Source: a virus. Taken from it: a stretch of DNA of 51,097 nt. The DNA lies in IMG/VR virus record IMGVR_UViG_3300050821_005377, positions 1 through 51,097 of that record. One strand, written 5' to 3'. A model generated the notes under the pieces. That model had not been told where the DNA came from, ran no database searches, and worked only from the letters and a program-made list of their open reading frames with translations. Positions 1-51,097 of the stretch are shown piece after piece. A program made the position numbers and the translations under genes. The stretch's first letter is position 1. The number at the start of each line of letters is the position of its first letter.

Positions 1-68
1 CAATAGGAACCTTTGGGTTGGGTGGGGCGATGGGGGTCTTCGGTAAAAAAAAAAAAAAAAAAAAAAAA
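1..68. repeat. Left copy of terminal direct repeat with poly(A)
   Basis: Bases 1-68 are identical to 51027-51094. The unit is 44 bases of G-rich sequence followed by a homopolymer of 24 A here and 28 A at the right end. Either the contig closes on itself and the assembler stopped in the homopolymer, or the phage has a short direct terminal repeat. The sequence alone cannot separate these. Leftward transcription would read the tract as poly(U). Confidence 0.9.
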
Positions 69-80
69 TAAACTACCTAG

Positions 81-96
81 AGGGCACCATTGCCCT
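81..96. other. Short perfect hairpin beside the poly(A)
   Basis: AGGGCA-ccat-TGCCCT is a 6-bp perfect stem with a four-base loop. Read leftward it is followed after about 12 bases by the long poly(T) run, so it may act as a weak terminator, or be part of the structured genome end. It is the only other structure seen in bases 1-288 apart from the inverted-repeat arm; I see no gene in this stretch. Confidence 0.5.
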
Positions 97-116
97 TCCC
101 GATCCAAAAGCCCTGA

Positions 117-174
117 TTGAGAGTATCACCAGGGTACCACTAGGGTATCACCAAGGGTTCGCTAGGGTTACTGG
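117..174. repeat. Inverted repeat, left arm, with AGGGTA/CTAGGGT iterons
   Basis: The reverse complement of this stretch aligns with 50970-51029. It is perfect over 14 bases at one end (gccagtaaccctag) and 13 at the other (gtgatactctcaa), with mismatches and small gaps between. The arm contains three or four short repeats of the AGGGT(A/T)-(C/T)-CAC type. On the joined molecule the two arms flank a 113 bp spacer holding the poly(A) and a small hairpin (81-96). A replication origin, packaging site or protein-binding array is possible; none is proven. Confidence 0.8.
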
Positions 175-288
175 CGGGGCGAGCGGTGCCGTTGCGTGGT
201 GGTGAGGCGAAGTCGCATGTTTGATCGTGGGAGTGCGACTTTCGGCGCAGGTAAGGGGCCGGAAGGCCGGGGCAGATGAAACAGAAAT

Positions 289-320
289 GCCCCAAGTAGA
301 AAATTTAATCTACTTGGGGC
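289..320 (-). terminator. Rho-independent terminator of the left cluster
   Basis: A perfect 12-bp stem (GCCCCAAGTAGA / TCTACTTGGGGC) with an 8-base AT loop. On the minus strand it is followed by ATTTCTGTTTC, a T-rich tail. It lies just after the last leftward gene of the left cluster (ends at 363), so it should stop transcripts before the genome junction. Confidence 0.85.
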
Positions 321-362
321 GTCGTAACAACGGGTCTGGGCCGTATGGCGGCTTCAAAGGCA

Positions 363-500
363 TCACCTCTCTTTCTTTTGCGGAGGCTTGGGTGGCCGAG
401 ATTTCTCGATGTAGGGATGAACGGGTTTCACAATCCCGCGCTTGGGGACCCCTGTAACCCGTTTTACTAGCTCGCTTATGTCAACCTGCCCGCGAGCCAT
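363..500 (-). CDS. Small basic protein, 45 aa, unknown
   Basis: Starts MARGQVDISEL and ends in a proline/lysine-rich tail (RPPKPPQKKER). The start at 500 is chosen because GAGGAGG lies 7 bases upstream, inside the last codons of the preceding gene; the two genes overlap by 25 bases and are probably coupled. A longer reading frame extends upstream to 668 but its N-terminus is arginine-rich out-of-frame sequence of the neighbour. No family recognised. Last gene of the leftward left cluster, directly before a terminator. Confidence 0.6.
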   Translation of the reverse strand: MARGQVDISELVKRVTGVPKRGIVKPVHPYIEKSRPPKPPQKKER

Positions 501-643
501 GCTAAGTCCTCCTCTTTCTGTGGTCCTTTTGGGCTCTCTGCAAGTGCTAGGATAAGCCCTTGTATGTATTCGTCGTCTGTCATCTCCCCGTTCATGTATC
601 GTTGCGAACCGCGTTCGATAACATGCCGCATTGTCTCTTGCAT
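476..643 (-). CDS. Small acidic helical protein, about 55 aa, unknown
   Basis: From the ATG at 643 the product starts MQETMRHVIERG and ends LAWLAGRLT. An alternative ATG is at 631. The middle (MTDDEYIQGLILALAES) is compatible with amphipathic helix. The frame is open further upstream to 775, but that part is out-of-frame sequence of the coiled-coil gene ending at 693. The last codons carry the Shine-Dalgarno of the next gene. Function unknown. Confidence 0.55.
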   Translation of the reverse strand: MQETMRHVIERGSQRYMNGEMTDDEYIQGLILALAESPKGPQKEEDLAWLAGRLT

Positions 644-692
644 CTTGCGATAGCAAGGGCGGAGGCATTTCCTCCCCCGCCCTTCTCCCTGG

Positions 693-1391
693 TTAGAACC
701 CTTCGCCTTCGCTCTGTGATCCGCGATCATAGGTGGTAGGCTGGAACTTGCCCACCTCATCGCGGGGCTGGTCAACGTAGTGAGGCTTCGGTGAGATTGT
801 TACTTGCTTATCCACCTCCACACTCACACTCGCCCCGAAGACCTTGGCCATTGAAGCCTGTATCTCCGCCAGCTTGCCCTGCGCAGCCTTGAGCCGATCC
901 TCCATCTCCATCTGCGCCATCTGCGCGTCGTCCCGCTCTTTCTTCAGCGCGTCGATGCGGTCGTACAGCGCAGACGATCTTTGAGTAAGCTCTTGGTTGT
1001 CTCGCTGCGCTGTATCGCGTTCACTCTCTGCCATAGCCAACTTGTCAGCGATACGAACGTTATCGGCAAGAGCCTGATCCCTCGCCGCTCGCACTTGCGA
1101 GACCTGCTCATCCAACTCCCGGTTGCGATTGCGGATATACTCCAAGTCCCGCTGAAGGCTTCCGATCTCTCCCTTCAACGCCAGCACCGAAGCACTAAGC
1201 TCTGTCACCGTCTTCTGCAACTCCGTGCCCTTCAGCACCGCGTCAATAGACGCATCAAACACTTCCCGCATCTTGCTCACGGTGGGGTTCTCCTGGGTGG
1301 TTTCGTTCACTGGGGTCTCCTGTGGTTGGTGGTAATAGCTCTCTGCCATTTGTGACAGGGGGTCAGCCATGTCTCTCATTGGTTCGTTCAT
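693..1391 (-). CDS. Coiled-coil protein, 232 aa, unknown
   Basis: Residues about 35-185 have long heptad-like stretches rich in E, K, R, L, A and Q (for example LQKTVTELSASVLALKGEI), predicting a long parallel coiled coil. The N-terminus is M/P/Q-rich and probably disordered; the C-terminal 40 residues are polar and end SQSEGEGF. Abundant early phage proteins of this shape often act as scaffolds or host-factor binders, but there is no motif to say which. Preceded by a strong terminator (1415-1444), so it may be made at a different level from the genes upstream. Confidence 0.8.
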   Translation of the reverse strand: MNEPMRDMADPLSQMAESYYHQPQETPVNETTQENPTVSKMREVFDASIDAVLKGTELQKTVTELSASVLALKGEIGSLQRDLEYIRNRNRELDEQVSQVRAARDQALADNVRIADKLAMAESERDTAQRDNQELTQRSSALYDRIDALKKERDDAQMAQMEMEDRLKAAQGKLAEIQASMAKVFGASVSVEVDKQVTISPKPHYVDQPRDEVGKFQPTTYDRGSQSEGEGF

Positions 1392-1414
1392 ATCCGTTCA
1401 GCCTTTCAAGCAAA

Positions 1415-1444
1415 AGCCCTAGGGGCGGGATTGCCCCTAGGGCT
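1415..1444 (-). terminator. Rho-independent terminator
   Basis: A perfect 12-bp stem (AGCCCTAGGGGC / GCCCCTAGGGCT) with loop gggatt. On the minus strand it is followed by TTTTGC. It separates the 30-aa membrane protein gene from the coiled-coil gene, so it would attenuate transcription into the latter. Confidence 0.85.
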
Positions 1445-1454
1445 GGCATCGCTA

Positions 1455-1547
1455 TTAGCGATCTAGTATCGCTGTGAAGAAGCCAAACAAACCTATGGCT
1501 AGAAACACAGCGAATACAACTAACGCTATCACTAGCCAAGGTTGCAT
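1455..1547 (-). CDS. Single-span membrane microprotein, 30 aa
   Basis: A reading frame of 31 codons: MQPWLVIALVVFAVFLAIGL, then a short aromatic stretch and ILDR. Nearly the whole protein is one transmembrane helix. The ATG follows the stop of the upstream gene by only three bases, which suggests translational coupling, and the terminator follows directly. Function unknown. Tiny hydrophobic early proteins can inhibit host membrane functions or block superinfection, but nothing here proves that. Confidence 0.6.
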   Translation of the reverse strand: MQPWLVIALVVFAVFLAIGLFGFFTAILDR

Positions 1548-1550
1548 GGT

Positions 1551-2249
1551 TTAATGCTTCGCTTGGCTATGCTGGCCCGTCGGCTTCGCCTGTGCCAACA
1601 CTCCAGCGGAGACCTTCTCTCCCTTCTTCGCCTTCTTCTCCATCGCGGATTTCTCCGCCTTGGCTACGAGCTTGGGGTCAGCCTCAAGCGCAAGCGCCTT
1701 AATCAGCGCAGCGCCCTTCGCCTTGGCCTCATCCGGGGTCTTCGCCCCTTCATCCAGTTCATGCCGCTTGGCCACATTCGCCTTCGCGATCTCCATGAAC
1801 TGAGGCCCGCGCTCCTCATCCGCGAGGACCTCCTCCGCCGCTTCGGTGATCTTCTTGGCGGAGTAGTGGCTGATCTTCCCACCAGAGGCTTTGATCGCGT
1901 CTCTGACTGCCAAGCGTGCAAGCCGCATGGCTTCGGCCTTGACTTCGCGTTCCACTCCTTTCAGCTTCGCCTTCCCGCCGGTAATGCGGGTTTCGCCTTT
2001 CAGCATATTGTCGTATTGCGCTTGGACTACCGCCAAGATCGCCGCTTGCGCAGCCTCCAGCGCCTTTCCTTCCAAGCCCTTGCTGCTCTTGAGCTTGCTC
2101 TGCCCACGGTTCAGCAAGGTCTTGCACCCCTGGAGCATGATCTCCAGGTAAACCGGAAGCGGGAATTTGTCATCATTGAAGGTGTCTGTATCCACCTCAA
2201 ACGTGACGCCCACTCCAGCCTTCGGAATAGGGATTTGGATTTTAGCCAT
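1551..2249 (-). CDS. Lysine/alanine-rich helical protein, 232 aa, unknown
   Basis: Starts MAKIQIPIPKAGVGVTFEVD, a short beta-like N-terminus, then a long K/A/E-rich helical body, and ends in a basic tail (PTGQHSQAKH). Composition suggests a nucleic-acid-binding or highly abundant soluble protein. No domain recognised. It shares the leftward direction and early position of its neighbours. Confidence 0.8.
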   Translation of the reverse strand: MAKIQIPIPKAGVGVTFEVDTDTFNDDKFPLPVYLEIMLQGCKTLLNRGQSKLKSSKGLEGKALEAAQAAILAVVQAQYDNMLKGETRITGGKAKLKGVEREVKAEAMRLARLAVRDAIKASGGKISHYSAKKITEAAEEVLADEERGPQFMEIAKANVAKRHELDEGAKTPDEAKAKGAALIKALALEADPKLVAKAEKSAMEKKAKKGEKVSAGVLAQAKPTGQHSQAKH

Positions 2250-2321
2250 TGTCAGCTAACCTCATTTTGAGCCAGTCTCAAAGCCCCTGGCCCTTGGGCT
2301 ATCCGTTGCAAAGGGATTAAC

Positions 2322-2341
2322 GGCCAGCATTGGCGCTGGCC
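2322..2341. other. Perfect 7-bp hairpin in intergenic region
   Basis: GGCCAGC-attggc-GCTGGCC lies between the 28-aa reading frame (2349-2435) and the gene starting at 2249. There is no U-run right after it on the minus strand, so it is more likely an mRNA-structure element than a strong terminator. A second weaker GC hairpin lies at about 2282-2300. Confidence 0.5.
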
Positions 2342-2348
2342 TAAATCA

Positions 2349-2435
2349 TTAGTCAAGCATCTGTAATGGGGACTTGCTCGCAACATTGATACCGTGATGC
2401 TCGGCCTCCTTTTTGAGCGCAAGACCAAACGCCAT
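2349..2435 (-). CDS. Possible 28-aa peptide
   Basis: Starts MAFGLALKKEAEHHGI and ends PLQMLD. Composition is protein-like, in contrast to the arginine-rich overlapping frame. No clear Shine-Dalgarno directly upstream. Function unknown and expression uncertain. Confidence 0.3.
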   Translation of the reverse strand: MAFGLALKKEAEHHGINVASKSPLQMLD

Positions 2436-2511
2436 GGTTTGCGTTCAGCCATGTTATCTTTCCCGTTTCAAGCGTTGACTTCCAACCTACCCGGTAAGTG
2501 TACTCGCTCCC

Positions 2512-2574
2512 GCGATCAATTGCAAATCACAATCGCGTGATCGGGTCACGTTTTCGTGAACACGAGTTGATCGC
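2512..2574. promoter_or_regulatory. Nested palindromes, operator-like
   Basis: An outer perfect inverted repeat GCGATCAA (2512-2519) / TTGATCGC (2567-2574) encloses further dyads: GTGA-N5-TCAC near 2537-2549 and TCACG-TTTT-CGTGA just after. A related dyad, ATCGTGA-N6-TCACGAT, is at 3995-4014. The shared GTGA...TCAC half-sites resemble binding sites of dimeric HTH regulators (CRP- or GntR-type). No promoter could be matched with confidence to either site. Confidence 0.45.
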
Positions 2575-2754
2575 CTAATCACGCCTCGCCCTTTCAATCT
2601 CCGTTGCTATCGCCCCCGCGATAGGGCAACGCGCTGCAAGTACTATCCCCACATACTCCGTAGGAATACCCAACTCCTCACACACCTGTCTGTATGTTGG
2701 ATTGCCCCTTGGCTTGTACTCATACGCAGCCTTAAACATTTCCTCGCCGGTCAT
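2575..2754 (-). CDS. Small protein, 59 aa, possibly HTH-like
   Basis: Starts MTGEEMFKAAYEYKPRG and continues with a segment of the form YRQVCEELGIPTEYVGIVLA, which has the spacing of a small helix-turn-helix. It overlaps the upstream gene by ATGA, so translation is coupled. It ends beside the palindromic site at 2512-2574. If it is a regulator it might bind there; this is inference. Confidence 0.6.
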   Translation of the reverse strand: MTGEEMFKAAYEYKPRGNPTYRQVCEELGIPTEYVGIVLAARCPIAGAIATEIERARRD

Positions 2755-2858
2755 TGCCCCGTCCCTCCCCAGAACAACACAAACAACACCACCGCAGGTG
2801 CCAGCACCAGCCCTAGGATGATATAATCATGCAGCATTAGGCGTTCGAGGGGGTTCAT
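2751..2858 (-). CDS. Membrane microprotein, 35 aa
   Basis: Starts MNPLERLMLHDYIILGL, followed by a hydrophobic stretch rich in V, L and A to about residue 30, and ends GGTGQ. One transmembrane helix is predicted. It is the second tiny membrane protein of this cluster. The stop overlaps the next start (ATGA). Confidence 0.6.
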   Translation of the reverse strand: MNPLERLMLHDYIILGLVLAPAVVLFVLFWGGTGQ

Positions 2859-2868
2859 TGCCTATTCC

Positions 2869-3111
2869 TCAGTCGGTTAGTGGTTCAGTCTTCTGTCTTT
2901 CAATTTCCTCTGGGGCGAAGCGCAGATCACTTGGAGGACACTCACACTCTATCCAGGTTTCATCACACCACATCTCATTTGTTGGGTTATACTTGCCTAG
3001 GTAGAAGATATTACGCGCTCCATTGTGTTGACCCAGGTTATTAACTTCTATTGACTTGCACATCCAACGCAGATTGGTGTGGTTGATACAAGTTAGCCTG
3101 ACATTTCGCAT
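2869..3111 (-). CDS. Cysteine-containing small protein, 80 aa, unknown
   Basis: GGAG about 8 bases upstream supports the ATG at 3111. Cysteines occur at about residues 8 (TCINH), 18 (MCKS), 49 (WCDE) and 55/57 (ECEC), so metal binding is possible, but spacing does not match a family I can name. Acidic tail ending EPLTD. Ten bases separate it from the next gene. Confidence 0.65.
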   Translation of the reverse strand: MRNVRLTCINHTNLRWMCKSIEVNNLGQHNGARNIFYLGKYNPTNEMWCDETWIECECPPSDLRFAPEEIERQKTEPLTD

Positions 3112-3235
3112 TGTTCCGCTCCATCATGTTGCCGTTCATTCGCCCCGCGCCACGATGCCCCGCAATCGGCCATAGATCGTCCGTGGTTGACTTTGCCGAC
3201 CGGGCCGCTACTGCCCTAGCTCACCGCGCTTGCGC

Positions 3236-3493
3236 TCATTGGCGGCCATCTGTGGTCGATTGGCCGGGTGCATATTCGCTTGGCCTTGCAATTCGCATTC
3301 CCTGTGCGTACAACTCATTAACGAATGCACCTAACGCACGTTGCATCCTGTTATGAGCCATGCCTACGGCCCTATCCTCATTCGTGTCTGTGACGTCATC
3401 GAGCACTCACCATTGTGCTATGCCCTCTTGATCCGTCACACGAATAGCTGGCGTGAACGGCCCTGATCCTACTGTGGTTGCGTAGATTGCCAT
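3236..3493 (-). pseudogene. Small gene interrupted by an in-frame TGA
   Basis: The first part starts MAIYATTVGSG at 3493 after a good Shine-Dalgarno (AGGAGCAAGACA) and reaches TGA at 3409-3407 after 28 residues (...GIAQW). The same frame then continues for 56 protein-like residues (VLDDVTDTNEDRAV... to TTDGRQ) and ends with TGA at 3238-3236. The two parts read as one 85-residue protein with UGA after Trp28. Options are a nonsense mutation, stop-codon readthrough, reinitiation at the GTG just after the stop, or a sequencing error. TGA is an ordinary stop elsewhere in the genome, so general recoding is unlikely. Confidence 0.55.
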
Positions 3494-3528
3494 TGTCTTG
3501 CTCCTATGTTTGCGCTAGCAATGGAAAA

Positions 3529-3548
3529 AGCGCGGGTATGACCGCGCT
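3529..3548 (-). terminator. Rho-independent terminator
   Basis: AGCGCGG / CCGCGCT stem of 7 bp with a 6-base loop, followed on the minus strand by TTTTCC. It lies after the gene ending at 3580 and before the interrupted gene, so 3580-3909 may be its own transcription unit. Confidence 0.8.
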
Positions 3549-3579
3549 AATTCCCAACTCGTATCTAGAGGCTAGGGCG

Positions 3580-3909
3580 TTAGCAACGCTGCCCGCTCGC
3601 CGCCTGCCCTGCCAGCCAATCCCCAAGGCTCTCGCTCTCCACCTTCGGCTGCGCCTTGCGCTCCGTCACCGGCCCGACGGCGATTGAGAGCTTGCCAAAG
3701 TTGTAACCGAACTTGAGTTCGTATCCCGCTGGCAGCTTATCCGCGAAACACGCTTGCATACTCGCCTCGAACGTGTCCCGCTGGACTTTGTAGGCGCGGT
3801 AGGCGTCCTTGCTTGACTGATACTGCGACCAGCAGTGGCTTGCCTTGTTCTCACCGATAGCGTTAATCAGGGCCTGCTCATCCAGCGTGCGCCAATCTTC
3901 CTTAGCCAT
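3580..3909 (-). CDS. Unknown protein, 109 aa
   Basis: Starts MAKEDWRTLDEQALINAI after a strong Shine-Dalgarno (AGGAGAG, 4 bases from the ATG). The N-terminal 60 residues look helical; the middle (YELKFGYNFGKLSIAVG) looks beta. The C-terminus ends AASGQRC. No family recognised. First clear gene of the leftward left cluster, and followed by a terminator. The 14 bases of its ribosome site and start (AGGAGAGAGCTATG) recur exactly before the holin-like gene at 37529. Confidence 0.75.
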   Translation of the reverse strand: MAKEDWRTLDEQALINAIGENKASHCWSQYQSSKDAYRAYKVQRDTFEASMQACFADKLPAGYELKFGYNFGKLSIAVGPVTERKAQPKVESESLGDWLAGQAASGQRC

Positions 3910-3918
3910 AGCTCTCTC

Positions 3919-4170
3919 CTATTGCCCCGTAGGGTTGTTGTGTGTCGTGGCGATTTCAGGAATACCACAACCGCCAACATGGTAGCACGGACAGATCGTG
4001 AACGCGATCACGATGCCGTGAGCCATTGTCACGACCGCGTGATGTTGCACCGCGAGGTGGCATTGTGCGGTGCGGTGTGCCAGCCCTAGCGCCAGCCGCC
4101 ACCCCACCCCCAAAATCACGCGCGCGAGTTGGCCCAGTGTTGCCCCGCAAATTTTTGTTGTGGCGATCAA
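3919..4170 (-). CDS. Possible hydrophobic protein, 83 aa
   Basis: A leftward frame beginning with TTG (MIATTKICGATLGQ) with two weakly hydrophobic segments and five cysteines. Its stop lies directly before the Shine-Dalgarno of the gene at 3909. There is no convincing ribosome site at its own start and the region holds palindromes, so it may be leader or regulatory DNA. Nothing else is visible in 3910-4221 beyond the dyad at 3995-4014. Confidence 0.25.
   Translation of the reverse strand: MIATTKICGATLGQLARVILGVGWRLALGLAHRTAQCHLAVQHHAVVTMAHGIVIAFTICPCYHVGGCGIPEIATTHNNPTGQ
3995..4014. promoter_or_regulatory. Operator-like dyad ATCGTGA-N6-TCACGAT
   Basis: A perfect 7-bp inverted repeat with a 6-base spacer, in the divergent region between the leftward cluster and the rightward late genes. 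The GTGA-N6-TCAC core matches the layout of CRP-type sites and resembles a dyad near 2540. It could control the divergent promoters. Confidence 0.4.
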
Positions 4171-4221
4171 CCCATACCGATCAGGCTAGGGGCCACTTGT
4201 GAGTTGATGGAGAGATTTCAC

Positions 4222-4250
4222 TTGACATTTTTTTGAAAAGAGAGTATAAT
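4222..4250 (+). promoter_or_regulatory. Consensus sigma70 promoter for rightward genes
   Basis: TTGACA (4222-4227), a 17-base spacer, and TATAAT (4245-4250): a perfect housekeeping-sigma promoter. The expected transcript start is near 4257, one base before the ATG at 4258, so the first message would be leaderless or nearly so. It reads into the GIY-YIG gene and the packaging and head genes. Confidence 0.85.
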
Positions 4251-4257
4251 GGTGACA

Positions 4258-4698
4258 ATGGGAAATTCTATGTTGGAAGGATTGGCTGATTTCGAGAACT
4301 TTGGGCGCCCCCATCCTGGGACTGGGGTGTATTTGCTTATTGGTAAGGGTGAGGTGTTGTACGTTGGGAAGTCCTTGAACCTGTTTCATCGAATTGGCCA
4401 GCACATCAGCGCGATGCGTAGGCACATGAAAGGGAAGCGGCCTTATAAAGGCAAAGAGGAACTCCCCTTTATCGAGTTCGATCGGATCATGGTTAAGTGG
4501 GTTCCCATTGAACGGATCGATGCTGAGGAGATGAAGCTCATTCAGCGGTATCTTCCCGAGTGCAACGACCTAATGAAACGAGTTCATATCGATGTGTCGG
4601 ATGTTCCCGGGGTGGCGAAGCTCATCGCCTCTGCTCCTCGAACGATTTCGCTTCGACATGGCAGCGCCGAAGGCGTCATTCGTAGAAGGGCCGCGTGA
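4258..4698 (+). CDS. GIY-YIG family endonuclease
   Basis: A 146-aa nuclease-like protein. The GIY-YIG core is visible: GVY at residues 23-25, YVG at 35-37, the catalytic-type Arg (LFHRIGQH) near 45, and a Glu in AEEMKLIQRYLPECN near 90. There is no separate DNA-binding domain. An upstream ATG at 4249 lies inside the -10 hexamer and cannot be on the message, so the start is the ATG at 4258 (leaderless) or 4270 (weak GGAA upstream). The stop overlaps the next start (GTGATG), and the last codons (IRRRAA) form its AGAAGG ribosome site. The position directly before terminase fits either a homing nuclease or a packaging-associated nuclease; which is inference. Confidence 0.8.
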   Translation: MGNSMLEGLADFENFGRPHPGTGVYLLIGKGEVLYVGKSLNLFHRIGQHISAMRRHMKGKRPYKGKEELPFIEFDRIMVKWVPIERIDAEEMKLIQRYLPECNDLMKRVHIDVSDVPGVAKLIASAPRTISLRHGSAEGVIRRRAA

Positions 4699-5327
4699 TG
4701 GGGGCTCTTACTAAAGCTGGAGTTGCCCTTAATCAATATCGTGAGCGCCATCATGCCGTCGCTCGGCTCATTGCCATCGGTGCGACGCAGGATCATATCC
4801 GTCGCGTTACAGGGATATCCTTCCGGCGTGTTACGATCCTAATGGCCGATCCCTCATTTCAGGAGCTCGTCACCCTCTATCGTGAGGATGTAGAGAAGGC
4901 TTGGAACCGGAACGTTGACCAATACCTCGACCTTGGCATCGGCAATATGATCCAAACCGAGGCGATGATCGCGGATCAACTCGAAGAGGCCGACGAGGCT
5001 GGGGAAAAGCTTCCCCTCTTAACCCTCAACCGCCTCTCACAAGACCGTGCCGATCGCTTTGGCTACCCAAAGACCTCCCAGGTCGAACACAAACACGACT
5101 TCGCCGCCCTCCTTGACCGCGCGATCGAACGCAGCGGCAAGGCCCGCGAGGTGAAAGTCATCGAAGCCACTGTCGTTGAAGCCAGCGAAAGCCCACGGGA
5201 AATCAGCCCCCCTACGTCGTCGTTGGCTTCCGGGCCGGAGGTAGCGAAGCCCCCCAATGCAGCGCAGCCTCCGGCCCGACCTTCATTCGCAGCCATCCTA
5301 ACCACGAAGCGGCGGAGGGTTGCCTAA
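4698..5327 (+). CDS. Terminase small subunit-like protein
   Basis: A 209-aa protein. The N-terminus (about residues 10-50: YRERHHAVARLIAIGATQDH then IRRVTGISFRRVTILM) has the form of a helix-turn-helix as in small terminases. A central helical region includes LNRLSQDRADRFGYP. The C-terminal third is A/P/S-rich and ends TTKRRRVA. In the family it recognises the packaging site and loads DNA onto the large subunit. The start at 4698 overlaps the GIY-YIG stop; the GTG at 4695 is an alternative. Identification rests on the HTH, size and position before the large subunit. Confidence 0.75.
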   Translation: MGALTKAGVALNQYRERHHAVARLIAIGATQDHIRRVTGISFRRVTILMADPSFQELVTLYREDVEKAWNRNVDQYLDLGIGNMIQTEAMIADQLEEADEAGEKLPLLTLNRLSQDRADRFGYPKTSQVEHKHDFAALLDRAIERSGKAREVKVIEATVVEASESPREISPPTSSLASGPEVAKPPNAAQPPARPSFAAILTTKRRRVA

Positions 5328-5408
5328 CAGTCTCGGACTCCGGAGAGCCCCGTAACTTCTGGCTGCTCACTCCGTCACGGTTTAAGACAGCAGAACGGTA
5401 ATCGGAGA

Positions 5409-5427
5409 GGGCCGTGGAAAGCGGCCC
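5409..5427. other. Hairpin before the large terminase gene
   Basis: GGGCCG-tggaaag-CGGCCC is a perfect 6-bp stem, 17 bases upstream of the terminase ATG, in a 117-base gap between terminase genes (5328-5444). A self-complementary CTCCGGAG lies near its left end. It could be an mRNA control element, or part of a packaging recognition site. No tRNA fold was found here. Confidence 0.4.
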
Positions 5428-5444
5428 ACCACTAGGGTCTGGGG

Positions 5445-6962
5445 ATGGACGAAAGCCTGGTTAATTGGCTTGCGAGCGTAAGCAAAGACCCATTTGCTTA
5501 TGTGCTGGGCGCTTGGGAATGGGGCTCGCCCGGCCGCCTTGCCAATTTCAAAGGCCCCAACTATTGGCAAGAGGATCAACTCAAGGGCATCCGTGATCGG
5601 CTCCAGTCCACTACCAACCTCACTGAGGCCCTCCAGCCCATCCTCGAAGCCACCGCCTCTGGCCACGGCGTAGGCAAGTCCGCCGAAGTCTCTTGGATTT
5701 GCAAATGGGGGATCGACACCCTCCCCGATACCCGTGGCGTGGTCACCGCCAATACCGAGCCGCAGCTAAAGGGCAAGACCTGGGCCGAGCTAGGCCGGTG
5801 GCACGCGGCCTCGATCACGAAGGATGTGTTCAAGTTAACGGCTACTTCGTATTACCACCCCGAATACGAACGCACTTGGCGCCTCGATCAGGTCCCCTGG
5901 TCCAAGAACAATCCCGAAGCCTTCGCGGGGCTCCATAACCAAGGCCGTCGCATCCTCCTGATCATGGACGAAGCCTCCGCTATCGACGACATTATTTGGG
6001 AAACCAGTGAAGGCGCCCTGACTGACAGGGACACCCAAATCTTCTGGCTCGTCTACGGCAACCCGACCCGTAACTCCGGCCGCTTCAAGGAATGTTTCCC
6101 TGGGGGGATGTTTGCCAAATACTGGCACACGCGGAGCGTGGACTCCCGCTCGATCGACTTCACCAACAAGGAACAAATCTCCAAATGGATCGACGCCTAT
6201 GGCGAAGACTCCGACTTCGTCCGCATTCGCGTCTACGGCCAGTTCCCCCGCGTTGGCGAAATGGAGTTCTTCAATGCTGCCGAAATCACCGACGCCATGT
6301 CCCGCGACGCCACCTCCTCCCTCACCGACCCGCTTGCCCTTGGGGTGGACGTGGCTCGATATGGCAAGAACGCTTCTGTCATTTTCCCGCGCAAGGGACG
6401 GGACGCTCGTACCTACCCTAGAGAACGATTTCAAGGGCTTTCAACTGTACAACTAGCGGAGAAGGTCTTCGACGCCAACTTCCGCCTGCACGCGGATGGG
6501 ATCATGGTGGATGGGGGCGGCGTGGGCGGTGGTGTCGTAGACCAGATCAGGCACAAGGCCCTCTTCTGCTACGAGGTACAATTTGGGTCGAAGGATATGA
6601 CCCCACACCGCTCCTTCGGCTCCGAACAAGAGCGCTACGCTAACATGCGCAGCGGCATGTACGGCGCCCTGCGCGCCTGGACGAAGACCGGTTGCCTCCC
6701 CGACGACCCAGACCTCAAGCGCCAGTTCATGGCGATCAAATACACCTTCAACAAGCGGGATGAAATCCAACTCATCTCCAAGGAAGATATGCTCAAGCTC
6801 GACCCCGATCTCGAGCTTGACGATATCGACGCCCTCGCCTTGACCTTCTCAAACGCCCTTGCCCCGCACGAATACGCAGGGGGCGAACACGCCCACAAGC
6901 CCAACGTTGAACACGACTACGACCCCCTTGAGCGGTACGAAGACGAAGTGAGGGCGGCATGA
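5445..6962 (+). CDS. terL: Terminase large subunit (ATPase-nuclease)
   Basis: A 505-aa packaging motor. The ATPase domain shows Walker A GHGVGKS at residues 73-79 and Walker B LLIMDE at 171-176. The RNase H-like nuclease domain shows GVDVARYG (Asp302), the second acidic site in GIMVDGGG (Asp356), and a third in LDDIDALA (about 459-464). Length is normal for the family. The start is the ATG at 5445 with a weak GGGG upstream. It cuts concatemeric DNA and drives it through the portal. Its stop overlaps the next start by ATGA. Confidence 0.95.
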   Translation: MDESLVNWLASVSKDPFAYVLGAWEWGSPGRLANFKGPNYWQEDQLKGIRDRLQSTTNLTEALQPILEATASGHGVGKSAEVSWICKWGIDTLPDTRGVVTANTEPQLKGKTWAELGRWHAASITKDVFKLTATSYYHPEYERTWRLDQVPWSKNNPEAFAGLHNQGRRILLIMDEASAIDDIIWETSEGALTDRDTQIFWLVYGNPTRNSGRFKECFPGGMFAKYWHTRSVDSRSIDFTNKEQISKWIDAYGEDSDFVRIRVYGQFPRVGEMEFFNAAEITDAMSRDATSSLTDPLALGVDVARYGKNASVIFPRKGRDARTYPRERFQGLSTVQLAEKVFDANFRLHADGIMVDGGGVGGGVVDQIRHKALFCYEVQFGSKDMTPHRSFGSEQERYANMRSGMYGALRAWTKTGCLPDDPDLKRQFMAIKYTFNKRDEIQLISKEDMLKLDPDLELDDIDALALTFSNALAPHEYAGGEHAHKPNVEHDYDPLERYEDEVRAA

Positions 6963-7213
6963 ACATCACCGATGAACCAATGCCCGGCGTTGCGCCAAAT
7001 GGTACCCGTGGTTATTGGGGAATAGGCGTTAAGGGTAATGATATTCTTGTTCTAACAACTTACCTTAAAAATCTAGAACTCGCTAAGCGTTGGGCAAAAG
7101 CGGTAGCTGCAGATTATGATGAGGTGATTATCCTCGATGCCACTTTGACTTATCGTGTTTGGGATCGCGATAGTGATAATGCTAAACATGCTGCTAAGGA
7201 TGCAGCGGCATGA
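6959..7213 (+). CDS. Small protein, 84 aa, unknown
   Basis: Starts MNITDEPMPGVAPNG; ATGA overlap at both ends places it in a coupled set between terminase and portal. It shows alternating beta and helix (GNDILVLTTYLKNLELAKRW). Its DNA is visibly more AT-rich than the flanking genes, which may mean recent acquisition. No family recognised. Confidence 0.75.
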   Translation: MNITDEPMPGVAPNGTRGYWGIGVKGNDILVLTTYLKNLELAKRWAKAVAADYDEVIILDATLTYRVWDRDSDNAKHAAKDAAA

Positions 7214-7407
7214 GCCTCTCCGCCCCCACTCCTCCAGCCCCCGTCCTTCCTCAAGCCCCCTCGGCCCCACCTGCCTTTGGCATGCAGAACCAAGGGCAAA
7301 AGCCACAGGCGAAATCAAGCCAGCCAACATTCTTGGGGTCAGGCCTCGTCGCTTCCCAACAGCAACAAGGCAACAAATCTCTGATCGGCGGAGCGGGGAT
7401 GTCATGA
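7210..7407 (+). CDS. Proline/glutamine-rich small protein, 65 aa
   Basis: Low complexity: P/A/S-rich first half (SAPTPPAPVLPQAPSAPP) and Q-rich second half. Probably disordered. Short P/Q-rich proteins before the portal are common in podoviruses, but the role is unknown. Coupled by ATGA at both ends. Confidence 0.65.
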   Translation: MSLSAPTPPAPVLPQAPSAPPAFGMQNQGQKPQAKSSQPTFLGSGLVASQQQQGNKSLIGGAGMS

Positions 7408-7565
7408 TCGTCCCCTTCGCCAAGGGCCAGAAGCAAGGTCAGCCAGCGCAGCAGGCCCAGCCCTCTGAAACCGACATGCTCATGGCCCTTGCCACTATGC
7501 ACTCCATGGGTCGCATCCCGAAACCTAAGGGCGCTCCCGCTCCTACGGAGTCGCCCAGTGCCTGA
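7404..7565 (+). CDS. Small protein, 53 aa, unknown
   Basis: Starts MIVPFAKGQKQGQPAQ and has a short helix (SETDMLMALATMHSMG) followed by a proline-rich end. The start at 7404 is fixed by the ATGA overlap with the previous gene. Its final codons provide the CGGAG ribosome site of the portal gene. Confidence 0.65.
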   Translation: MIVPFAKGQKQGQPAQQAQPSETDMLMALATMHSMGRIPKPKGAPAPTESPSA

Positions 7566-9375
7566 ACAATCGGCCTACAACTCCGGCTTCATGCGCCTTC
7601 ACCCCGCGATGCAGGCGAAGGTCAACCGCGCGTTGATGCGCCAGAACATAAGGCTTGACACCCCTGAGCAACTCTTTAGACAGAAAGCCGAGTCCCGTCT
7701 CCTGGGACTTCGAATTAATCGCTACTCTTGGTGGGTACACGGCAGAGAGCTTGCTGACTATATCCTCCCTCGCCGTTATAAGTGGCTCATCACTCCTAAT
7801 CAACAGCAACGAGGGAGTCCTATCAATCAGCACATATTGGACTCCACCGGGACCTTGGCCGCACGGAACCTCGCCGCTGGAATGATGATGGGGTGCAGCG
7901 ACCCCACCAAGCGCTGGTTCCGCTACAAGATAAACAATATCGACTCGACTCAGACCTCTCCCATCTCGTTGTGGTTGTCTCAGGTTGAGCGATTGATCAA
8001 TTTGATCTTGTTGCAGAGCAACTTCTACGACTCCCTCGCCATCTTCTACTTCGATCTCGTCGTGTTCGGCACGGCGGTGATGCTCATCTACGAGGACTAC
8101 GAAAATGTTATCCGCTGCTTTAACCCCTGCTTTGGGGAATACTACATCGATCAAGATGGATACTACCGACCCAATGTGTTCGCACGTGAGTTCACTAATA
8201 CAGTGGACCAATGCGCGAATAGATTTGGAGTTGAGAACCTCTCTCCTAGCACAGCTAGGCTTTGGACCGAAGGTGGTACTTCCCTCACGCGCGAGCTAGT
8301 CGTCGCCCACCTCGTAGAGCCCAACGAAGATGGCCGCAAGTACGGGGTCCCAGAGTTCTTCCCTTTTCGTGAGTGTTATTGGGAGTGGGGTGGATCAGCT
8401 TCTCCCCAAGGCGGCGGAGGAGGTAATGCTCGCGGGCTGCTTACATCGAGGGGCTATCATGAGAACCCAGCCATCACCTGCCGATGGGACTTGGTGTCGA
8501 ATGACGCCTACGGCCGATCCCCCGGCATGGACGCCCTCCCCGACATAAAACAACTCCAAGTCGAAACCAAGCGCCTCTCGCAGGGCATCGACAAGATGGT
8601 CAACCCACCCATGGTGGGCGACATCCAACTCAAAAACCAACCCGCCTCGCTCCTCCCCGGCGGGGTCACCTACGTCAACGGCATGACCGTCTCCGGCAAA
8701 GCAGGCTTCGCCCCAGCCTACCTTGTCAATCCCCAGGTCAAGGAAATGATGGAGCAGATGGCGGACGTGCGTTCGCGCATCAAGGAGACCTTCTACAACA
8801 ACCTCTTCCAAGTCATCTCCCAATTCGAGACCCGATCCAATGTCACCGCCACTGAAATCGACGCCCGGCGAGCCGAGGCTATGCTTATGCTTGGGCCAGT
8901 GCTTGAACGACTCAATCACGAAGCATTCGCCCCAATGCATGAGCGAATATTCGGAATTGCATCGCGGGCTGGTATACTGCCGCCAGCACCTCGTGAGATT
9001 GCCGGTGCCAACATCCACACCCAATTCACCTCAATGATCGAACTCGCTCAGAACTCTGCGCAGGCCGCAGGGATCGAGCGCCTCTTTAGCATGATTGGTG
9101 GCCTCGCTGGTATCGACCCTGCTGCTGTTGATAACGTCGATATTGACTATGGTCTGGACAAAGTCAGTTACCTTTACAACAACGATCCCAAGCTCATCCG
9201 CTCTCCTGACCAACTTGCAGCTATTCGCAATCAGCGTAATCAAGAAATGCAACAACAGCGAGTTGCTGCTCAGGCAGGGACCATCAAAGATATCGCCGCT
9301 GGTGCTAAGTCTCTCAGCGATGCCTCCCCCGGCCAAGGTTCGCTCATGACCAAGCTGACAGGCCAAGCCCCATGA
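7558..9375 (+). CDS. Portal (head-to-tail connector) protein
   Basis: A 605-aa connector of the T7/podovirus type. Recognisable parts are the N-terminal helical segment, the conserved region around LDSTGTLAARNLAAGMMMG and TKRWFRY (about residues 95-125), a central beta region, and the C-terminal helical crown with MEQMADVRSRIKETFYNN. The GTG at 7558 is preferred over upstream in-frame ATGs because GGAG lies 7 bases before it and it overlaps the previous stop; ATG 7591 is the next option. Twelve copies form the ring through which terminase packages DNA. The C-terminus is Q-rich. Confidence 0.92.
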   Translation: MPEQSAYNSGFMRLHPAMQAKVNRALMRQNIRLDTPEQLFRQKAESRLLGLRINRYSWWVHGRELADYILPRRYKWLITPNQQQRGSPINQHILDSTGTLAARNLAAGMMMGCSDPTKRWFRYKINNIDSTQTSPISLWLSQVERLINLILLQSNFYDSLAIFYFDLVVFGTAVMLIYEDYENVIRCFNPCFGEYYIDQDGYYRPNVFAREFTNTVDQCANRFGVENLSPSTARLWTEGGTSLTRELVVAHLVEPNEDGRKYGVPEFFPFRECYWEWGGSASPQGGGGGNARGLLTSRGYHENPAITCRWDLVSNDAYGRSPGMDALPDIKQLQVETKRLSQGIDKMVNPPMVGDIQLKNQPASLLPGGVTYVNGMTVSGKAGFAPAYLVNPQVKEMMEQMADVRSRIKETFYNNLFQVISQFETRSNVTATEIDARRAEAMLMLGPVLERLNHEAFAPMHERIFGIASRAGILPPAPREIAGANIHTQFTSMIELAQNSAQAAGIERLFSMIGGLAGIDPAAVDNVDIDYGLDKVSYLYNNDPKLIRSPDQLAAIRNQRNQEMQQQRVAAQAGTIKDIAAGAKSLSDASPGQGSLMTKLTGQAP

Positions 9376-9557
9376 GCCCCTCCGATTGCAAACTCTGTGG
9401 CCGACCCACACATACCGACGACGGGCGCGCCATCGGCGAAGTCCTCGTCTACCAATTCGTCGACGGGCGAATGACCCTCGCCGCTGAACCGCAGATGGGT
9501 TACACTCTCCTTTACATTCACGCCAAGTGCATAAGGGATGTGAATGACGGATTATAA
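9372..9557 (+). CDS. Small zinc-ribbon-like protein, 61 aa
   Basis: CKLCGRPTH near the start and HAKC near the end (residues about 6-9 and 51-54) give a CxxC...HxxC metal site typical of a small treble clef or ribbon. ATGA overlap with the portal stop. Unknown role; probably minor morphogenesis or regulatory protein. Confidence 0.7.
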   Translation: MSPSDCKLCGRPTHTDDGRAIGEVLVYQFVDGRMTLAAEPQMGYTLLYIHAKCIRDVNDGL

Positions 9558-9993
9558 CGCCTCCGACACTCGCCAAATCCGTGCCGCTATCAAGCGGTCG
9601 AAGACCGATCGCGCTCTCGACGACGGCGTTCTCACTATGGTCATGACCACCCAGAACGGTCGCGCTTGGATGTGGCGCCTGATCGGCCGCTGCCACGCTT
9701 TCAAAACCCCTTACACCGGCGACGATGCCGCGACCAACTTCCAACTCGGCGAACAGAACATCGGCCTGGAGCTAATCGCAGACCTGCTCCGAGCCTGCCC
9801 AGATCAATTCATCTTCATGATGCGAGAGGCCAACGATGGCGGACGAACAGACGACGACAACCGGAACCGACGGGATAGCTCGGACGACCGACGGGACGAT
9901 AGCGGATCAGGGGACGACGCAGTCGAACGCGACCCAGACCTCTTCAACGGAGACGAAGACGGAAGGGACGCAGAAGACCGAACAGTCCAATGA
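9544..9993 (+). CDS. Bbp19-like phage protein
   Basis: A 149-aa protein. The core (about residues 30-100: MTTQNGRAWMWRLIGRCHAF and FQLGEQNIGLELIADLL) matches the Bbp19 family found beside portal and scaffold in BPP-1-like podoviruses. The last 55 residues are almost only D, R, N, G and E, and lie in the 158-base overlap with the scaffold gene. The molecular role of the family is not established. Confidence 0.75.
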   Translation: MTDYNASDTRQIRAAIKRSKTDRALDDGVLTMVMTTQNGRAWMWRLIGRCHAFKTPYTGDDAATNFQLGEQNIGLELIADLLRACPDQFIFMMREANDGGRTDDDNRNRRDSSDDRRDDSGSGDDAVERDPDLFNGDEDGRDAEDRTVQ

Positions 9994-10585
9994 TGGCAAG
10001 TCCGTCCTAAATCAAAAGGCTGAGGGCGAGACCAAGAAGGAAGAGCCCGCTAAGGGCGCCCCCGAGAAGTACGAAGACTACAAAGTCCCCGAAGGCTTCA
10101 CCCTCGACCCAGAGGTCAAGACCAAAGCCGACGCCCTCTTCAAAGGCATGGGCCTGAACCAAGACCAGGCCCAGTCTCTCGTCGACATGTATCGTGAGCT
10201 AACCACCGAGGCCTTCCAAGCCCCCTTCAAAGCCTATCAAGACACCGTCTCCGACTGGCTCAAACAGTCGCAAGACCACCCCGACCTCCGTGGCAAGCTC
10301 GCCCCCGGCGGGGAAGTAAACGTCCGCATCGGAAAGCTCCTCGACGGAGTCCCCGACGCGAAGCTGGCCTCGGACTTCCGTGAGGCGATGGACATCACCG
10401 GAGTTGGCAACCACCCCGCCTTCATCCGCATGATGGATCATTTCGCCAAACAGCTGACCGAAGGTACGCATGTTGCAGGCAACGGCCCAAGCAGGCACGG
10501 TCAATCCGCGCTGGGAGCTAGGACCGAGCCGGGAGCAGCATCGGCCATGTGGCCTAATCTCCCATCGGCGGCCGATCGCCGCTAA
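9836..10585 (+). CDS. Scaffolding-like protein
   Basis: A 249-aa acidic protein. Residues 1-75 are T/Q/E/K-rich low complexity; the middle contains YEDYKVPEGFTLDPEV, a motif common in podovirus scaffolds; a helical region precedes a short tail. The position immediately before the coat gene fits. Capsid scaffolds direct shell assembly and are lost on maturation. It shares 158 bases with the previous gene in another frame. Confidence 0.75.
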   Translation: MADEQTTTTGTDGIARTTDGTIADQGTTQSNATQTSSTETKTEGTQKTEQSNDGKSVLNQKAEGETKKEEPAKGAPEKYEDYKVPEGFTLDPEVKTKADALFKGMGLNQDQAQSLVDMYRELTTEAFQAPFKAYQDTVSDWLKQSQDHPDLRGKLAPGGEVNVRIGKLLDGVPDAKLASDFREAMDITGVGNHPAFIRMMDHFAKQLTEGTHVAGNGPSRHGQSALGARTEPGAASAMWPNLPSAADRR

Positions 10586-10606
10586 CTCTGCAACAAGGAG
10601 CCAATA

Positions 10607-11647
10607 ATGGCAACCATTGGAAATCTCAGTCTCACTTACGCAGACTGGGCGAAACGTGTCGAAGACGGGTTCAAAGTCGCCCGGATCATCGAACTCCTTT
10701 CCCAGACTAACGAAGTCCTCGAAGACATGATGGTCGTCGAGGGCAACCAACCCACCGGGCATAAGACCACCGTTCGAACTGGCCTCCCTCAGGCCACTTG
10801 GCGCTTGCTCAACCAAGGCGTCCCGAACGCGAAGTCCACTACCGCGCAAATCGTCGATGCCTGTGGCAACCTCGAAACCTACTCCGTCATCGACAAGGAC
10901 ATCGCCGACCTCAATGGCAACACCCAAGAGTTTCGCCTTTCGGAAACGAAAGCCTTCCTCGAAGGGATGTCTCAGCAGGTCGCCGGGACCCTGATCTACG
11001 GCAACCAGTTCGTGAACCCAGAACGGTTTACCGGGCTTGCCCCTCGCTACTCAACTTCCAACACCTCGAACTCCCAAACCGCCAACAACGTCCTCTCTGG
11101 CGGTGGCGCAGCCTCGACCAACACCTCCATCTGGGTCCACGTCTGGGGCGATGACACCGCCCACGGCATTTTCCCGAAGGGAAAGATCACCGGCCTCCAG
11201 CATCGGGATATGGGTGAGTGGCCTGTCACGGACAGCAGCAGCAATACCTACCAAGCCTACCGTGACCACTTCAAGTGGGAAATCGGCTACGTCCTCCGCG
11301 ATTGGCGCTACGTCGCCCGGATCGCGAACATCGACATCACCCAACTTACCGGCGTGTCGGCCGCGAACCTGATCAACCTCATCGTTCGCGCGATCTACAA
11401 ACTCCCGACCCAGCCAGTCTCGGCCGGTACGATCCAGACTTCGGACACTCCTGAGGTTCGTGCGAATATGGGCCGCACGGTGATCTACTGTAACCGTGTC
11501 ATCAGAACCTACCTGGATCTACAGGCCATGAACAAGACGAATGTACTACTTCGCATCGAAGAATTCGACGGCAAGCCTATAACTACGTTTAGAGGCATCC
11601 CGTGCAGAACATGCGACCAAATTTTGAATAACGAGGCCACGATCTGA
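10607..11647 (+). CDS. Major capsid protein
   Basis: A 346-aa HK97-fold-type coat protein resembling those of BPP-1-like podoviruses. Characteristic parts are the N-terminal MATIGNLSLTYADWAKR, the segment VVEGNQPTGHKTTVRTGLP, WRLLNQGV, and the E-loop/P-domain stretch FRLSETKAFLEGM. A strong ribosome site (AAGGAG, 7 bases before ATG) fits high expression. Codons are strongly C/G-ending, unlike the endonuclease behind it. The stop shares one base with the next start. Confidence 0.9.
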   Translation: MATIGNLSLTYADWAKRVEDGFKVARIIELLSQTNEVLEDMMVVEGNQPTGHKTTVRTGLPQATWRLLNQGVPNAKSTTAQIVDACGNLETYSVIDKDIADLNGNTQEFRLSETKAFLEGMSQQVAGTLIYGNQFVNPERFTGLAPRYSTSNTSNSQTANNVLSGGGAASTNTSIWVHVWGDDTAHGIFPKGKITGLQHRDMGEWPVTDSSSNTYQAYRDHFKWEIGYVLRDWRYVARIANIDITQLTGVSAANLINLIVRAIYKLPTQPVSAGTIQTSDTPEVRANMGRTVIYCNRVIRTYLDLQAMNKTNVLLRIEEFDGKPITTFRGIPCRTCDQILNNEATI

Positions 11648-12150
11648 TGCTAACCCAAGAAAGGCTCAAACAGCTTTTGGTTTACGACCCGGATACCGGG
11701 GTTTGGCGTTGGCTTATTGCGCCAAATCACAGTATTAAGGTTGGTCAAATAGCTGGGAGCATAAGACAAGACGGTTATCGTCAAATTCGTGTTGACTGCC
11801 TGTACTACTTCTCAGTCCCACTCGCCTGTTTCTATATGACAGGCAAATGGCCACTGGAGTATATGGACCACATCAACTGGGATCGTGGCGATGATCGTTG
11901 GGTTAATTTACGCGAAGCCACTGCTTGTGACAACATGGCCCACAGAAGGATACGTTCTAATAACACTTCTGGTTACTTAGGAGTGAGTTGGGACAACACA
12001 CAAAACAAGTGGGATGCTCGCGTAAATAGTGTGCACATTGGCTGGTTCGATGACCTCGACGAAGCCGTAGCCGCAAGAGATACCTGGGCAGTTCATCTGC
12101 AAGGTTCTTTTGCAGTCCTCAACACTCCAACGATGGAGATTACACCTTGA
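11647..12150 (+). CDS. HNH endonuclease with AP2-like DNA-binding domain
   Basis: A 167-aa homing-type nuclease. The HNH core is at residues about 60-95 (MDHINWDRGDDRWVNLRE, preceded by TGKWP); the leading His of many relatives is replaced (SVPLACFYM). An AP2-type domain follows at 109-146 (SGYLGVSWDNTQNKWDARV ... IGWFDDLDEA). It is wedged between coat and cement-like genes, overlapping both by a few bases, and is clearly more AT-rich than its neighbours: a recent mobile insertion. It should cut related phages that lack it. Confidence 0.9.
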   Translation: MLTQERLKQLLVYDPDTGVWRWLIAPNHSIKVGQIAGSIRQDGYRQIRVDCLYYFSVPLACFYMTGKWPLEYMDHINWDRGDDRWVNLREATACDNMAHRRIRSNNTSGYLGVSWDNTQNKWDARVNSVHIGWFDDLDEAVAARDTWAVHLQGSFAVLNTPTMEITP

Positions 12151-12683
12151 TTATAGATGCTTTCCTCCAGTTCGATGCCGCGATCAACCTCGCTCAGGTG
12201 ACCGGCAACTACAACTCCACCAACATCATCGACCTCGGTGGCCCTGGCCTCCCTGTCCTAGCCAACCTCCAAGGCGCTCGCGACATCGGCATCGGCGACG
12301 ATCCGACGATGAAGCTCTTGGTCCAAGTGACCACGGCCTTCACCTCCGCTGGCGCTGGCACCCTCCAAGTCACCTTGCAAGGCAACACCGACAACGGTTC
12401 AGGCGCCCCTACCGTGACTTGGTCGTCTTGGTACTCCACTCCGGCTTACGCCCTCGCGGCCCTCGTCGTCGGCGCCCGCCTGATGGACATGGACTTCCCC
12501 CGTCCACCGGACGGCATCGCCATCCCTCGGTTCCTCCGCCTTCAATACACCATCGGCGGAGCCACCATGACCGCAGGCATCGTCGAAGCCAACATCGTCA
12601 TCGACCGTATGGACCAACCCTACACCGGCACGGTCAACTCCACGATGGGCGGATACCCCGCTGGCATCACGGTCGCGAATTAA
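12147..12683 (+). CDS. Bbp16-like capsid cement/decoration protein
   Basis: A 178-aa beta-rich protein similar in size and place to Bbp16, the cement protein of BPP-1. Typical parts are IDAFLQFDAAINLAQVTG near the start and a C-terminal MGGYPAGITVAN. The start is TTG at 12147, chosen because GGAG lies 8 bases upstream and no usable ATG exists at the N-terminus. The ribosome site lies inside the end of the HNH gene, so the mobile gene now carries the translation signal of an essential virion gene. Confidence 0.75.
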   Translation: MIIDAFLQFDAAINLAQVTGNYNSTNIIDLGGPGLPVLANLQGARDIGIGDDPTMKLLVQVTTAFTSAGAGTLQVTLQGNTDNGSGAPTVTWSSWYSTPAYALAALVVGARLMDMDFPRPPDGIAIPRFLRLQYTIGGATMTAGIVEANIVIDRMDQPYTGTVNSTMGGYPAGITVAN

Positions 12684-12693
12684 GGAGCGCCAG

Positions 12694-13344
12694 ATGAGAA
12701 AACTCCTCTACTCAGGCATCGCGCTCCTCGCGCTTGGGGCGCTTGCCTTCGCTCAGGCCCCTGGGGTCAACTCCCCCTGGAACCCCGTTTGGTCAATCCC
12801 CCTCGACTCGATCAAACGCACCTACTCCCTCTCGATGACCAACCTCGTGGTGGCCTCGTCCCCCACGACGTATTGGCAAATCTGTGGCAGCGCTACCACC
12901 ACCGTCCGTGTGACCCGCTTTACCATCGCGGGTCGCCAAACCACCGCTGCCCACGCAGACTTCCAAATCTTGAAGACCTCAACCGCAGCCACCGGCGGCA
13001 CCATCGCCTCTGGTCAGCCCTTTGCTGGCGCTGCGGTCGTTGGCTACCCCTACGACACTGGCACTGCCGCAGGCACCGCCCTCACCACTGCTTGGACTGC
13101 CAACCCCACCGTCGGCACGCCTATCGTCACCTCCGCCGGTTTCCTCTGGTCAGGCCAAATCTTCCTTGGCAACCTGACTACTACCCAGTCCAACGCGGAA
13201 ACCCTGATCGACTTCGGCAACCACCCTGGCTCTGCCGTCGTCCTCCGGGGCACCGCCCAATGCCTCGCCATCTCGTCCGCAGTCGGCACCGGCCCCGGCT
13301 CTGGCAACCTGATGGACATCACCGAAGAATACACGGAGGAATAA
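12694..13344 (+). CDS. Signal-peptide protein, beta-rich, 216 aa
   Basis: The N-terminus MRKLLYSGIALLALGALAFA ends in an AxA-type signal peptidase I site before QAPG, a classic Sec signal peptide. The mature part is T/S/A/G-rich and beta-like, with two cysteines (QICGS, AQCLA) that could form a disulfide in the periplasm. Tight behind the cement gene. Family unknown. A secreted product is unusual in a head gene block; alternatives are a structural protein whose hydrophobic end has another use. Confidence 0.75.
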   Translation: MRKLLYSGIALLALGALAFAQAPGVNSPWNPVWSIPLDSIKRTYSLSMTNLVVASSPTTYWQICGSATTTVRVTRFTIAGRQTTAAHADFQILKTSTAATGGTIASGQPFAGAAVVGYPYDTGTAAGTALTTAWTANPTVGTPIVTSAGFLWSGQIFLGNLTTTQSNAETLIDFGNHPGSAVVLRGTAQCLAISSAVGTGPGSGNLMDITEEYTEE

Positions 13345-13345
13345 A

Positions 13346-14191
13346 GTGAAAAAACTCCTTGTAGCACTCGGCCTTGCAGGGTCCCTTGGCCTCGCCATCG
13401 CGTTGCCCTGGGCATGGGCAACCACCCTGCCCATCACCTACGTCGGCAACGCCAACTACCAAATGCTCAACTCGGACAAGAACATTGTCCCGAACGTTGC
13501 CCTCACCACCAACCGAACCTGGACGTTGCCCTATGCCGGTGGCACTAACATCACCTCCAACATCGACATCATCGACGCCCAAGGCAATATCGGTGGAGCC
13601 AACTCTTGCATCGTCATCGCCCCGCAAAGCGGTGACACCATCAACGGCTCCTCCTCGTCCATCACCTTCTGCGGCACCTATGGTAAGTTCTCCATCTTCC
13701 CAATCTCCGGGACGAACTGGACCTACTCTGTAGTCGCCGCAGGCCAGCTTGCTGGTACCACTACCAACGACAACGCCTCCGCAGGCAACGTCGGTGAGTT
13801 CATCACTGCTTCGAAGAACCTCGCCAACGCGCGTCAAGCCACCACCAACTCCTCAACCACGATCACCTCGGTCGCGTTGACCCCTGGTGATTGGGACTGC
13901 ACCGGCATAATGTCCCAGTCGATCTCCTCAACCACCACCGTGCAGGCCCTCTCGGCCTCGCTCGGTGGCACCGACGGCGTCATCGGTACTCAAGGCACCG
14001 ACGGCGTGACCACCGAGCAAAGCACAGAAGTCTCGGCGATCCTCTACGGAGCCAATGGCCGTGACCTGCGGGTAGGCCCAGTACGCGAGTCCCTCTCCGG
14101 CAACACCACCATCTACCTCGTCTCCGGAGCGTCCTTTCTCACCTCGCAACTCTGGACCTATGGCGATATCCGCTGCCGTCGAGCCCGCTGA
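13346..14191 (+). CDS. Signal-peptide protein, beta-rich, 281 aa
   Basis: Begins at GTG (MKKLLVALGLAGSLGLAIAL, then PWAWA before TTL), a Sec signal peptide with an AWA cleavage site. GGAGG lies 6 bases before the GTG, within the last codons of the previous gene. The mature protein is Thr/Ser/Asn/Gly-rich, with two segments: one like rhizobial-phage virion proteins (PITYVGNANYQMLNSDKNI), and a C-terminal one with SQSISSTTTVQALSASLGGT. Possibly an exported or surface-displayed protein, or a fibre-like appendage. Function unknown. Confidence 0.75.
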   Translation: MKKLLVALGLAGSLGLAIALPWAWATTLPITYVGNANYQMLNSDKNIVPNVALTTNRTWTLPYAGGTNITSNIDIIDAQGNIGGANSCIVIAPQSGDTINGSSSSITFCGTYGKFSIFPISGTNWTYSVVAAGQLAGTTTNDNASAGNVGEFITASKNLANARQATTNSSTTITSVALTPGDWDCTGIMSQSISSTTTVQALSASLGGTDGVIGTQGTDGVTTEQSTEVSAILYGANGRDLRVGPVRESLSGNTTIYLVSGASFLTSQLWTYGDIRCRRAR

Positions 14192-15258
14192 TGTTTTGGC
14201 TGTCCTTCCTCATTCCCATCGCGTATATCCCGAGCGTTACCGGGTACGCGCTGGCGACTGGGTGGGCAGTCATGTCAGCAGGCTTGCCTATCGCAACTTG
14301 GAAGGGAGGGGCGAAGATGGCCTCTCCCATTCCAATGTGGCTTGCAATGGCATTTACCGCCTACGTCATTTGGTCGTGGACCTGGGTTGATAACCCTGAC
14401 ACGGCCTTTAGTACCATTTGGCAATACGCTCTCCTCGCAGGTGCCTTCTATGCTGGGTCCCAGCTTAGTAATCTCCGGACTGTTGCTATTGGTCTTAGCC
14501 TCGGCTTTGGCATTAGCAGCCTGCTTGCTATGGCCCAGGCCCTAGGCCTCGACTGGATCGTCGAGTACGTCCCCTGCCGCCCCTCGGGCCTTACCTTCAA
14601 CCCCCTGATCCTCGGAGAGGGCTGTGCACTTACTATTCTCCTCTGCCTATCATACCGCCTCTGGTGGTTGGCTGCATTGCTTATTCCTGGCTTGGCTTTG
14701 GCTCAATCTCGAGCCGCTTTTCTGGCGTTGGCCGTTGGACTAACCCTCCAATATTGCCGCCCGCAACGCGGCCTTTGGTCCCTCTCATGCCCCCTTACCT
14801 GGGCCGCCTTGGTCACCCATGACACCGCCGACGACTTTCGTTGGCTCGTTTGGAAAGTCCTTTACCACTTCCTCACCTTCTGGGGTTATGGCCCCGGCTC
14901 GATCGAAGCGGTGCTGATCCGCTTTCAAGGAAACTTCTATGCCCCAGCCTACGCGCATAATGAGTTCCTCGACCTCGCGTACCAGTACGGAGTGGGAGCA
15001 ACCCCGGCCGCCCTACTCCTCCTCATCCCTGGTACAAACGCTAGCCGTGCGGAGTGGCCCTGCTACATCGCGTTCTTGGTCATCTGCGCCTTCTCCTTCC
15101 CCTTCCATTGCCCGCCCTTGGCATTCCTTGGAATGGTGGTTGCGGGTTGCCTCTGTCGTGATTGGGATTGGGCTTGGATCAATGGCTACCTTCGCCGATG
15201 TAGGCCTGAACTACAAATGGTTGACGCGCGAGGAAGCCAACCGCGTTTGGCCCTTTAG
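14191..15258 (+). CDS. O-antigen ligase/polymerase-like membrane protein
   Basis: A 355-aa polytopic membrane protein with about 9-10 hydrophobic segments. It has a long polar loop containing WGYGPGSIEAV and then AYAHNEFLDLAYQYGVG (about residues 230-270). That G-x-GPGS ... AHNxxLxxxxxxG pattern is the signature of the WaaL/Wzy O-antigen ligase and polymerase family, which joins or polymerises undecaprenyl-linked glycans at the periplasmic face. It lies between signal-peptide genes and fibre-type genes, so modification of the host surface (receptor masking or superinfection exclusion) is likely; this role is inference. Start ATG shares one base with the previous stop. Confidence 0.7.
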   Translation: MFWLSFLIPIAYIPSVTGYALATGWAVMSAGLPIATWKGGAKMASPIPMWLAMAFTAYVIWSWTWVDNPDTAFSTIWQYALLAGAFYAGSQLSNLRTVAIGLSLGFGISSLLAMAQALGLDWIVEYVPCRPSGLTFNPLILGEGCALTILLCLSYRLWWLAALLIPGLALAQSRAAFLALAVGLTLQYCRPQRGLWSLSCPLTWAALVTHDTADDFRWLVWKVLYHFLTFWGYGPGSIEAVLIRFQGNFYAPAYAHNEFLDLAYQYGVGATPAALLLLIPGTNASRAEWPCYIAFLVICAFSFPFHCPPLAFLGMVVAGCLCRDWDWAWINGYLRRCRPELQMVDARGSQPRLAL

Positions 15259-15285
15259 TTGGAACATCAACAATGGAACCGTGCG

Positions 15286-15657
15286 ATGAATGAAACGATC
15301 GACAAGGTTATCTCTGCCTTAACGGAGTTGCGAGAGCATAACGTCAATCTCGAAGCGATCAAGGAACAGCATGGCGTAGCCCAGGCCGACCTCGACGCGA
15401 CGAAGACCGAGCTTGAGGCAAAGAAGGCCGAACTCGCCTCTGCGAACGCAGGCCTCAGCGAAGCGCAGGTGAAGGCCCAGAAGGATCATGACGTTGCGAT
15501 CTATGATAAGCAGATCGAGCTTCGTGATCTAACTGCAAAGGTAACCGCCGCTAAAGCGCAACTCGACGACCTCCTCGCCCAAGTCAACTCCGCCCGCGGC
15601 CAGCACGAAGCCATTGAAGCTTCCCTTGCCTCGATCCGTGAGAAGCACTTCGCGTGA
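15286..15657 (+). CDS. Coiled-coil protein, 123 aa
   Basis: From the ATG at 15286 (MNETIDKVISALTEL) nearly the whole protein is heptad-like E/K/A/L sequence (DLDATKTELEAKKAELASAN). No membrane segment. Probably a structural linker or assembly chaperone in the tail region. An in-frame upstream ATG at 15271 is possible. The stop overlaps the next GTG. Confidence 0.7.
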   Translation: MNETIDKVISALTELREHNVNLEAIKEQHGVAQADLDATKTELEAKKAELASANAGLSEAQVKAQKDHDVAIYDKQIELRDLTAKVTAAKAQLDDLLAQVNSARGQHEAIEASLASIREKHFA

Positions 15658-15980
15658 CTACCTGGGACTCAACCATCGGTGCGTTCGTTACCGAAGTCCC
15701 TATCGACTTCGCCTCATCCGGTGACAACATCATCGTCGGTGGTATCGCTAGGCAGCGGATCAAGGTCCTTCAATTCTTCTACGTCATCGCCGCTGCGACT
15801 AACCTCATCTTCAAATCCGGCTCAACGCCAAAGACCGGTTCGATGAACTTCGGCACCAACGCTGCACAGGTTGAGGACTTCATCCAGCTTCCAATGACTT
15901 GCAATCCTGGTGATCCTTTCATTATCAACTCCTCCATTGCCGTCCAGATCGGCGGTACGCTTTGGTATGTGCAGGGATGA
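15654..15980 (+). CDS. Small beta-rich virion-type protein, 108 aa
   Basis: Start is GTG at 15654 (MTTWDSTIGAFVTEVP), overlapping the previous stop. Beta-rich, with FKSGSTPKTGSMNFGT, typical of small accessory tail or decoration proteins encoded near fibres. No firm family. Four-base overlap with the next gene (ATGA). Confidence 0.65.
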   Translation: MTTWDSTIGAFVTEVPIDFASSGDNIIVGGIARQRIKVLQFFYVIAAATNLIFKSGSTPKTGSMNFGTNAAQVEDFIQLPMTCNPGDPFIINSSIAVQIGGTLWYVQG

Positions 15981-17209
15981 GTAATATCTCCATACAGGGT
16001 TCTGGAGGGGGAGGTGGAGGCCGCACCATCCTCACCGGCAACCTCTCCCTCTTCGTCAACGCCTCTATCGGCAGCGACAGCTACAATGGATTGTCGGCGA
16101 CTTATACGGGGGGGGTGAATGGGCCGTGGGCGACGCCGCAACATGCCGAAGATGTAATCTCAGGCACGTTGGATAAAGCTGGTTTCGACGTTATCGTAAA
16201 TATTGCGGCGGGAACCGTTCCGGGCGTTGGGCTAAAATCAGACGTTGGTGGAGGCCGGATTTTATTTCTTGGTGCTGGGTCTGGTTTGACAACCATGACC
16301 GATGGCCCGAATGACGGAGTATATAATCAGGGAGAGACAATTTCAGCTTACGTTGGAGTAGGAAGTGTCATCGTAGTAGATTTCATGACGCTCGACAATT
16401 CCGGGGCTTTAGGAAACACGATATTTTTTGGCGCACCAATATCTTTTCAGCAGGGGCAAAGTTCCTCTCCTGGCGATGTAAAATTTTCTGGAAACGGCAC
16501 CGGGATTGAACTACTAGGGAATAGTATTTATTACCATGTCTTTTTTGGAAATTATGCAATCGGCTCGGCTAACATCGCTTTTTTCTGGCTTATCCATAGC
16601 GGGGCCACAGTCTTGGATGAAGGACTTTGGGACGTTGGCAGTGGTACGTTGACGATCAATAATACCCTATATCAAGCGTTCTGCTGCATCGGACAATTTT
16701 CTACCGGCGGTGCCTATGGGAACGATAATGAGGGTAGTGGCAGTGGTTACTCGGGAACGTTGGCAGCGCCAAGTCTGCCTTTTTTTCTGCAATACGGCGC
16801 TATCGTCAATTCAGGTGATATAGGTGTTGGACTATTCCCCGGCACTTTGTCGGGGTTTTGCGATCCAAGTTCGTCCTTCGACGGCACCAATGATCCGAAT
16901 TTCTCTGTCGTCTCTCCGTCATCGGGAGACACGGTTACGATGGGCTATCAGCATGGCCTTGTTCTTACGCCAGCAGCGACCCTTGCGACTCTAAACATCG
17001 ACCTCCCTCCTATTGCCTCTCTTGAGTCAACGGATTTCTTCACAACAAACTGGAAAGTATCCATTTCCTCGACTCAAATAATTACCGCACTAACGGTCGC
17101 AACAACCGATGGTGCTACAGTCGTTGGCGCACCAACGGCGATGGCGGCAAATGGCAGCTTCGCTATGATCTACGATGTTGGTGCAAATACTTGGTATCCA
17201 TCGGCATGA
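15977..17209 (+). CDS. Beta-helix-like tail spike / receptor-binding protein
   Basis: A 410-aa protein from the ATG at 15977. A glycine-rich N-terminal linker is followed by FVNASIGSDSYNGLSAT and WATPQHAEDVI, the opening seen in pectate-lyase-fold phage spikes (a 'dg...pf.T.qaA' type motif). Then come many short beta-strand repeats (residues about 80-300), and a C-terminal beta domain. No catalytic residues can be assigned. Likely binds or degrades surface glycan. The DNA is more AT-rich than neighbours, fitting modular exchange of receptor-binding genes. Confidence 0.6.
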   Translation: MSNISIQGSGGGGGGRTILTGNLSLFVNASIGSDSYNGLSATYTGGVNGPWATPQHAEDVISGTLDKAGFDVIVNIAAGTVPGVGLKSDVGGGRILFLGAGSGLTTMTDGPNDGVYNQGETISAYVGVGSVIVVDFMTLDNSGALGNTIFFGAPISFQQGQSSSPGDVKFSGNGTGIELLGNSIYYHVFFGNYAIGSANIAFFWLIHSGATVLDEGLWDVGSGTLTINNTLYQAFCCIGQFSTGGAYGNDNEGSGSGYSGTLAAPSLPFFLQYGAIVNSGDIGVGLFPGTLSGFCDPSSSFDGTNDPNFSVVSPSSGDTVTMGYQHGLVLTPAATLATLNIDLPPIASLESTDFFTTNWKVSISSTQIITALTVATTDGATVVGAPTAMAANGSFAMIYDVGANTWYPSA

Positions 17210-17216
17210 GGAAAAG

Positions 17217-17543
17217 ATGACCGACCTGAGAAACACAACGGCGCTGACACAACGTAATTCACCGCCGCCGAAACTCACGCCAGCGCAGATCGACGCCTTC
17301 AAGGCCATGCCGGAAACCTGCCAGCAGGTCGCCCGCGATCTTCGCCACGCTGCGGTACTCGGTGCAGTGCCCAAGATCACCCCCGACATGACCCTCGCCC
17401 AAGTGCAGGCAGCATTCGATACGGCAAAGGCTGCAGTAGCAATTCCCTTCGCCACCGAGCAATCCGTCCTCGCCAACATCGGCAAGACCGTCACAATGCA
17501 GAGTGATGTGGAAGCCGCGTTCAAATCAAAGAAAGGAAACTGA
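17217..17543 (+). CDS. Small protein, 108 aa, unknown
   Basis: The start at 17217 is chosen for GAGGAAAAG just upstream; a longer frame from 17175 overlaps the spike gene. Starts MTDLRNTTALTQRNSPPPKL, then helical (AQIDAFKAMPETCQQVARDL), and ends FKSKKGN. No family recognised. Located between spike and fibre genes. Confidence 0.65.
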   Translation: MTDLRNTTALTQRNSPPPKLTPAQIDAFKAMPETCQQVARDLRHAAVLGAVPKITPDMTLAQVQAAFDTAKAAVAIPFATEQSVLANIGKTVTMQSDVEAAFKSKKGN

Positions 17544-17544
17544 A

Positions 17545-18111
17545 ATGGCCCGTTGGAAATTGACAGAAGCCCACTACCTCAAAGTCCCTGGCACCGCCTG
17601 GGAATACAACTCCATCGACCGCCGGACCGGCCGCCCCAAGCGTGAGGTCTTTTCCGTCCCGCTTCAACTCGACCCGAAGTCGATCGATGACCTCACCAAG
17701 CATGGCCAGCCGGACCCGGCCTTCCCATCCCGCGATGTCGAAGACTACATCATCGTCGTCACCGACGCCCCTGGCGTCAACCAGCGTGATATCGTCTTCG
17801 AAGGCAAACCCACCCCTGGTATGCTCCCACTCGATGACGAGGCGAAGGCTATCACGGCCGAATGCTCGAAGGGGATTTGGAACCCAACCCCCGGCGCTGA
17901 TGACGAGTCCCAACGCGCGAGCTTTGCTAACAAGGTCATCGACGATCTCATGGGCCAGATGAACACCCTCAAGGACGAGGTCCGCACCGCCCCGCAGATC
18001 GAAGGGATCGGCGAACTCCTCCAGATCATGTCTGCGATGATGAAACAGAACCAGGAAATCCTAACCCTCTTGGTCAAGCAATCGGCCGAGGGCAAACGCC
18101 GAGCCGCGTAG
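17545..18111 (+). CDS. Virion-associated protein, 188 aa, unknown
   Basis: ATG at 17545 follows AAAGGAAAC at good spacing. The first half (MARWKLTEAHYLKVPGTAWE ... PLQLDP) looks like a small beta domain; the last 60 residues are a helical segment (LMGQMNTLKDEVRT ... LLQIMSAMMKQNQEILTLL) and a basic tail KRRAA. No family recognised; possibly tail or fibre assembly. Confidence 0.65.
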   Translation: MARWKLTEAHYLKVPGTAWEYNSIDRRTGRPKREVFSVPLQLDPKSIDDLTKHGQPDPAFPSRDVEDYIIVVTDAPGVNQRDIVFEGKPTPGMLPLDDEAKAITAECSKGIWNPTPGADDESQRASFANKVIDDLMGQMNTLKDEVRTAPQIEGIGELLQIMSAMMKQNQEILTLLVKQSAEGKRRAA

Positions 18112-18543
18112 ATGCCTTCGCAGACGGATTACGATCAGGGAGGCACCTCCCGTCAGTGGGTTCGCACTTGGATGGGCCCATCGGTTGGATGGGTTGACCT
18201 CCCTGGGCTGATCCCGCTCGCGACGATAACGGTTGCGGGGACCTACACCTTGCAACCGAATACCACCATCGTGCAGGTGAACTGCGCTGGGGCGGTTACT
18301 ATCGTCCTCCCTTCCGTTCTCGAGCCCGCCGTTCCAGCGGTGACACAGCCTGCGCTCTACTCTAAGGTCGGCATCACCATCGTCGATATTGGCGGCAACG
18401 CCGGGGCGCATCCGATCACGATCCAACCGGCCTCGGGCGCTGAGACAATCCTCGGCCTCGCCTCGATCCAGATCACCTCCAACTACGGTGGCTATTCCCT
18501 CCACCCAAGCGCGACGCAGAAGGGATGGACGAACCCACAATGA
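18112..18543 (+). CDS. Small beta-rich tail-associated protein, 143 aa
   Basis: Starts directly after the previous stop. The sequence WVDLPGLIPLATITVAGTY and TLQPNTTIVQVNCAGAVTI forms repeated beta strands, as in phage tail-fibre accessory proteins with a carbohydrate-binding-like fold. Ends overlapping the fibre gene by ATGA, which suggests a joint role with it. Function inferred from position only. Confidence 0.6.
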   Translation: MPSQTDYDQGGTSRQWVRTWMGPSVGWVDLPGLIPLATITVAGTYTLQPNTTIVQVNCAGAVTIVLPSVLEPAVPAVTQPALYSKVGITIVDIGGNAGAHPITIQPASGAETILGLASIQITSNYGGYSLHPSATQKGWTNPQ

Positions 18544-20906
18544 AAAAGCTCCTTCTTGCGCTTGCGCTATTCCTAGCCCCAACCGTTGCCTTTGCCCAGT
18601 GCAATGGTTCCTTTTCTGCCAACAAAGTCTGTGGCACTAGCAACACTGGCGGCCTTCCTGGGCAGCAATCGGCTACTGTAACCGTCAACGGCGTATCATG
18701 CACGTTGGGTGGCTCCTGCACCGTCTCGACTTCTGCTGCTAGCATAACCGTTGGCACGACGACGATAGCGAGTGGTACTCCAAATGGTTTGCTATACGAC
18801 AACGCCGGTGTCTTAGGTAATCTCTCAACCGCTAATAATGGCGTCCTAGTTACCTCAAACTCTGGCGTTGCATCCATCTCAACTACCCTACCTAGTGGAC
18901 TCGCCGCGATTAACATGTCGCTGGTCACCCCTACACTTGGAGTGGCGACAGCGACAAGCCTTAACGGCCTGACCATCACCACCTCGACTGGGACGTTGAC
19001 CATCGTCAATGGCAAAGTCCTTACCATCGACAACTCCCTCGAACTCGCTGGTACTGACTTGACTAAGATGACTTTCCCTTCTACCAGCGATACGGTAGTG
19101 GGACTTGCGGCTACACAATCTCTAACTAATAAAACTATCACCAGTTCCACCAATACCCTCGGTGGCGTTACCATGGGGCTTGGTTCGGATGCGGGTGGTG
19201 ATACATTGTATAATTCCGGTGGGCTCCTTGCTCGACTTGCCATCGGTGTATCAGGGGCCTTGTACCAGTCAAATGGCAGCGCCCCTACTTGGACAGTCAC
19301 CCCAGCTATCACCTCTGGAACGCTCTCCGCTGGAGCCAATGCGCTCAGCGTCTCCGCAACCCAACCAGCCTCTCCAGTTGCACAGCAGAACGCAGTCTCC
19401 ATTGCTGTTACCGGCGCTGGGTCCGCGTCGCAGATCAACACCGCGTTCGACGTCGCCTATAGCGCTGGCTACACCGGCTCATCCTCATCCATCGCCGCCA
19501 TCGCGACCAATGCCAATGTTAGCACCGGCAATACGCTGATCCCAACCGGCGGTAATAACCTCGCTGTAGGCAATATCGGACTTTATGGCATCGCAGGCGC
19601 CTCAGCCGCTTTAGATATCGGTGTGGTTGGCCAAGGCAATAGCGTATCCGCCTCTGGCACTAGCATTGGCGTTTTAGGCATAGCTCAGAACACCAGCGGG
19701 ACGCATCAGGTCGGTGTTGCTGGAACGGCGCTGAGTTTTGACTTTGGCATCGGTGGTTGGTTCACGCTCAACGGTACGCTACCAAACCTATCCGCGGCGC
19801 TCGTTGCTGATAGTGGAACGAACGGAAATGCCATCGCCTACTTCTTAGCAGGTGGGGCAACCCTAGTCACGGTACAGACTAGTGGTGGCTTGTCTCTCAA
19901 CACTGCAACTGATCCCGGTGCTGGTGGGCTACAAGCCACGTTAGTAAATACCCAAACCCTCGCTGCGTCGTTGACCAATACCGCGATTAGCAGCACGATA
20001 AACCAGGTTAGTGCGACTGCGACGCTAACCCCAGCTAGTAGCAGCAACCAAACATTCAACAGCTTAACCGGGTCACTCACCCTTGCGGGTAGTCAAAACA
20101 TCACCGCAGTACAACGTGGTCTCCTTGCCACGGTTAACAATAGCGGAACCGGAACGATTTCGACTATTCGCGGCAACGCTACTAATTTACAGAATACTTC
20201 CACCGGGGTGATAACCTCTGGGTTCATCTATAGTGCCACCCTCAGCAATGGTGGTGGTGGTACCATTACGACTGGTGCTAGTTACAACGTTGCACAGCCC
20301 CAAGGACCGACTACCGGCGTCACGTCAACCTGGACTAATATCTATGGTGTAGAAATCAATGACCAAAACCCGTCCTCATCTGGAGGAGGTGCCAACACAC
20401 TCACCAACGCTCCAGTTGCGTTGCATATCGAGAGCCAAACCGCGAGTGGGGCTTTTGCAATCCAACAGGTCGGTTCCGGCCTCAACTCCTTCGCTGGCAC
20501 TGTCACGCTCAATGGGTGTACGATCGGTTCAAACCAATTCTGTGTCACTGGCACATCTCTGCATAACGGCCACATCCTCGCAACTGGTTCAGCGCCATCC
20601 ATCTCGTCCTGCGGTACTGGCTCCCCATCCGTCTCCGGCGGCGATAATTTCGGCACGGTAATCGCTGGTGGCGGTGTTCTTTCTTCCTGCGTCATTAACT
20701 TCGGCGCGACTTGGGGCACTGCCCCTCGGTGTGTAGCGTCGTCAGGAACTGCCATCGCCTCGCTCACGGTGACAGCATCGACGACCCAACTTACCATCGG
20801 TGGCACGTCGATCACCGGTGATACGATTAACTGGGTTTGCGGTAGCTCTGCTATGCTCAACGAGCCGGTCAACGACAATGAACAATCTATTAGGAGGGTT
20901 GCATGA
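18540..20906 (+). CDS. Tail-fibre-like protein with Sec signal peptide, 788 aa
   Basis: The start at 18540 gives MKKLLLALALFLAPTVAFAQ, a textbook signal peptide (AFA|Q). An ATG at 18525 would put five extra residues before it. The mature protein is T/S/N/G/A-rich and repetitive, with VGLAATQSLTNKTI near residue 190, a motif very common in phage tail fibres. A C-terminal domain with four cysteines follows (SSCGTG, SSCVIN, RCVAS, WVCGSS). Fibres do not normally carry signal peptides, so either the product is exported to the cell surface, or the signal is for display or exclusion. Overlaps the next gene by ATGA. Confidence 0.7.
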   Translation: MKKLLLALALFLAPTVAFAQCNGSFSANKVCGTSNTGGLPGQQSATVTVNGVSCTLGGSCTVSTSAASITVGTTTIASGTPNGLLYDNAGVLGNLSTANNGVLVTSNSGVASISTTLPSGLAAINMSLVTPTLGVATATSLNGLTITTSTGTLTIVNGKVLTIDNSLELAGTDLTKMTFPSTSDTVVGLAATQSLTNKTITSSTNTLGGVTMGLGSDAGGDTLYNSGGLLARLAIGVSGALYQSNGSAPTWTVTPAITSGTLSAGANALSVSATQPASPVAQQNAVSIAVTGAGSASQINTAFDVAYSAGYTGSSSSIAAIATNANVSTGNTLIPTGGNNLAVGNIGLYGIAGASAALDIGVVGQGNSVSASGTSIGVLGIAQNTSGTHQVGVAGTALSFDFGIGGWFTLNGTLPNLSAALVADSGTNGNAIAYFLAGGATLVTVQTSGGLSLNTATDPGAGGLQATLVNTQTLAASLTNTAISSTINQVSATATLTPASSSNQTFNSLTGSLTLAGSQNITAVQRGLLATVNNSGTGTISTIRGNATNLQNTSTGVITSGFIYSATLSNGGGGTITTGASYNVAQPQGPTTGVTSTWTNIYGVEINDQNPSSSGGGANTLTNAPVALHIESQTASGAFAIQQVGSGLNSFAGTVTLNGCTIGSNQFCVTGTSLHNGHILATGSAPSISSCGTGSPSVSGGDNFGTVIAGGGVLSSCVINFGATWGTAPRCVASSGTAIASLTVTASTTQLTIGGTSITGDTINWVCGSSAMLNEPVNDNEQSIRRVA

Positions 20907-21103
20907 GGACTTTACTATTTCTCCTTGCCTTTACGGCCGTTGCCTTTGCACAACAGCCCACCCCAAGTCAAGTGGCTTTGCAGATCGATGGCATTGTTAA
21001 TAGCTGGGCCCAGACTATCGAGGCCCAGCAGAAGCAGATCGCTGATCTCCAGAAGGAGAACGCGGACTTGAAAGCGAAGCTGGAGAAGCAAGATGCCAAG
21101 TAA
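20903..21103 (+). CDS. Small exported coiled-coil protein, 66 aa
   Basis: MRTLLFLLAFTAVAFAQQP has a signal peptide with an AFA|Q site. The mature ~50 residues form one coiled coil (TIEAQQKQIADLQKENADL) ending EKQDAK. Size and layout resemble small periplasmic coiled-coil proteins; an outer-membrane lipobox is absent. Coupled to the fibre-like gene before it, so it may be its partner in the periplasm. Confidence 0.65.
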   Translation: MRTLLFLLAFTAVAFAQQPTPSQVALQIDGIVNSWAQTIEAQQKQIADLQKENADLKAKLEKQDAK

Positions 21104-21248
21104 GACCCCAGCGCAGGCGCGGTTGATGGCCGCTGCCGCGCATAACCCAGCCTTTGCGAAGAAGGTCGGGGTGCCGCAGAGCGTGGGCAAAGAGTTCAAC
21201 AAAGCCGATGCCAAAACCGGCATCCTTCGAAAGAAGAAAGCTAAGTAA
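21093..21248 (+). CDS. Conserved small basic phage protein, 51 aa
   Basis: Starts MPSKTPAQARLMAAAAHNPA and ends in a lysine-rich tail (RKKKAK). The pattern 'PAQARLMAAAAHNPxFAKKVGVPQ' is a widespread small phage protein of unknown function usually found near tail genes. The start overlaps the previous gene by 11 bases in another frame; GGAG lies upstream. Stop and next start share one base (TAATG). Confidence 0.75.
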   Translation: MPSKTPAQARLMAAAAHNPAFAKKVGVPQSVGKEFNKADAKTGILRKKKAK

Positions 21249-21622
21249 TGGATGAAGAATTAAAAAACGAACTCAATCGCGTCGCCCGCGAGCTCTCGAT
21301 GATGCGCCAGATGATGACGACGATCGTCACCTACATCCGTGATGCAGAGTCCGAAGTCCCTGAAAAGATGCGCCGGTTCATGAACTACATGCACGACCTC
21401 CACGATATCAAGTACATGTACGAAGAACTCGGCCATACCGTTCCGGCTCACCAACTTCGTGAGATGGAACGCTGCGACGACCGTTTCCGTCAGTTGATGG
21501 CCGAGCAGAACATGGAAGGCGGGGCCTTTAACAAAGTTCGTCGTGACATGGCATCGGACCCTGAGAACCGCTGGGATCACACCCGGCAATTACCACCACC
21601 AACTCATGAGGTGAAGAAGTGA
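21248..21622 (+). CDS. Helical protein, 124 aa, unknown
   Basis: Starts MDEELKNELNRVARELSMMR. Almost all helix, Met-rich (MMRQMMTTIVTYIRD), followed by acidic and basic heptads. No hydrophobic membrane span. Ends PPPTHEVKK, whose codons carry the GAGG ribosome site of the next gene. Role unknown; tail-region position. Confidence 0.65.
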   Translation: MDEELKNELNRVARELSMMRQMMTTIVTYIRDAESEVPEKMRRFMNYMHDLHDIKYMYEELGHTVPAHQLREMERCDDRFRQLMAEQNMEGGAFNKVRRDMASDPENRWDHTRQLPPPTHEVKK

Positions 21623-21855
21623 AGCAAGGTACCGGACACAGCAGTGACAGCGCGAGGAAGGTTGAACCCCGCGCGATGGCGGTTAACCCAAAGGCAGTGG
21701 CCCAGATCGGCACCGCCCTTGGCAACAAGGCCACTGACGTTCCAGGAACCCTTCGGGGTGGAGCGGAGGCGATGCACAAGGGTCGTGGGTTCTCCGCCCC
21801 TCACGACGAAGGACGAACTATCCACCACGGCGGGAGCCAAAGGAGGCACGACTGA
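21619..21855 (+). CDS. Small basic protein, 78 aa, unknown
   Basis: Start GTG at 21619, overlapping the previous stop, with GAGG 7 bases upstream. Glycine/arginine/histidine-rich, probably disordered, ending GGSQRRHD. The sequence AVNPKAVAQIGTALGNKATD may be a short helix. No family recognised. Confidence 0.55.
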   Translation: MKQGTGHSSDSARKVEPRAMAVNPKAVAQIGTALGNKATDVPGTLRGGAEAMHKGRGFSAPHDEGRTIHHGGSQRRHD

Positions 21856-22109
21856 TGAACTGGGATAAGATCGAACAACTCCTCAACATCGTTGATAGGA
21901 GTATTACCCACGGAACGAAGTTGCAGGGGATCACCAACGCCGCGTTAGCGGAACTTGCAAAGCATGAGGCAGAGGCAAAGCCGAAGCCGGAGATCAAGCC
22001 TACGTTCAAGGCGGGTGAGATCAAGCCAGAGCTTAAGCGAGAGCCTGAGTCTGAGGCCGAGCCCGTCCGTCGTCGCGAAGTCCCTGAGGAGGTGAACCAT
22101 GGCGCGTGA
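21855..22109 (+). CDS. Small charged protein, 84 aa, unknown
   Basis: N-terminal amphipathic helix (MNWDKIEQLLNIVDRSITHG), then a long E/K/P-rich disordered tail. Starts at the TGATG overlap with the preceding stop. Unknown; possibly tail assembly accessory. Confidence 0.6.
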   Translation: MNWDKIEQLLNIVDRSITHGTKLQGITNAALAELAKHEAEAKPKPEIKPTFKAGEIKPELKREPESEAEPVRRREVPEEVNHGA

Positions 22110-22293
22110 TATCCTTTCCGAATACGGCCCCGACTCGCCCTCAAACCAAAAGCCTCGCGCTACTTGTGGTGGGGTGGAGGAGGCCAAGCCCCTTCCTTAC
22201 GATCCGCCGAAGGGCCCGACGCCGCATATGCAGCAGAGTCCTGGGCTCCACGGTTCTAACCACGGGAATTGCGGAACCCAAGGCAAGAGATAA
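22099..22293 (+). CDS. Small proline/glycine-rich protein, 64 aa
   Basis: Starts MARDILSEYGPDSPSNQ; GAGGAGGTGAACC upstream is a good ribosome site. Disordered composition, ending CGTQGKR. Overlaps both neighbours (11 bases before, TAATG after). Function unknown. Confidence 0.6.
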   Translation: MARDILSEYGPDSPSNQKPRATCGGVEEAKPLPYDPPKGPTPHMQQSPGLHGSNHGNCGTQGKR

Positions 22294-23426
22294 TGGTCGC
22301 CATCGTAGATATCGGCAACCGAGCGCTCCAGTTGGCGGGCACGAGGACAAACATGTCCGCCAACGAGCTTGCGACTAATGGGTCGAACGAAGCGATCCAG
22401 ACCAACCTCATCATCTACAACGTCCGAGACGAACTCCTCCGGATGGCCCCTTGGGATTGCGCTTTCAATTTCAACAATCTCAACTACATCACCTCCACCC
22501 CAGGCACGCCTGAGAACACTTCCCAGATTACACAGACCTGGGTCAAAGGCCAACCCGCGCCCCCATGGAGTTATGAATATGCGTACCCAGCTGATTGCCT
22601 CCGTGCTTGTTGGGTGGTTCCTTGGCTCAACACTGGCTTTGCTGGTGGGATACCTATCACCACCGCAGTCACCTCCGTTGGGATGGGAGCCCCGACTAAC
22701 TGGGGCTCTCCACCTTCTCCTTTCAAAATAGGGATTGATCAATTCTATTCTGTAGCGACGATGACGCTTGGGGCAGCGGGCCTTGACTATGCCGTGGGGG
22801 ATTTGATCTTCCTTGCCCCTGGGCAATACTCGCCCTCGAACATTCCAACTAACAACCCTCCAATCGGGGGCCCAGCGATTGCGCAAGTCACTGGCGTTGG
22901 TGCAGGTGGCGCAATCACCTCCATCGTGATGGTCAACACCTTCGCCCAATCCCAGCCTGAGAATAGCGAACCGCTTTCGGGGCAATACTTTGCGATCCAA
23001 CCATCGCCTATGGCCCAAGCCTCAACTACTGGTCAGGGCACCGGGGCCACAATCAACGTCACCTTCACTGCTTCGCAGGGCGACCAGCGCGTGATCTGGA
23101 CTGGACAAGAGTTCGCAACCCTGGCCTATATCAAGCAAGTCACCGACCCCAACGTGATGGACCCGCTCTTCATCTCCGCCTGGGTTCATGCCCTCGCTGG
23201 CTACGTCGGCTACCAACTCCACGGCTCGGTGCAGAAGTCGAATATGGAGATTGGATTGGCGAATAACGTGATCATGGAAGCAAGGAAGGCGGATGGGAAT
23301 GAGGGGCTGACTGTCAACGATGTGATGCCGGACTTCCTCCGAATTAGAGGGGGCTACTCGCCAAATTGGGAATATAGTTCCTCCATCGGTGGATTTAATT
23401 GGGGGCCCTTGCTCACAGCCTTTTAG
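22293..23426 (+). CDS. Tail tubular protein A-like adaptor (gatekeeper)
   Basis: A 377-aa protein. The N-terminus VDIGNRALQLAGTRTNMS and MAPWDCAFNF, and the C-terminus LFISAWVHALAGYVGYQL and MEIGLANNVIMEARKADGNE, match T7 gp11-like tail-tube adaptor proteins that bind below the portal. It is about twice the T7 length because of a beta-rich insertion in the middle (about residues 130-260), with the form YAVGDLIFLAPGQYS and AQVTGVGAGGAITSIV. Start ATG at 22293 overlaps the previous stop. Confidence 0.8.
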   Translation: MVAIVDIGNRALQLAGTRTNMSANELATNGSNEAIQTNLIIYNVRDELLRMAPWDCAFNFNNLNYITSTPGTPENTSQITQTWVKGQPAPPWSYEYAYPADCLRACWVVPWLNTGFAGGIPITTAVTSVGMGAPTNWGSPPSPFKIGIDQFYSVATMTLGAAGLDYAVGDLIFLAPGQYSPSNIPTNNPPIGGPAIAQVTGVGAGGAITSIVMVNTFAQSQPENSEPLSGQYFAIQPSPMAQASTTGQGTGATINVTFTASQGDQRVIWTGQEFATLAYIKQVTDPNVMDPLFISAWVHALAGYVGYQLHGSVQKSNMEIGLANNVIMEARKADGNEGLTVNDVMPDFLRIRGGYSPNWEYSSSIGGFNWGPLLTAF

Positions 23427-26400
23427 ATGACCCAACCTCATATCCAGACCAGCTTCGCATCCGGTGAGTGGGCCCCTAAGCTCCGCTCAAGGGTAGATAT
23501 TCAGAAGTATCACAACGGCGCGGCCCTACTCCGCAACTTCTTCGTCGATTACTCTGGCGGTGGCGCCTCCACTCGCCAGGGTACTAAGTTCATTAACCAA
23601 TGCAAAGCCGCTGGCGCAAGGCTGATCCCCTTCCAGCCCTCCACCACACTTAGCTATGTGCTCGAATTCGGCCAAAACTACATCCGGTTCTATTCCAATG
23701 GCTCACCGATCTTGGAAGCAGCGACTACTATTTCAGGCGCGACACAGGCTAATCCAGGGGTTATTACTGACACTGGTCATGGTTATGTTACTGGGGATTG
23801 GGTTTTTATCTCTGATGTGGTAGGGATGACGCAGTTAAACGGCAACTATTACATTGTCGTTCGGCTCAGCGCCAACACCTATTCCCTGACCGACCTTAAT
23901 GGCAATGCCATCAACACCACCGGCTATGGCGCCTATGTCAGTGGCGGTACCGCTCAAAGGGTCTACACTCTTGCCTCTCCTTACAATATCTCCGACCTTT
24001 TCCCAAATCCTCTGTCTGGCAACCCAGGGATCAAGTTCGTCCAAGATGTAACCTCGCTTATCATTTGCCATCCCAGCTACCAGCCGAATATCTTGACTAT
24101 TAACTCCGCAGCAAGTTGGATTTTAACGACTATTGCTTTTCAACCTACCATCAGCCCGCCAACCAATTTAACAGATACCGGAACGACACTAAGTACAGGC
24201 GGGAGTTGGAATTACAACTTTGTCGTCACGTCAGTTGATGTTAACGGCCAAGAAAGTGTCCCTACTGCTCCATTAGTATTCAATAACTACGACTTCATTG
24301 GCACCACTGGTGGGTCATTGGTTGTAAACTGGACCGCTGCAACAGGGGCGGTTAGCTATAACATCTATATGGCTTCCCCAGCATTTTCTTTTACTATTCC
24401 TGCTGGAGCTCAGTATGGGTTTGTGGGAAATGTCAGCGGAGTAAGTTTTTCTTTTAACTACCCTAACGCTGCTCCAGACATGTCTCAGACGCCGCCTATT
24501 TCGCAAAATCCATTCTTAGGTACTGGAGTAATCAGTTACACTGTGACCGCGTCGGGGGCATATACTACCGTTCCATCTGTTGTAGTTGACTCACCCTCTT
24601 CGGGAGTGGTTGCCACCGCACAGCCTTCGCTCGGTGCAACGATAATAGCAATTAACGGGCACGCGGGTGGGAATTTAGACATCACTGCCCCGGCTGGTGT
24701 ATCACCTGTTGGAAATTGTACCTTATTCGGTGGCAATGCTTTTGGAGCGGTCTTTGGTATAACATCAGCGACTCTGATTAGCCTGAACACCTGGGAAATC
24801 ACGGGCCTCTCTATCATTGCCCCTGGTAGCTTGGCTATTCCTGGAGCAAACACGTCAGCAAATCCACTGTCATTAGGCAATGCAACGCTAGCAGTAACTC
24901 CTAACACGTTCACCCTCGCTGCTGGCTTTTCGATCAATGTTACCTATGGTGTTATTTCACTCCTACCAATTCAAGAGGGTAGTGGCTATACCACTATTCC
25001 AAATGTCACTTTCTCTGCTGGTGCTGCTACCGCAACAGCGGTACTTGGTAAGGCCTCCGCAGGGAACCCTAGTGTACCAGGGTTCCTGCAGGAAAGGTTG
25101 ATGTTGGCTAATCAACCAAAGGCGGTACAGACTTACAACCTCTCTCAGCCGGGATCGTTTTTCAATTTCAATATTTCCAACCCCAGCGAAGATGACGACG
25201 CGATCAGCGGCACAATCATCGCCGAGGAACTTAACGATATCCGCAACCTAACCCCCGTTCCAACAGGGATGATTGCCTTCACCGGCAAGGGCGCGTGGCT
25301 TATCAACGGCGGTGGAGGCATCTCAACGCAGACTCCGATTACGCCTAGCAACCAAACCGCGCAGCCCCAAGGCTTCAACGGCGCGAATGATATGAAGCCG
25401 ATCAAGATCAATATGGACGCGCTCTACGTTACCAATAAAGGGAATTACGTCCGCGACTTGACCTACAATCTCTACGCCCAAATCTTCACTGGGTCCGATA
25501 TCTCCGCCATCGCCAACCACCTCTTCTTCGGCCGCTATATGTTCGATTGGGCTTGGAGCGAAGAGCCTTTTAAGGTCCTTTGGGCCATTCGTGACGACGG
25601 GCAGATGCTGTCCCTGACCTTTGTTAAGGAACAGGAGGTTCAAGGCTGGACTCATCATGACACCAATGGCCAGTTCAAGTCGGTATGCTCGGTCATTGAA
25701 AATGTAAATGGCAACATCGTCGATGCAGTTTACCTCATCGTCCAACGACTTGTCAATGGCAACACCGTTCAGTACGTCGAGCGGATGGCGGATCGGTACT
25801 TCACCTATGGTTATGAAGACGCTTGGTCCGTGGACTGTGCATTGCAGACGACCCCTGCATCATCGCCAACTGGTGCCTTAGTCATCTCTGGCAATGCAAG
25901 CGCAGTTGGTAACTCGGTAACACTAACCGATACTGCCGATGCCCCTTTCACCTCTACAATGGTAACGAATAGCTGGATCGTCCGCGCGGGTGGAGGCATT
26001 TACAAGATCACCGCCTTCACCTCGTCCTCAGCGGTGACCGCTCAAGTGCTGCGCGTACCTCTACTTATCAACCCATATACCAACGCCGCTTACAACGTAA
26101 CGATCGGATACACGATATGGCAACCCACCTCCAGCGTCAGCGGTCTCACCCAGTTGATCGGCCAGTCTGTAGTTGGAGTGGCAGACGGTGCGGTAGTTGG
26201 ACCATTTGTCGTCTCCGGAACTGGCTCGGTCGCCTTAGGCGTAACCGCCACGAAGGTTACCCTGGGGCTTGTGTACTTACCACAGTTGCAAACCCTCCCG
26301 CTGGAGCCAGCTTCGCAGAAGGGGACGACGCAGAGCAAACGTAAGAAGTTCCCGGACATCGTCCTTCGGGTTGCAGACACACTCGGCCTCCAAGTCGGTA

Positions 26401-26651
26401 CCTCCTTCGCCAACGCGGTGGCGATGAAGGACTTTCAGATCGGAGCGATCCCTTCGCAATCGACTGGACCGGGGCAGGTCGTGACCGACTTGGTCAATCC
26501 CTCTTCCTCGCCGACTGGGAATGTCACCGACGGCTTCACTGTCAACGACCCCCTCTGGCAAGAGATCGGGCAACTTTGCATCCAGCAGAACCTTCCTTAT
26601 CCGGCGACGATACTTGGGATTATCCCAACCGTAGTTGTGGGGGATGAATGA
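23427..26651 (+). CDS. Tail tubular protein B-like nozzle protein
   Basis: A 1074-aa protein with the T7 gp12-type N-terminus (FASGEWAPKLRSRVDIQKYH and NGAALLRNFFVDYSGGGAST). It is larger than the T7 protein (about 800 aa) because of beta insertions, including a fibronectin/Ig-like segment near residues 240-340 (GSWNYNFVVTSVDVNGQESV) and Gly/Tyr/Pro strand repeats after it. Residues about 550-800 contain further nozzle parts (GFLQERLMLANQPKAVQTYN, FSKGAW-like GKGAWLINGG). Six copies form the tail end in the family. Confidence 0.88.
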   Translation: MTQPHIQTSFASGEWAPKLRSRVDIQKYHNGAALLRNFFVDYSGGGASTRQGTKFINQCKAAGARLIPFQPSTTLSYVLEFGQNYIRFYSNGSPILEAATTISGATQANPGVITDTGHGYVTGDWVFISDVVGMTQLNGNYYIVVRLSANTYSLTDLNGNAINTTGYGAYVSGGTAQRVYTLASPYNISDLFPNPLSGNPGIKFVQDVTSLIICHPSYQPNILTINSAASWILTTIAFQPTISPPTNLTDTGTTLSTGGSWNYNFVVTSVDVNGQESVPTAPLVFNNYDFIGTTGGSLVVNWTAATGAVSYNIYMASPAFSFTIPAGAQYGFVGNVSGVSFSFNYPNAAPDMSQTPPISQNPFLGTGVISYTVTASGAYTTVPSVVVDSPSSGVVATAQPSLGATIIAINGHAGGNLDITAPAGVSPVGNCTLFGGNAFGAVFGITSATLISLNTWEITGLSIIAPGSLAIPGANTSANPLSLGNATLAVTPNTFTLAAGFSINVTYGVISLLPIQEGSGYTTIPNVTFSAGAATATAVLGKASAGNPSVPGFLQERLMLANQPKAVQTYNLSQPGSFFNFNISNPSEDDDAISGTIIAEELNDIRNLTPVPTGMIAFTGKGAWLINGGGGISTQTPITPSNQTAQPQGFNGANDMKPIKINMDALYVTNKGNYVRDLTYNLYAQIFTGSDISAIANHLFFGRYMFDWAWSEEPFKVLWAIRDDGQMLSLTFVKEQEVQGWTHHDTNGQFKSVCSVIENVNGNIVDAVYLIVQRLVNGNTVQYVERMADRYFTYGYEDAWSVDCALQTTPASSPTGALVISGNASAVGNSVTLTDTADAPFTSTMVTNSWIVRAGGGIYKITAFTSSSAVTAQVLRVPLLINPYTNAAYNVTIGYTIWQPTSSVSGLTQLIGQSVVGVADGAVVGPFVVSGTGSVALGVTATKVTLGLVYLPQLQTLPLEPASQKGTTQSKRKKFPDIVLRVADTLGLQVGTSFANAVAMKDFQIGAIPSQSTGPGQVVTDLVNPSSSPTGNVTDGFTVNDPLWQEIGQLCIQQNLPYPATILGIIPTVVVGDE

Positions 26652-27067
26652 GCGTAGATATTCTGGCCAAGGCCCCTTCCAATACTAGTGACCTGATCCA
26701 CCGTTCCGCAGTCGCGCATATCCCTGGAGCGGAGGAGATATTTAAGGAGTGTATCTGGCGCTCGATTGAGATTAGGCAGGGGCTTGTGGATGGTAAGGTC
26801 GCCTGCGCGTGGGGGTTGATCCCGCCGACGATCCTTTCTAACACGGCTTATCTCTGGCTCCTCACGACAGATATCGTCGCCGAGCATAAGTTCCTTTTCA
26901 TCCGCCATTCGCAACGGTACATTGAAGAGGCTTTGAAGAGGTACCCTACTATCATCGGTGATGTAGTCGGCTACAACCCCTCAGCGAAGCGATGGATAAA
27001 GTGGCTTGGTGGAGAGTTTGGGCCAGCGATCTTGGGGCGGACACCTTTCATGATAAGGGCCAAATAG
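26648..27067 (+). CDS. T7 gp13-like protein (DUF2833)
   Basis: A 139-aa GNAT-like fold protein. The segment WGLIPPTILSNTAYLWLLTT and HKFLFIRHSQRYIEEAL is diagnostic of the gp13 / DUF2833 family placed between the nozzle and internal virion proteins. In T7, gp13 is needed for correct incorporation of internal core proteins. ATGA overlap with the nozzle gene. Confidence 0.8.
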   Translation: MSVDILAKAPSNTSDLIHRSAVAHIPGAEEIFKECIWRSIEIRQGLVDGKVACAWGLIPPTILSNTAYLWLLTTDIVAEHKFLFIRHSQRYIEEALKRYPTIIGDVVGYNPSAKRWIKWLGGEFGPAILGRTPFMIRAK

Positions 27068-27068
27068 C

Positions 27069-27638
27069 ATGTCAATGGCCGGGGTTGGCATTGGTGCATC
27101 GGCGGCTGGCGCAGGGATTGGCGCGATTGGGAGCCTGTTTCAGGGTTCGGCCCAATCGAATATGTACAAGTACCAAGCGGGGGTGGCCCAGGTCAACGCT
27201 ACCGTCGCGAAGCAGGATGCGCAGTATGCTACGCAAGCTGGGGAGGTTGAGGCCCAGAACTCCGGGATGCGAACCCGTGCTGAGGTAGGATCGACGCGCG
27301 CAGGGATGGCGGCGGGGAATGTGGATATCACCTCCGGGTCAGGGGCGAGGGTCATCGCTAGCGAGACAGAGATCGGTCAGCAGAACGAGGCTACGATCCG
27401 AGCCAACGCCGCTAAGCGGGCCTATGGTTTTGACGTGAAAGCGGCAGCGGATACCGCGCAGGCGGGGGCGTACGATGTAGCGGCTTCAACTTCTCAGACC
27501 TCTGGCGTTCTCGGAGCGGTGAGCTCGGTCATTGGCGGAGCGGGGAACGTAGCTGCCAAGTGGGCCCAGTACGGTCAGAGCTTTGGCTCGGGTGGTGGTA
27601 GCGGTCAGTATAATACCGGCTCAAGTGTGGATTATTAA
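27069..27638 (+). CDS. Internal virion protein, gp14-like
   Basis: A 189-aa Ala/Gly-rich protein. N-terminal hydrophobic GVGIGASAAGAGIGAIGSLF is followed by a long helix (YKYQAGVAQVNATVAKQDAQ) and a C-terminal Gly/Ser tail. This layout is typical of gp14-type ejection proteins that form an outer-membrane channel during DNA entry. Position in the 13-14-15-16 order supports it. Confidence 0.8.
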   Translation: MSMAGVGIGASAAGAGIGAIGSLFQGSAQSNMYKYQAGVAQVNATVAKQDAQYATQAGEVEAQNSGMRTRAEVGSTRAGMAAGNVDITSGSGARVIASETEIGQQNEATIRANAAKRAYGFDVKAAADTAQAGAYDVAASTSQTSGVLGAVSSVIGGAGNVAAKWAQYGQSFGSGGGSGQYNTGSSVDY

Positions 27639-27640
27639 CC

Positions 27641-29449
27641 TTGCCCCAAGTGCCATACCAGAAATTCCCCACCGCCGAACCCACCTCTCCTGGGGAAAGT
27701 ATCTCTGTCCAGACCCCCGGTGCGGCCTTTGGTGAGAACATCGGGGCGGCGCTATCACATCTTGGGACGACTGGGGAGCAGGTTGGGAACGAACTCTTCA
27801 CCCGCGCCATTGCGTTGCAGGACCTCGCGAATGAAAACGCCGCGAGGAATAAGGTCGTTGACTTTACCAACCAAGCCGCTTTATTGCAAGCAGACTTCGA
27901 TACTAAGACAGGTATCGACGCTAAGAATGCTCTCCCTGATCATCTAAAGGCCATTGCTGATCTACGCAATAATCTGCGTGGGACACTGTCGTCCCCGATG
28001 GCTCAGAAGTATTTCGACAACGAAGCCGCGAGCTTTCAAAACCGCGCGACTTTCTCCTCCGCCGCCCACGCAGGGCAGCAATTCAAGGCCTATACAATAG
28101 ACACCTACGATGCCACTCGTGACATGGCCCTGCGAAATGTCGAAGACAATCCCAACGATCCTAACTACTACCATCAGCAGTCAACCACGGCGGTGGAAGC
28201 GGCTAAGCAAGCGGCAATGCTTCGCGCTGGAACGCACGACGAGAGCGATCCGATCGTTAAGAACGTGGTTGATAAGACCCAACAGGCGATCCTCGCTCGG
28301 CAGATCAAGGGCATCGCCCATGACAATCCCATCGGCGCACAGAAGCTTTTGGACGCCAATCGAGATAAGTTAGGCGATGAGTTTGATCCGCTTCAATCAT
28401 TGATTGAAACTAAGGGCACTGCCGTTGCATCTTCCAATATCATCGACGGGGTCCTTAACAAGCACAAGCAGCCCGATGGTAGTTACGACGCCACCACTCA
28501 GCAAATGCAGGACGAGGCAAAGAAGCTGGCGCAGGATCAGTTTCCACAGATGTCGCTGCTGCCTCAGCACACCGTCGCTGAGATTAAGTCTCGATTAATC
28601 CAAGAGAACTTTGCGCGGGATCAAGATAAACGGGCGAATGAACAGGCGCTTAGTCAGTTGCTGTTGAAAAATCCAACGGTTATGGACACCCAAGAGCTAT
28701 TGGCTGTGCCCGGTGGTGATGTGATAGTTAACAAGATGAACCCTAAAGAGAGGTTGGAGTTACCTAATTTTATTAGAACAGTTCGTACGCAAGAGAATAG
28801 TCAGGAGTGGCCATATAACAAAGTACGCGCGAATGGCTTGGCGTCTAATAACGTGACTTCGTTTTTAGAACAGAACTTTAACACCTGGAACCTCGAACCG
28901 ACTGAGCGATTGCGGTTACAACAACAGCAAACTACGCTTGCGCAGAAGCCGACGGTGGACCCCCGCGTAAGCAGCGCGATGAGCGTCTTACAAACTGCCT
29001 TTCCTTCGCAACTTGAAGCGATGAACGTCAGGCGCGCAGATCGCAACGACCCTGACAGTGACTGGACCCACTTTAATGGAGCCTTGCAGGAGTCCTTACA
29101 GACTTGGCAAGAGGATCATGGGAAGCCTGCGGGGTATGATGATATCATCGGCCCGATATTCAAGGACTTGATGAGTAAGCAAGCAGTCTCGCGTAGCTTC
29201 ATGCATCCCTTCACGACCGAGGACTTCTCCTTCAAGCAATTCCAGAAGCCTCTCCCAACGGAGGTGCCGGAGTCCTTTAGAACTAAGGCTACCAACGACG
29301 CAGTCAAAGCCGGGGGCGTGAACCCTAGCGACGATCAAATCTACCGGGCCTACCTTCGCATGGAATACATAAAACTCTTTGGAAAGAGCGATGGCGGAAC
29401 AGGATCAGGACCAGGGGCCAACACCCCCAGCCCTCCCATCAGCCGATAA
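27641..29449 (+). CDS. Internal virion protein, gp15-like
   Basis: A 602-aa, highly helical protein. Start is TTG at 27641 (MPQVPYQKFPTAEP), two bases after the previous stop; no better start is near the N-terminus. Early helices (DLANENAARNKVVDFTNQ) and a repeated helical core fit gp15-type ejection proteins that make a periplasmic tube. The last 59 bases overlap the start of the next gene. Confidence 0.78.
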   Translation: MPQVPYQKFPTAEPTSPGESISVQTPGAAFGENIGAALSHLGTTGEQVGNELFTRAIALQDLANENAARNKVVDFTNQAALLQADFDTKTGIDAKNALPDHLKAIADLRNNLRGTLSSPMAQKYFDNEAASFQNRATFSSAAHAGQQFKAYTIDTYDATRDMALRNVEDNPNDPNYYHQQSTTAVEAAKQAAMLRAGTHDESDPIVKNVVDKTQQAILARQIKGIAHDNPIGAQKLLDANRDKLGDEFDPLQSLIETKGTAVASSNIIDGVLNKHKQPDGSYDATTQQMQDEAKKLAQDQFPQMSLLPQHTVAEIKSRLIQENFARDQDKRANEQALSQLLLKNPTVMDTQELLAVPGGDVIVNKMNPKERLELPNFIRTVRTQENSQEWPYNKVRANGLASNNVTSFLEQNFNTWNLEPTERLRLQQQQTTLAQKPTVDPRVSSAMSVLQTAFPSQLEAMNVRRADRNDPDSDWTHFNGALQESLQTWQEDHGKPAGYDDIIGPIFKDLMSKQAVSRSFMHPFTTEDFSFKQFQKPLPTEVPESFRTKATNDAVKAGGVNPSDDQIYRAYLRMEYIKLFGKSDGGTGSGPGANTPSPPISR

Positions 29450-32400
29450 CGTAACGAGCTTTATCCTGGCTCAGCAGCAGCGCGCTCGCATGGGCGCTAT
29501 GCAGCCGATGGTCGAGAGCCCTGACGATGCACAGCGGGCGATGGAGCTTGCCAAGTCGAGCGGCGCGGACCCATCGCTGGTGGCTGCGGACCTAGATGGG
29601 TTCGAGGCAAGGCAAAAGGCCGCGTACACGGATGAGATACTTAAAAGCAATAAGTATCTTATGGATTATGCCAACTCCCATCCCCTCGCCACCTCCTTCT
29701 CCAATGGCGATTGGGGGAACCTAGATAAGTTCTCTCAGACTTTGCAGAAGGGTGGCAGAGCCAACACCGTCGCTAGAGTGGCTAAGGACTTTGCCGAAGG
29801 CATGGGGCTGGACAAACCCATCGGCCTGTTCGGCATGGACGAGCCGACCCTTGACGAAGTCTATGCTCATCCGGGATATGCTGCGATCCTAGGCGCGGCT
29901 AGTGTGGTTGGGGCCTTGCCTGACCTCGCCCTTCGCTCTGTCGGTGGTGCGATTAACGCGATCACGCAGTCCCTTCGACGGCCGTATGAGGCATTGACGG
30001 GTAAGGACGCGACGGAGCAGAGTGATCAGTTCCTACAAGCGATCTCCGATCCCGCTGCGATGGCCTCGATCGGACCCGCAGCTAGTGAAGCCAGTGAAGT
30101 CCTTGGTATGGGCCTTCGCGAACGGGCTAAGATGAAAGCCGAGTTCGATAAGGTCATGCCTTATCTTAAGGCTGGCGAAGCCCCTCCTCCTGGGGTAAGT
30201 GAGGCGATTGATAAGGTGCGTCAGCAAGAGCAGAAGGAGTTTTCGAAGACGCTTAAGGAGCAGGGGGCTGCGGCTAACGCGACTAACAAGATCACTGGCG
30301 ACGCTGAGGACTTTAAGAACTTCGTTAATATTCACAACCCTGAGCACATCGAACTCCAAGCCGATGCCGTCCGCTCCCTCTACGGCGAAGACATCCCCAC
30401 CCCTGGTGATGATCGCTTCGGGGATATCCCTGGGTTCGAGCAGGAGCTTCAGCTAGCCGAGCGGCATGGGGGCCATGTGCAGGTGCCGTTGGCAGACTGG
30501 TTCCTCTTCGCGAATAAAAACCCTGAGGAGGCCAAGTTCCTGGAGAAGTTCGCGGCCATGCCAGGGGGCGTGACGCAGGCAGATGGGGAGCTTGCCGCGG
30601 AGAGGAAGGCAGCGGTACCGGCGGAGGAGGTGGAGGAGCCAAAGATACAGCTAGAAAGAACGCCCTCTGCCATTGAGGAGGGTGTTCATAAGTTTGCAAT
30701 TAATGGTGGAGGCAAACCCGTTGGTGAGCTTCATATTGTTGAACAAGATAATGGTAAGACATTAAACGTTAAATGGATTGGTGGCACAGACCTAGGTGAG
30801 GGCTTTGCACCCAACCTTGGCGTAGGTGGGTTACGGGATATTTTAGATCAAGTTAAACAAGAGTTTCCTAACGCGGAGCGGTTAACCGGGGAAAGGATTA
30901 CAGGTGCTCGGGCACAGGCAGGTACTGAGGGTGATACCAGTATAAAGTTAAGGCCCTCTGGCTCCCATGCCCAGGCTATGGCCTCCATCCGAGACGCCGC
31001 GGGGCTGAAGCCGATCTTTGCCCAGGGGCAAGGGATCATTCCCGAGACGGCTAAGGCTGCTAGTATTAGAGTTGGTGGCAGTGATATTGCTGGGCGCATC
31101 TTCCCCGCCAAAGATGCAATAGCAATGATTGATAAAGATCAACTCACTGGCGTTCCACGAGCGCTCGCTGAGTTCTTCCACGATCGACTAACTCGATTAG
31201 CTGGTGATACGGGCGTTTGGGTTGCGCCTACTAAGGCAATGCCGAGTGTGAATAAAGCTGCTAACGTAAGGCCCCGCGTACCTGGGTTCTACCTCCCTGA
31301 TGCAGATGCAATTGCCATCCGTGAAGACTTCGCCAGCGGCGTACGTGGGCATGATGAAGCGACTCATCTTCTCATTCACGAACTCGCTCACGCCGCTACC
31401 TATCACGAGATGGAAGAGTTCCCTGCTATTAAGGAAGCAGTCGGCAGTTTAATGAAGGAGACTGATCGATGGCTTAGCGACGTGCTGCCAGAAGATCGCA
31501 AGCTTCATGACTACGCCTTCACTAACGAACACGAGTTCATCGCCGAGACTTTCTCCAATCCCCGTTTTCAAGAGGTCCTCTCTGCTACTCCACTCTCAAA
31601 CGAACTTGCTAGTAAGTTGGGTCTTCATGCAAAGACAAATAGCGTTTGGGATGCGGTGAAGAATGTTGTTGGAAAATTAGTCGAGCGTCTTCTTGGGATG
31701 AAGATACCGCCGACTATCCTTGATGGAATGATGAGGATTGGGGAGGCGGTTGAAGAGGCAAGTAAGTTGAGGGAAGGGAAAGATGGCGAGGCCCTCCCTG
31801 CCCAAGAGCGCGAGCCTGAGTTGCCTGGGGTTACTCGAATGGAAAGCCGCTCCGCCTTCCGAACCCCCGGCGCTACCGGCCTCTCCGCGGACGCGATGCG
31901 CCGCTACCTTGGCCTGATCGAGAAGCAACAACAGGTCGAGGCGGATCACGTTGCGAGCAAGGCGATGGAGGATGAGCGAAAGCGACAGACCACGGAGTGG
32001 AAGGAGAATGAGAAGCGGGTTCGGGGCGAGGTACGCGAGGGGATCAACCGACGGCCAGTGATCGCGGCGGATCGATACCTCCGTGAAGGGATACTTGAGG
32101 GCAAGAAGGCTGGGGCTTTCAAACTCGATAAAGGAGCGCTGACCGATGAGCAGCTTCGAAGCCTTTCTCCTGATTACTACTCTAGTGGTGGTGCTAACCC
32201 TGATGATATGGCTAAACTATTTGGCTACCAGTCTGGCGACGCTCTCGTAAGTGCGCTGGGACAGCTAAAGGCGGAACGCGATCTGGAAGGGCTGACCCCG
32301 CAGGCGCATATCTCTAAAATGGTCTCCGTCGCCACCGAGCATGAGATGCAACGGCAGTATGGGGACCTAGAGGAGAACATCCTCCGCGAGGCGAAGGAGC

Positions 32401-35264
32401 ATGTCTTTAGCCCAAGCCAGATCGACATCCTCGCTGACGAAACCATCCACCTCGCCTCCCTTGCAGGGAGTGAACTCCCCATCACTAAAGAGGACCTCCT
32501 GAAAGGAGCAAGGCAGGTGTTCGATGCCTCGCCATTACGGGCTATCTCATCAAAGGCCTTCGAGGCCTCCAGCGGCCGAGCGGGGCAGGCGGTGCAGGAC
32601 GCCTTGCTCAAAGGGGATTACCGCGCTGCGCTTAAGGCGAAGCAGGAACAGGCTAATGCGGCGATTTATGCGAACCTTGCTCTTAAGTGGGAGAAAAAGC
32701 AAAAGCGTTTTCTGGAGGTGGATGCTCCGAGGATGGGGAGGCGGGACCCACCGGGGATGAGGCAAGAGGACGCGGTCTGGAACCATCAAATTCTATATCA
32801 GGTTTTGGGACCGGATGGTATCCAGACTTTTAAGCAAGACCTCGAACGGCGTAAGGAAATGTCGTCGCCTTACAAGAACCTGAGGGAGTATGTTGAGGCC
32901 AAGAACAAATCCAATGGCACAGCATCAACCGATCCTAATAACCCTACCACCGTCTCAACTTTAGCGGTGATGCCTGATCTCTTTTCAGAGAACTGGCCAG
33001 GGAAAGCTTGGGATGGGCTTTCAGTTGCTGAGGCCGACGCGGTTATTAACTCCACGAAGTCGATTGACCATTATGGACATGAGATAGATAAGTACACGGT
33101 CAAGGGAGATAAGGTACAGTTGAAAGAGGTTGTTAATGGCCTCGTTGAACGCCTTAAGGCAGCAGTAGATAATAAAACTGCTGTTGACAATCCGCATGAG
33201 ACTTCCGTCTTCCGTAACATCGGGTCCCTTTTGTTGAATACTGAAACCTGGATGAACCGACTGGACCTTGGCAATCGTCAAGGTCCCTTTAACCAGCTTA
33301 TCATTCGTCCTATCGTTGAAGGTCAGTATGAACTGCGCCAGTTCGAGAAGGACTTTGCAGCACGGTGGAAGGACTTGGGTACCTATCCAGATTTTAATAA
33401 GAGCATTACTAACACTTTGTTCCGGGATAAGAATGGTTTCATCGAAATGACTAAGGGAAACGCCTATGTTGTTCTTCAAAATATGGGCAATGCTCTACAA
33501 CGGAGGAAGCTTATTCAGGGCTGGGGCATTGATAAGGATCAAGCTGTTGGTGAGCAGAAGGTTTGGGATTGGCTTAAGAACGTAGCCGGGATGACGAAGG
33601 AGGACCTTGATCGTGCGCAGAAGATGGGAAAGATTTTCAATGACGCATTTGAACATTCAGAGAAGGCTTGGGTGCATACTGCCGGGGTGGCACCAGCAAG
33701 GATTGAACTATACAAAGTCCAAACCCCTTGGGGTAATGCAGATGAATGGTACCATCCTTTAATCGCCGATCCGCTACGGCATCAGTCTCATTGGACAGCC
33801 GAGGAGGCAATGCAGGCTGGCGAGACTGGGTTTTGGAAACCGAGTCCAGCACATGGATACACTAAGGGCCGTACGGGGGCGGTGTATCCAATCGACCTCT
33901 CGTTCAAGTCTGCGGCGTTTAAACTCAGGCAAATCCTCAACGACGCCGCGATGCGGATACCGATCACCGAAGTTGGGAAGATTATATATAATAAGGAGTT
34001 TCAAGAAGCCTTCAAACGGTACTATGGCCCAGAGTATCACTCCGCCCTTGACGCTTGGATGAAGGACTCGGCTGGTAACCGACAATGGCAACCCGGTAAC
34101 ATCGCAACGATGGATCGATGGGTCAACGACTTGGCCCAGAATATGAGCACGATGCTGATCGGCTTTAATCCCTCTACCGTTTTAAAGCACGGCCCCACCG
34201 CAGCGATTTTCTCAGCATGGGAAGTAGGCGGCCTTAACTGGGCATCGTCAATGCTTCATCTTATAAAAGAGATGCCGGGGTCACGTCAGACATGGCGCTG
34301 GGTTATGGATACCAGCGAAGAGGCACGGAACCGTCTGCACCATATTGAGGATACTCTTAGCAATCAAAACCGGGAACTATTTGGCACACAGACTGGAGGG
34401 TTTAAGGGAAAGATTACAAGCCTTCGCGATGCCGTTAGTTGGTATGGTCACTACCCTGTGGGCTTTGCCGATCTTATCTCGGCGGTGGCGATGTTTCATG
34501 CAGAGTATAAGCGGTTGAATAAACTCGACCCGACGATGTCCGAGGGCGATTTGCGCTATGCTGCTAACACCGCTATCCGTCGAACACATGGTTCCTCGAT
34601 CGTGTCGAACCGATCCGGTATTCAACGACATTACTCCCCCTTCGTACGGCTGAGTATGCCATTTTATAACTTCCTAGGTAATGCACTTCAACGGAATTAC
34701 GAGAACGCTTGGATGGCAAAGCTGGCAGTGCAAGGGCGCGAGCTTCCTGAGATGACCGGGTTTCTCAAGGAGAAGTTTGAAGCGGGACCTCAGCACATTA
34801 AAAGGATCATTGGCGGTGTAATGGTCTTTGGCTTTGCCGTTGGACTGACTGAGTGGCTTGCATCGAAGCTGATGGGTAACGCGCCGGTGCAAAAGTCGGA
34901 CGAGTCCGATGCTGCTTACTGGGCCAAGCAAATCCTCAGAGGTTATACTGCACAGGTTCCGTTAGCTAGTGGCTTTGCTAACTCTCTAATCGACAGACAG
35001 GAGCCCTCGATTGGACTCTACGGTACTATCGCGCGCGACATTGGGCAGACGTTGAACCCGAAGAACTACAATCCTCGAAATCCGGGTAAGGCTCTTAGGA
35101 CTGGGTTAGACGCACTAGCTATAACAGGGGGATTGACTACCTCATCTGCGGATAAATTGGCAGAGTATGTTACTAATGTCCTTGCCGGGCATGAGCACCC
35201 GAAAGGGTTTGGGGACCTGTGGCAAGGCGTAACGCATGGTACTCAACAACTACCTAGGAGGTAA
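29391..35264 (+). CDS. Giant internal virion protein, gp16-like, with metalloprotease motif
   Basis: A 1957-aa protein, the last of the ejection set. ATG 29391 (MAEQDQDQG) is preferred over TTG 29379 since GGAAAG lies just upstream. Around residue 660 there is LLIHELAHAATYHEMEE, a zincin HExxH site, followed about 60 residues later by NEHEFIAETFSN, a likely third ligand. Before it a separate alpha/beta segment (HKFAINGGGKPVGELHI) resembles domains of polyvalent phage proteins. After it are long E/K/R helices, and at the end a typical ejection-protein C-terminus with hydrophobic stretches (MVFGFAVGLTEWLASKLMG). T7 gp16 has a lytic transglycosylase instead; none is seen here. Probably cuts an envelope or head protein during entry or maturation (inference). 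Confidence 0.8.
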   Translation: MAEQDQDQGPTPPALPSADNVTSFILAQQQRARMGAMQPMVESPDDAQRAMELAKSSGADPSLVAADLDGFEARQKAAYTDEILKSNKYLMDYANSHPLATSFSNGDWGNLDKFSQTLQKGGRANTVARVAKDFAEGMGLDKPIGLFGMDEPTLDEVYAHPGYAAILGAASVVGALPDLALRSVGGAINAITQSLRRPYEALTGKDATEQSDQFLQAISDPAAMASIGPAASEASEVLGMGLRERAKMKAEFDKVMPYLKAGEAPPPGVSEAIDKVRQQEQKEFSKTLKEQGAAANATNKITGDAEDFKNFVNIHNPEHIELQADAVRSLYGEDIPTPGDDRFGDIPGFEQELQLAERHGGHVQVPLADWFLFANKNPEEAKFLEKFAAMPGGVTQADGELAAERKAAVPAEEVEEPKIQLERTPSAIEEGVHKFAINGGGKPVGELHIVEQDNGKTLNVKWIGGTDLGEGFAPNLGVGGLRDILDQVKQEFPNAERLTGERITGARAQAGTEGDTSIKLRPSGSHAQAMASIRDAAGLKPIFAQGQGIIPETAKAASIRVGGSDIAGRIFPAKDAIAMIDKDQLTGVPRALAEFFHDRLTRLAGDTGVWVAPTKAMPSVNKAANVRPRVPGFYLPDADAIAIREDFASGVRGHDEATHLLIHELAHAATYHEMEEFPAIKEAVGSLMKETDRWLSDVLPEDRKLHDYAFTNEHEFIAETFSNPRFQEVLSATPLSNELASKLGLHAKTNSVWDAVKNVVGKLVERLLGMKIPPTILDGMMRIGEAVEEASKLREGKDGEALPAQEREPELPGVTRMESRSAFRTPGATGLSADAMRRYLGLIEKQQQVEADHVASKAMEDERKRQTTEWKENEKRVRGEVREGINRRPVIAADRYLREGILEGKKAGAFKLDKGALTDEQLRSLSPDYYSSGGANPDDMAKLFGYQSGDALVSALGQLKAERDLEGLTPQAHISKMVSVATEHEMQRQYGDLEENILREAKEHVFSPSQIDILADETIHLASLAGSELPITKEDLLKGARQVFDASPLRAISSKAFEASSGRAGQAVQDALLKGDYRAALKAKQEQANAAIYANLALKWEKKQKRFLEVDAPRMGRRDPPGMRQEDAVWNHQILYQVLGPDGIQTFKQDLERRKEMSSPYKNLREYVEAKNKSNGTASTDPNNPTTVSTLAVMPDLFSENWPGKAWDGLSVAEADAVINSTKSIDHYGHEIDKYTVKGDKVQLKEVVNGLVERLKAAVDNKTAVDNPHETSVFRNIGSLLLNTETWMNRLDLGNRQGPFNQLIIRPIVEGQYELRQFEKDFAARWKDLGTYPDFNKSITNTLFRDKNGFIEMTKGNAYVVLQNMGNALQRRKLIQGWGIDKDQAVGEQKVWDWLKNVAGMTKEDLDRAQKMGKIFNDAFEHSEKAWVHTAGVAPARIELYKVQTPWGNADEWYHPLIADPLRHQSHWTAEEAMQAGETGFWKPSPAHGYTKGRTGAVYPIDLSFKSAAFKLRQILNDAAMRIPITEVGKIIYNKEFQEAFKRYYGPEYHSALDAWMKDSAGNRQWQPGNIATMDRWVNDLAQNMSTMLIGFNPSTVLKHGPTAAIFSAWEVGGLNWASSMLHLIKEMPGSRQTWRWVMDTSEEARNRLHHIEDTLSNQNRELFGTQTGGFKGKITSLRDAVSWYGHYPVGFADLISAVAMFHAEYKRLNKLDPTMSEGDLRYAANTAIRRTHGSSIVSNRSGIQRHYSPFVRLSMPFYNFLGNALQRNYENAWMAKLAVQGRELPEMTGFLKEKFEAGPQHIKRIIGGVMVFGFAVGLTEWLASKLMGNAPVQKSDESDAAYWAKQILRGYTAQVPLASGFANSLIDRQEPSIGLYGTIARDIGQTLNPKNYNPRNPGKALRTGLDALAITGGLTTSSADKLAEYVTNVLAGHEHPKGFGDLWQGVTHGTQQLPRR

Positions 35265-35266
35265 GG

Positions 35267-35761
35267 ATGATCCCAACACCGATGAAGACCTCGCCCGCGG
35301 GGAGGAAGTTTATAGAAGTGGAGGAAGAAAGTGGAAAGCCCTCGCTCAAGGCGTACAATGACGGAACAGGAACGTGGACAATTGGCTTTGGACATACTAG
35401 CGCGGCGGGACTCCCTCGCGTATTCCCAGGAATGTCGATCACTGCTGACCAGGCCGACGCGATCTTGGGCGCAGATTTGGCAAGCGTGGAGGCGGATATT
35501 AATCACCATCTTACCACGCAGGTGAACCAGAACCAGTTCGATGCGTTGGTTAGCTTTGACTTCAACACAGGGGCCCTGGATCGATCCGGCCTCTTGCAAC
35601 TGATTAACAAGGGCGTCACCAACGCCGACGACATTACCATCGCCTTTTGCGCGTGGCGCTACGCCCATATGCACGGGGCGATGGTACCGATCCTGCTCGG
35701 GCGTAGGCAGAGAGAGGCGAAGGTGTTCAACACGCCGATAACACAAGGAGCTCCGACATGA
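35267..35761 (+). CDS. Endolysin, lysozyme-type (GH24)
   Basis: A 164-aa muramidase. The region FIEVEEESGKPSLKAYND and TWTIGFGHTS (residues 15-45) has the GH24 layout with catalytic Glu (about 20), Asp32 and Thr near 38-44. FDALVSFDFNTGALDRSGLL follows, as in T4/P22-type lysozymes. No signal peptide, so release needs a holin. Very strong ribosome site AGGAGGTAAGG, made by the last codons and stop of the previous gene (PRR*). Confidence 0.9.
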   Translation: MIPTPMKTSPAGRKFIEVEEESGKPSLKAYNDGTGTWTIGFGHTSAAGLPRVFPGMSITADQADAILGADLASVEADINHHLTTQVNQNQFDALVSFDFNTGALDRSGLLQLINKGVTNADDITIAFCAWRYAHMHGAMVPILLGRRQREAKVFNTPITQGAPT

Positions 35762-36054
35762 GCATCGATCCCAAGTGGAGGTTTATCTTAGGCCTCCTAA
35801 TCACCACCGCGATTGGAGTGTCCAGCGGGGCGTTGGTATTGACCAATGCAATCCCAGTTGAATGGATCAAGCCCGTTACTGCATGGTGTGGCATCATCGC
35901 CTTTGTGGGCAGCGCCGCTCAGACTACCATCAGCGGGTTGGGTATGGGAAGTCAAGCACGTATCGCCGCAGCGGCGAGCTTGCCTGAGGTGAAACAGATC
36001 ATCGCCGCACCAGAGACGGCAAAGGCCGCGCCCAGTGATAAGGTGACCTCGTGA
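35758..36054 (+). CDS. Holin-like two-span membrane protein, 98 aa
   Basis: Two hydrophobic segments (ILGLLITTAIGVSSGALVL, residues 9-28; VTAWCGIIAFVGSAAQTTIS, about 39-59) and an Ala/Lys-rich charged C-terminus. ATGA overlap with the endolysin stop. Size, topology and position fit a class II-like holin that releases the endolysin. Confidence 0.7.
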   Translation: MSIDPKWRFILGLLITTAIGVSSGALVLTNAIPVEWIKPVTAWCGIIAFVGSAAQTTISGLGMGSQARIAAAASLPEVKQIIAAPETAKAAPSDKVTS

Positions 36055-36302
36055 ACTTCTTCAACCTCCTCAAGCTCGAGCCCTTGCTGCCTCAGATCGA
36101 AGCAGCAATCGCCACAGCGAAGAAATACATGAACGACCCTAGGGTCCCACAGGCAATCGCCCTCGTCGGGGAGATCGAAGCGGACCCTGAGGTTAAGGCC
36201 GCTATCGCTACAGCGGAGTTGGTAGCGAAAACTCTAACAGCACAGGGGACTACGAATGAAACGACTTCTATTGGGAATAAGTCTGGCGGCGCTGTCGGTT
36301 AG
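36051..36302 (+). CDS. Small helical protein of the lysis region, 83 aa
   Basis: Start GTG at 36051 overlapping the holin stop. Starts MNFFNLLKLEPLLPQIEAAI and has Ala-rich helices to about residue 70. No membrane span. Its last 47 bases overlap the outer-membrane protein gene in another frame. Unknown role. Confidence 0.6.
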   Translation: MNFFNLLKLEPLLPQIEAAIATAKKYMNDPRVPQAIALVGEIEADPEVKAAIATAELVAKTLTAQGTTNETTSIGNKSGGAVG

Positions 36303-36951
36303 CGTTGCTCAGGCAGCGGACCTACCAACTAAAGCGCTCGGAAGCCCGTACCCCACCACGAAGTGTGGGCTTTACTACGGTATCAATGCCGAAGGCGGGG
36401 CGGGGAACGTGCCCAACGCCCCCGCTGGGACGGTTGTCGTCGGTGGGGACATCGGTGGACTGGTCGGGTGGGCTTGTCCCATGGCAAGCATCCCGATCTT
36501 CATTGAGGCCCTCGCAGATTTCCAAAACCTCAACGCGGGCAACGCTGGGTTCTCCCTCTCGGGCCCGGCACATTTGGAACAGCGCCTCGGCGTGCAGACG
36601 CCTTTGCTCCAACTGTTCCCAAGCCTTGGCTTCCCGGCAGCGCCGACCACACCGACCCTCCCGGTCCTGCCTCCAGGCGCGACTGTTGGGACGCCGGTGA
36701 ACTATCTCTATGGGGCGATCAACGAGGACGACATCTCCAGTCAATTCGGCCTTGCCTCAGGGCGGGATTGGTTGGTGTCGCCTGAGGTTGGGACGGGGTT
36801 GTTGATCCCGATCAAGCTCGCGAATGGTACCCCGATCGTCGCAGATACCTACGCCGGGTACGAACTCCAAAGCAATTCAATGTGCATCGGCGCGGGGATG
36901 TGCCCCAAGCTGGGCCAGCGGCTCAAGGTCGGGGTAAGCTTCAAATATTGA
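36256..36951 (+). CDS. Outer-membrane beta-barrel-like protein with signal peptide
   Basis: A 231-aa protein. MKRLLLGISLAALSVSVAQA is a Sec signal peptide; the mature end is ADLPTKA, as in many rhizobial outer-membrane proteins. The body alternates short polar and hydrophobic strands with a central P/T loop, and the protein ends LKVGVSFKY, with the final aromatic typical of barrels inserted by the BAM complex. Two cysteine pairs are possible. A phage-encoded porin-like protein could change receptor access (exclusion) or the envelope before lysis; inference. Confidence 0.7.
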   Translation: MKRLLLGISLAALSVSVAQAADLPTKALGSPYPTTKCGLYYGINAEGGAGNVPNAPAGTVVVGGDIGGLVGWACPMASIPIFIEALADFQNLNAGNAGFSLSGPAHLEQRLGVQTPLLQLFPSLGFPAAPTTPTLPVLPPGATVGTPVNYLYGAINEDDISSQFGLASGRDWLVSPEVGTGLLIPIKLANGTPIVADTYAGYELQSNSMCIGAGMCPKLGQRLKVGVSFKY

Positions 36952-36959
36952 ACCTCCCT

Positions 36960-37020
36960 CCCTGGCCGGAGTTGACGCCAAGCCAGGGCAACTAGGGGCC
37001 GCGAATGGCCCCTTCTTTCC
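36960..37020 (+). terminator. Tandem hairpins / late terminator
   Basis: First CCCTGGC (36960-36966) pairs with GCCAGGG (36982-36988). Then GGGGCC (36995-37000) pairs with GGCCCC (37007-37012) with a 6-base loop, followed by TTCTTTCCTCT. This ends the rightward late operon after the outer-membrane protein gene; the three small genes after it need read-through or another promoter. Confidence 0.75.
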
Positions 37021-37041
37021 TCTAGAAACTTGAGAAACTCA

Positions 37042-37314
37042 ATGGCGATGGAAGGTGACCAAGTGCTGGCAGTTATTGTAGGGATTGGTGGGAGTTGGTC
37101 TGCCGTTGGGGTGTTAGGATGGTGGCTGTCTGGGCAGTTCAGGCAGACAGAGGAAAAGGCGAGGGCTGCATTGGCAGATCATGAGGCCCTGGATAATCGG
37201 CGTCATGAAGATACTCTGATGAACTTTGGCCGGGTGTATGTGGCCTTGGCCAGGAAGGGGTACCCGGTCGTACTTAAAGACGCACAGATGATTGATCCAC
37301 CAGGGGAGGGGTAG
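37042..37314 (+). CDS. Small membrane-anchored protein, 90 aa
   Basis: From ATG 37042: MAMEGDQVLAVIVGIGGSW, with one transmembrane segment to about residue 28, then a charged helical tail (QFRQTEEKARAALADHEALD). This N-in/one-span/charged-helix layout resembles inner-membrane spanin or lysis accessory proteins, but no partner lipoprotein is clear. A TTG at 37030 is an alternative start. Confidence 0.6.
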   Translation: MAMEGDQVLAVIVGIGGSWSAVGVLGWWLSGQFRQTEEKARAALADHEALDNRRHEDTLMNFGRVYVALARKGYPVVLKDAQMIDPPGEG

Positions 37315-37515
37315 ATGGAAGCTTGGGCGACGTTGGTGTTTGCTGGGGCGACGCTCATGACATCTATCGGGGCTTTGGTTATTGGGATTATAAATTCCAA
37401 TCGAATTAATGATGTACATGTTTCGATCAATTCGAGGATGGATCAACTACTGCTTGCGCATGGGAAGGAACAACGGGCGGAGGGGGTAGCGGAAGAACGG
37501 GCCAAGGGCCCTTAA
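37315..37515 (+). CDS. Small membrane protein, 66 aa
   Basis: Begins directly after the previous stop. One transmembrane span (ATLVFAGATLMTSIGALVIG), then NSNRINDVHVSINSRMDQLL and a charged tail rich in E and K. Small proteins with a span followed by 'VNSRMDxLL' are common near phage lysis genes; function unknown. Confidence 0.65.
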   Translation: MEAWATLVFAGATLMTSIGALVIGIINSNRINDVHVSINSRMDQLLLAHGKEQRAEGVAEERAKGP

Positions 37516-37528
37516 CAAGGAGAGAGCT

Positions 37529-37723
37529 ATGCCTATCGGACTTTTATTCTGGATGCTGATGATCCTTTGGTTGATCTTTGGTGGAGTGTGGTGGCGCAAC
37601 GGGGCCGGTTGGGCCTATGGCTGGGGTGGGAACATGCTACTGCTATTCATCCTGTTGTTCCTGCTTGGGTGGAACGACTTCGGCTTCATCCTGCAAGGCG
37701 GGCGCGGGAGCCCTTTTCACTAG
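37529..37723 (+). CDS. Two-span hydrophobic protein, holin-like, 64 aa
   Basis: Excellent ribosome site (AGGAGAGAGCT before ATG). Trp/Leu-rich with two spans (LLFWMLMILWLIFGGVWW and NMLLLFILLFLLGWNDFGF). Such tiny W-rich membrane proteins occur widely in alphaproteobacterial phages; a second holin or antiholin is possible. Confidence 0.65.
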   Translation: MPIGLLFWMLMILWLIFGGVWWRNGAGWAYGWGGNMLLLFILLFLLGWNDFGFILQGGRGSPFH

Positions 37724-37833
37724 ACGACCCGGAGCGGTGTTACAGCTTGGTTGGGCCGCAGCGGGAGCAGTGCTTCCAATCTACCCGAGGCAGTAACTCT
37801 GTTCCAGCGCCGTCGATCTGTACAGGGTGCTAG
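37675..37833 (+). CDS. Doubtful cysteine-containing C-terminal reading frame
   Basis: A frame inside and beyond the preceding gene encodes FSLDDPERCYSLVGPQREQ and ends SICTGC. It is open from a TTG at 37567 and from a GTG near 37671; no good ribosome site. Its stop TAG shares the CTAG at 37830-37833 with the stop of the opposite-strand helicase gene. It may be an embedded spanin-like gene or chance. No terminator separates the two convergent operons here. Confidence 0.2.
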   Translation, partial: RLRLHPARRAREPFSLDDPERCYSLVGPQREQCFQSTRGSNSVPAPSICTGC

Positions 37834-39035
37834 TCAAGGGCCTTGTAGAGCTTCTGGCCGTTGGCCTCCCCAGCCTCTTCGATCTGGCCGGATAACTCCA
37901 TGAGTTGGAGGACCCGGATCACGGAGTGGTTGGGGACCAACCCACAGGCGAAGTGGATTACGCGGTACTGTGGGACCGGCTTCCCTGCGCGGCGGATGAA
38001 ATCCACGATCTCTTCCATGGCCCGCCCGTCGAGGGTGGTGGACCCCGCGGAGAAGAGGAGGGGCATGTTGATCTCTGCCTCTTCGAGCCAGCTAAGGGCG
38101 GTGGTGAAGGTGTCCGGGGTCAGGACGAGTTCGTCGCCCTTGTCAATCGCCGCGATCATTGATAGCTTGTAAAGGTGCACCTTGCGTCGGCTATTGTAAT
38201 GCACCAGCTTCGGATGGGAGGGCTTGGTTCCTTCGCCACCCCGGCGCCATTCCATGACGAGTTCTTCCCACTCCCTTGTGGTGGTGAACTCCCCGATGCA
38301 GCCGTAGATGGAGTTGAGGTCGTGGACGAGATCAGGATCAGGAGTGCGGATAACTTCGGCGAAATCATCGGTGAGCCTTTGTTCGTCGGAGTAGATTAGG
38401 ATGATGCGAGAGGTGAAGCCTTGGTCCCAGGCGAACTCGGGCATGAATTTCATTAGGTTACTCGGGGTAGAACCTGCTAACATGTTTAGCTGGGGGCGGT
38501 CGATCGTCGTATCCCTTGACTTCGTAATACGCGTCTCGCGGTAAGGTACCGTCACATCGTAGAAGGTCGTCAGGCCCCCGATAATGTCGTGACTGTACTC
38601 GCTCATGAACGCGCTCCACTCGTCCATTATCATCATCGCGGTGTGGTAGTCCAATATCCCTTTTCCCTTCGGCAAAACATGCTTCTTCGAAGACCTTGAT
38701 AGAAAATCCACAAGGCTTGCCATCGTCATCGAAGTAGGTGCGATACAGAAGTCGGGTAATTCGGCCAAGAATTTCCGGGCCGACATAATGGTACGCGTCT
38801 TTCCAATGCCAGGAGGCGCTACCAAGATTGTGTACAGGTTTGGGAAGATTTGGTCGGTTGTGGTCAACCAGACCTTCTGTTCGAGGACCCCTGCGAGGGT
38901 TGTGATTGCGGTCCATCGCCTGAATAGCTCCGATGATCCTAGATTATCTGTGTAGTTTACGAAGGCTCCTATCCAAGATGGCAATCGGCGGCGTGCGCTT
39001 CCGTTGGTCAGTCCCTTTGTACGATTTAAGGCCAT
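37830..39035 (-). CDS. DUF3987-like ATPase / helicase
   Basis: A 401-aa P-loop protein. Walker A APPGIGKT at about residues 73-80 and Walker B AMMIMDEW near 140 are clear. The flanking text (LPSWIGAFVNYTDNLGSSEL, LAGSTPSNLMKFMP, QGFTSRIILIYSDE) fits the DUF3987 / phage helicase group, often placed with replication genes in phages that lack a T7-type primase-helicase. ATG 39035 is chosen for GAGGAAAG upstream; TTG 39056 is an alternative. It overlaps the end of the polymerase gene by about 90 bases. Probably the replicative helicase (inference). Confidence 0.7.
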   Translation of the reverse strand: MALNRTKGLTNGSARRRLPSWIGAFVNYTDNLGSSELFRRWTAITTLAGVLEQKVWLTTTDQIFPNLYTILVAPPGIGKTRTIMSARKFLAELPDFCIAPTSMTMASLVDFLSRSSKKHVLPKGKGILDYHTAMMIMDEWSAFMSEYSHDIIGGLTTFYDVTVPYRETRITKSRDTTIDRPQLNMLAGSTPSNLMKFMPEFAWDQGFTSRIILIYSDEQRLTDDFAEVIRTPDPDLVHDLNSIYGCIGEFTTTREWEELVMEWRRGGEGTKPSHPKLVHYNSRRKVHLYKLSMIAAIDKGDELVLTPDTFTTALSWLEEAEINMPLLFSAGSTTLDGRAMEEIVDFIRRAGKPVPQYRVIHFACGLVPNHSVIRVLQLMELSGQIEEAGEANGQKLYKALD

Positions 39036-40446
39036 CCGGATTGCTTTCCTCGTCAAATTTGCCCCAGTTCCAGCCGGTGGCTACGCCGTAGGGGATTGTA
39101 AAGTCTCGGCCACTATCAAGTCGTATGGACTGTTGTAAGGAACTCTGGACCAATGGAATGATTTTGTCCTCTGCGTCTTCTGGATACTGGACCAAAACGG
39201 CGTCATGAATTTGCATAAGAAGCTGACACGACTGACTTCTCCACACTGCAAGCATTCCTCTATTAAGGATGTCAGCAAGGCTGCCTTGAGGGTCATAGGC
39301 AATAGCCTCACGAAGAGTCGAGTCATCGTTTCGTCTCCCAAAAAACCAGCGCTTGCGGCCGGTTAAGGTGGTTAGGTACCCATCCTCACGGAGGGTACGA
39401 TCTACTCGGGCGTGCCAGCGGAGATGGGCTGGGAAGGCGCGGAAGTATTTGGGTTGGAAGTCTTCGATGAGACTAATCTCAACTTTAGCCTGCGCGGCAA
39501 GGGTGCGAGGTTTGCCTCCATAGTTAGTGCCATGGCCAATCTTCTTGCACATGAAACGTCGATCGTAATGTCGGTAGTAAGGCCGCTCTGCAAGCTCTCG
39601 GTCACGTCTAAGGTTACCAGTCCAAGGGACATCATCTGGCCAGACGAGTTTAGCAACTGTAGTGTGCAGGTCTCCTCCTTCACACGCGTCAAGGTATCTC
39701 CAATCGTCGAAAAGGTTTCCTTCGATGGCCCCGACGACCCTGGACTCGCCTTGCTCGGCGTCGAGGTAGGCGAGCTTATATCCTGGATCGGATACGAACA
39801 CAGATCGTAAAGATTCTTCGATATTTTGTAGATTTGTTCCGGTTCCAAATTCGGAAAAGCTAGAGCTAAGCCTGCCTGTAGTCGTCCCCGCAATATTATA
39901 CGACGTTCGCATTCTTCCATCTGGATCGATCTCCGTCTTGAGCATGCTGATCTTCTTCTGCATATCACGCATGACCAGCATATGCGCGACGATCAATCTC
40001 GCAGAGAAATAGCTCTCCAGTTTCTCAAGAGCCTCGCGATTGACTGTAGGTCTTCCGCCTCGTCGGATGGGTGGAAGACCAAGGTAGTCGTAGAAAAGGA
40101 GATGCAAATCCTTATTCGATCGCCAGTTAAACTGCCAGAGTCCAAGGCCGTGGCCAACGATGCGATTAAGCTGCTCTTCGAGTTGGTCGAGCTTGGTGAA
40201 GTATTCGTCAATGACTTCGGCGCGGCGGGCTTGGTCGATGAGGACGCCGCGGCAGCGCATTTCGAGGATGGGGGCTTGGAGATCACGGGAGAAGGAATAG
40301 GTCCCCGACGTTTGATTATCGAGTTGAGGAAGGAGGACATTTAAAACCTCTCGCGTGATGACACAGTCCAAGCCATTATAGCACCACTCTTTTTCTTGGG
40401 CAGAGAGGTCTTCTGGCCCTAGTAGGTCTGTGCGGATTACCTTCAT
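38944..40446 (-). CDS. DNA polymerase, family A (with exonuclease motif III)
   Basis: A 500-aa polymerase. Motif A YLDAEQGESR (Asp229, Glu234); motif B from R297 to Y309 (RFMCKKIGHGTNY; Arg297, Lys301, His305, Tyr309 match E. coli Pol I R754, K758, F762, Y766); motif C QIHDAVL (His414-Asp415-Ala416, where most relatives have HDE). The N-terminus WCYNGLDCVITREV (Tyr23, Asp27) is exonuclease motif III, whose motifs I and II are in the upstream gene. The start lies two bases after that gene's TAG (TAGCTATG), so reinitiation is likely. The 3' end overlaps the helicase gene. Confidence 0.93.
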   Translation of the reverse strand: MKVIRTDLLGPEDLSAQEKEWCYNGLDCVITREVLNVLLPQLDNQTSGTYSFSRDLQAPILEMRCRGVLIDQARRAEVIDEYFTKLDQLEEQLNRIVGHGLGLWQFNWRSNKDLHLLFYDYLGLPPIRRGGRPTVNREALEKLESYFSARLIVAHMLVMRDMQKKISMLKTEIDPDGRMRTSYNIAGTTTGRLSSSFSEFGTGTNLQNIEESLRSVFVSDPGYKLAYLDAEQGESRVVGAIEGNLFDDWRYLDACEGGDLHTTVAKLVWPDDVPWTGNLRRDRELAERPYYRHYDRRFMCKKIGHGTNYGGKPRTLAAQAKVEISLIEDFQPKYFRAFPAHLRWHARVDRTLREDGYLTTLTGRKRWFFGRRNDDSTLREAIAYDPQGSLADILNRGMLAVWRSQSCQLLMQIHDAVLVQYPEDAEDKIIPLVQSSLQQSIRLDSGRDFTIPYGVATGWNWGKFDEESNPDGLKSYKGTDQRKRTPPIAILDRSLRKLHR

Positions 40447-40448
40447 AG

Positions 40449-41468
40449 CTACTCATCGCGTTTTATGGTTGTAACCTTCTCACGCATATTCTTCCAACTG
40501 CCGTGGTCCGTGAATAGAGAGCCTAGGTAGCCTAGCCCCTTAAGTGACTCAGGTTGTAATGCGTGGCTGAGCAACATCGTATCGTGCTCACAATTGTAGA
40601 CTTTTAGCCCATAACTACGCCAAAGGAATGCAATATCATACATGCCGTTCTGCATCACTTTAGGGATAGCTCGATCCATGAGTAGCTTGCGTATAAAGCC
40701 CCAAGCTTGTCCCTCGCTTCGCTGATCAGGCCAATAGCTTCTTCCCTTTCGCCTTCGGTCAAAGATTGGAATAACGAGAGCATCTCCGGTTGAAGGTGCG
40801 AACCCAATGCAGGTGATCTGGACACCAGCTGTTTCAATATCCACAGCCAGCGACTGGCATCCTCGGATGTGTAGGGCATAGAAGTCCTCTAAGTCGGAGA
40901 TGGTTTCGGGGATATGGACGGAGACGGCGGGGCGACGGATTTCAGGGAAGGTGGACTCGCGGGCGGCTTTGATGAGGTCCATTACGGTGGTGGGTCGGAG
41001 TTCCCATTGCCGGCAGACGGCGGCGGGGTGGTAAGTGGGGAGGACCTTGTAACCAGTAACAGTGCAAGTAGAAAGCTCAGTAGTTCCACGATACTTGGAG
41101 ATGGATGTTCTTCCGAGAAGCGCCCAAGATGCTGTATTTCCGAGGGCAATAATAATGTTTGGATCGACAGCGACCAGTTCTTCGCCGAGGCGGTTAAGCT
41201 CAGGGATGAATTCGGTTCGAACATATTTAGATTTGACAAGGGCCGGGTACCCGGCGATGCCTTCGGCTTTTGTTCCACAGAAGAACTCCACTTGGTTGCC
41301 GAGGGGATGGAGGGAAAACACATTTGTGAGGAAGCATTCGCTCCTATGGATACCAGCGTCCTCCAACATTCGAGTTAGCTCTTGCCCACTATAACCCACA
41401 AATGGCATACGAGCTTTTTCTTCGGCTTCGCCCCAGGCTTCGCCAACTATTGCGATTGAGCATTGCAT
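40449..41468 (-). CDS. Uracil-DNA glycosylase-like / 3'-5' exonuclease fusion
   Basis: A 339-aa protein. Residues about 5-160 form a UDG-superfamily (family 4/5-like) domain: VGEAWGEAEEKARMPFVGYS with LTNVF, LGNTAS near 110 and TYHPAAV near 146-151. Residues about 200-339 are a DnaQ-like exonuclease: motif I SLAVDIETAG (Asp210, Glu212), motif II QNGMYD (Asp278), then HDTMLLSHAL (Asp296). Motif III is absent here and starts the next gene. SPO1-type polymerases carry UDG-like, exo and pol domains in one chain; here the chain is split. Whether the glycosylase is active is unknown. Confidence 0.85.
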   Translation of the reverse strand: MQCSIAIVGEAWGEAEEKARMPFVGYSGQELTRMLEDAGIHRSECFLTNVFSLHPLGNQVEFFCGTKAEGIAGYPALVKSKYVRTEFIPELNRLGEELVAVDPNIIIALGNTASWALLGRTSISKYRGTTELSTCTVTGYKVLPTYHPAAVCRQWELRPTTVMDLIKAARESTFPEIRRPAVSVHIPETISDLEDFYALHIRGCQSLAVDIETAGVQITCIGFAPSTGDALVIPIFDRRRKGRSYWPDQRSEGQAWGFIRKLLMDRAIPKVMQNGMYDIAFLWRSYGLKVYNCEHDTMLLSHALQPESLKGLGYLGSLFTDHGSWKNMREKVTTIKRDE

Positions 41469-41656
41469 ATTGCCAAGTCCCTCAACAGTCTCTTTATGGT
41501 AGCCTCGGATAGTGGGTAGTCTTTAAACTCTCCACCCTCCTGGGCAATGCGAAGAACGGGGCGCCTGTCTGTGACTACCATGTAGATGAGAACTCTACCT
41601 GAAAAAATTGCCCCCGGATTGATCGGTATGGGCGCATCGCACCGGGGGCACTTCAT
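41447..41656 (-). CDS. Small zinc-knuckle protein, 69 aa
   Basis: Begins MKCPRCDAPIPI (CxxC) and ends LAICNAQSQ; a basic beta segment lies between. The ribosome site GGAGGGGA is within the last codons of the preceding gene. The 3' end overlaps the UDG-exo gene by 22 bases. Possibly a replication accessory; no family. Confidence 0.65.
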   Translation of the reverse strand: MKCPRCDAPIPINPGAIFSGRVLIYMVVTDRRPVLRIAQEGGEFKDYPLSEATIKRLLRDLAICNAQSQ

Positions 41657-41659
41657 TGC

Positions 41660-41905
41660 TTATCCCCTCCAGGTTACGGCTTTGACTGCCCACATCTGCG
41701 CACCCTGCGCTTCTGTGATAGCGATCGAGCAGAGCCGAACTATCTCAGGATTGTCACCACGCTCGGCGTATCCCTTGCGGAAGTCGTCGAGGTGGTCGAT
41801 GATATTGGCGTAGAGCTTCTTGAGTTTGTCAACATCTCCCATCCCGGATGGGTTGAAGGAGAGGCCAACGGCTTTTTCGCCAAAGGTCTGTGCGCGTTCG
41901 TCCAT
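41660..41905 (-). CDS. acb2: Acb2/Tad1-like hairpin protein (anti-CBASS/Thoeris sponge)
   Basis: An 81-aa helical-hairpin protein. The pattern GEKAVGLSFNPSG near the start, two central helices (VDKLKKLYANIIDHLDDFR) and the C-terminal AITEAQGAQMWAVKAVTW match, as I remember it, the Acb2/Tad1 hairpin-domain family. Acb2 proteins sequester cyclic nucleotides and so block CBASS; some also bind Thoeris signals. The match is from memory of the family pattern, not a search. The gene is coupled to the SSB-like gene upstream (GGAGGAG then TAAC ATG). Confidence 0.7.
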   Translation of the reverse strand: MDERAQTFGEKAVGLSFNPSGMGDVDKLKKLYANIIDHLDDFRKGYAERGDNPEIVRLCSIAITEAQGAQMWAVKAVTWRG

Positions 41906-41906
41906 G

Positions 41907-42425
41907 TTACTCCTCCACCGCGGCCACGCTGGCCACCTTCGCGCTCACGCCCGTTCCGTCTTGGAACGACTCGTGCCGCATGGTGACGATCAGTTGGGAG
42001 CCAGGGGCCTCTTCGATCAACTGTGCCAGCGATTTGTCTGTTATAATCTCACCGTTCTCATCAGCTTCGGCGACGCCACAAGCAACAAGCATGTCAGTGA
42101 GACGATATAGGGCTTTCTCAACGAGGTAGTAAGTGTCTTTGATCGTGCATTCAGACAGTTTCTTCTTTTCACCTTTCTTGTTTGTCAGCCACGCATCGAG
42201 AGCCTCTTCATCCACCGAGCTCATGGCTTCGAGGATTTTGTAGGTGAACTCGACGAAGGGGGTTTGCTTCTTTGCTGATTTGTCTTGCCTGGGTTGACCA
42301 GTGACGACGCAGACGTAGTCGCCAGTAGGCATTGCCTCAGGGCGTTCGACATCTGAGGCTTTGGTGTTGAGAATATCGGAGAAGGATGTTGCGGAGGTGC
42401 GTTGTGCTGTGGCGGCTTTTGCCAT
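41907..42425 (-). CDS. SSB-like protein beside the recombinase
   Basis: A 172-aa protein with a beta-rich middle (AMPTGDYVCVVTGQPRQDKS then FVEFTYKIL) and an acidic C-terminus ending VAAVEE. It lies directly behind the RecA-like gene, as phage single-strand-binding or recombination partner proteins do. No exact family recognised; the SSB role is inferred from position and beta/acidic-tail layout. Confidence 0.5.
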   Translation of the reverse strand: MAKAATAQRTSATSFSDILNTKASDVERPEAMPTGDYVCVVTGQPRQDKSAKKQTPFVEFTYKILEAMSSVDEEALDAWLTNKKGEKKKLSECTIKDTYYLVEKALYRLTDMLVACGVAEADENGEIITDKSLAQLIEEAPGSQLIVTMRHESFQDGTGVSAKVASVAAVEE

Positions 42426-42428
42426 GTG

Positions 42429-43247
42429 CTATGCTTTCCGTTTGAGTGGGGTGACTTTGGCTGGTTGTGCGCGGAGAACCGCGAAGATGTCGGCTAGGCC
42501 TGTTTCGATGGGGTACTCCTCTGCCATGTCGAAGGGCTTGGGGTTTTTGAGATCGATGGTTCGGGTGGGGACGGTTTTGATCCGGCGGCGGCCTCCTTGG
42601 ACGGTTTCGAAAAGGGCTACGGTGTTGAAGTAAGCGTTCACCTTAGAGGCGATTGCCTTACCTACTGTTGAGGGGAAGCCCTTTGATTTGCCCTCATCAG
42701 TATCTACGAAAACGATATGGGAGTTCATGATGACGTTAGTTTCGAAGTTGTCGGAGTTGAGCTGGGCAAGGACGGCAAGGATGCCCTTTTGAGCCTCGAA
42801 GAATGTTGAGCGTTTGTCTGGGTTGGCATTGATCGAGTCGTAGAAGTTCCAGGCGGCGTCGGAGAGGAAGGTTAGAGTGTCGAGGACAAGGATACAGTCG
42901 GGCCCCCAGTTAGCAGGTGGGCCAAGGTCAACGTCGTCATACTTCCACCGGTCGAGCATCTTGAGGGTGTTGATAAAGGCCGTGGCCGGACCTTTAAGCG
43001 CGGGGCCGTTAGCTGTAGCGTGACGGTTGTCGCGAAGGGTGCGATACTCGATACTGGCAATCTTATCAGGGCATTCTTTCAGAACGTAGTTCTTGAGCGA
43101 GTCAAGGCCGTTATCGAGATCGAGGATGCGGAGTTTGTAACCTGCGACGACGAGGGAAGTGAGGCCGCCGGTTTTGCCTGTGCCGGGGTTGCCCATGCAG
43201 CAGAGTTTGGTGAACTCATTGGACTGGTGATCGGCGAGGGAGGTCAT
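42429..43247 (-). CDS. Sak4-like RecA-fold ATPase (AAA_24)
   Basis: A 272-aa protein. Walker A GNPGTGKTG at residues 19-27, Walker B ILVLDTLTFL near 105, and a later SHIVFVDTDEG segment give the shape of Sak4-like phage recombinases. These help single-strand annealing and recombination-dependent replication. ATG 43247 is used, 2 bases after the previous stop; ATG 43262 (five extra residues) is an alternative. C-terminus VTPLKRKA. Confidence 0.82.
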   Translation of the reverse strand: MTSLADHQSNEFTKLCCMGNPGTGKTGGLTSLVVAGYKLRILDLDNGLDSLKNYVLKECPDKIASIEYRTLRDNRHATANGPALKGPATAFINTLKMLDRWKYDDVDLGPPANWGPDCILVLDTLTFLSDAAWNFYDSINANPDKRSTFFEAQKGILAVLAQLNSDNFETNVIMNSHIVFVDTDEGKSKGFPSTVGKAIASKVNAYFNTVALFETVQGGRRRIKTVPTRTIDLKNPKPFDMAEEYPIETGLADIFAVLRAQPAKVTPLKRKA

Positions 43248-43249
43248 TG

Positions 43250-43435
43250 TCAGTCGTCCCATCTATCAGTTGCGTTGTGAATTTCGTCCCACACGCTTTT
43301 ACGGATTTTGGCTTCGAGGTCTTTGATTTCCTTTTCAGTGTAAACGTGCACAGGCCCATCGGCAACTGCCACGTCGAGCTCGAGCCGCGCCCATAGGGCG
43401 CCTTCGAACTCTTTAAGATAGGTTATTTTTGGCAT
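43250..43435 (-). CDS. Small protein, 61 aa, unknown
   Basis: Starts MPKITYLKEFEGALWARLEL at 43435; the C-terminal half is an amphipathic helix (YTEKEIKDLEAKIRKSVWDE). The upstream extension to 43483 is the end of the next gene out of frame. Coupled position before the Sak4-like gene. Confidence 0.6.
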   Translation of the reverse strand: MPKITYLKEFEGALWARLELDVAVADGPVHVYTEKEIKDLEAKIRKSVWDEIHNATDRWDD

Positions 43436-43631
43436 TTGCCAAAATCTCCGTGTAAAGTGTGAGCAGGTCCCCCTCTCGAACATCCGCCTTCGGCCCGGTG
43501 CAGATTAGATGGCCAAGGCCGGGGAGGTGGATTGAGAACTCTAGCGAGGGACCGATGTCGTTGATCTTATCGACGCGGAACTTGCCAAGGATGAGTTTGT
43601 AGCGGATGGGTTCGGATTGAGGACTATCCAC
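43413..43631 (-). CDS. Small beta-rich protein, 72 aa
   Basis: Start GTG at 43631, with CAGGAG 9 bases upstream. Reads MDSPQSEPIRYKLILGKFRV then beta strands (LEFSIHLPGLGHLICTG). It overlaps both neighbours, 23 bases ahead and 91 behind. No family recognised. Confidence 0.6.
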   Translation of the reverse strand: MDSPQSEPIRYKLILGKFRVDKINDIGPSLEFSIHLPGLGHLICTGPKADVREGDLLTLYTEILANAKNNLS

Positions 43632-43750
43632 GTTGGGTAACTCCTGAGTTTGTAGGCATAGCAGCCGTAAGGTATGTCATAGAGTGATGGGCCTTCGTAG
43701 TTGTCAAAGCCCATAATGACATTTACTATCTGGGCTTGAGAGGGTTCCAT
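43541..43750 (-). CDS. Small protein, 69 aa, unknown
   Basis: Starts MEPSQAQIVNVIMGFDNYEG, overlapping the nuclease gene by 25 bases. The first ~45 residues are protein-like; the last 25 are S/T-rich and lie in the overlap with the following gene, so they may be a tail fixed by that frame. Function unknown. Confidence 0.5.
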   Translation of the reverse strand: MEPSQAQIVNVIMGFDNYEGPSLYDIPYGCYAYKLRSYPTWIVLNPNPSATNSSLASSASIRSTTSVPR

Positions 43751-44691
43751 CTGCTCTGCTCATCGAGTTTGGTAAACTGCGTCTTCAAGAAAGTCTCCCT
43801 CACACTCGGGTCCTTCCCACAGATTTCCCGGAAGGGGCAACCTGCCCGGTCGTCTTTCTCGGATCGGTAGTGGCCGCAGGATTTGTCATTCATGGGCCAG
43901 TAGTTGTTGATGGCATACTGTTCGGCCAAGGTTAGCCAGTACTTGAGGTCCTGCACCCACTCCTGCGTCTGCGCCGGGGTGCGGTAGGTGAAGCCCCGGC
44001 CAAAGCGGCTTTCGTCTTCGAGGATTTGCGCTGCGTCGATGATGACGCCTCGGACGGGGGTGCCAAGGACGACCTGCCCCGCGAAGGAGTAGAGGGACAT
44101 TTGATTGTCGGGTTCGAATTGGGAGAAGAACCAAGCGCCGGGGGCGGCCGTGGTGGTTTTGCGGTCCATGACGAAGAGGTCGTCGTTCATGGAGACGACG
44201 CGGTCGAGGTGGCCGGAGAGGATGTAATTGACTTGAACTCCATTATCTGCCCAACTCGCCGGCCCCCAGTCCAACTCAAACCGGAAGCTCAACTCTACCG
44301 CGGGCTTTCCGTCGGTGAGGATGTGGGTCTTCGTATTCTCATTCCTAAACTGATCCAAATACCAAACCACCGTGCGTACCAAACCACTACGGGTCTTGGT
44401 CTTATGGTCGGGATCAAAGTCGGCAGTCCGTATAAGTAATTCTCGAACCGTGTCGTGGACCGCGTCATCATGCCGAATACCGGAAGCACGCGACACGTCG
44501 TAATCTTGAAGCGCATGGTGATACTCCTGGCCGAAGCGGAGATGGACAGACTCCTCCTGCGAGGACCAACCCTCTACCATTTGATAGTAATACAACCGCG
44601 GGCAGACCTTGAGCCAGCCGAGGCTTGTACTATCCCAAGCCACTTGTATATGTGTTCCAGGGAGGAAGGGGGATTGGACTTCGTCGGTCAT
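43726..44691 (-). CDS. Cas4/RecB-like PD-(D/E)XK nuclease with Fe-S cysteines
   Basis: A 321-aa exonuclease-like protein. VCPRLYYYQM near residue 30 gives the first cysteine. The nuclease core has SGHLDRVV and FVMDRKTT (about 163-185; Asp, Asp and Lys). Three cysteines near 270-290 (KSCGHYR, GCPFREICG) complete a Cas4/AddB-type 4Fe-4S site. GTG 44703 is an alternative start, but ATG 44691 overlaps the previous TGA. Likely end-processing for recombination together with the Sak4-like protein. Confidence 0.85.
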   Translation of the reverse strand: MTDEVQSPFLPGTHIQVAWDSTSLGWLKVCPRLYYYQMVEGWSSQEESVHLRFGQEYHHALQDYDVSRASGIRHDDAVHDTVRELLIRTADFDPDHKTKTRSGLVRTVVWYLDQFRNENTKTHILTDGKPAVELSFRFELDWGPASWADNGVQVNYILSGHLDRVVSMNDDLFVMDRKTTTAAPGAWFFSQFEPDNQMSLYSFAGQVVLGTPVRGVIIDAAQILEDESRFGRGFTYRTPAQTQEWVQDLKYWLTLAEQYAINNYWPMNDKSCGHYRSEKDDRAGCPFREICGKDPSVRETFLKTQFTKLDEQSRWNPLKPR

Positions 44692-44831
44692 TTCGACCAC
44701 CAATGAAATTGAAATGGACCAAAGCCAGCGAAGTTTGCTTTAATAGTTGGGAAGTCGCTATCAATACTCTGGTGCCACCAAGGTAGATGCCACTTCCAAG
44801 GCTTGTACCAGTTGGGGATAAGATGCCTCAA
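44688..44831 (-). CDS. Tryptophan-rich microprotein, 47 aa
   Basis: Start is TTG at 44831, 8 bases after GAGGAGG; this site is made by the last codons of the previous gene, whose TGA overlaps the TTG. The product begins MRHLIPNWYKPWKWHLPWWH and ends FQFHWWSK: seven Trp in 47 residues. Its stop overlaps the nuclease start (ATGA). Function unknown; strict coupling on both sides argues that it is real. Confidence 0.6.
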   Translation of the reverse strand: MRHLIPNWYKPWKWHLPWWHQSIDSDFPTIKANFAGFGPFQFHWWSK

Positions 44832-45076
44832 GGTATCGTCCTCCTCTTCACCACCTGCGGGGCTTTGCCCAAGCCGATCTTGGCGAGGTCTACCTTCGGC
44901 CCTTCGTTCTTCTTCGGCTTGACGCCTGCATCGACGAGTTGGCGGTTGCGGCGATGGTAGGCGATGACTTCGTCGATGTTCCTCGCGGAGAGTTCGAGCG
45001 GGTCCATCGACATGAGCCAGTCGAGGTAGTTGCCGGTGCCGGGGAAGCGGGGGTCGTGATCCTCTTGCTCAGCCAT
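44828..45076 (-). CDS. Small protein with KRRxIP tail, 82 aa
   Basis: Starts MAEQEDHDPRFPGTGNYLDW; helical middle (LSARNIDEVIAYHRRNRQLV), then a K/P linker and the tail VVKRRTIP. The tail codons AAGAGGAGG are the Shine-Dalgarno of the Trp-rich gene. The same kind of tail is found on two other genes of this operon (48517, 49989). Unknown function. Confidence 0.7.
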   Translation of the reverse strand: MAEQEDHDPRFPGTGNYLDWLMSMDPLELSARNIDEVIAYHRRNRQLVDAGVKPKKNEGPKVDLAKIGLGKAPQVVKRRTIP

Positions 45077-45237
45077 TACTCTAACTCCAGATGTTTTGCG
45101 GCGCTGAGCAGAGGAAAGTAGAAGTCATTAGTAACTCCTAGCTGTCTTGCCAAACTATATAATAGTTTAGCTAAAGATTGTGTGTCATCTTTGTTCCTAA
45201 GCTCCTCAAGGTCAGCTGGTATGAATGGATCAGTCAT
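45076..45237 (-). CDS. Small helical protein, 53 aa
   Basis: Starts MTDPFIPADLEELRNKDDTQ and ends SAAKHLELE. Start chosen at 45237, inside the end of the previous gene; stop TAA shares a base with the next ATG. No family recognised. Confidence 0.6.
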   Translation of the reverse strand: MTDPFIPADLEELRNKDDTQSLAKLLYSLARQLGVTNDFYFPLLSAAKHLELE

Positions 45238-45394
45238 CTTTAAACATCCTATTCTTGCTCCTGACGAAGTCATGCACGATCTCGCGAACCTTCTCCGACC
45301 AACGCTCGTAGTTGGCTTTTAGGAATTCATAGTCCTTTGCCCAGATGTTGAGGGTGACCTTCTTGTGGGGCTCTTCGAGCGGGGGAGTTGGCAC
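45230..45394 (-). CDS. Small helical protein, 54 aa
   Basis: Start GTG at 45394, with AAAGGAG 8 bases upstream (inside the HTH gene). Reads MPTPPLEEPHKKVTLNIWAK then helical YEFLKANYERWSEKVREIVH. Overlaps the HTH gene by 68 bases. Possibly a partner or small regulator; unknown. Confidence 0.6.
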   Translation of the reverse strand: MPTPPLEEPHKKVTLNIWAKDYEFLKANYERWSEKVREIVHDFVRSKNRMFKDD

Positions 45395-45545
45395 GAGGCT
45401 TGCTCCTTTCATAGAGCATGTAGAGGTAAACTCGGGAGATGCCAAAGTCGCGGGCGATGCGCTTGGGGTGGTTAGCGATGTAGAGGTTGTAACGGGCGAC
45501 GATCTCAGCTATCTGGGCATCGGTGACCCTACGTGGGCGGCTCAT
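45327..45545 (-). CDS. Small HTH protein, 72 aa
   Basis: MSRPRRVTDAQIAEIVARYN followed by KRIARDFGISRVYLYMLYER is a clear helix-turn-helix, of the type in resolvase C-termini and small phage regulators. The tail is basic and overlaps the next gene. ATG 45545 has GGAGG 8 bases upstream. Likely a transcriptional regulator of this operon or a DNA-binding subunit. Confidence 0.7.
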   Translation of the reverse strand: MSRPRRVTDAQIAEIVARYNLYIANHPKRIARDFGISRVYLYMLYERSKPRANSPARRAPQEGHPQHLGKGL

Positions 45546-45931
45546 GTTCTTCGCCTCCGGATGCCATTCTCCGAATAGTTGTTGATCGGGGAAAGGTCGT
45601 GGATGTTTTCGCAGGTTTCGATTGGCGGAAGCTCTTCGGTTTCCCCGGGGAGCTTGCGGGGCTCGATATAGACCCACCATTTCTCGTCGATGAAGCGGGG
45701 ATTGGGGAGGATGAGGGCGTCGTAGGGGGAAGTGCCCAGGTGTGGGTCGTCGGTGGCGAGGGCCGAGTGTTCGTTTCGGGAAAGTATGCGGGCGTAGTTC
45801 AGGCGCACGCGGAGATGGTGGGCGGCGCCGGAGGTGGGGCAGGAATGGCGGATGCCTGCGGGGGAGTCCATGGCACGATCTAAAAGATGAAAACAATCTT
45901 CATATGCCGCTCTTGAAGTCGAAACCGTCAT
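45542..45931 (-). CDS. Unknown protein, 129 aa
   Basis: Starts MTVSTSRAAYEDCFHLLDRA; a helical N-terminal third (VRLNYARILSRNEHSAL) and then a W/P-rich beta part (FIDEKWWVYIEPRKLPGE). Ends GIRRRRT, whose codons contain the CGGAGG ribosome site of the HTH gene. ATGA overlaps at both ends. No family recognised. Confidence 0.65.
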   Translation of the reverse strand: MTVSTSRAAYEDCFHLLDRAMDSPAGIRHSCPTSGAAHHLRVRLNYARILSRNEHSALATDDPHLGTSPYDALILPNPRFIDEKWWVYIEPRKLPGETEELPPIETCENIHDLSPINNYSENGIRRRRT

Positions 45932-46155
45932 TTGGGTGGCTCTATCGGCGCCCAGTGTGTGATTTCTTCACTTTTAATATCGCTTTCCCATTCCCATCCA
46001 TTCACACCTGAGATGCACCAACCGTAACTTGTGTATTCCACGACAGCCATTGTTTCATAATAGAATTTTTCTATCCCAAATTTATCTACATTAGGTTGAT
46101 AGGCAAGAATAGGTGTGCCATCTCGTGGTGCTGTTTCTATTGGTTGCCAATTCAT
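45928..46155 (-). CDS. DUF551-like small protein, 75 aa
   Basis: Starts MNWQPIETAPRDGTPILAYQ and ends ITHWAPIEPPK. The 'WxPIETAPxDGxxIL ... ITHWxPxPxPP' layout is the DUF551 family, common in phages and of unknown function. ATGA-coupled to the helicase gene upstream. AT-rich compared with neighbours. Confidence 0.78.
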   Translation of the reverse strand: MNWQPIETAPRDGTPILAYQPNVDKFGIEKFYYETMAVVEYTSYGWCISGVNGWEWESDIKSEEITHWAPIEPPK

Positions 46156-47597
46156 TTAATATCCGTTGTGTTGATTTCATAGTAGGTTTCCATCGCGCGG
46201 GTCAGGATGACGTAGCGGAGGTTTAGGTCTTGCTCATCGGGGCGGAGGAGGAAGGGGTCCAGGTGATAGACAATAGGCCACTCCAACCCTTTAGCCTTAT
46301 GGCCCGTGAGTAGTGTGATTGATCCGGATTGCTTAAAAAGATGTTCCGCATAAGCAATGGCTTGGGAGAGAGTCCGCCCGGTACGGGCGAATACGCGCAT
46401 ACATTCAGCGATATCTTGAGCGGTCGTAGAGCCCTTGGCGATTTTCTCGGACTCCCAGTGAGTGATCGCATTGAGAAGGGCCTCCTGTTTGGTGTTGTCG
46501 TCTCCTAATCGCCGCATGATCCCAATAACGCGAGGCCCCACATCGCTACCAGCGACACTAACACTGCGCCCCGCAGCCAAGAGGCGAAGGGCCAAGGCAA
46601 AGAGAGGAGCATTATTCCGACAGATGATAACAGAGCCATCGGTAAAGCTATTGAGCGTAGGGTTGCGAAGAGCCGCGACACGACCGCCCTCCTTGAGCCA
46701 TTGCATGTTGGGGGCCCGCCAGCGAACGGCCTCGACGATTGCCTTGGGGCAACGGAAGCTGACGGAGAGGTCGGCGGGGGTCATCGCGAAGCGCGAGGCG
46801 AGCTTGCTCATTCCATTAGTTTCGGCTCCTCGAAATCGGTAAATAGATTGATATGGGTCCCCAACTGCAATAAGCCGACTTTTTGAAAGGTGATGGAGCA
46901 TTTGATGATTGACGGGGGAAAGGTCTTGCGCTTCGTCGATGAGGACAGCCGGAAACTTCGGGTATGTACCACCGAACAGTGCGGGCATATATACCTGATC
47001 GTTATAGTCGATGAGGCCCGCGTACGCGGATTTGATCGAGCGGAGGAGGACCTCTTCGAGGAGGAAGGGGCCGATTTCGCCGAGGTCTTCGGGGAGGTGG
47101 GCGTAGAACTCAACTCGTTCAAGAAGTCGTTTACCATTGGGGTACTTACCCTCAGGTATGTAGCCAAGGCTCTTCGCGAGCGCGACCGCCCCGATGACTT
47201 CCCAAAAGACTTCCCAAGCTTCGCTCGCTTCGCCACGGGGTAGCTCCTTTATGAGTTCTCGGAGGAGGTCGGGGGTTTTCTTGGGGTCGAGAGACACCCT
47301 ACCCGCGCAAGCAGTAGACCATATACGATGCCCCAGGCCATTAAAAGTACGTACAGTGGTTGTGGATTTGAAGCGTTTAGCCATGACATCAGCAATCCGC
47401 CGATTAAAAGCCAAGCACAGAACAGGAGGCGTGAGTACATCTTGGATCATCTCCAGGGTGGTGGTCTTTCCAGACCCCGCAAGAGCGTTGATGATGAGGT
47501 TGGACGAAGTCCCTTGGACAAGGGAGAGGATATGCTCCTGCTCGGCGGTGGGCGGAGGGGTCAATGGCAATGAAGTCTGGACCTTAAGGGCTCTCAT
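46152..47597 (-). CDS. UvrD/Rep-like superfamily 1 helicase
   Basis: A 481-aa helicase. Walker A ALAGSGKTTT (residues 39-48), DEAQ box VLIDEAQDLS, motif III AVGDPYQSIYRFRGAE, motif IV SVSFRCP, motif V TGHKAKGLEWP, motif VI YVILTRAME. Shorter than UvrD (about 720 aa), lacking much of the 1B/2B insertions. Uses ATP to unwind DNA 3'-5' in the family; probably helps replication or recombination here. ATGA overlap with neighbours. Confidence 0.92.
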   Translation of the reverse strand: MRALKVQTSLPLTPPPTAEQEHILSLVQGTSSNLIINALAGSGKTTTLEMIQDVLTPPVLCLAFNRRIADVMAKRFKSTTTVRTFNGLGHRIWSTACAGRVSLDPKKTPDLLRELIKELPRGEASEAWEVFWEVIGAVALAKSLGYIPEGKYPNGKRLLERVEFYAHLPEDLGEIGPFLLEEVLLRSIKSAYAGLIDYNDQVYMPALFGGTYPKFPAVLIDEAQDLSPVNHQMLHHLSKSRLIAVGDPYQSIYRFRGAETNGMSKLASRFAMTPADLSVSFRCPKAIVEAVRWRAPNMQWLKEGGRVAALRNPTLNSFTDGSVIICRNNAPLFALALRLLAAGRSVSVAGSDVGPRVIGIMRRLGDDNTKQEALLNAITHWESEKIAKGSTTAQDIAECMRVFARTGRTLSQAIAYAEHLFKQSGSITLLTGHKAKGLEWPIVYHLDPFLLRPDEQDLNLRYVILTRAMETYYEINTTDIK

Positions 47598-47878
47598 TGG
47601 CGGGTCACCGGGCCCATGCTACTCACGTCCTTATGCGTCTCGATGATCGACTCGTTGAAGTCCTTGGCGAAGTCCGCGAACGGAACCGAGCGATCAGAGC
47701 AGGTATCGTAGAGCATGCAGATGGACATGCCGAGGATCGCGAGGACCTCGCGGGGTTGGTCGGTCACGAGGCAGATGATCGCGAGCCAGTCGTCGACGGC
47801 ATCGCTGAGCCAGAGGAGGTCGCCGCAACCGGAGTGGTGGTTGTGTTCGGCCCAAATGCAGGACCAGAGGTGGGGCAT
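47594..47878 (-). CDS. Unknown protein, 94 aa, cysteine-rich
   Basis: Starts MPHLWSCIWAEHNHHSGCGD. N-terminal His/Cys cluster (C7, H12, H14, H15, C18) could bind metal; the middle is hydrophobic helix (EVLAILGMSICMLYDTC). Ends coupled to the helicase by ATGA. No family recognised. Confidence 0.6.
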   Translation of the reverse strand: MPHLWSCIWAEHNHHSGCGDLLWLSDAVDDWLAIICLVTDQPREVLAILGMSICMLYDTCSDRSVPFADFAKDFNESIIETHKDVSSMGPVTRQ

Positions 47879-48102
47879 TAGTTGAACCCCGCTTTCGCGC
47901 GCATCGACTTGGTCGCGATGTTGATGACGTTCGTCTGGGACATCTTGAACATCTCGCCCACGGCGAGGAACCCTTGGCCGTGTTCGAAGTCGTCTTGGGC
48001 TTTGTAGAAATGGCCGAGGGTGTAGGAGGCCTCCTCAGAGAGCCTTAGCTGCTCCATTAAATGTGCGAATATATCGGCCTCGGACCTAACGACCTTACTC
48101 AT
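47878..48102 (-). CDS. Small protein, 74 aa, possible HTH
   Basis: Starts MSKVVRSEADIFAHLMEQLR. The last half (VGEMFKMSQTNVINIATKSM) resembles a helix-turn-helix. Stop TAA shares a base with the next ATG. Possibly a small DNA-binding regulator. Confidence 0.6.
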   Translation of the reverse strand: MSKVVRSEADIFAHLMEQLRLSEEASYTLGHFYKAQDDFEHGQGFLAVGEMFKMSQTNVINIATKSMRAKAGFN

Positions 48103-48362
48103 GCCCGATACCCCACGCTCGTCTTCGTCTTCCCTTTCGCAAGGTGCGACAGGACTGAGATGATCTTTTCAAAATTATCCGCTAGCTGCATCCAGGCTTT
48201 GGCCTTCGTCTTCGACTCGTGGATTTTTGCCCAATCCGCAAGCTCGCGAAAGTCCTCCTGCGCGAGGCGGCAGAACTCGATGAGTTGAGAGAAGGTGATG
48301 GTAGGGGAGAAGTCGCCACCGAGGGTTTGGTAGTCGAGGCGGTTGGTGGGGGGCTTGGTCAT
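48099..48362 (-). CDS. Small helical protein, 87 aa
   Basis: Starts MTKPPTNRLDYQTLGGDFSP and continues with helices (FSQLIEFCRLAQEDFRELAD, KAWMQLADNFEKIISVLSHL). ATGA overlap with both neighbours. Unknown. Confidence 0.6.
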   Translation of the reverse strand: MTKPPTNRLDYQTLGGDFSPTITFSQLIEFCRLAQEDFRELADWAKIHESKTKAKAWMQLADNFEKIISVLSHLAKGKTKTSVGYRA

Positions 48363-48520
48363 GGGCGATCGTACTCCTTAATAGGTTCCTCGGTAATACT
48401 TTCGAGGTCCTTGAGGTAGTTAGGCCCGCGATTGGCGAGGAATTCGAGGATGGCTTGGCCAATGTTCTCGCCGAAGTAGAAAATATACATGCCGCCGAGC
48501 TCAAACTTGAAGCACTTCAT
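48359..48520 (-). CDS. Microprotein, 53 aa
   Basis: A frame of 54 codons: MKCFKFELGGMYIFYFGENI then a helix (GQAILEFLANRGPNYLKDLE) and IKEYDRP. ATGA overlaps at both ends fix both its start and its reality in the coupled chain. No family recognised. Confidence 0.6.
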   Translation of the reverse strand: MKCFKFELGGMYIFYFGENIGQAILEFLANRGPNYLKDLESITEEPIKEYDRP

Positions 48521-48831
48521 GGGATCACCCGGCGCTTAACCGGCTCCTGTGGCTTCGCCTTTCCAATCCCCATCAGGGAGAGGATGTCCGAGGCGGCGGT
48601 TGCGAGGCGGGAACGCTCAGCACGAGGGGCCCAGTAGTCTCCGGCTTCGATGGCAAGTTGGACTAGTTTAAAGGCCCCTTCGATGGTGGTAGCTCGCTTC
48701 ATGACGGCGTGGGTGAGGTCTTCTGACCACGCCGTCATTTCCCATTCTTCGGTGTTGAAGTCGAAGATGATCGCGGTCATATGCCAAGGGCTAAGGGCGT
48801 ATTGGATTTCAGCGATGCTGTCGTCGCTCAT
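48517..48831 (-). CDS. Small protein with KRRxIP tail, 104 aa
   Basis: From ATG 48831: MSDDSIAEIQYALSPWHMTA, a small alpha/beta domain (AIIFDFNTEEWEMTAWSEDL), then a helix and linker and the tail PVKRRVIP. An upstream frame to 48963 is rejected because the ATGA overlap marks the start. Here the tail codons (AAG CGC CGG) do not form a good Shine-Dalgarno, unlike in 44828 and 49989. Confidence 0.65.
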   Translation of the reverse strand: MSDDSIAEIQYALSPWHMTAIIFDFNTEEWEMTAWSEDLTHAVMKRATTIEGAFKLVQLAIEAGDYWAPRAERSRLATAASDILSLMGIGKAKPQEPVKRRVIP

Positions 48832-49130
48832 CGCTGCGGCTTCCCTGGCAGCTTCGGCTCGCCGGTGTTGAGTTCCATGATGAGGTTCATGACTCGGGCA
48901 AGGCGTTGGCCGTCGGTGGCCTTCCAAAGGGTGCGGCCTTGGAGGCGCTTCATCGCTTCGCAATAGAGGTTGATGAGGTAGGCCATGATGAAGGCGTGGT
49001 CACGGTCTTCGGCGGCGTCGGTATTCTTCAACAACTCAGAGATGGAGAGCTCAGATGGGAGCTCAGGGGCGATGGCCTCAGCCACGATCCGCTCCGCCGC
49101 GCGGGCTTGGTCTTCGGTGATGTCAGCCAT
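48828..49130 (-). CDS. Small helical protein, 100 aa
   Basis: ATG 49130 (MADITEDQARAAERIVAEAI) is preferred over 49139 because AAGGAG lies 10 bases upstream of it. Helical; the middle includes LINLYCEAMKRLQGRTLW. Overlaps both neighbours. Unknown. Confidence 0.65.
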   Translation of the reverse strand: MADITEDQARAAERIVAEAIAPELPSELSISELLKNTDAAEDRDHAFIMAYLINLYCEAMKRLQGRTLWKATDGQRLARVMNLIMELNTGEPKLPGKPQR

Positions 49131-49296
49131 AGATGCCATTCTCCTTGTGATCGGCGTACCAGTCGGCGTCGGTAAGCTCGCCCTCGATAAAATGGGAGGA
49201 GGTGACAGCGGAGGCGCGGGCCCTAGCGGCCTCGATGGCCATGCCTTCGGCGAGGTAGCGGGCGAGGCGGTCGTTGTAGAAGGCTTCGCGGGTCAT
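49123..49296 (-). CDS. Microprotein, 57 aa
   Basis: MTREAFYNDRLARYLAEGMA then Ala-rich helix and EGELTDADWYADHKENGIYG. The start overlaps the previous stop by ATGA and the stop overlaps the next gene by 8 bases. Its end codes the AAGGAG site of that gene. Unknown. Confidence 0.6.
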   Translation of the reverse strand: MTREAFYNDRLARYLAEGMAIEAARARASAVTSSHFIEGELTDADWYADHKENGIYG

Positions 49297-49493
49297 TCTT
49301 TGGGCCCTACATGTAATAGAGTGTGAGGGAAGGTGATGTTCTTTGATAGCTCATTGAGAGCGTTTGCATTAGCTTCCAAAGCCCGAGCGACGGCTAATAT
49401 TGCGGGCAAGTATTCGGAGTCTCCTCCATTGAAGTTGCAGTTTTGCACCATCACCTCTGGATTGTAGGTCTTTGATTTGAGCCGCTTACTCAT
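49293..49493 (-). CDS. Small protein, 66 aa
   Basis: Starts MSKRLKSKTYNPEVMVQNCN and has one helix (YLPAILAVARALEANANALN). ATGA overlaps both sides. Unknown. Confidence 0.6.
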   Translation of the reverse strand: MSKRLKSKTYNPEVMVQNCNFNGGDSEYLPAILAVARALEANANALNELSKNITFPHTLLHVGPKE

Positions 49494-49804
49494 TTTCCCA
49501 TCCCTCTGCGCTTGACTACGGCTAGGGCCGCTTCACGCATCCCTTCGGGCAGGTCGAGGATCGGCCTTCGGCCCTTGAAGCGGGTGACGCGAGCGACTTT
49601 GCCACTGACGTTGACGGCCTTGGAGGCGATGTTGCCGCGGCCGGTGAGGTGGCCGCCGCGTGGGCCGGAGATGTTGGGGATATGTTGGAGGGCCTTACCC
49701 AACCCCCCTTCGGTAAAGGGGAAGGGGAGGACCATCGTGCCGAAGTCGAGATAGAGGGTATCAGCGGAGCGGAAGATGGAGGGGCAGAGGGGAGGGGCTT
49801 TCAT
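49490..49804 (-). CDS. Basic small protein, 104 aa
   Basis: Starts MKAPPLCPSIFRSADTLYLD; Gly/Arg-rich middle (HLTGRGNIASKAVNVSGKVA) and C-terminus AVVKRRGMGK. The basic tail again resembles the KRR tails nearby. Possibly nucleic-acid binding. ATGA-coupled. Confidence 0.6.
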   Translation of the reverse strand: MKAPPLCPSIFRSADTLYLDFGTMVLPFPFTEGGLGKALQHIPNISGPRGGHLTGRGNIASKAVNVSGKVARVTRFKGRRPILDLPEGMREAALAVVKRRGMGK

Positions 49805-49992
49805 GGTCGGCTCTCAATCTTTGCAAGTATATAATCACTTTTGGAGATGTAGATGTAGTCCTCTTCTGGCAGGTTAGCGATCCACGCTTTGCAAGCTTCA
49901 AGTGTTGCTGGGCCGAAGATGAAGAAGTATCGACCTTCATCTTCCATATGTATGGGGCCTCTCATCACAATCCATTCGTTTGAAGGCATCAT
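49801..49992 (-). CDS. Small protein, 63 aa
   Basis: MMPSNEWIVMRGPIHMEDEG, beta then a helix (ATLEACKAWIANLPEEDYIY). AT-rich compared with neighbours. Its ATG lies 8 bases after AAGAGGAGG, which is part of the preceding gene's KRRKIP tail. Unknown. Confidence 0.62.
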   Translation of the reverse strand: MMPSNEWIVMRGPIHMEDEGRYFFIFGPATLEACKAWIANLPEEDYIYISKSDYILAKIESRP

Positions 49993-50552
49993 GGTATCTT
50001 CCTCCTCTTGACAATGGGCGCCCCAACCCCCACCGGGCGGGCTGGAGCGGCTTCGGCGCTTAGGGACGGCTGTGGCCCCTCCGGTGGCGAAGGGGGCGAG
50101 GCGGGTGAGCTTGCCTCAGCCCCTTGCGCAGGGAGGACTTGTGGCGGTTCCTCCCCGGCTTGCGCCGACGTACCCATTACCGTGTCGTCGGCGAGCAGGT
50201 TAGTGGTGAGAGAGGATGGAGTCGAACCATCGTAGGACTGAGCCACCTGATTTACAGTCAGGCCCCTTTGACCACTCGGGCACTCTCCCATTGCTTCGGG
50301 GATATCGACGATTGGCTTGCGCCACATACGGGTGTCCCATTCGAGGAACCACCCATCCCCGATGTGTTCATGCTTAAGAAACATCGGTAGCATCGTCCGA
50401 TGCCTGCAGCGGGGCTTGTTCCCCTGTGGGCATTGGCACTCCGACTGCGTCAACGCGTAGACGCTTTCGCAGTGGTAGTCCGGGTCGAACTTCTGGATGA
50501 TGAACTCGCCCTCCTGCGGAGACGAGTGGAGGGTGTAGAGGGAGATGGTCAT
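49989..50552 (-). CDS. SWIM-like zinc-finger protein with an internal tRNA gene, 187 aa
   Basis: Residues 1-85 form a small domain with CQCPQGNKPRCRH (residues 39-51, CxC-x7-CxH), a SWIM-type metal site seen in many small phage proteins, followed by GDGWFLEWDTRMW. Residues 88-117 are encoded by a complete tRNA-Tyr on the same strand (50204-50289). Then comes a ~60-residue A/P/S/E linker and the tail IVKRRKIP. The frame is open throughout, and the tail still forms the ribosome site of the next gene (AAGAGGAGG, then CCATGA), so translation appears to run to the end. tRNA processing would cut the message. The native protein may have been shorter before the tRNA entered. Confidence 0.65.
   Translation of the reverse strand: MTISLYTLHSSPQEGEFIIQKFDPDYHCESVYALTQSECQCPQGNKPRCRHRTMLPMFLKHEHIGDGWFLEWDTRMWRKPIVDIPEAMGECPSGQRGLTVNQVAQSYDGSTPSSLTTNLLADDTVMGTSAQAGEEPPQVLPAQGAEASSPASPPSPPEGPQPSLSAEAAPARPVGVGAPIVKRRKIP
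50204..50289 (-). tRNA. tRNA-Tyr (GTA), long variable arm, CCA encoded
   Basis: Minus strand: acceptor GGGAGAG pairs with CTCTCTC (one G-U), followed by A and an encoded CCA. D-arm CCCGAGTGGTCAAAGGGG; anticodon stem CCTGA / TCAGG with loop CT-GTA-AA; a type II variable arm; T-arm GATGG-TTCGACT-CCATC. It resembles bacterial tRNA-Tyr over its whole length. It lies entirely inside the coding gene 49989-50552. Confidence 0.93.
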
Positions 50553-50785
50553 CGAAGGTCCCCTTTTAGGGTGTCGATGATATCAAATGAAATGTTTTCA
50601 TTCCCTTCATTGTCGTAGTAGACGAACTTGCCATCTGGGATATTGATATTCAAATCGCCATTTGGCAAGTTGATACCTGGAGCAGCGATGAAGTCGTAAA
50701 GCACAAACTCCTCCATCTCACCGTCCCAACCAGTTGTTGTTCCGATAGTGATGCCAAGGAACTTCCAGTCTGTTCGATCTATCAT
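50549..50785 (-). CDS. First gene of the right operon, 78 aa, unknown
   Basis: From ATG 50785: MIDRTDWKFLGITIGTTTGW, then beta strands and an acidic end (NENISFDIIDTLKGDLR). A longer frame starts at 50830, but the -10 of the promoter lies at 50821-50826, so that start is not on the message. AAAAGGG upstream is the ribosome site. AT-rich. ATGA overlap with the next gene. Confidence 0.7.
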   Translation of the reverse strand: MIDRTDWKFLGITIGTTTGWDGEMEEFVLYDFIAAPGINLPNGDLNINIPDGKFVYYDNEGNENISFDIIDTLKGDLR

Positions 50786-50820
50786 GGGAGTCAGCCCTTT
50801 TAAGCGATTGTAGAAAGAGT

Positions 50821-50849
50821 AGTGTACCACAAACCCGCCTCAAAGTCAA
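50821..50849 (-). promoter_or_regulatory. Sigma70-type promoter of the leftward right operon
   Basis: On the minus strand: TTGACT (50849-50844), a 17-base spacer, TACACT (50826-50821). Expected start near 50814, giving a short leader before the ATG at 50785. A palindrome ACTCAC-GTGG-GTGAGT (50880-50895) just upstream could be an operator. This is the only good promoter seen for the 13-kb operon. Confidence 0.75.
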
Positions 50850-50879
50850 GAACATTCGCGTGCATCGCAGATAAATCGC

Positions 50880-50895
50880 ACTCACGTGGGTGAGT
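50880..50895. promoter_or_regulatory. Palindrome upstream of the early promoter
   Basis: ACTCAC / GTGAGT, 6-bp arms with a 4-base spacer, about 30 bases upstream of the -35 element. A plausible regulator site. No gene is visible from 50850 to the right end; the rest of the stretch holds the inverted-repeat arm and the terminal repeat. Confidence 0.35.
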
Positions 50896-50969
50896 ATTCC
50901 CGCGATGGGTATGGCGGTGGGTGCAAAGCGCATGAGCAGGTCTGGCTTCGCCTGGGCAGCTCTCGCAGA

Positions 50970-51026
50970 GCCAGTAACCCTAGTGGTACCCTTGTGGTAC
51001 TCTAGAGTAACCCTAGTGATACTCTC

Positions 51027-51029
<3 letters not shown>
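50970..51029. repeat. Inverted repeat, right arm
   Basis: Partner of 117-174, carrying several CCCTAGTGGTAC-like iterons. A 5-bp hairpin (GCTCT-CGC-AGAGC) lies at 50958-50970 next to its outer end. The arm sits about 120 bp upstream of the leftward early promoter, so it could also be a regulatory site for the right operon. Confidence 0.8.

Positions 51030-51097
<68 letters not shown>

Follow-up and report, generated by a model that had tools for sequence, protein, structure and literature searches.

Two neighbouring genes on the minus strand of virus record IMGVR_UViG_3300050821_005377 raise the question of whether the 3'-5' exonuclease site of a DNA polymerase can be divided between two proteins and still operate as one site. 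The whole 51,097 bp of this record was analysed and is referred to below as the window. The features relevant to the question are listed here, with counts given for the 137 distinct gene pairs described further on.

nt 40449–41468, minus strand: gene 1 (339 aa; AlphaFold2 pLDDT 90), encoding a UDG and, from the 3'-5' exonuclease domain, its N-terminal two thirds
nt 40995–41459, minus strand: UDG superfamily domain, residues 4–158, family 4/UdgX-like fold (Pfam PF03167, 2e-19)
nt 40485–40916, minus strand: incomplete DnaQ-like exonuclease domain, residues 185–328 (Pfam PF01612; Klenow alignment Z 12.3)
nt 40833–40841, minus strand: ExoI, D210, I, E212 (Klenow D355/E357), invariant in 137/137
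nt 40635–40637, minus strand: ExoII, D278, aligned with Klenow D424, invariant in 137/137
nt 40452–40484, minus strand: C-terminal tail of gene 1, REKVTTIKRDE (K336 in 128/137, T334 in 115/137)
nt 40453–40455, minus strand: TGA in frame with the polymerase, shortly ahead of the gene 2 start
nt 40444–40451, minus strand: junction of the two genes, TAG-CT-ATG
nt 38944–40446, minus strand: gene 2, ExoIII helix and family A polymerase (500 aa)
nt 40381–40446, minus strand: residues 1–22 of gene 2 (N-terminal segment, MKVIRTDLLGPEDLSAQEKEWC), longer than its counterpart in single-chain polymerases
nt 40366–40380, minus strand: ExoIII, Y23-N-G-L-D27 (Klenow Y497/D501), Y and D invariant in 137/137
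nt 39064–40215, minus strand: family A polymerase domain with conserved D220, K301, H305, H414 and D415 (Pfam PF00476, DNA_pol_A 78–461, 8.9e-40)
nt 37830–39056, minus strand: downstream neighbour, a DUF3987/phage primase-family gene (PF13148, phrog_14296)

Gene 1 ends with ...TTIKRDE-TAG (stop at nt 40451–40449), followed by CT and then the ATG of gene 2 (nt 40446). The first-pass annotation had placed the UDG-exonuclease and polymerase genes two bases apart, with ExoI and ExoII in the former (D210/E212, D278) and ExoIII in the latter (Y23, D27), and both statements are confirmed, the spacing to the base. The TGA it reported in the polymerase frame (nt 40455–40453) is real, and confines any -1 shift to the last sense codon of gene 1 (GAG). 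With this TGA, and without a slippery heptamer at the junction in the window sequence, its view that a frameshift is hard to fit also holds. Two genes upstream of gene 1, an 81-aa protein (nt 41660–41905, minus strand) matches the Pfam family Acb2_Tad1_hairpin with a score exceeding the gathering threshold (E 1.4e-7) and is a possible anti-CBASS/anti-Thoeris sponge.

The UDG part of the gene 1 model aligns with 1ui1 (Z 19.6; 1.6 Å over 151 residues), and the protein scores 80 bits against TIGR00758, for which the curated family 4 UDG cut-off is 125. In the structure alignment the ORF begins at the equivalent of 1ui1 residue 32 and, given this start, the N-terminal (Fe-S) cysteines of family 4 UDGs are presumably absent. 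The exonuclease domain that follows is truncated, as the DNA_pol_A_exo1 match (residues 185–315, 2.6e-9) covers profile positions 2–123 and ends at 123 of 173. Likewise, the exonuclease part of the AlphaFold2 model matches Klenow 324–479 only, short of Y497/D501. When gene 1 is modelled on its own, the last 11 residues (329–339) have a pLDDT below 50, yet they are conserved among relatives. Conservation of the terminal KRDE could stem from a Shine-Dalgarno sequence (AAGAGGGA) for the next start; across relatives its Arg codons are a mixture of AGG/AGA and CGN, so that the conservation lies, at least in part, at the protein level.

Gene 2 takes up the domain close to where gene 1 leaves it. In a profile search, positions 18–460 of the gene 2 profile corresponded to Klenow index 169–601 (residues 492–924), and since the alignment runs from Klenow 492 onwards, Y23 and D27 are the equivalents of Y497 and D501. 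A phmmer search of PDB with the N-terminal 80 aa of gene 2 gave no real match. The features by which family A membership was judged (the Asp of motif A, the K...H of the O helix and the H-D of motif C) are all present, K301 and H305 being found in 137/137 distinct pairs and D220 and D415 in 136/137. PHROG 17 (DNA polymerase) is covered from 544 to 799 by gene 1 and from 809 to 1232 by gene 2, and these adjoining matches identify the genes as consecutive parts of one family. The catalytic residues of ExoI, ExoII and ExoIII are all present but distributed over two chains, neither of which holds both exonuclease and polymerase. The two neighbouring genes jointly cover one ancestral chain, which is what characterises a naturally split phage polymerase.

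Two IMG/VR searches with the window proteins returned 98 rows, mostly loci holding both halves, and alignment-based scans of viral and genome contigs brought the total to 322 loci. With identical sequences discarded, 147 were split at the window's site, 51 were single-chain, 21 were split within the polymerase domain and 1 was split after a complete exonuclease domain. The 147 consist of 146 members of the window's clade (the window included) and L174. Relatives with the same break come from many metagenomes, from the isolated Caulobacter phage Kuura and from MAG contigs. In every close relative gene 2 starts at the same place and gene 1 stops at the same residue or a few residues away, the gap running from -4 nt to more than 1 kb. 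Among the 146, the gaps range from short overlaps to about 2.8 kb, 40 of them being 10 nt or less and 105 longer than 100 nt. Divided by 3, the gap lengths leave a remainder of 0 in 41 cases, 1 in 43 and 2 in 62, so no frame is preferred. In the short-gap cases the stop and start adjoin or overlap, and about half also have an upstream GAGG- or AGGA-type sequence; where the genes are closely packed, translation of gene 2 is probably coupled to that of gene 1.

Gene 1 carried an ExoIII-like motif (YNx.D after its WK) in 0 of the 146 distinct clade members. The first-pass annotation had named joined frames, or relatives with a complete exonuclease domain in one gene, as evidence against its reading, and had recommended a search for homologues with a single UDG-exonuclease-polymerase chain: neither of the former occurs in the clade (0/146), and the latter exist, outside it, both outcomes being in its favour. 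Its central claim, that the proofreading site would form only between two proteins, receives strong support from the 137 distinct pairs, in which all five catalytic residues (D210, E212 and D278 of gene 1, Y23 and D27 of gene 2) are invariant; the assembly as such we infer. T213, N274, D296 and K326 are likewise invariant in these pairs, where the commonest residue of a column has a median frequency of 66%. The retention of ExoIII in the polymerase gene, with ExoI and ExoII in the other, is hard to explain unless both proteins build one active site. Covariation between the exonuclease columns of gene 1 and residues 1–50 of gene 2 was weakly enriched among the top 100 pairs (14 vs 5.4 expected), the UDG columns giving 2 vs 5.8 expected. 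The enrichment had a Fisher p of 0.009 at the top 100 and of 0.07–0.18 at other cut-offs and, being weak and cut-off-dependent, it is not taken as proof of contact between the chains.

The single-chain polymerases indicate where the chain was broken. Those of Microcystis phage Mel-JY34 (PP438425), MW202489, the Desulfofustis phage OP947158, the IMG/VR locus L187 and others have the same three domains in the same order, with all exonuclease motifs, at 27–38% identity. They differ in being one chain of about 780–830 aa, unsplit at the point where the window pair is interrupted. In the L187 model (pLDDT 92.8) the exonuclease and polymerase parts match Klenow 324–928 (Z 32.4), and WK (338–339) and the ExoIII residues Tyr357/Asp361 lie on either side of a coil. 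Residues 341–350 of this coil are the least confident block of the exonuclease domain, and are followed by a helix (351–378) carrying Y357/D361. Judged from this model, the break is in the coil loop before the ExoIII helix, and the helix goes with the polymerase. From WK to the ExoIII Tyr there are 17–18 residues in single chains versus about 12–14 + 22–25 (~35–38) in split pairs, and the additional residues, the conserved new ends of the two proteins, may be read as association segments.

Several other explanations of the break must be weighed. As the window is a single contig, one could suspect a pseudogene in decay or a fault of sequencing or assembly, but the same break is found across the 146 distinct loci (metagenomes, Kuura, MAG contigs) and both ORFs are intact and strongly constrained, making this reading hardly credible. 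A programmed frameshift or stop read-through that fuses both frames into one protein has in its favour that in L029, L040–L042 and L081 the two ORFs share one frame with a single stop between them. Fusion is opposed by the window itself, where the polymerase frame contains a TGA close ahead of the stop and a slippery heptamer is lacking, and by the relatives, whose gaps show every phase and extend to 2.8 kb, with additional genes in them; we consider it very improbable. There is an equally slight chance that the halves are joined by splicing of an intron or intein. Group I introns are frequent in phage polymerase genes and some of the inserts encode HNH or GIY-YIG nucleases, but the gap is 2 nt in the window and many relatives overlap by 1–4 nt, leaving nothing to splice, and the gene 1 stop and gene 2 start keep their place whatever the gap. 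A search of Rfam at the gathering threshold gave no match in 14 loci, most of them with long gaps at the break site.

It is also conceivable that the two products do not assemble, gene 1 encoding a separate UDG/exonuclease and gene 2 keeping its ExoIII residues for the structure of the polymerase only. Stand-alone exonucleases have been proposed in jumbo phages beside polymerases that lack one (PMC7824862). Against this, Y23 and D27 are as invariant (137/137) as D210, E212 and D278, gene 1 lacks an ExoIII motif of its own in every relative, and its model is without the helix that bears ExoIII. This explanation is distinctly unlikely.

A tree was built from 69 representatives, and the 26 that belong to the window's clade (Kuura included) all fall into one group with support 100, which shows the break to be old and stable. 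Neighbouring the clade are the single-chain L005 and L174, and the next group consists of Mel-JY34-type single chains and polymerase-domain splits. L174, of a distant lineage, has the window's break site, but is sister to L005 (support 99), a placement suggesting that the site may have been broken twice, with an independent origin in L174. Within the window's clade the break probably arose once, in the common ancestor and in a surface loop, and a homing endonuclease insertion is a plausible origin. Unrelated genes often occupy the gap; they encode HNH (L020, and below the family cut-off L018 and L061), endonuclease VII (L084), dNMP kinase (L072), a weak GIY-YIG match just below the cut-off (L096) and unknowns, and the break site has probably been a repeated landing place for small unrelated genes since the split.

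Other interruptions were noted in this polymerase family. A second recurrent break cuts the polymerase domain directly behind NLQN, near residue 211 in gene 2 numbering, and appears at several places in the tree; its carriers include L173, L186, L192, L203, L205, L213, L325 (Vibrio phage VS-ABTNL-3) and others, with anything from an overlap to a gap of 1.8 kb. A third is seen in L324 (MW202554; nt 1727–2986 and 3138–4364), where YNCLD and a complete exonuclease are in ORF1 and the polymerase in the next ORF. In L198 (nt 4977–8252) and L223 (nt 4081–7356) an in-frame insert of about 300 aa lies in the O helix (K..HG.NY), between positions 304 and 305 of the polymerase profile. This is possibly an intein, and Pfam reported no intein family in it at E 0.01.

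Divided replicative polymerases have been described in other phages. Those of the T4-related Aeromonas phages 25 and 44RR are likewise encoded by two genes, 43A and 43B, with a homing-type insert nearby, but they belong to family B and have no UDG (PMC2988022). In phage 25 the two halves purify together and are active as a polymerase (PMC2988022), a precedent for assembly of the gene 1 and gene 2 products. The family A PolA of the MEP401/MEP402 type is closer, being encoded by two ORFs with a small ORF between them in most group I genomes, but there the exonuclease domain is in the first ORF and the break is inside the polymerase domain (PMC10580990). The phiLo family A polymerase (PDB 9qhs), a solved phage structure whose UDG and exonuclease align with gene 1 (Z 13.2), differs from the window pair in being one chain of 1122 residues. 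Caulobacter phage Kuura (OQ067476) is an isolated member of the split clade with the same break, the halves (Kuura_029 and Kuura_026) being separated by two small genes (Kuura_028 and Kuura_027) and the gene 1 counterpart annotated as hypothetical. No mention of the split was found in the available portion of the Kuura genome paper, and partial coverage of the literature yielded no report of a family A polymerase in which a break separates ExoII from ExoIII, or of such a break fixed in a whole clade. Split phage polymerases as such are already known; what is new here is a family A, UDG-bearing polymerase split through its proofreading site, clade-wide.

We consider it highly likely that the locus encodes a naturally split, UDG-bearing family A phage polymerase whose two chains associate without a covalent link and restore the exonuclease site. 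An ancient break with unchanging residues on both sides means that the two proteins very probably join. The gene 1 product would supply the UDG and most of the exonuclease fold, with ExoI and ExoII, and the gene 2 product the last exonuclease helix, with the ExoIII Tyr and Asp, fused to the polymerase. The latter helix would dock into the open fold of the former, and the conserved new ends (the TIKRDE C terminus of gene 1 and the MKIIxT N terminus of gene 2) would help to hold the chains together. The predicted outcome is a two-subunit enzyme that has polymerase and proofreading activity, the proofreading site being composite, and that also carries a UDG domain. It is rather unlikely that the UDG-exonuclease chain is a dissociable proofreading and uracil-sensing subunit, with a polymerase chain that works with or without it. 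In that case proofreading could be turned on or off in this clade by subunit exchange or expression level, for which we know of no example among family A polymerases.

On the reading preferred here, a whole clade of phages would naturally have family A polymerases whose proofreading site is composite, with catalytic residues from two separate proteins. The pair offers a direct test of trans-assembly and could serve as a natural scaffold on which to design split polymerases whose proofreading is addressable, and the three break points in one family form a series on how essential phage genes break and stay broken.
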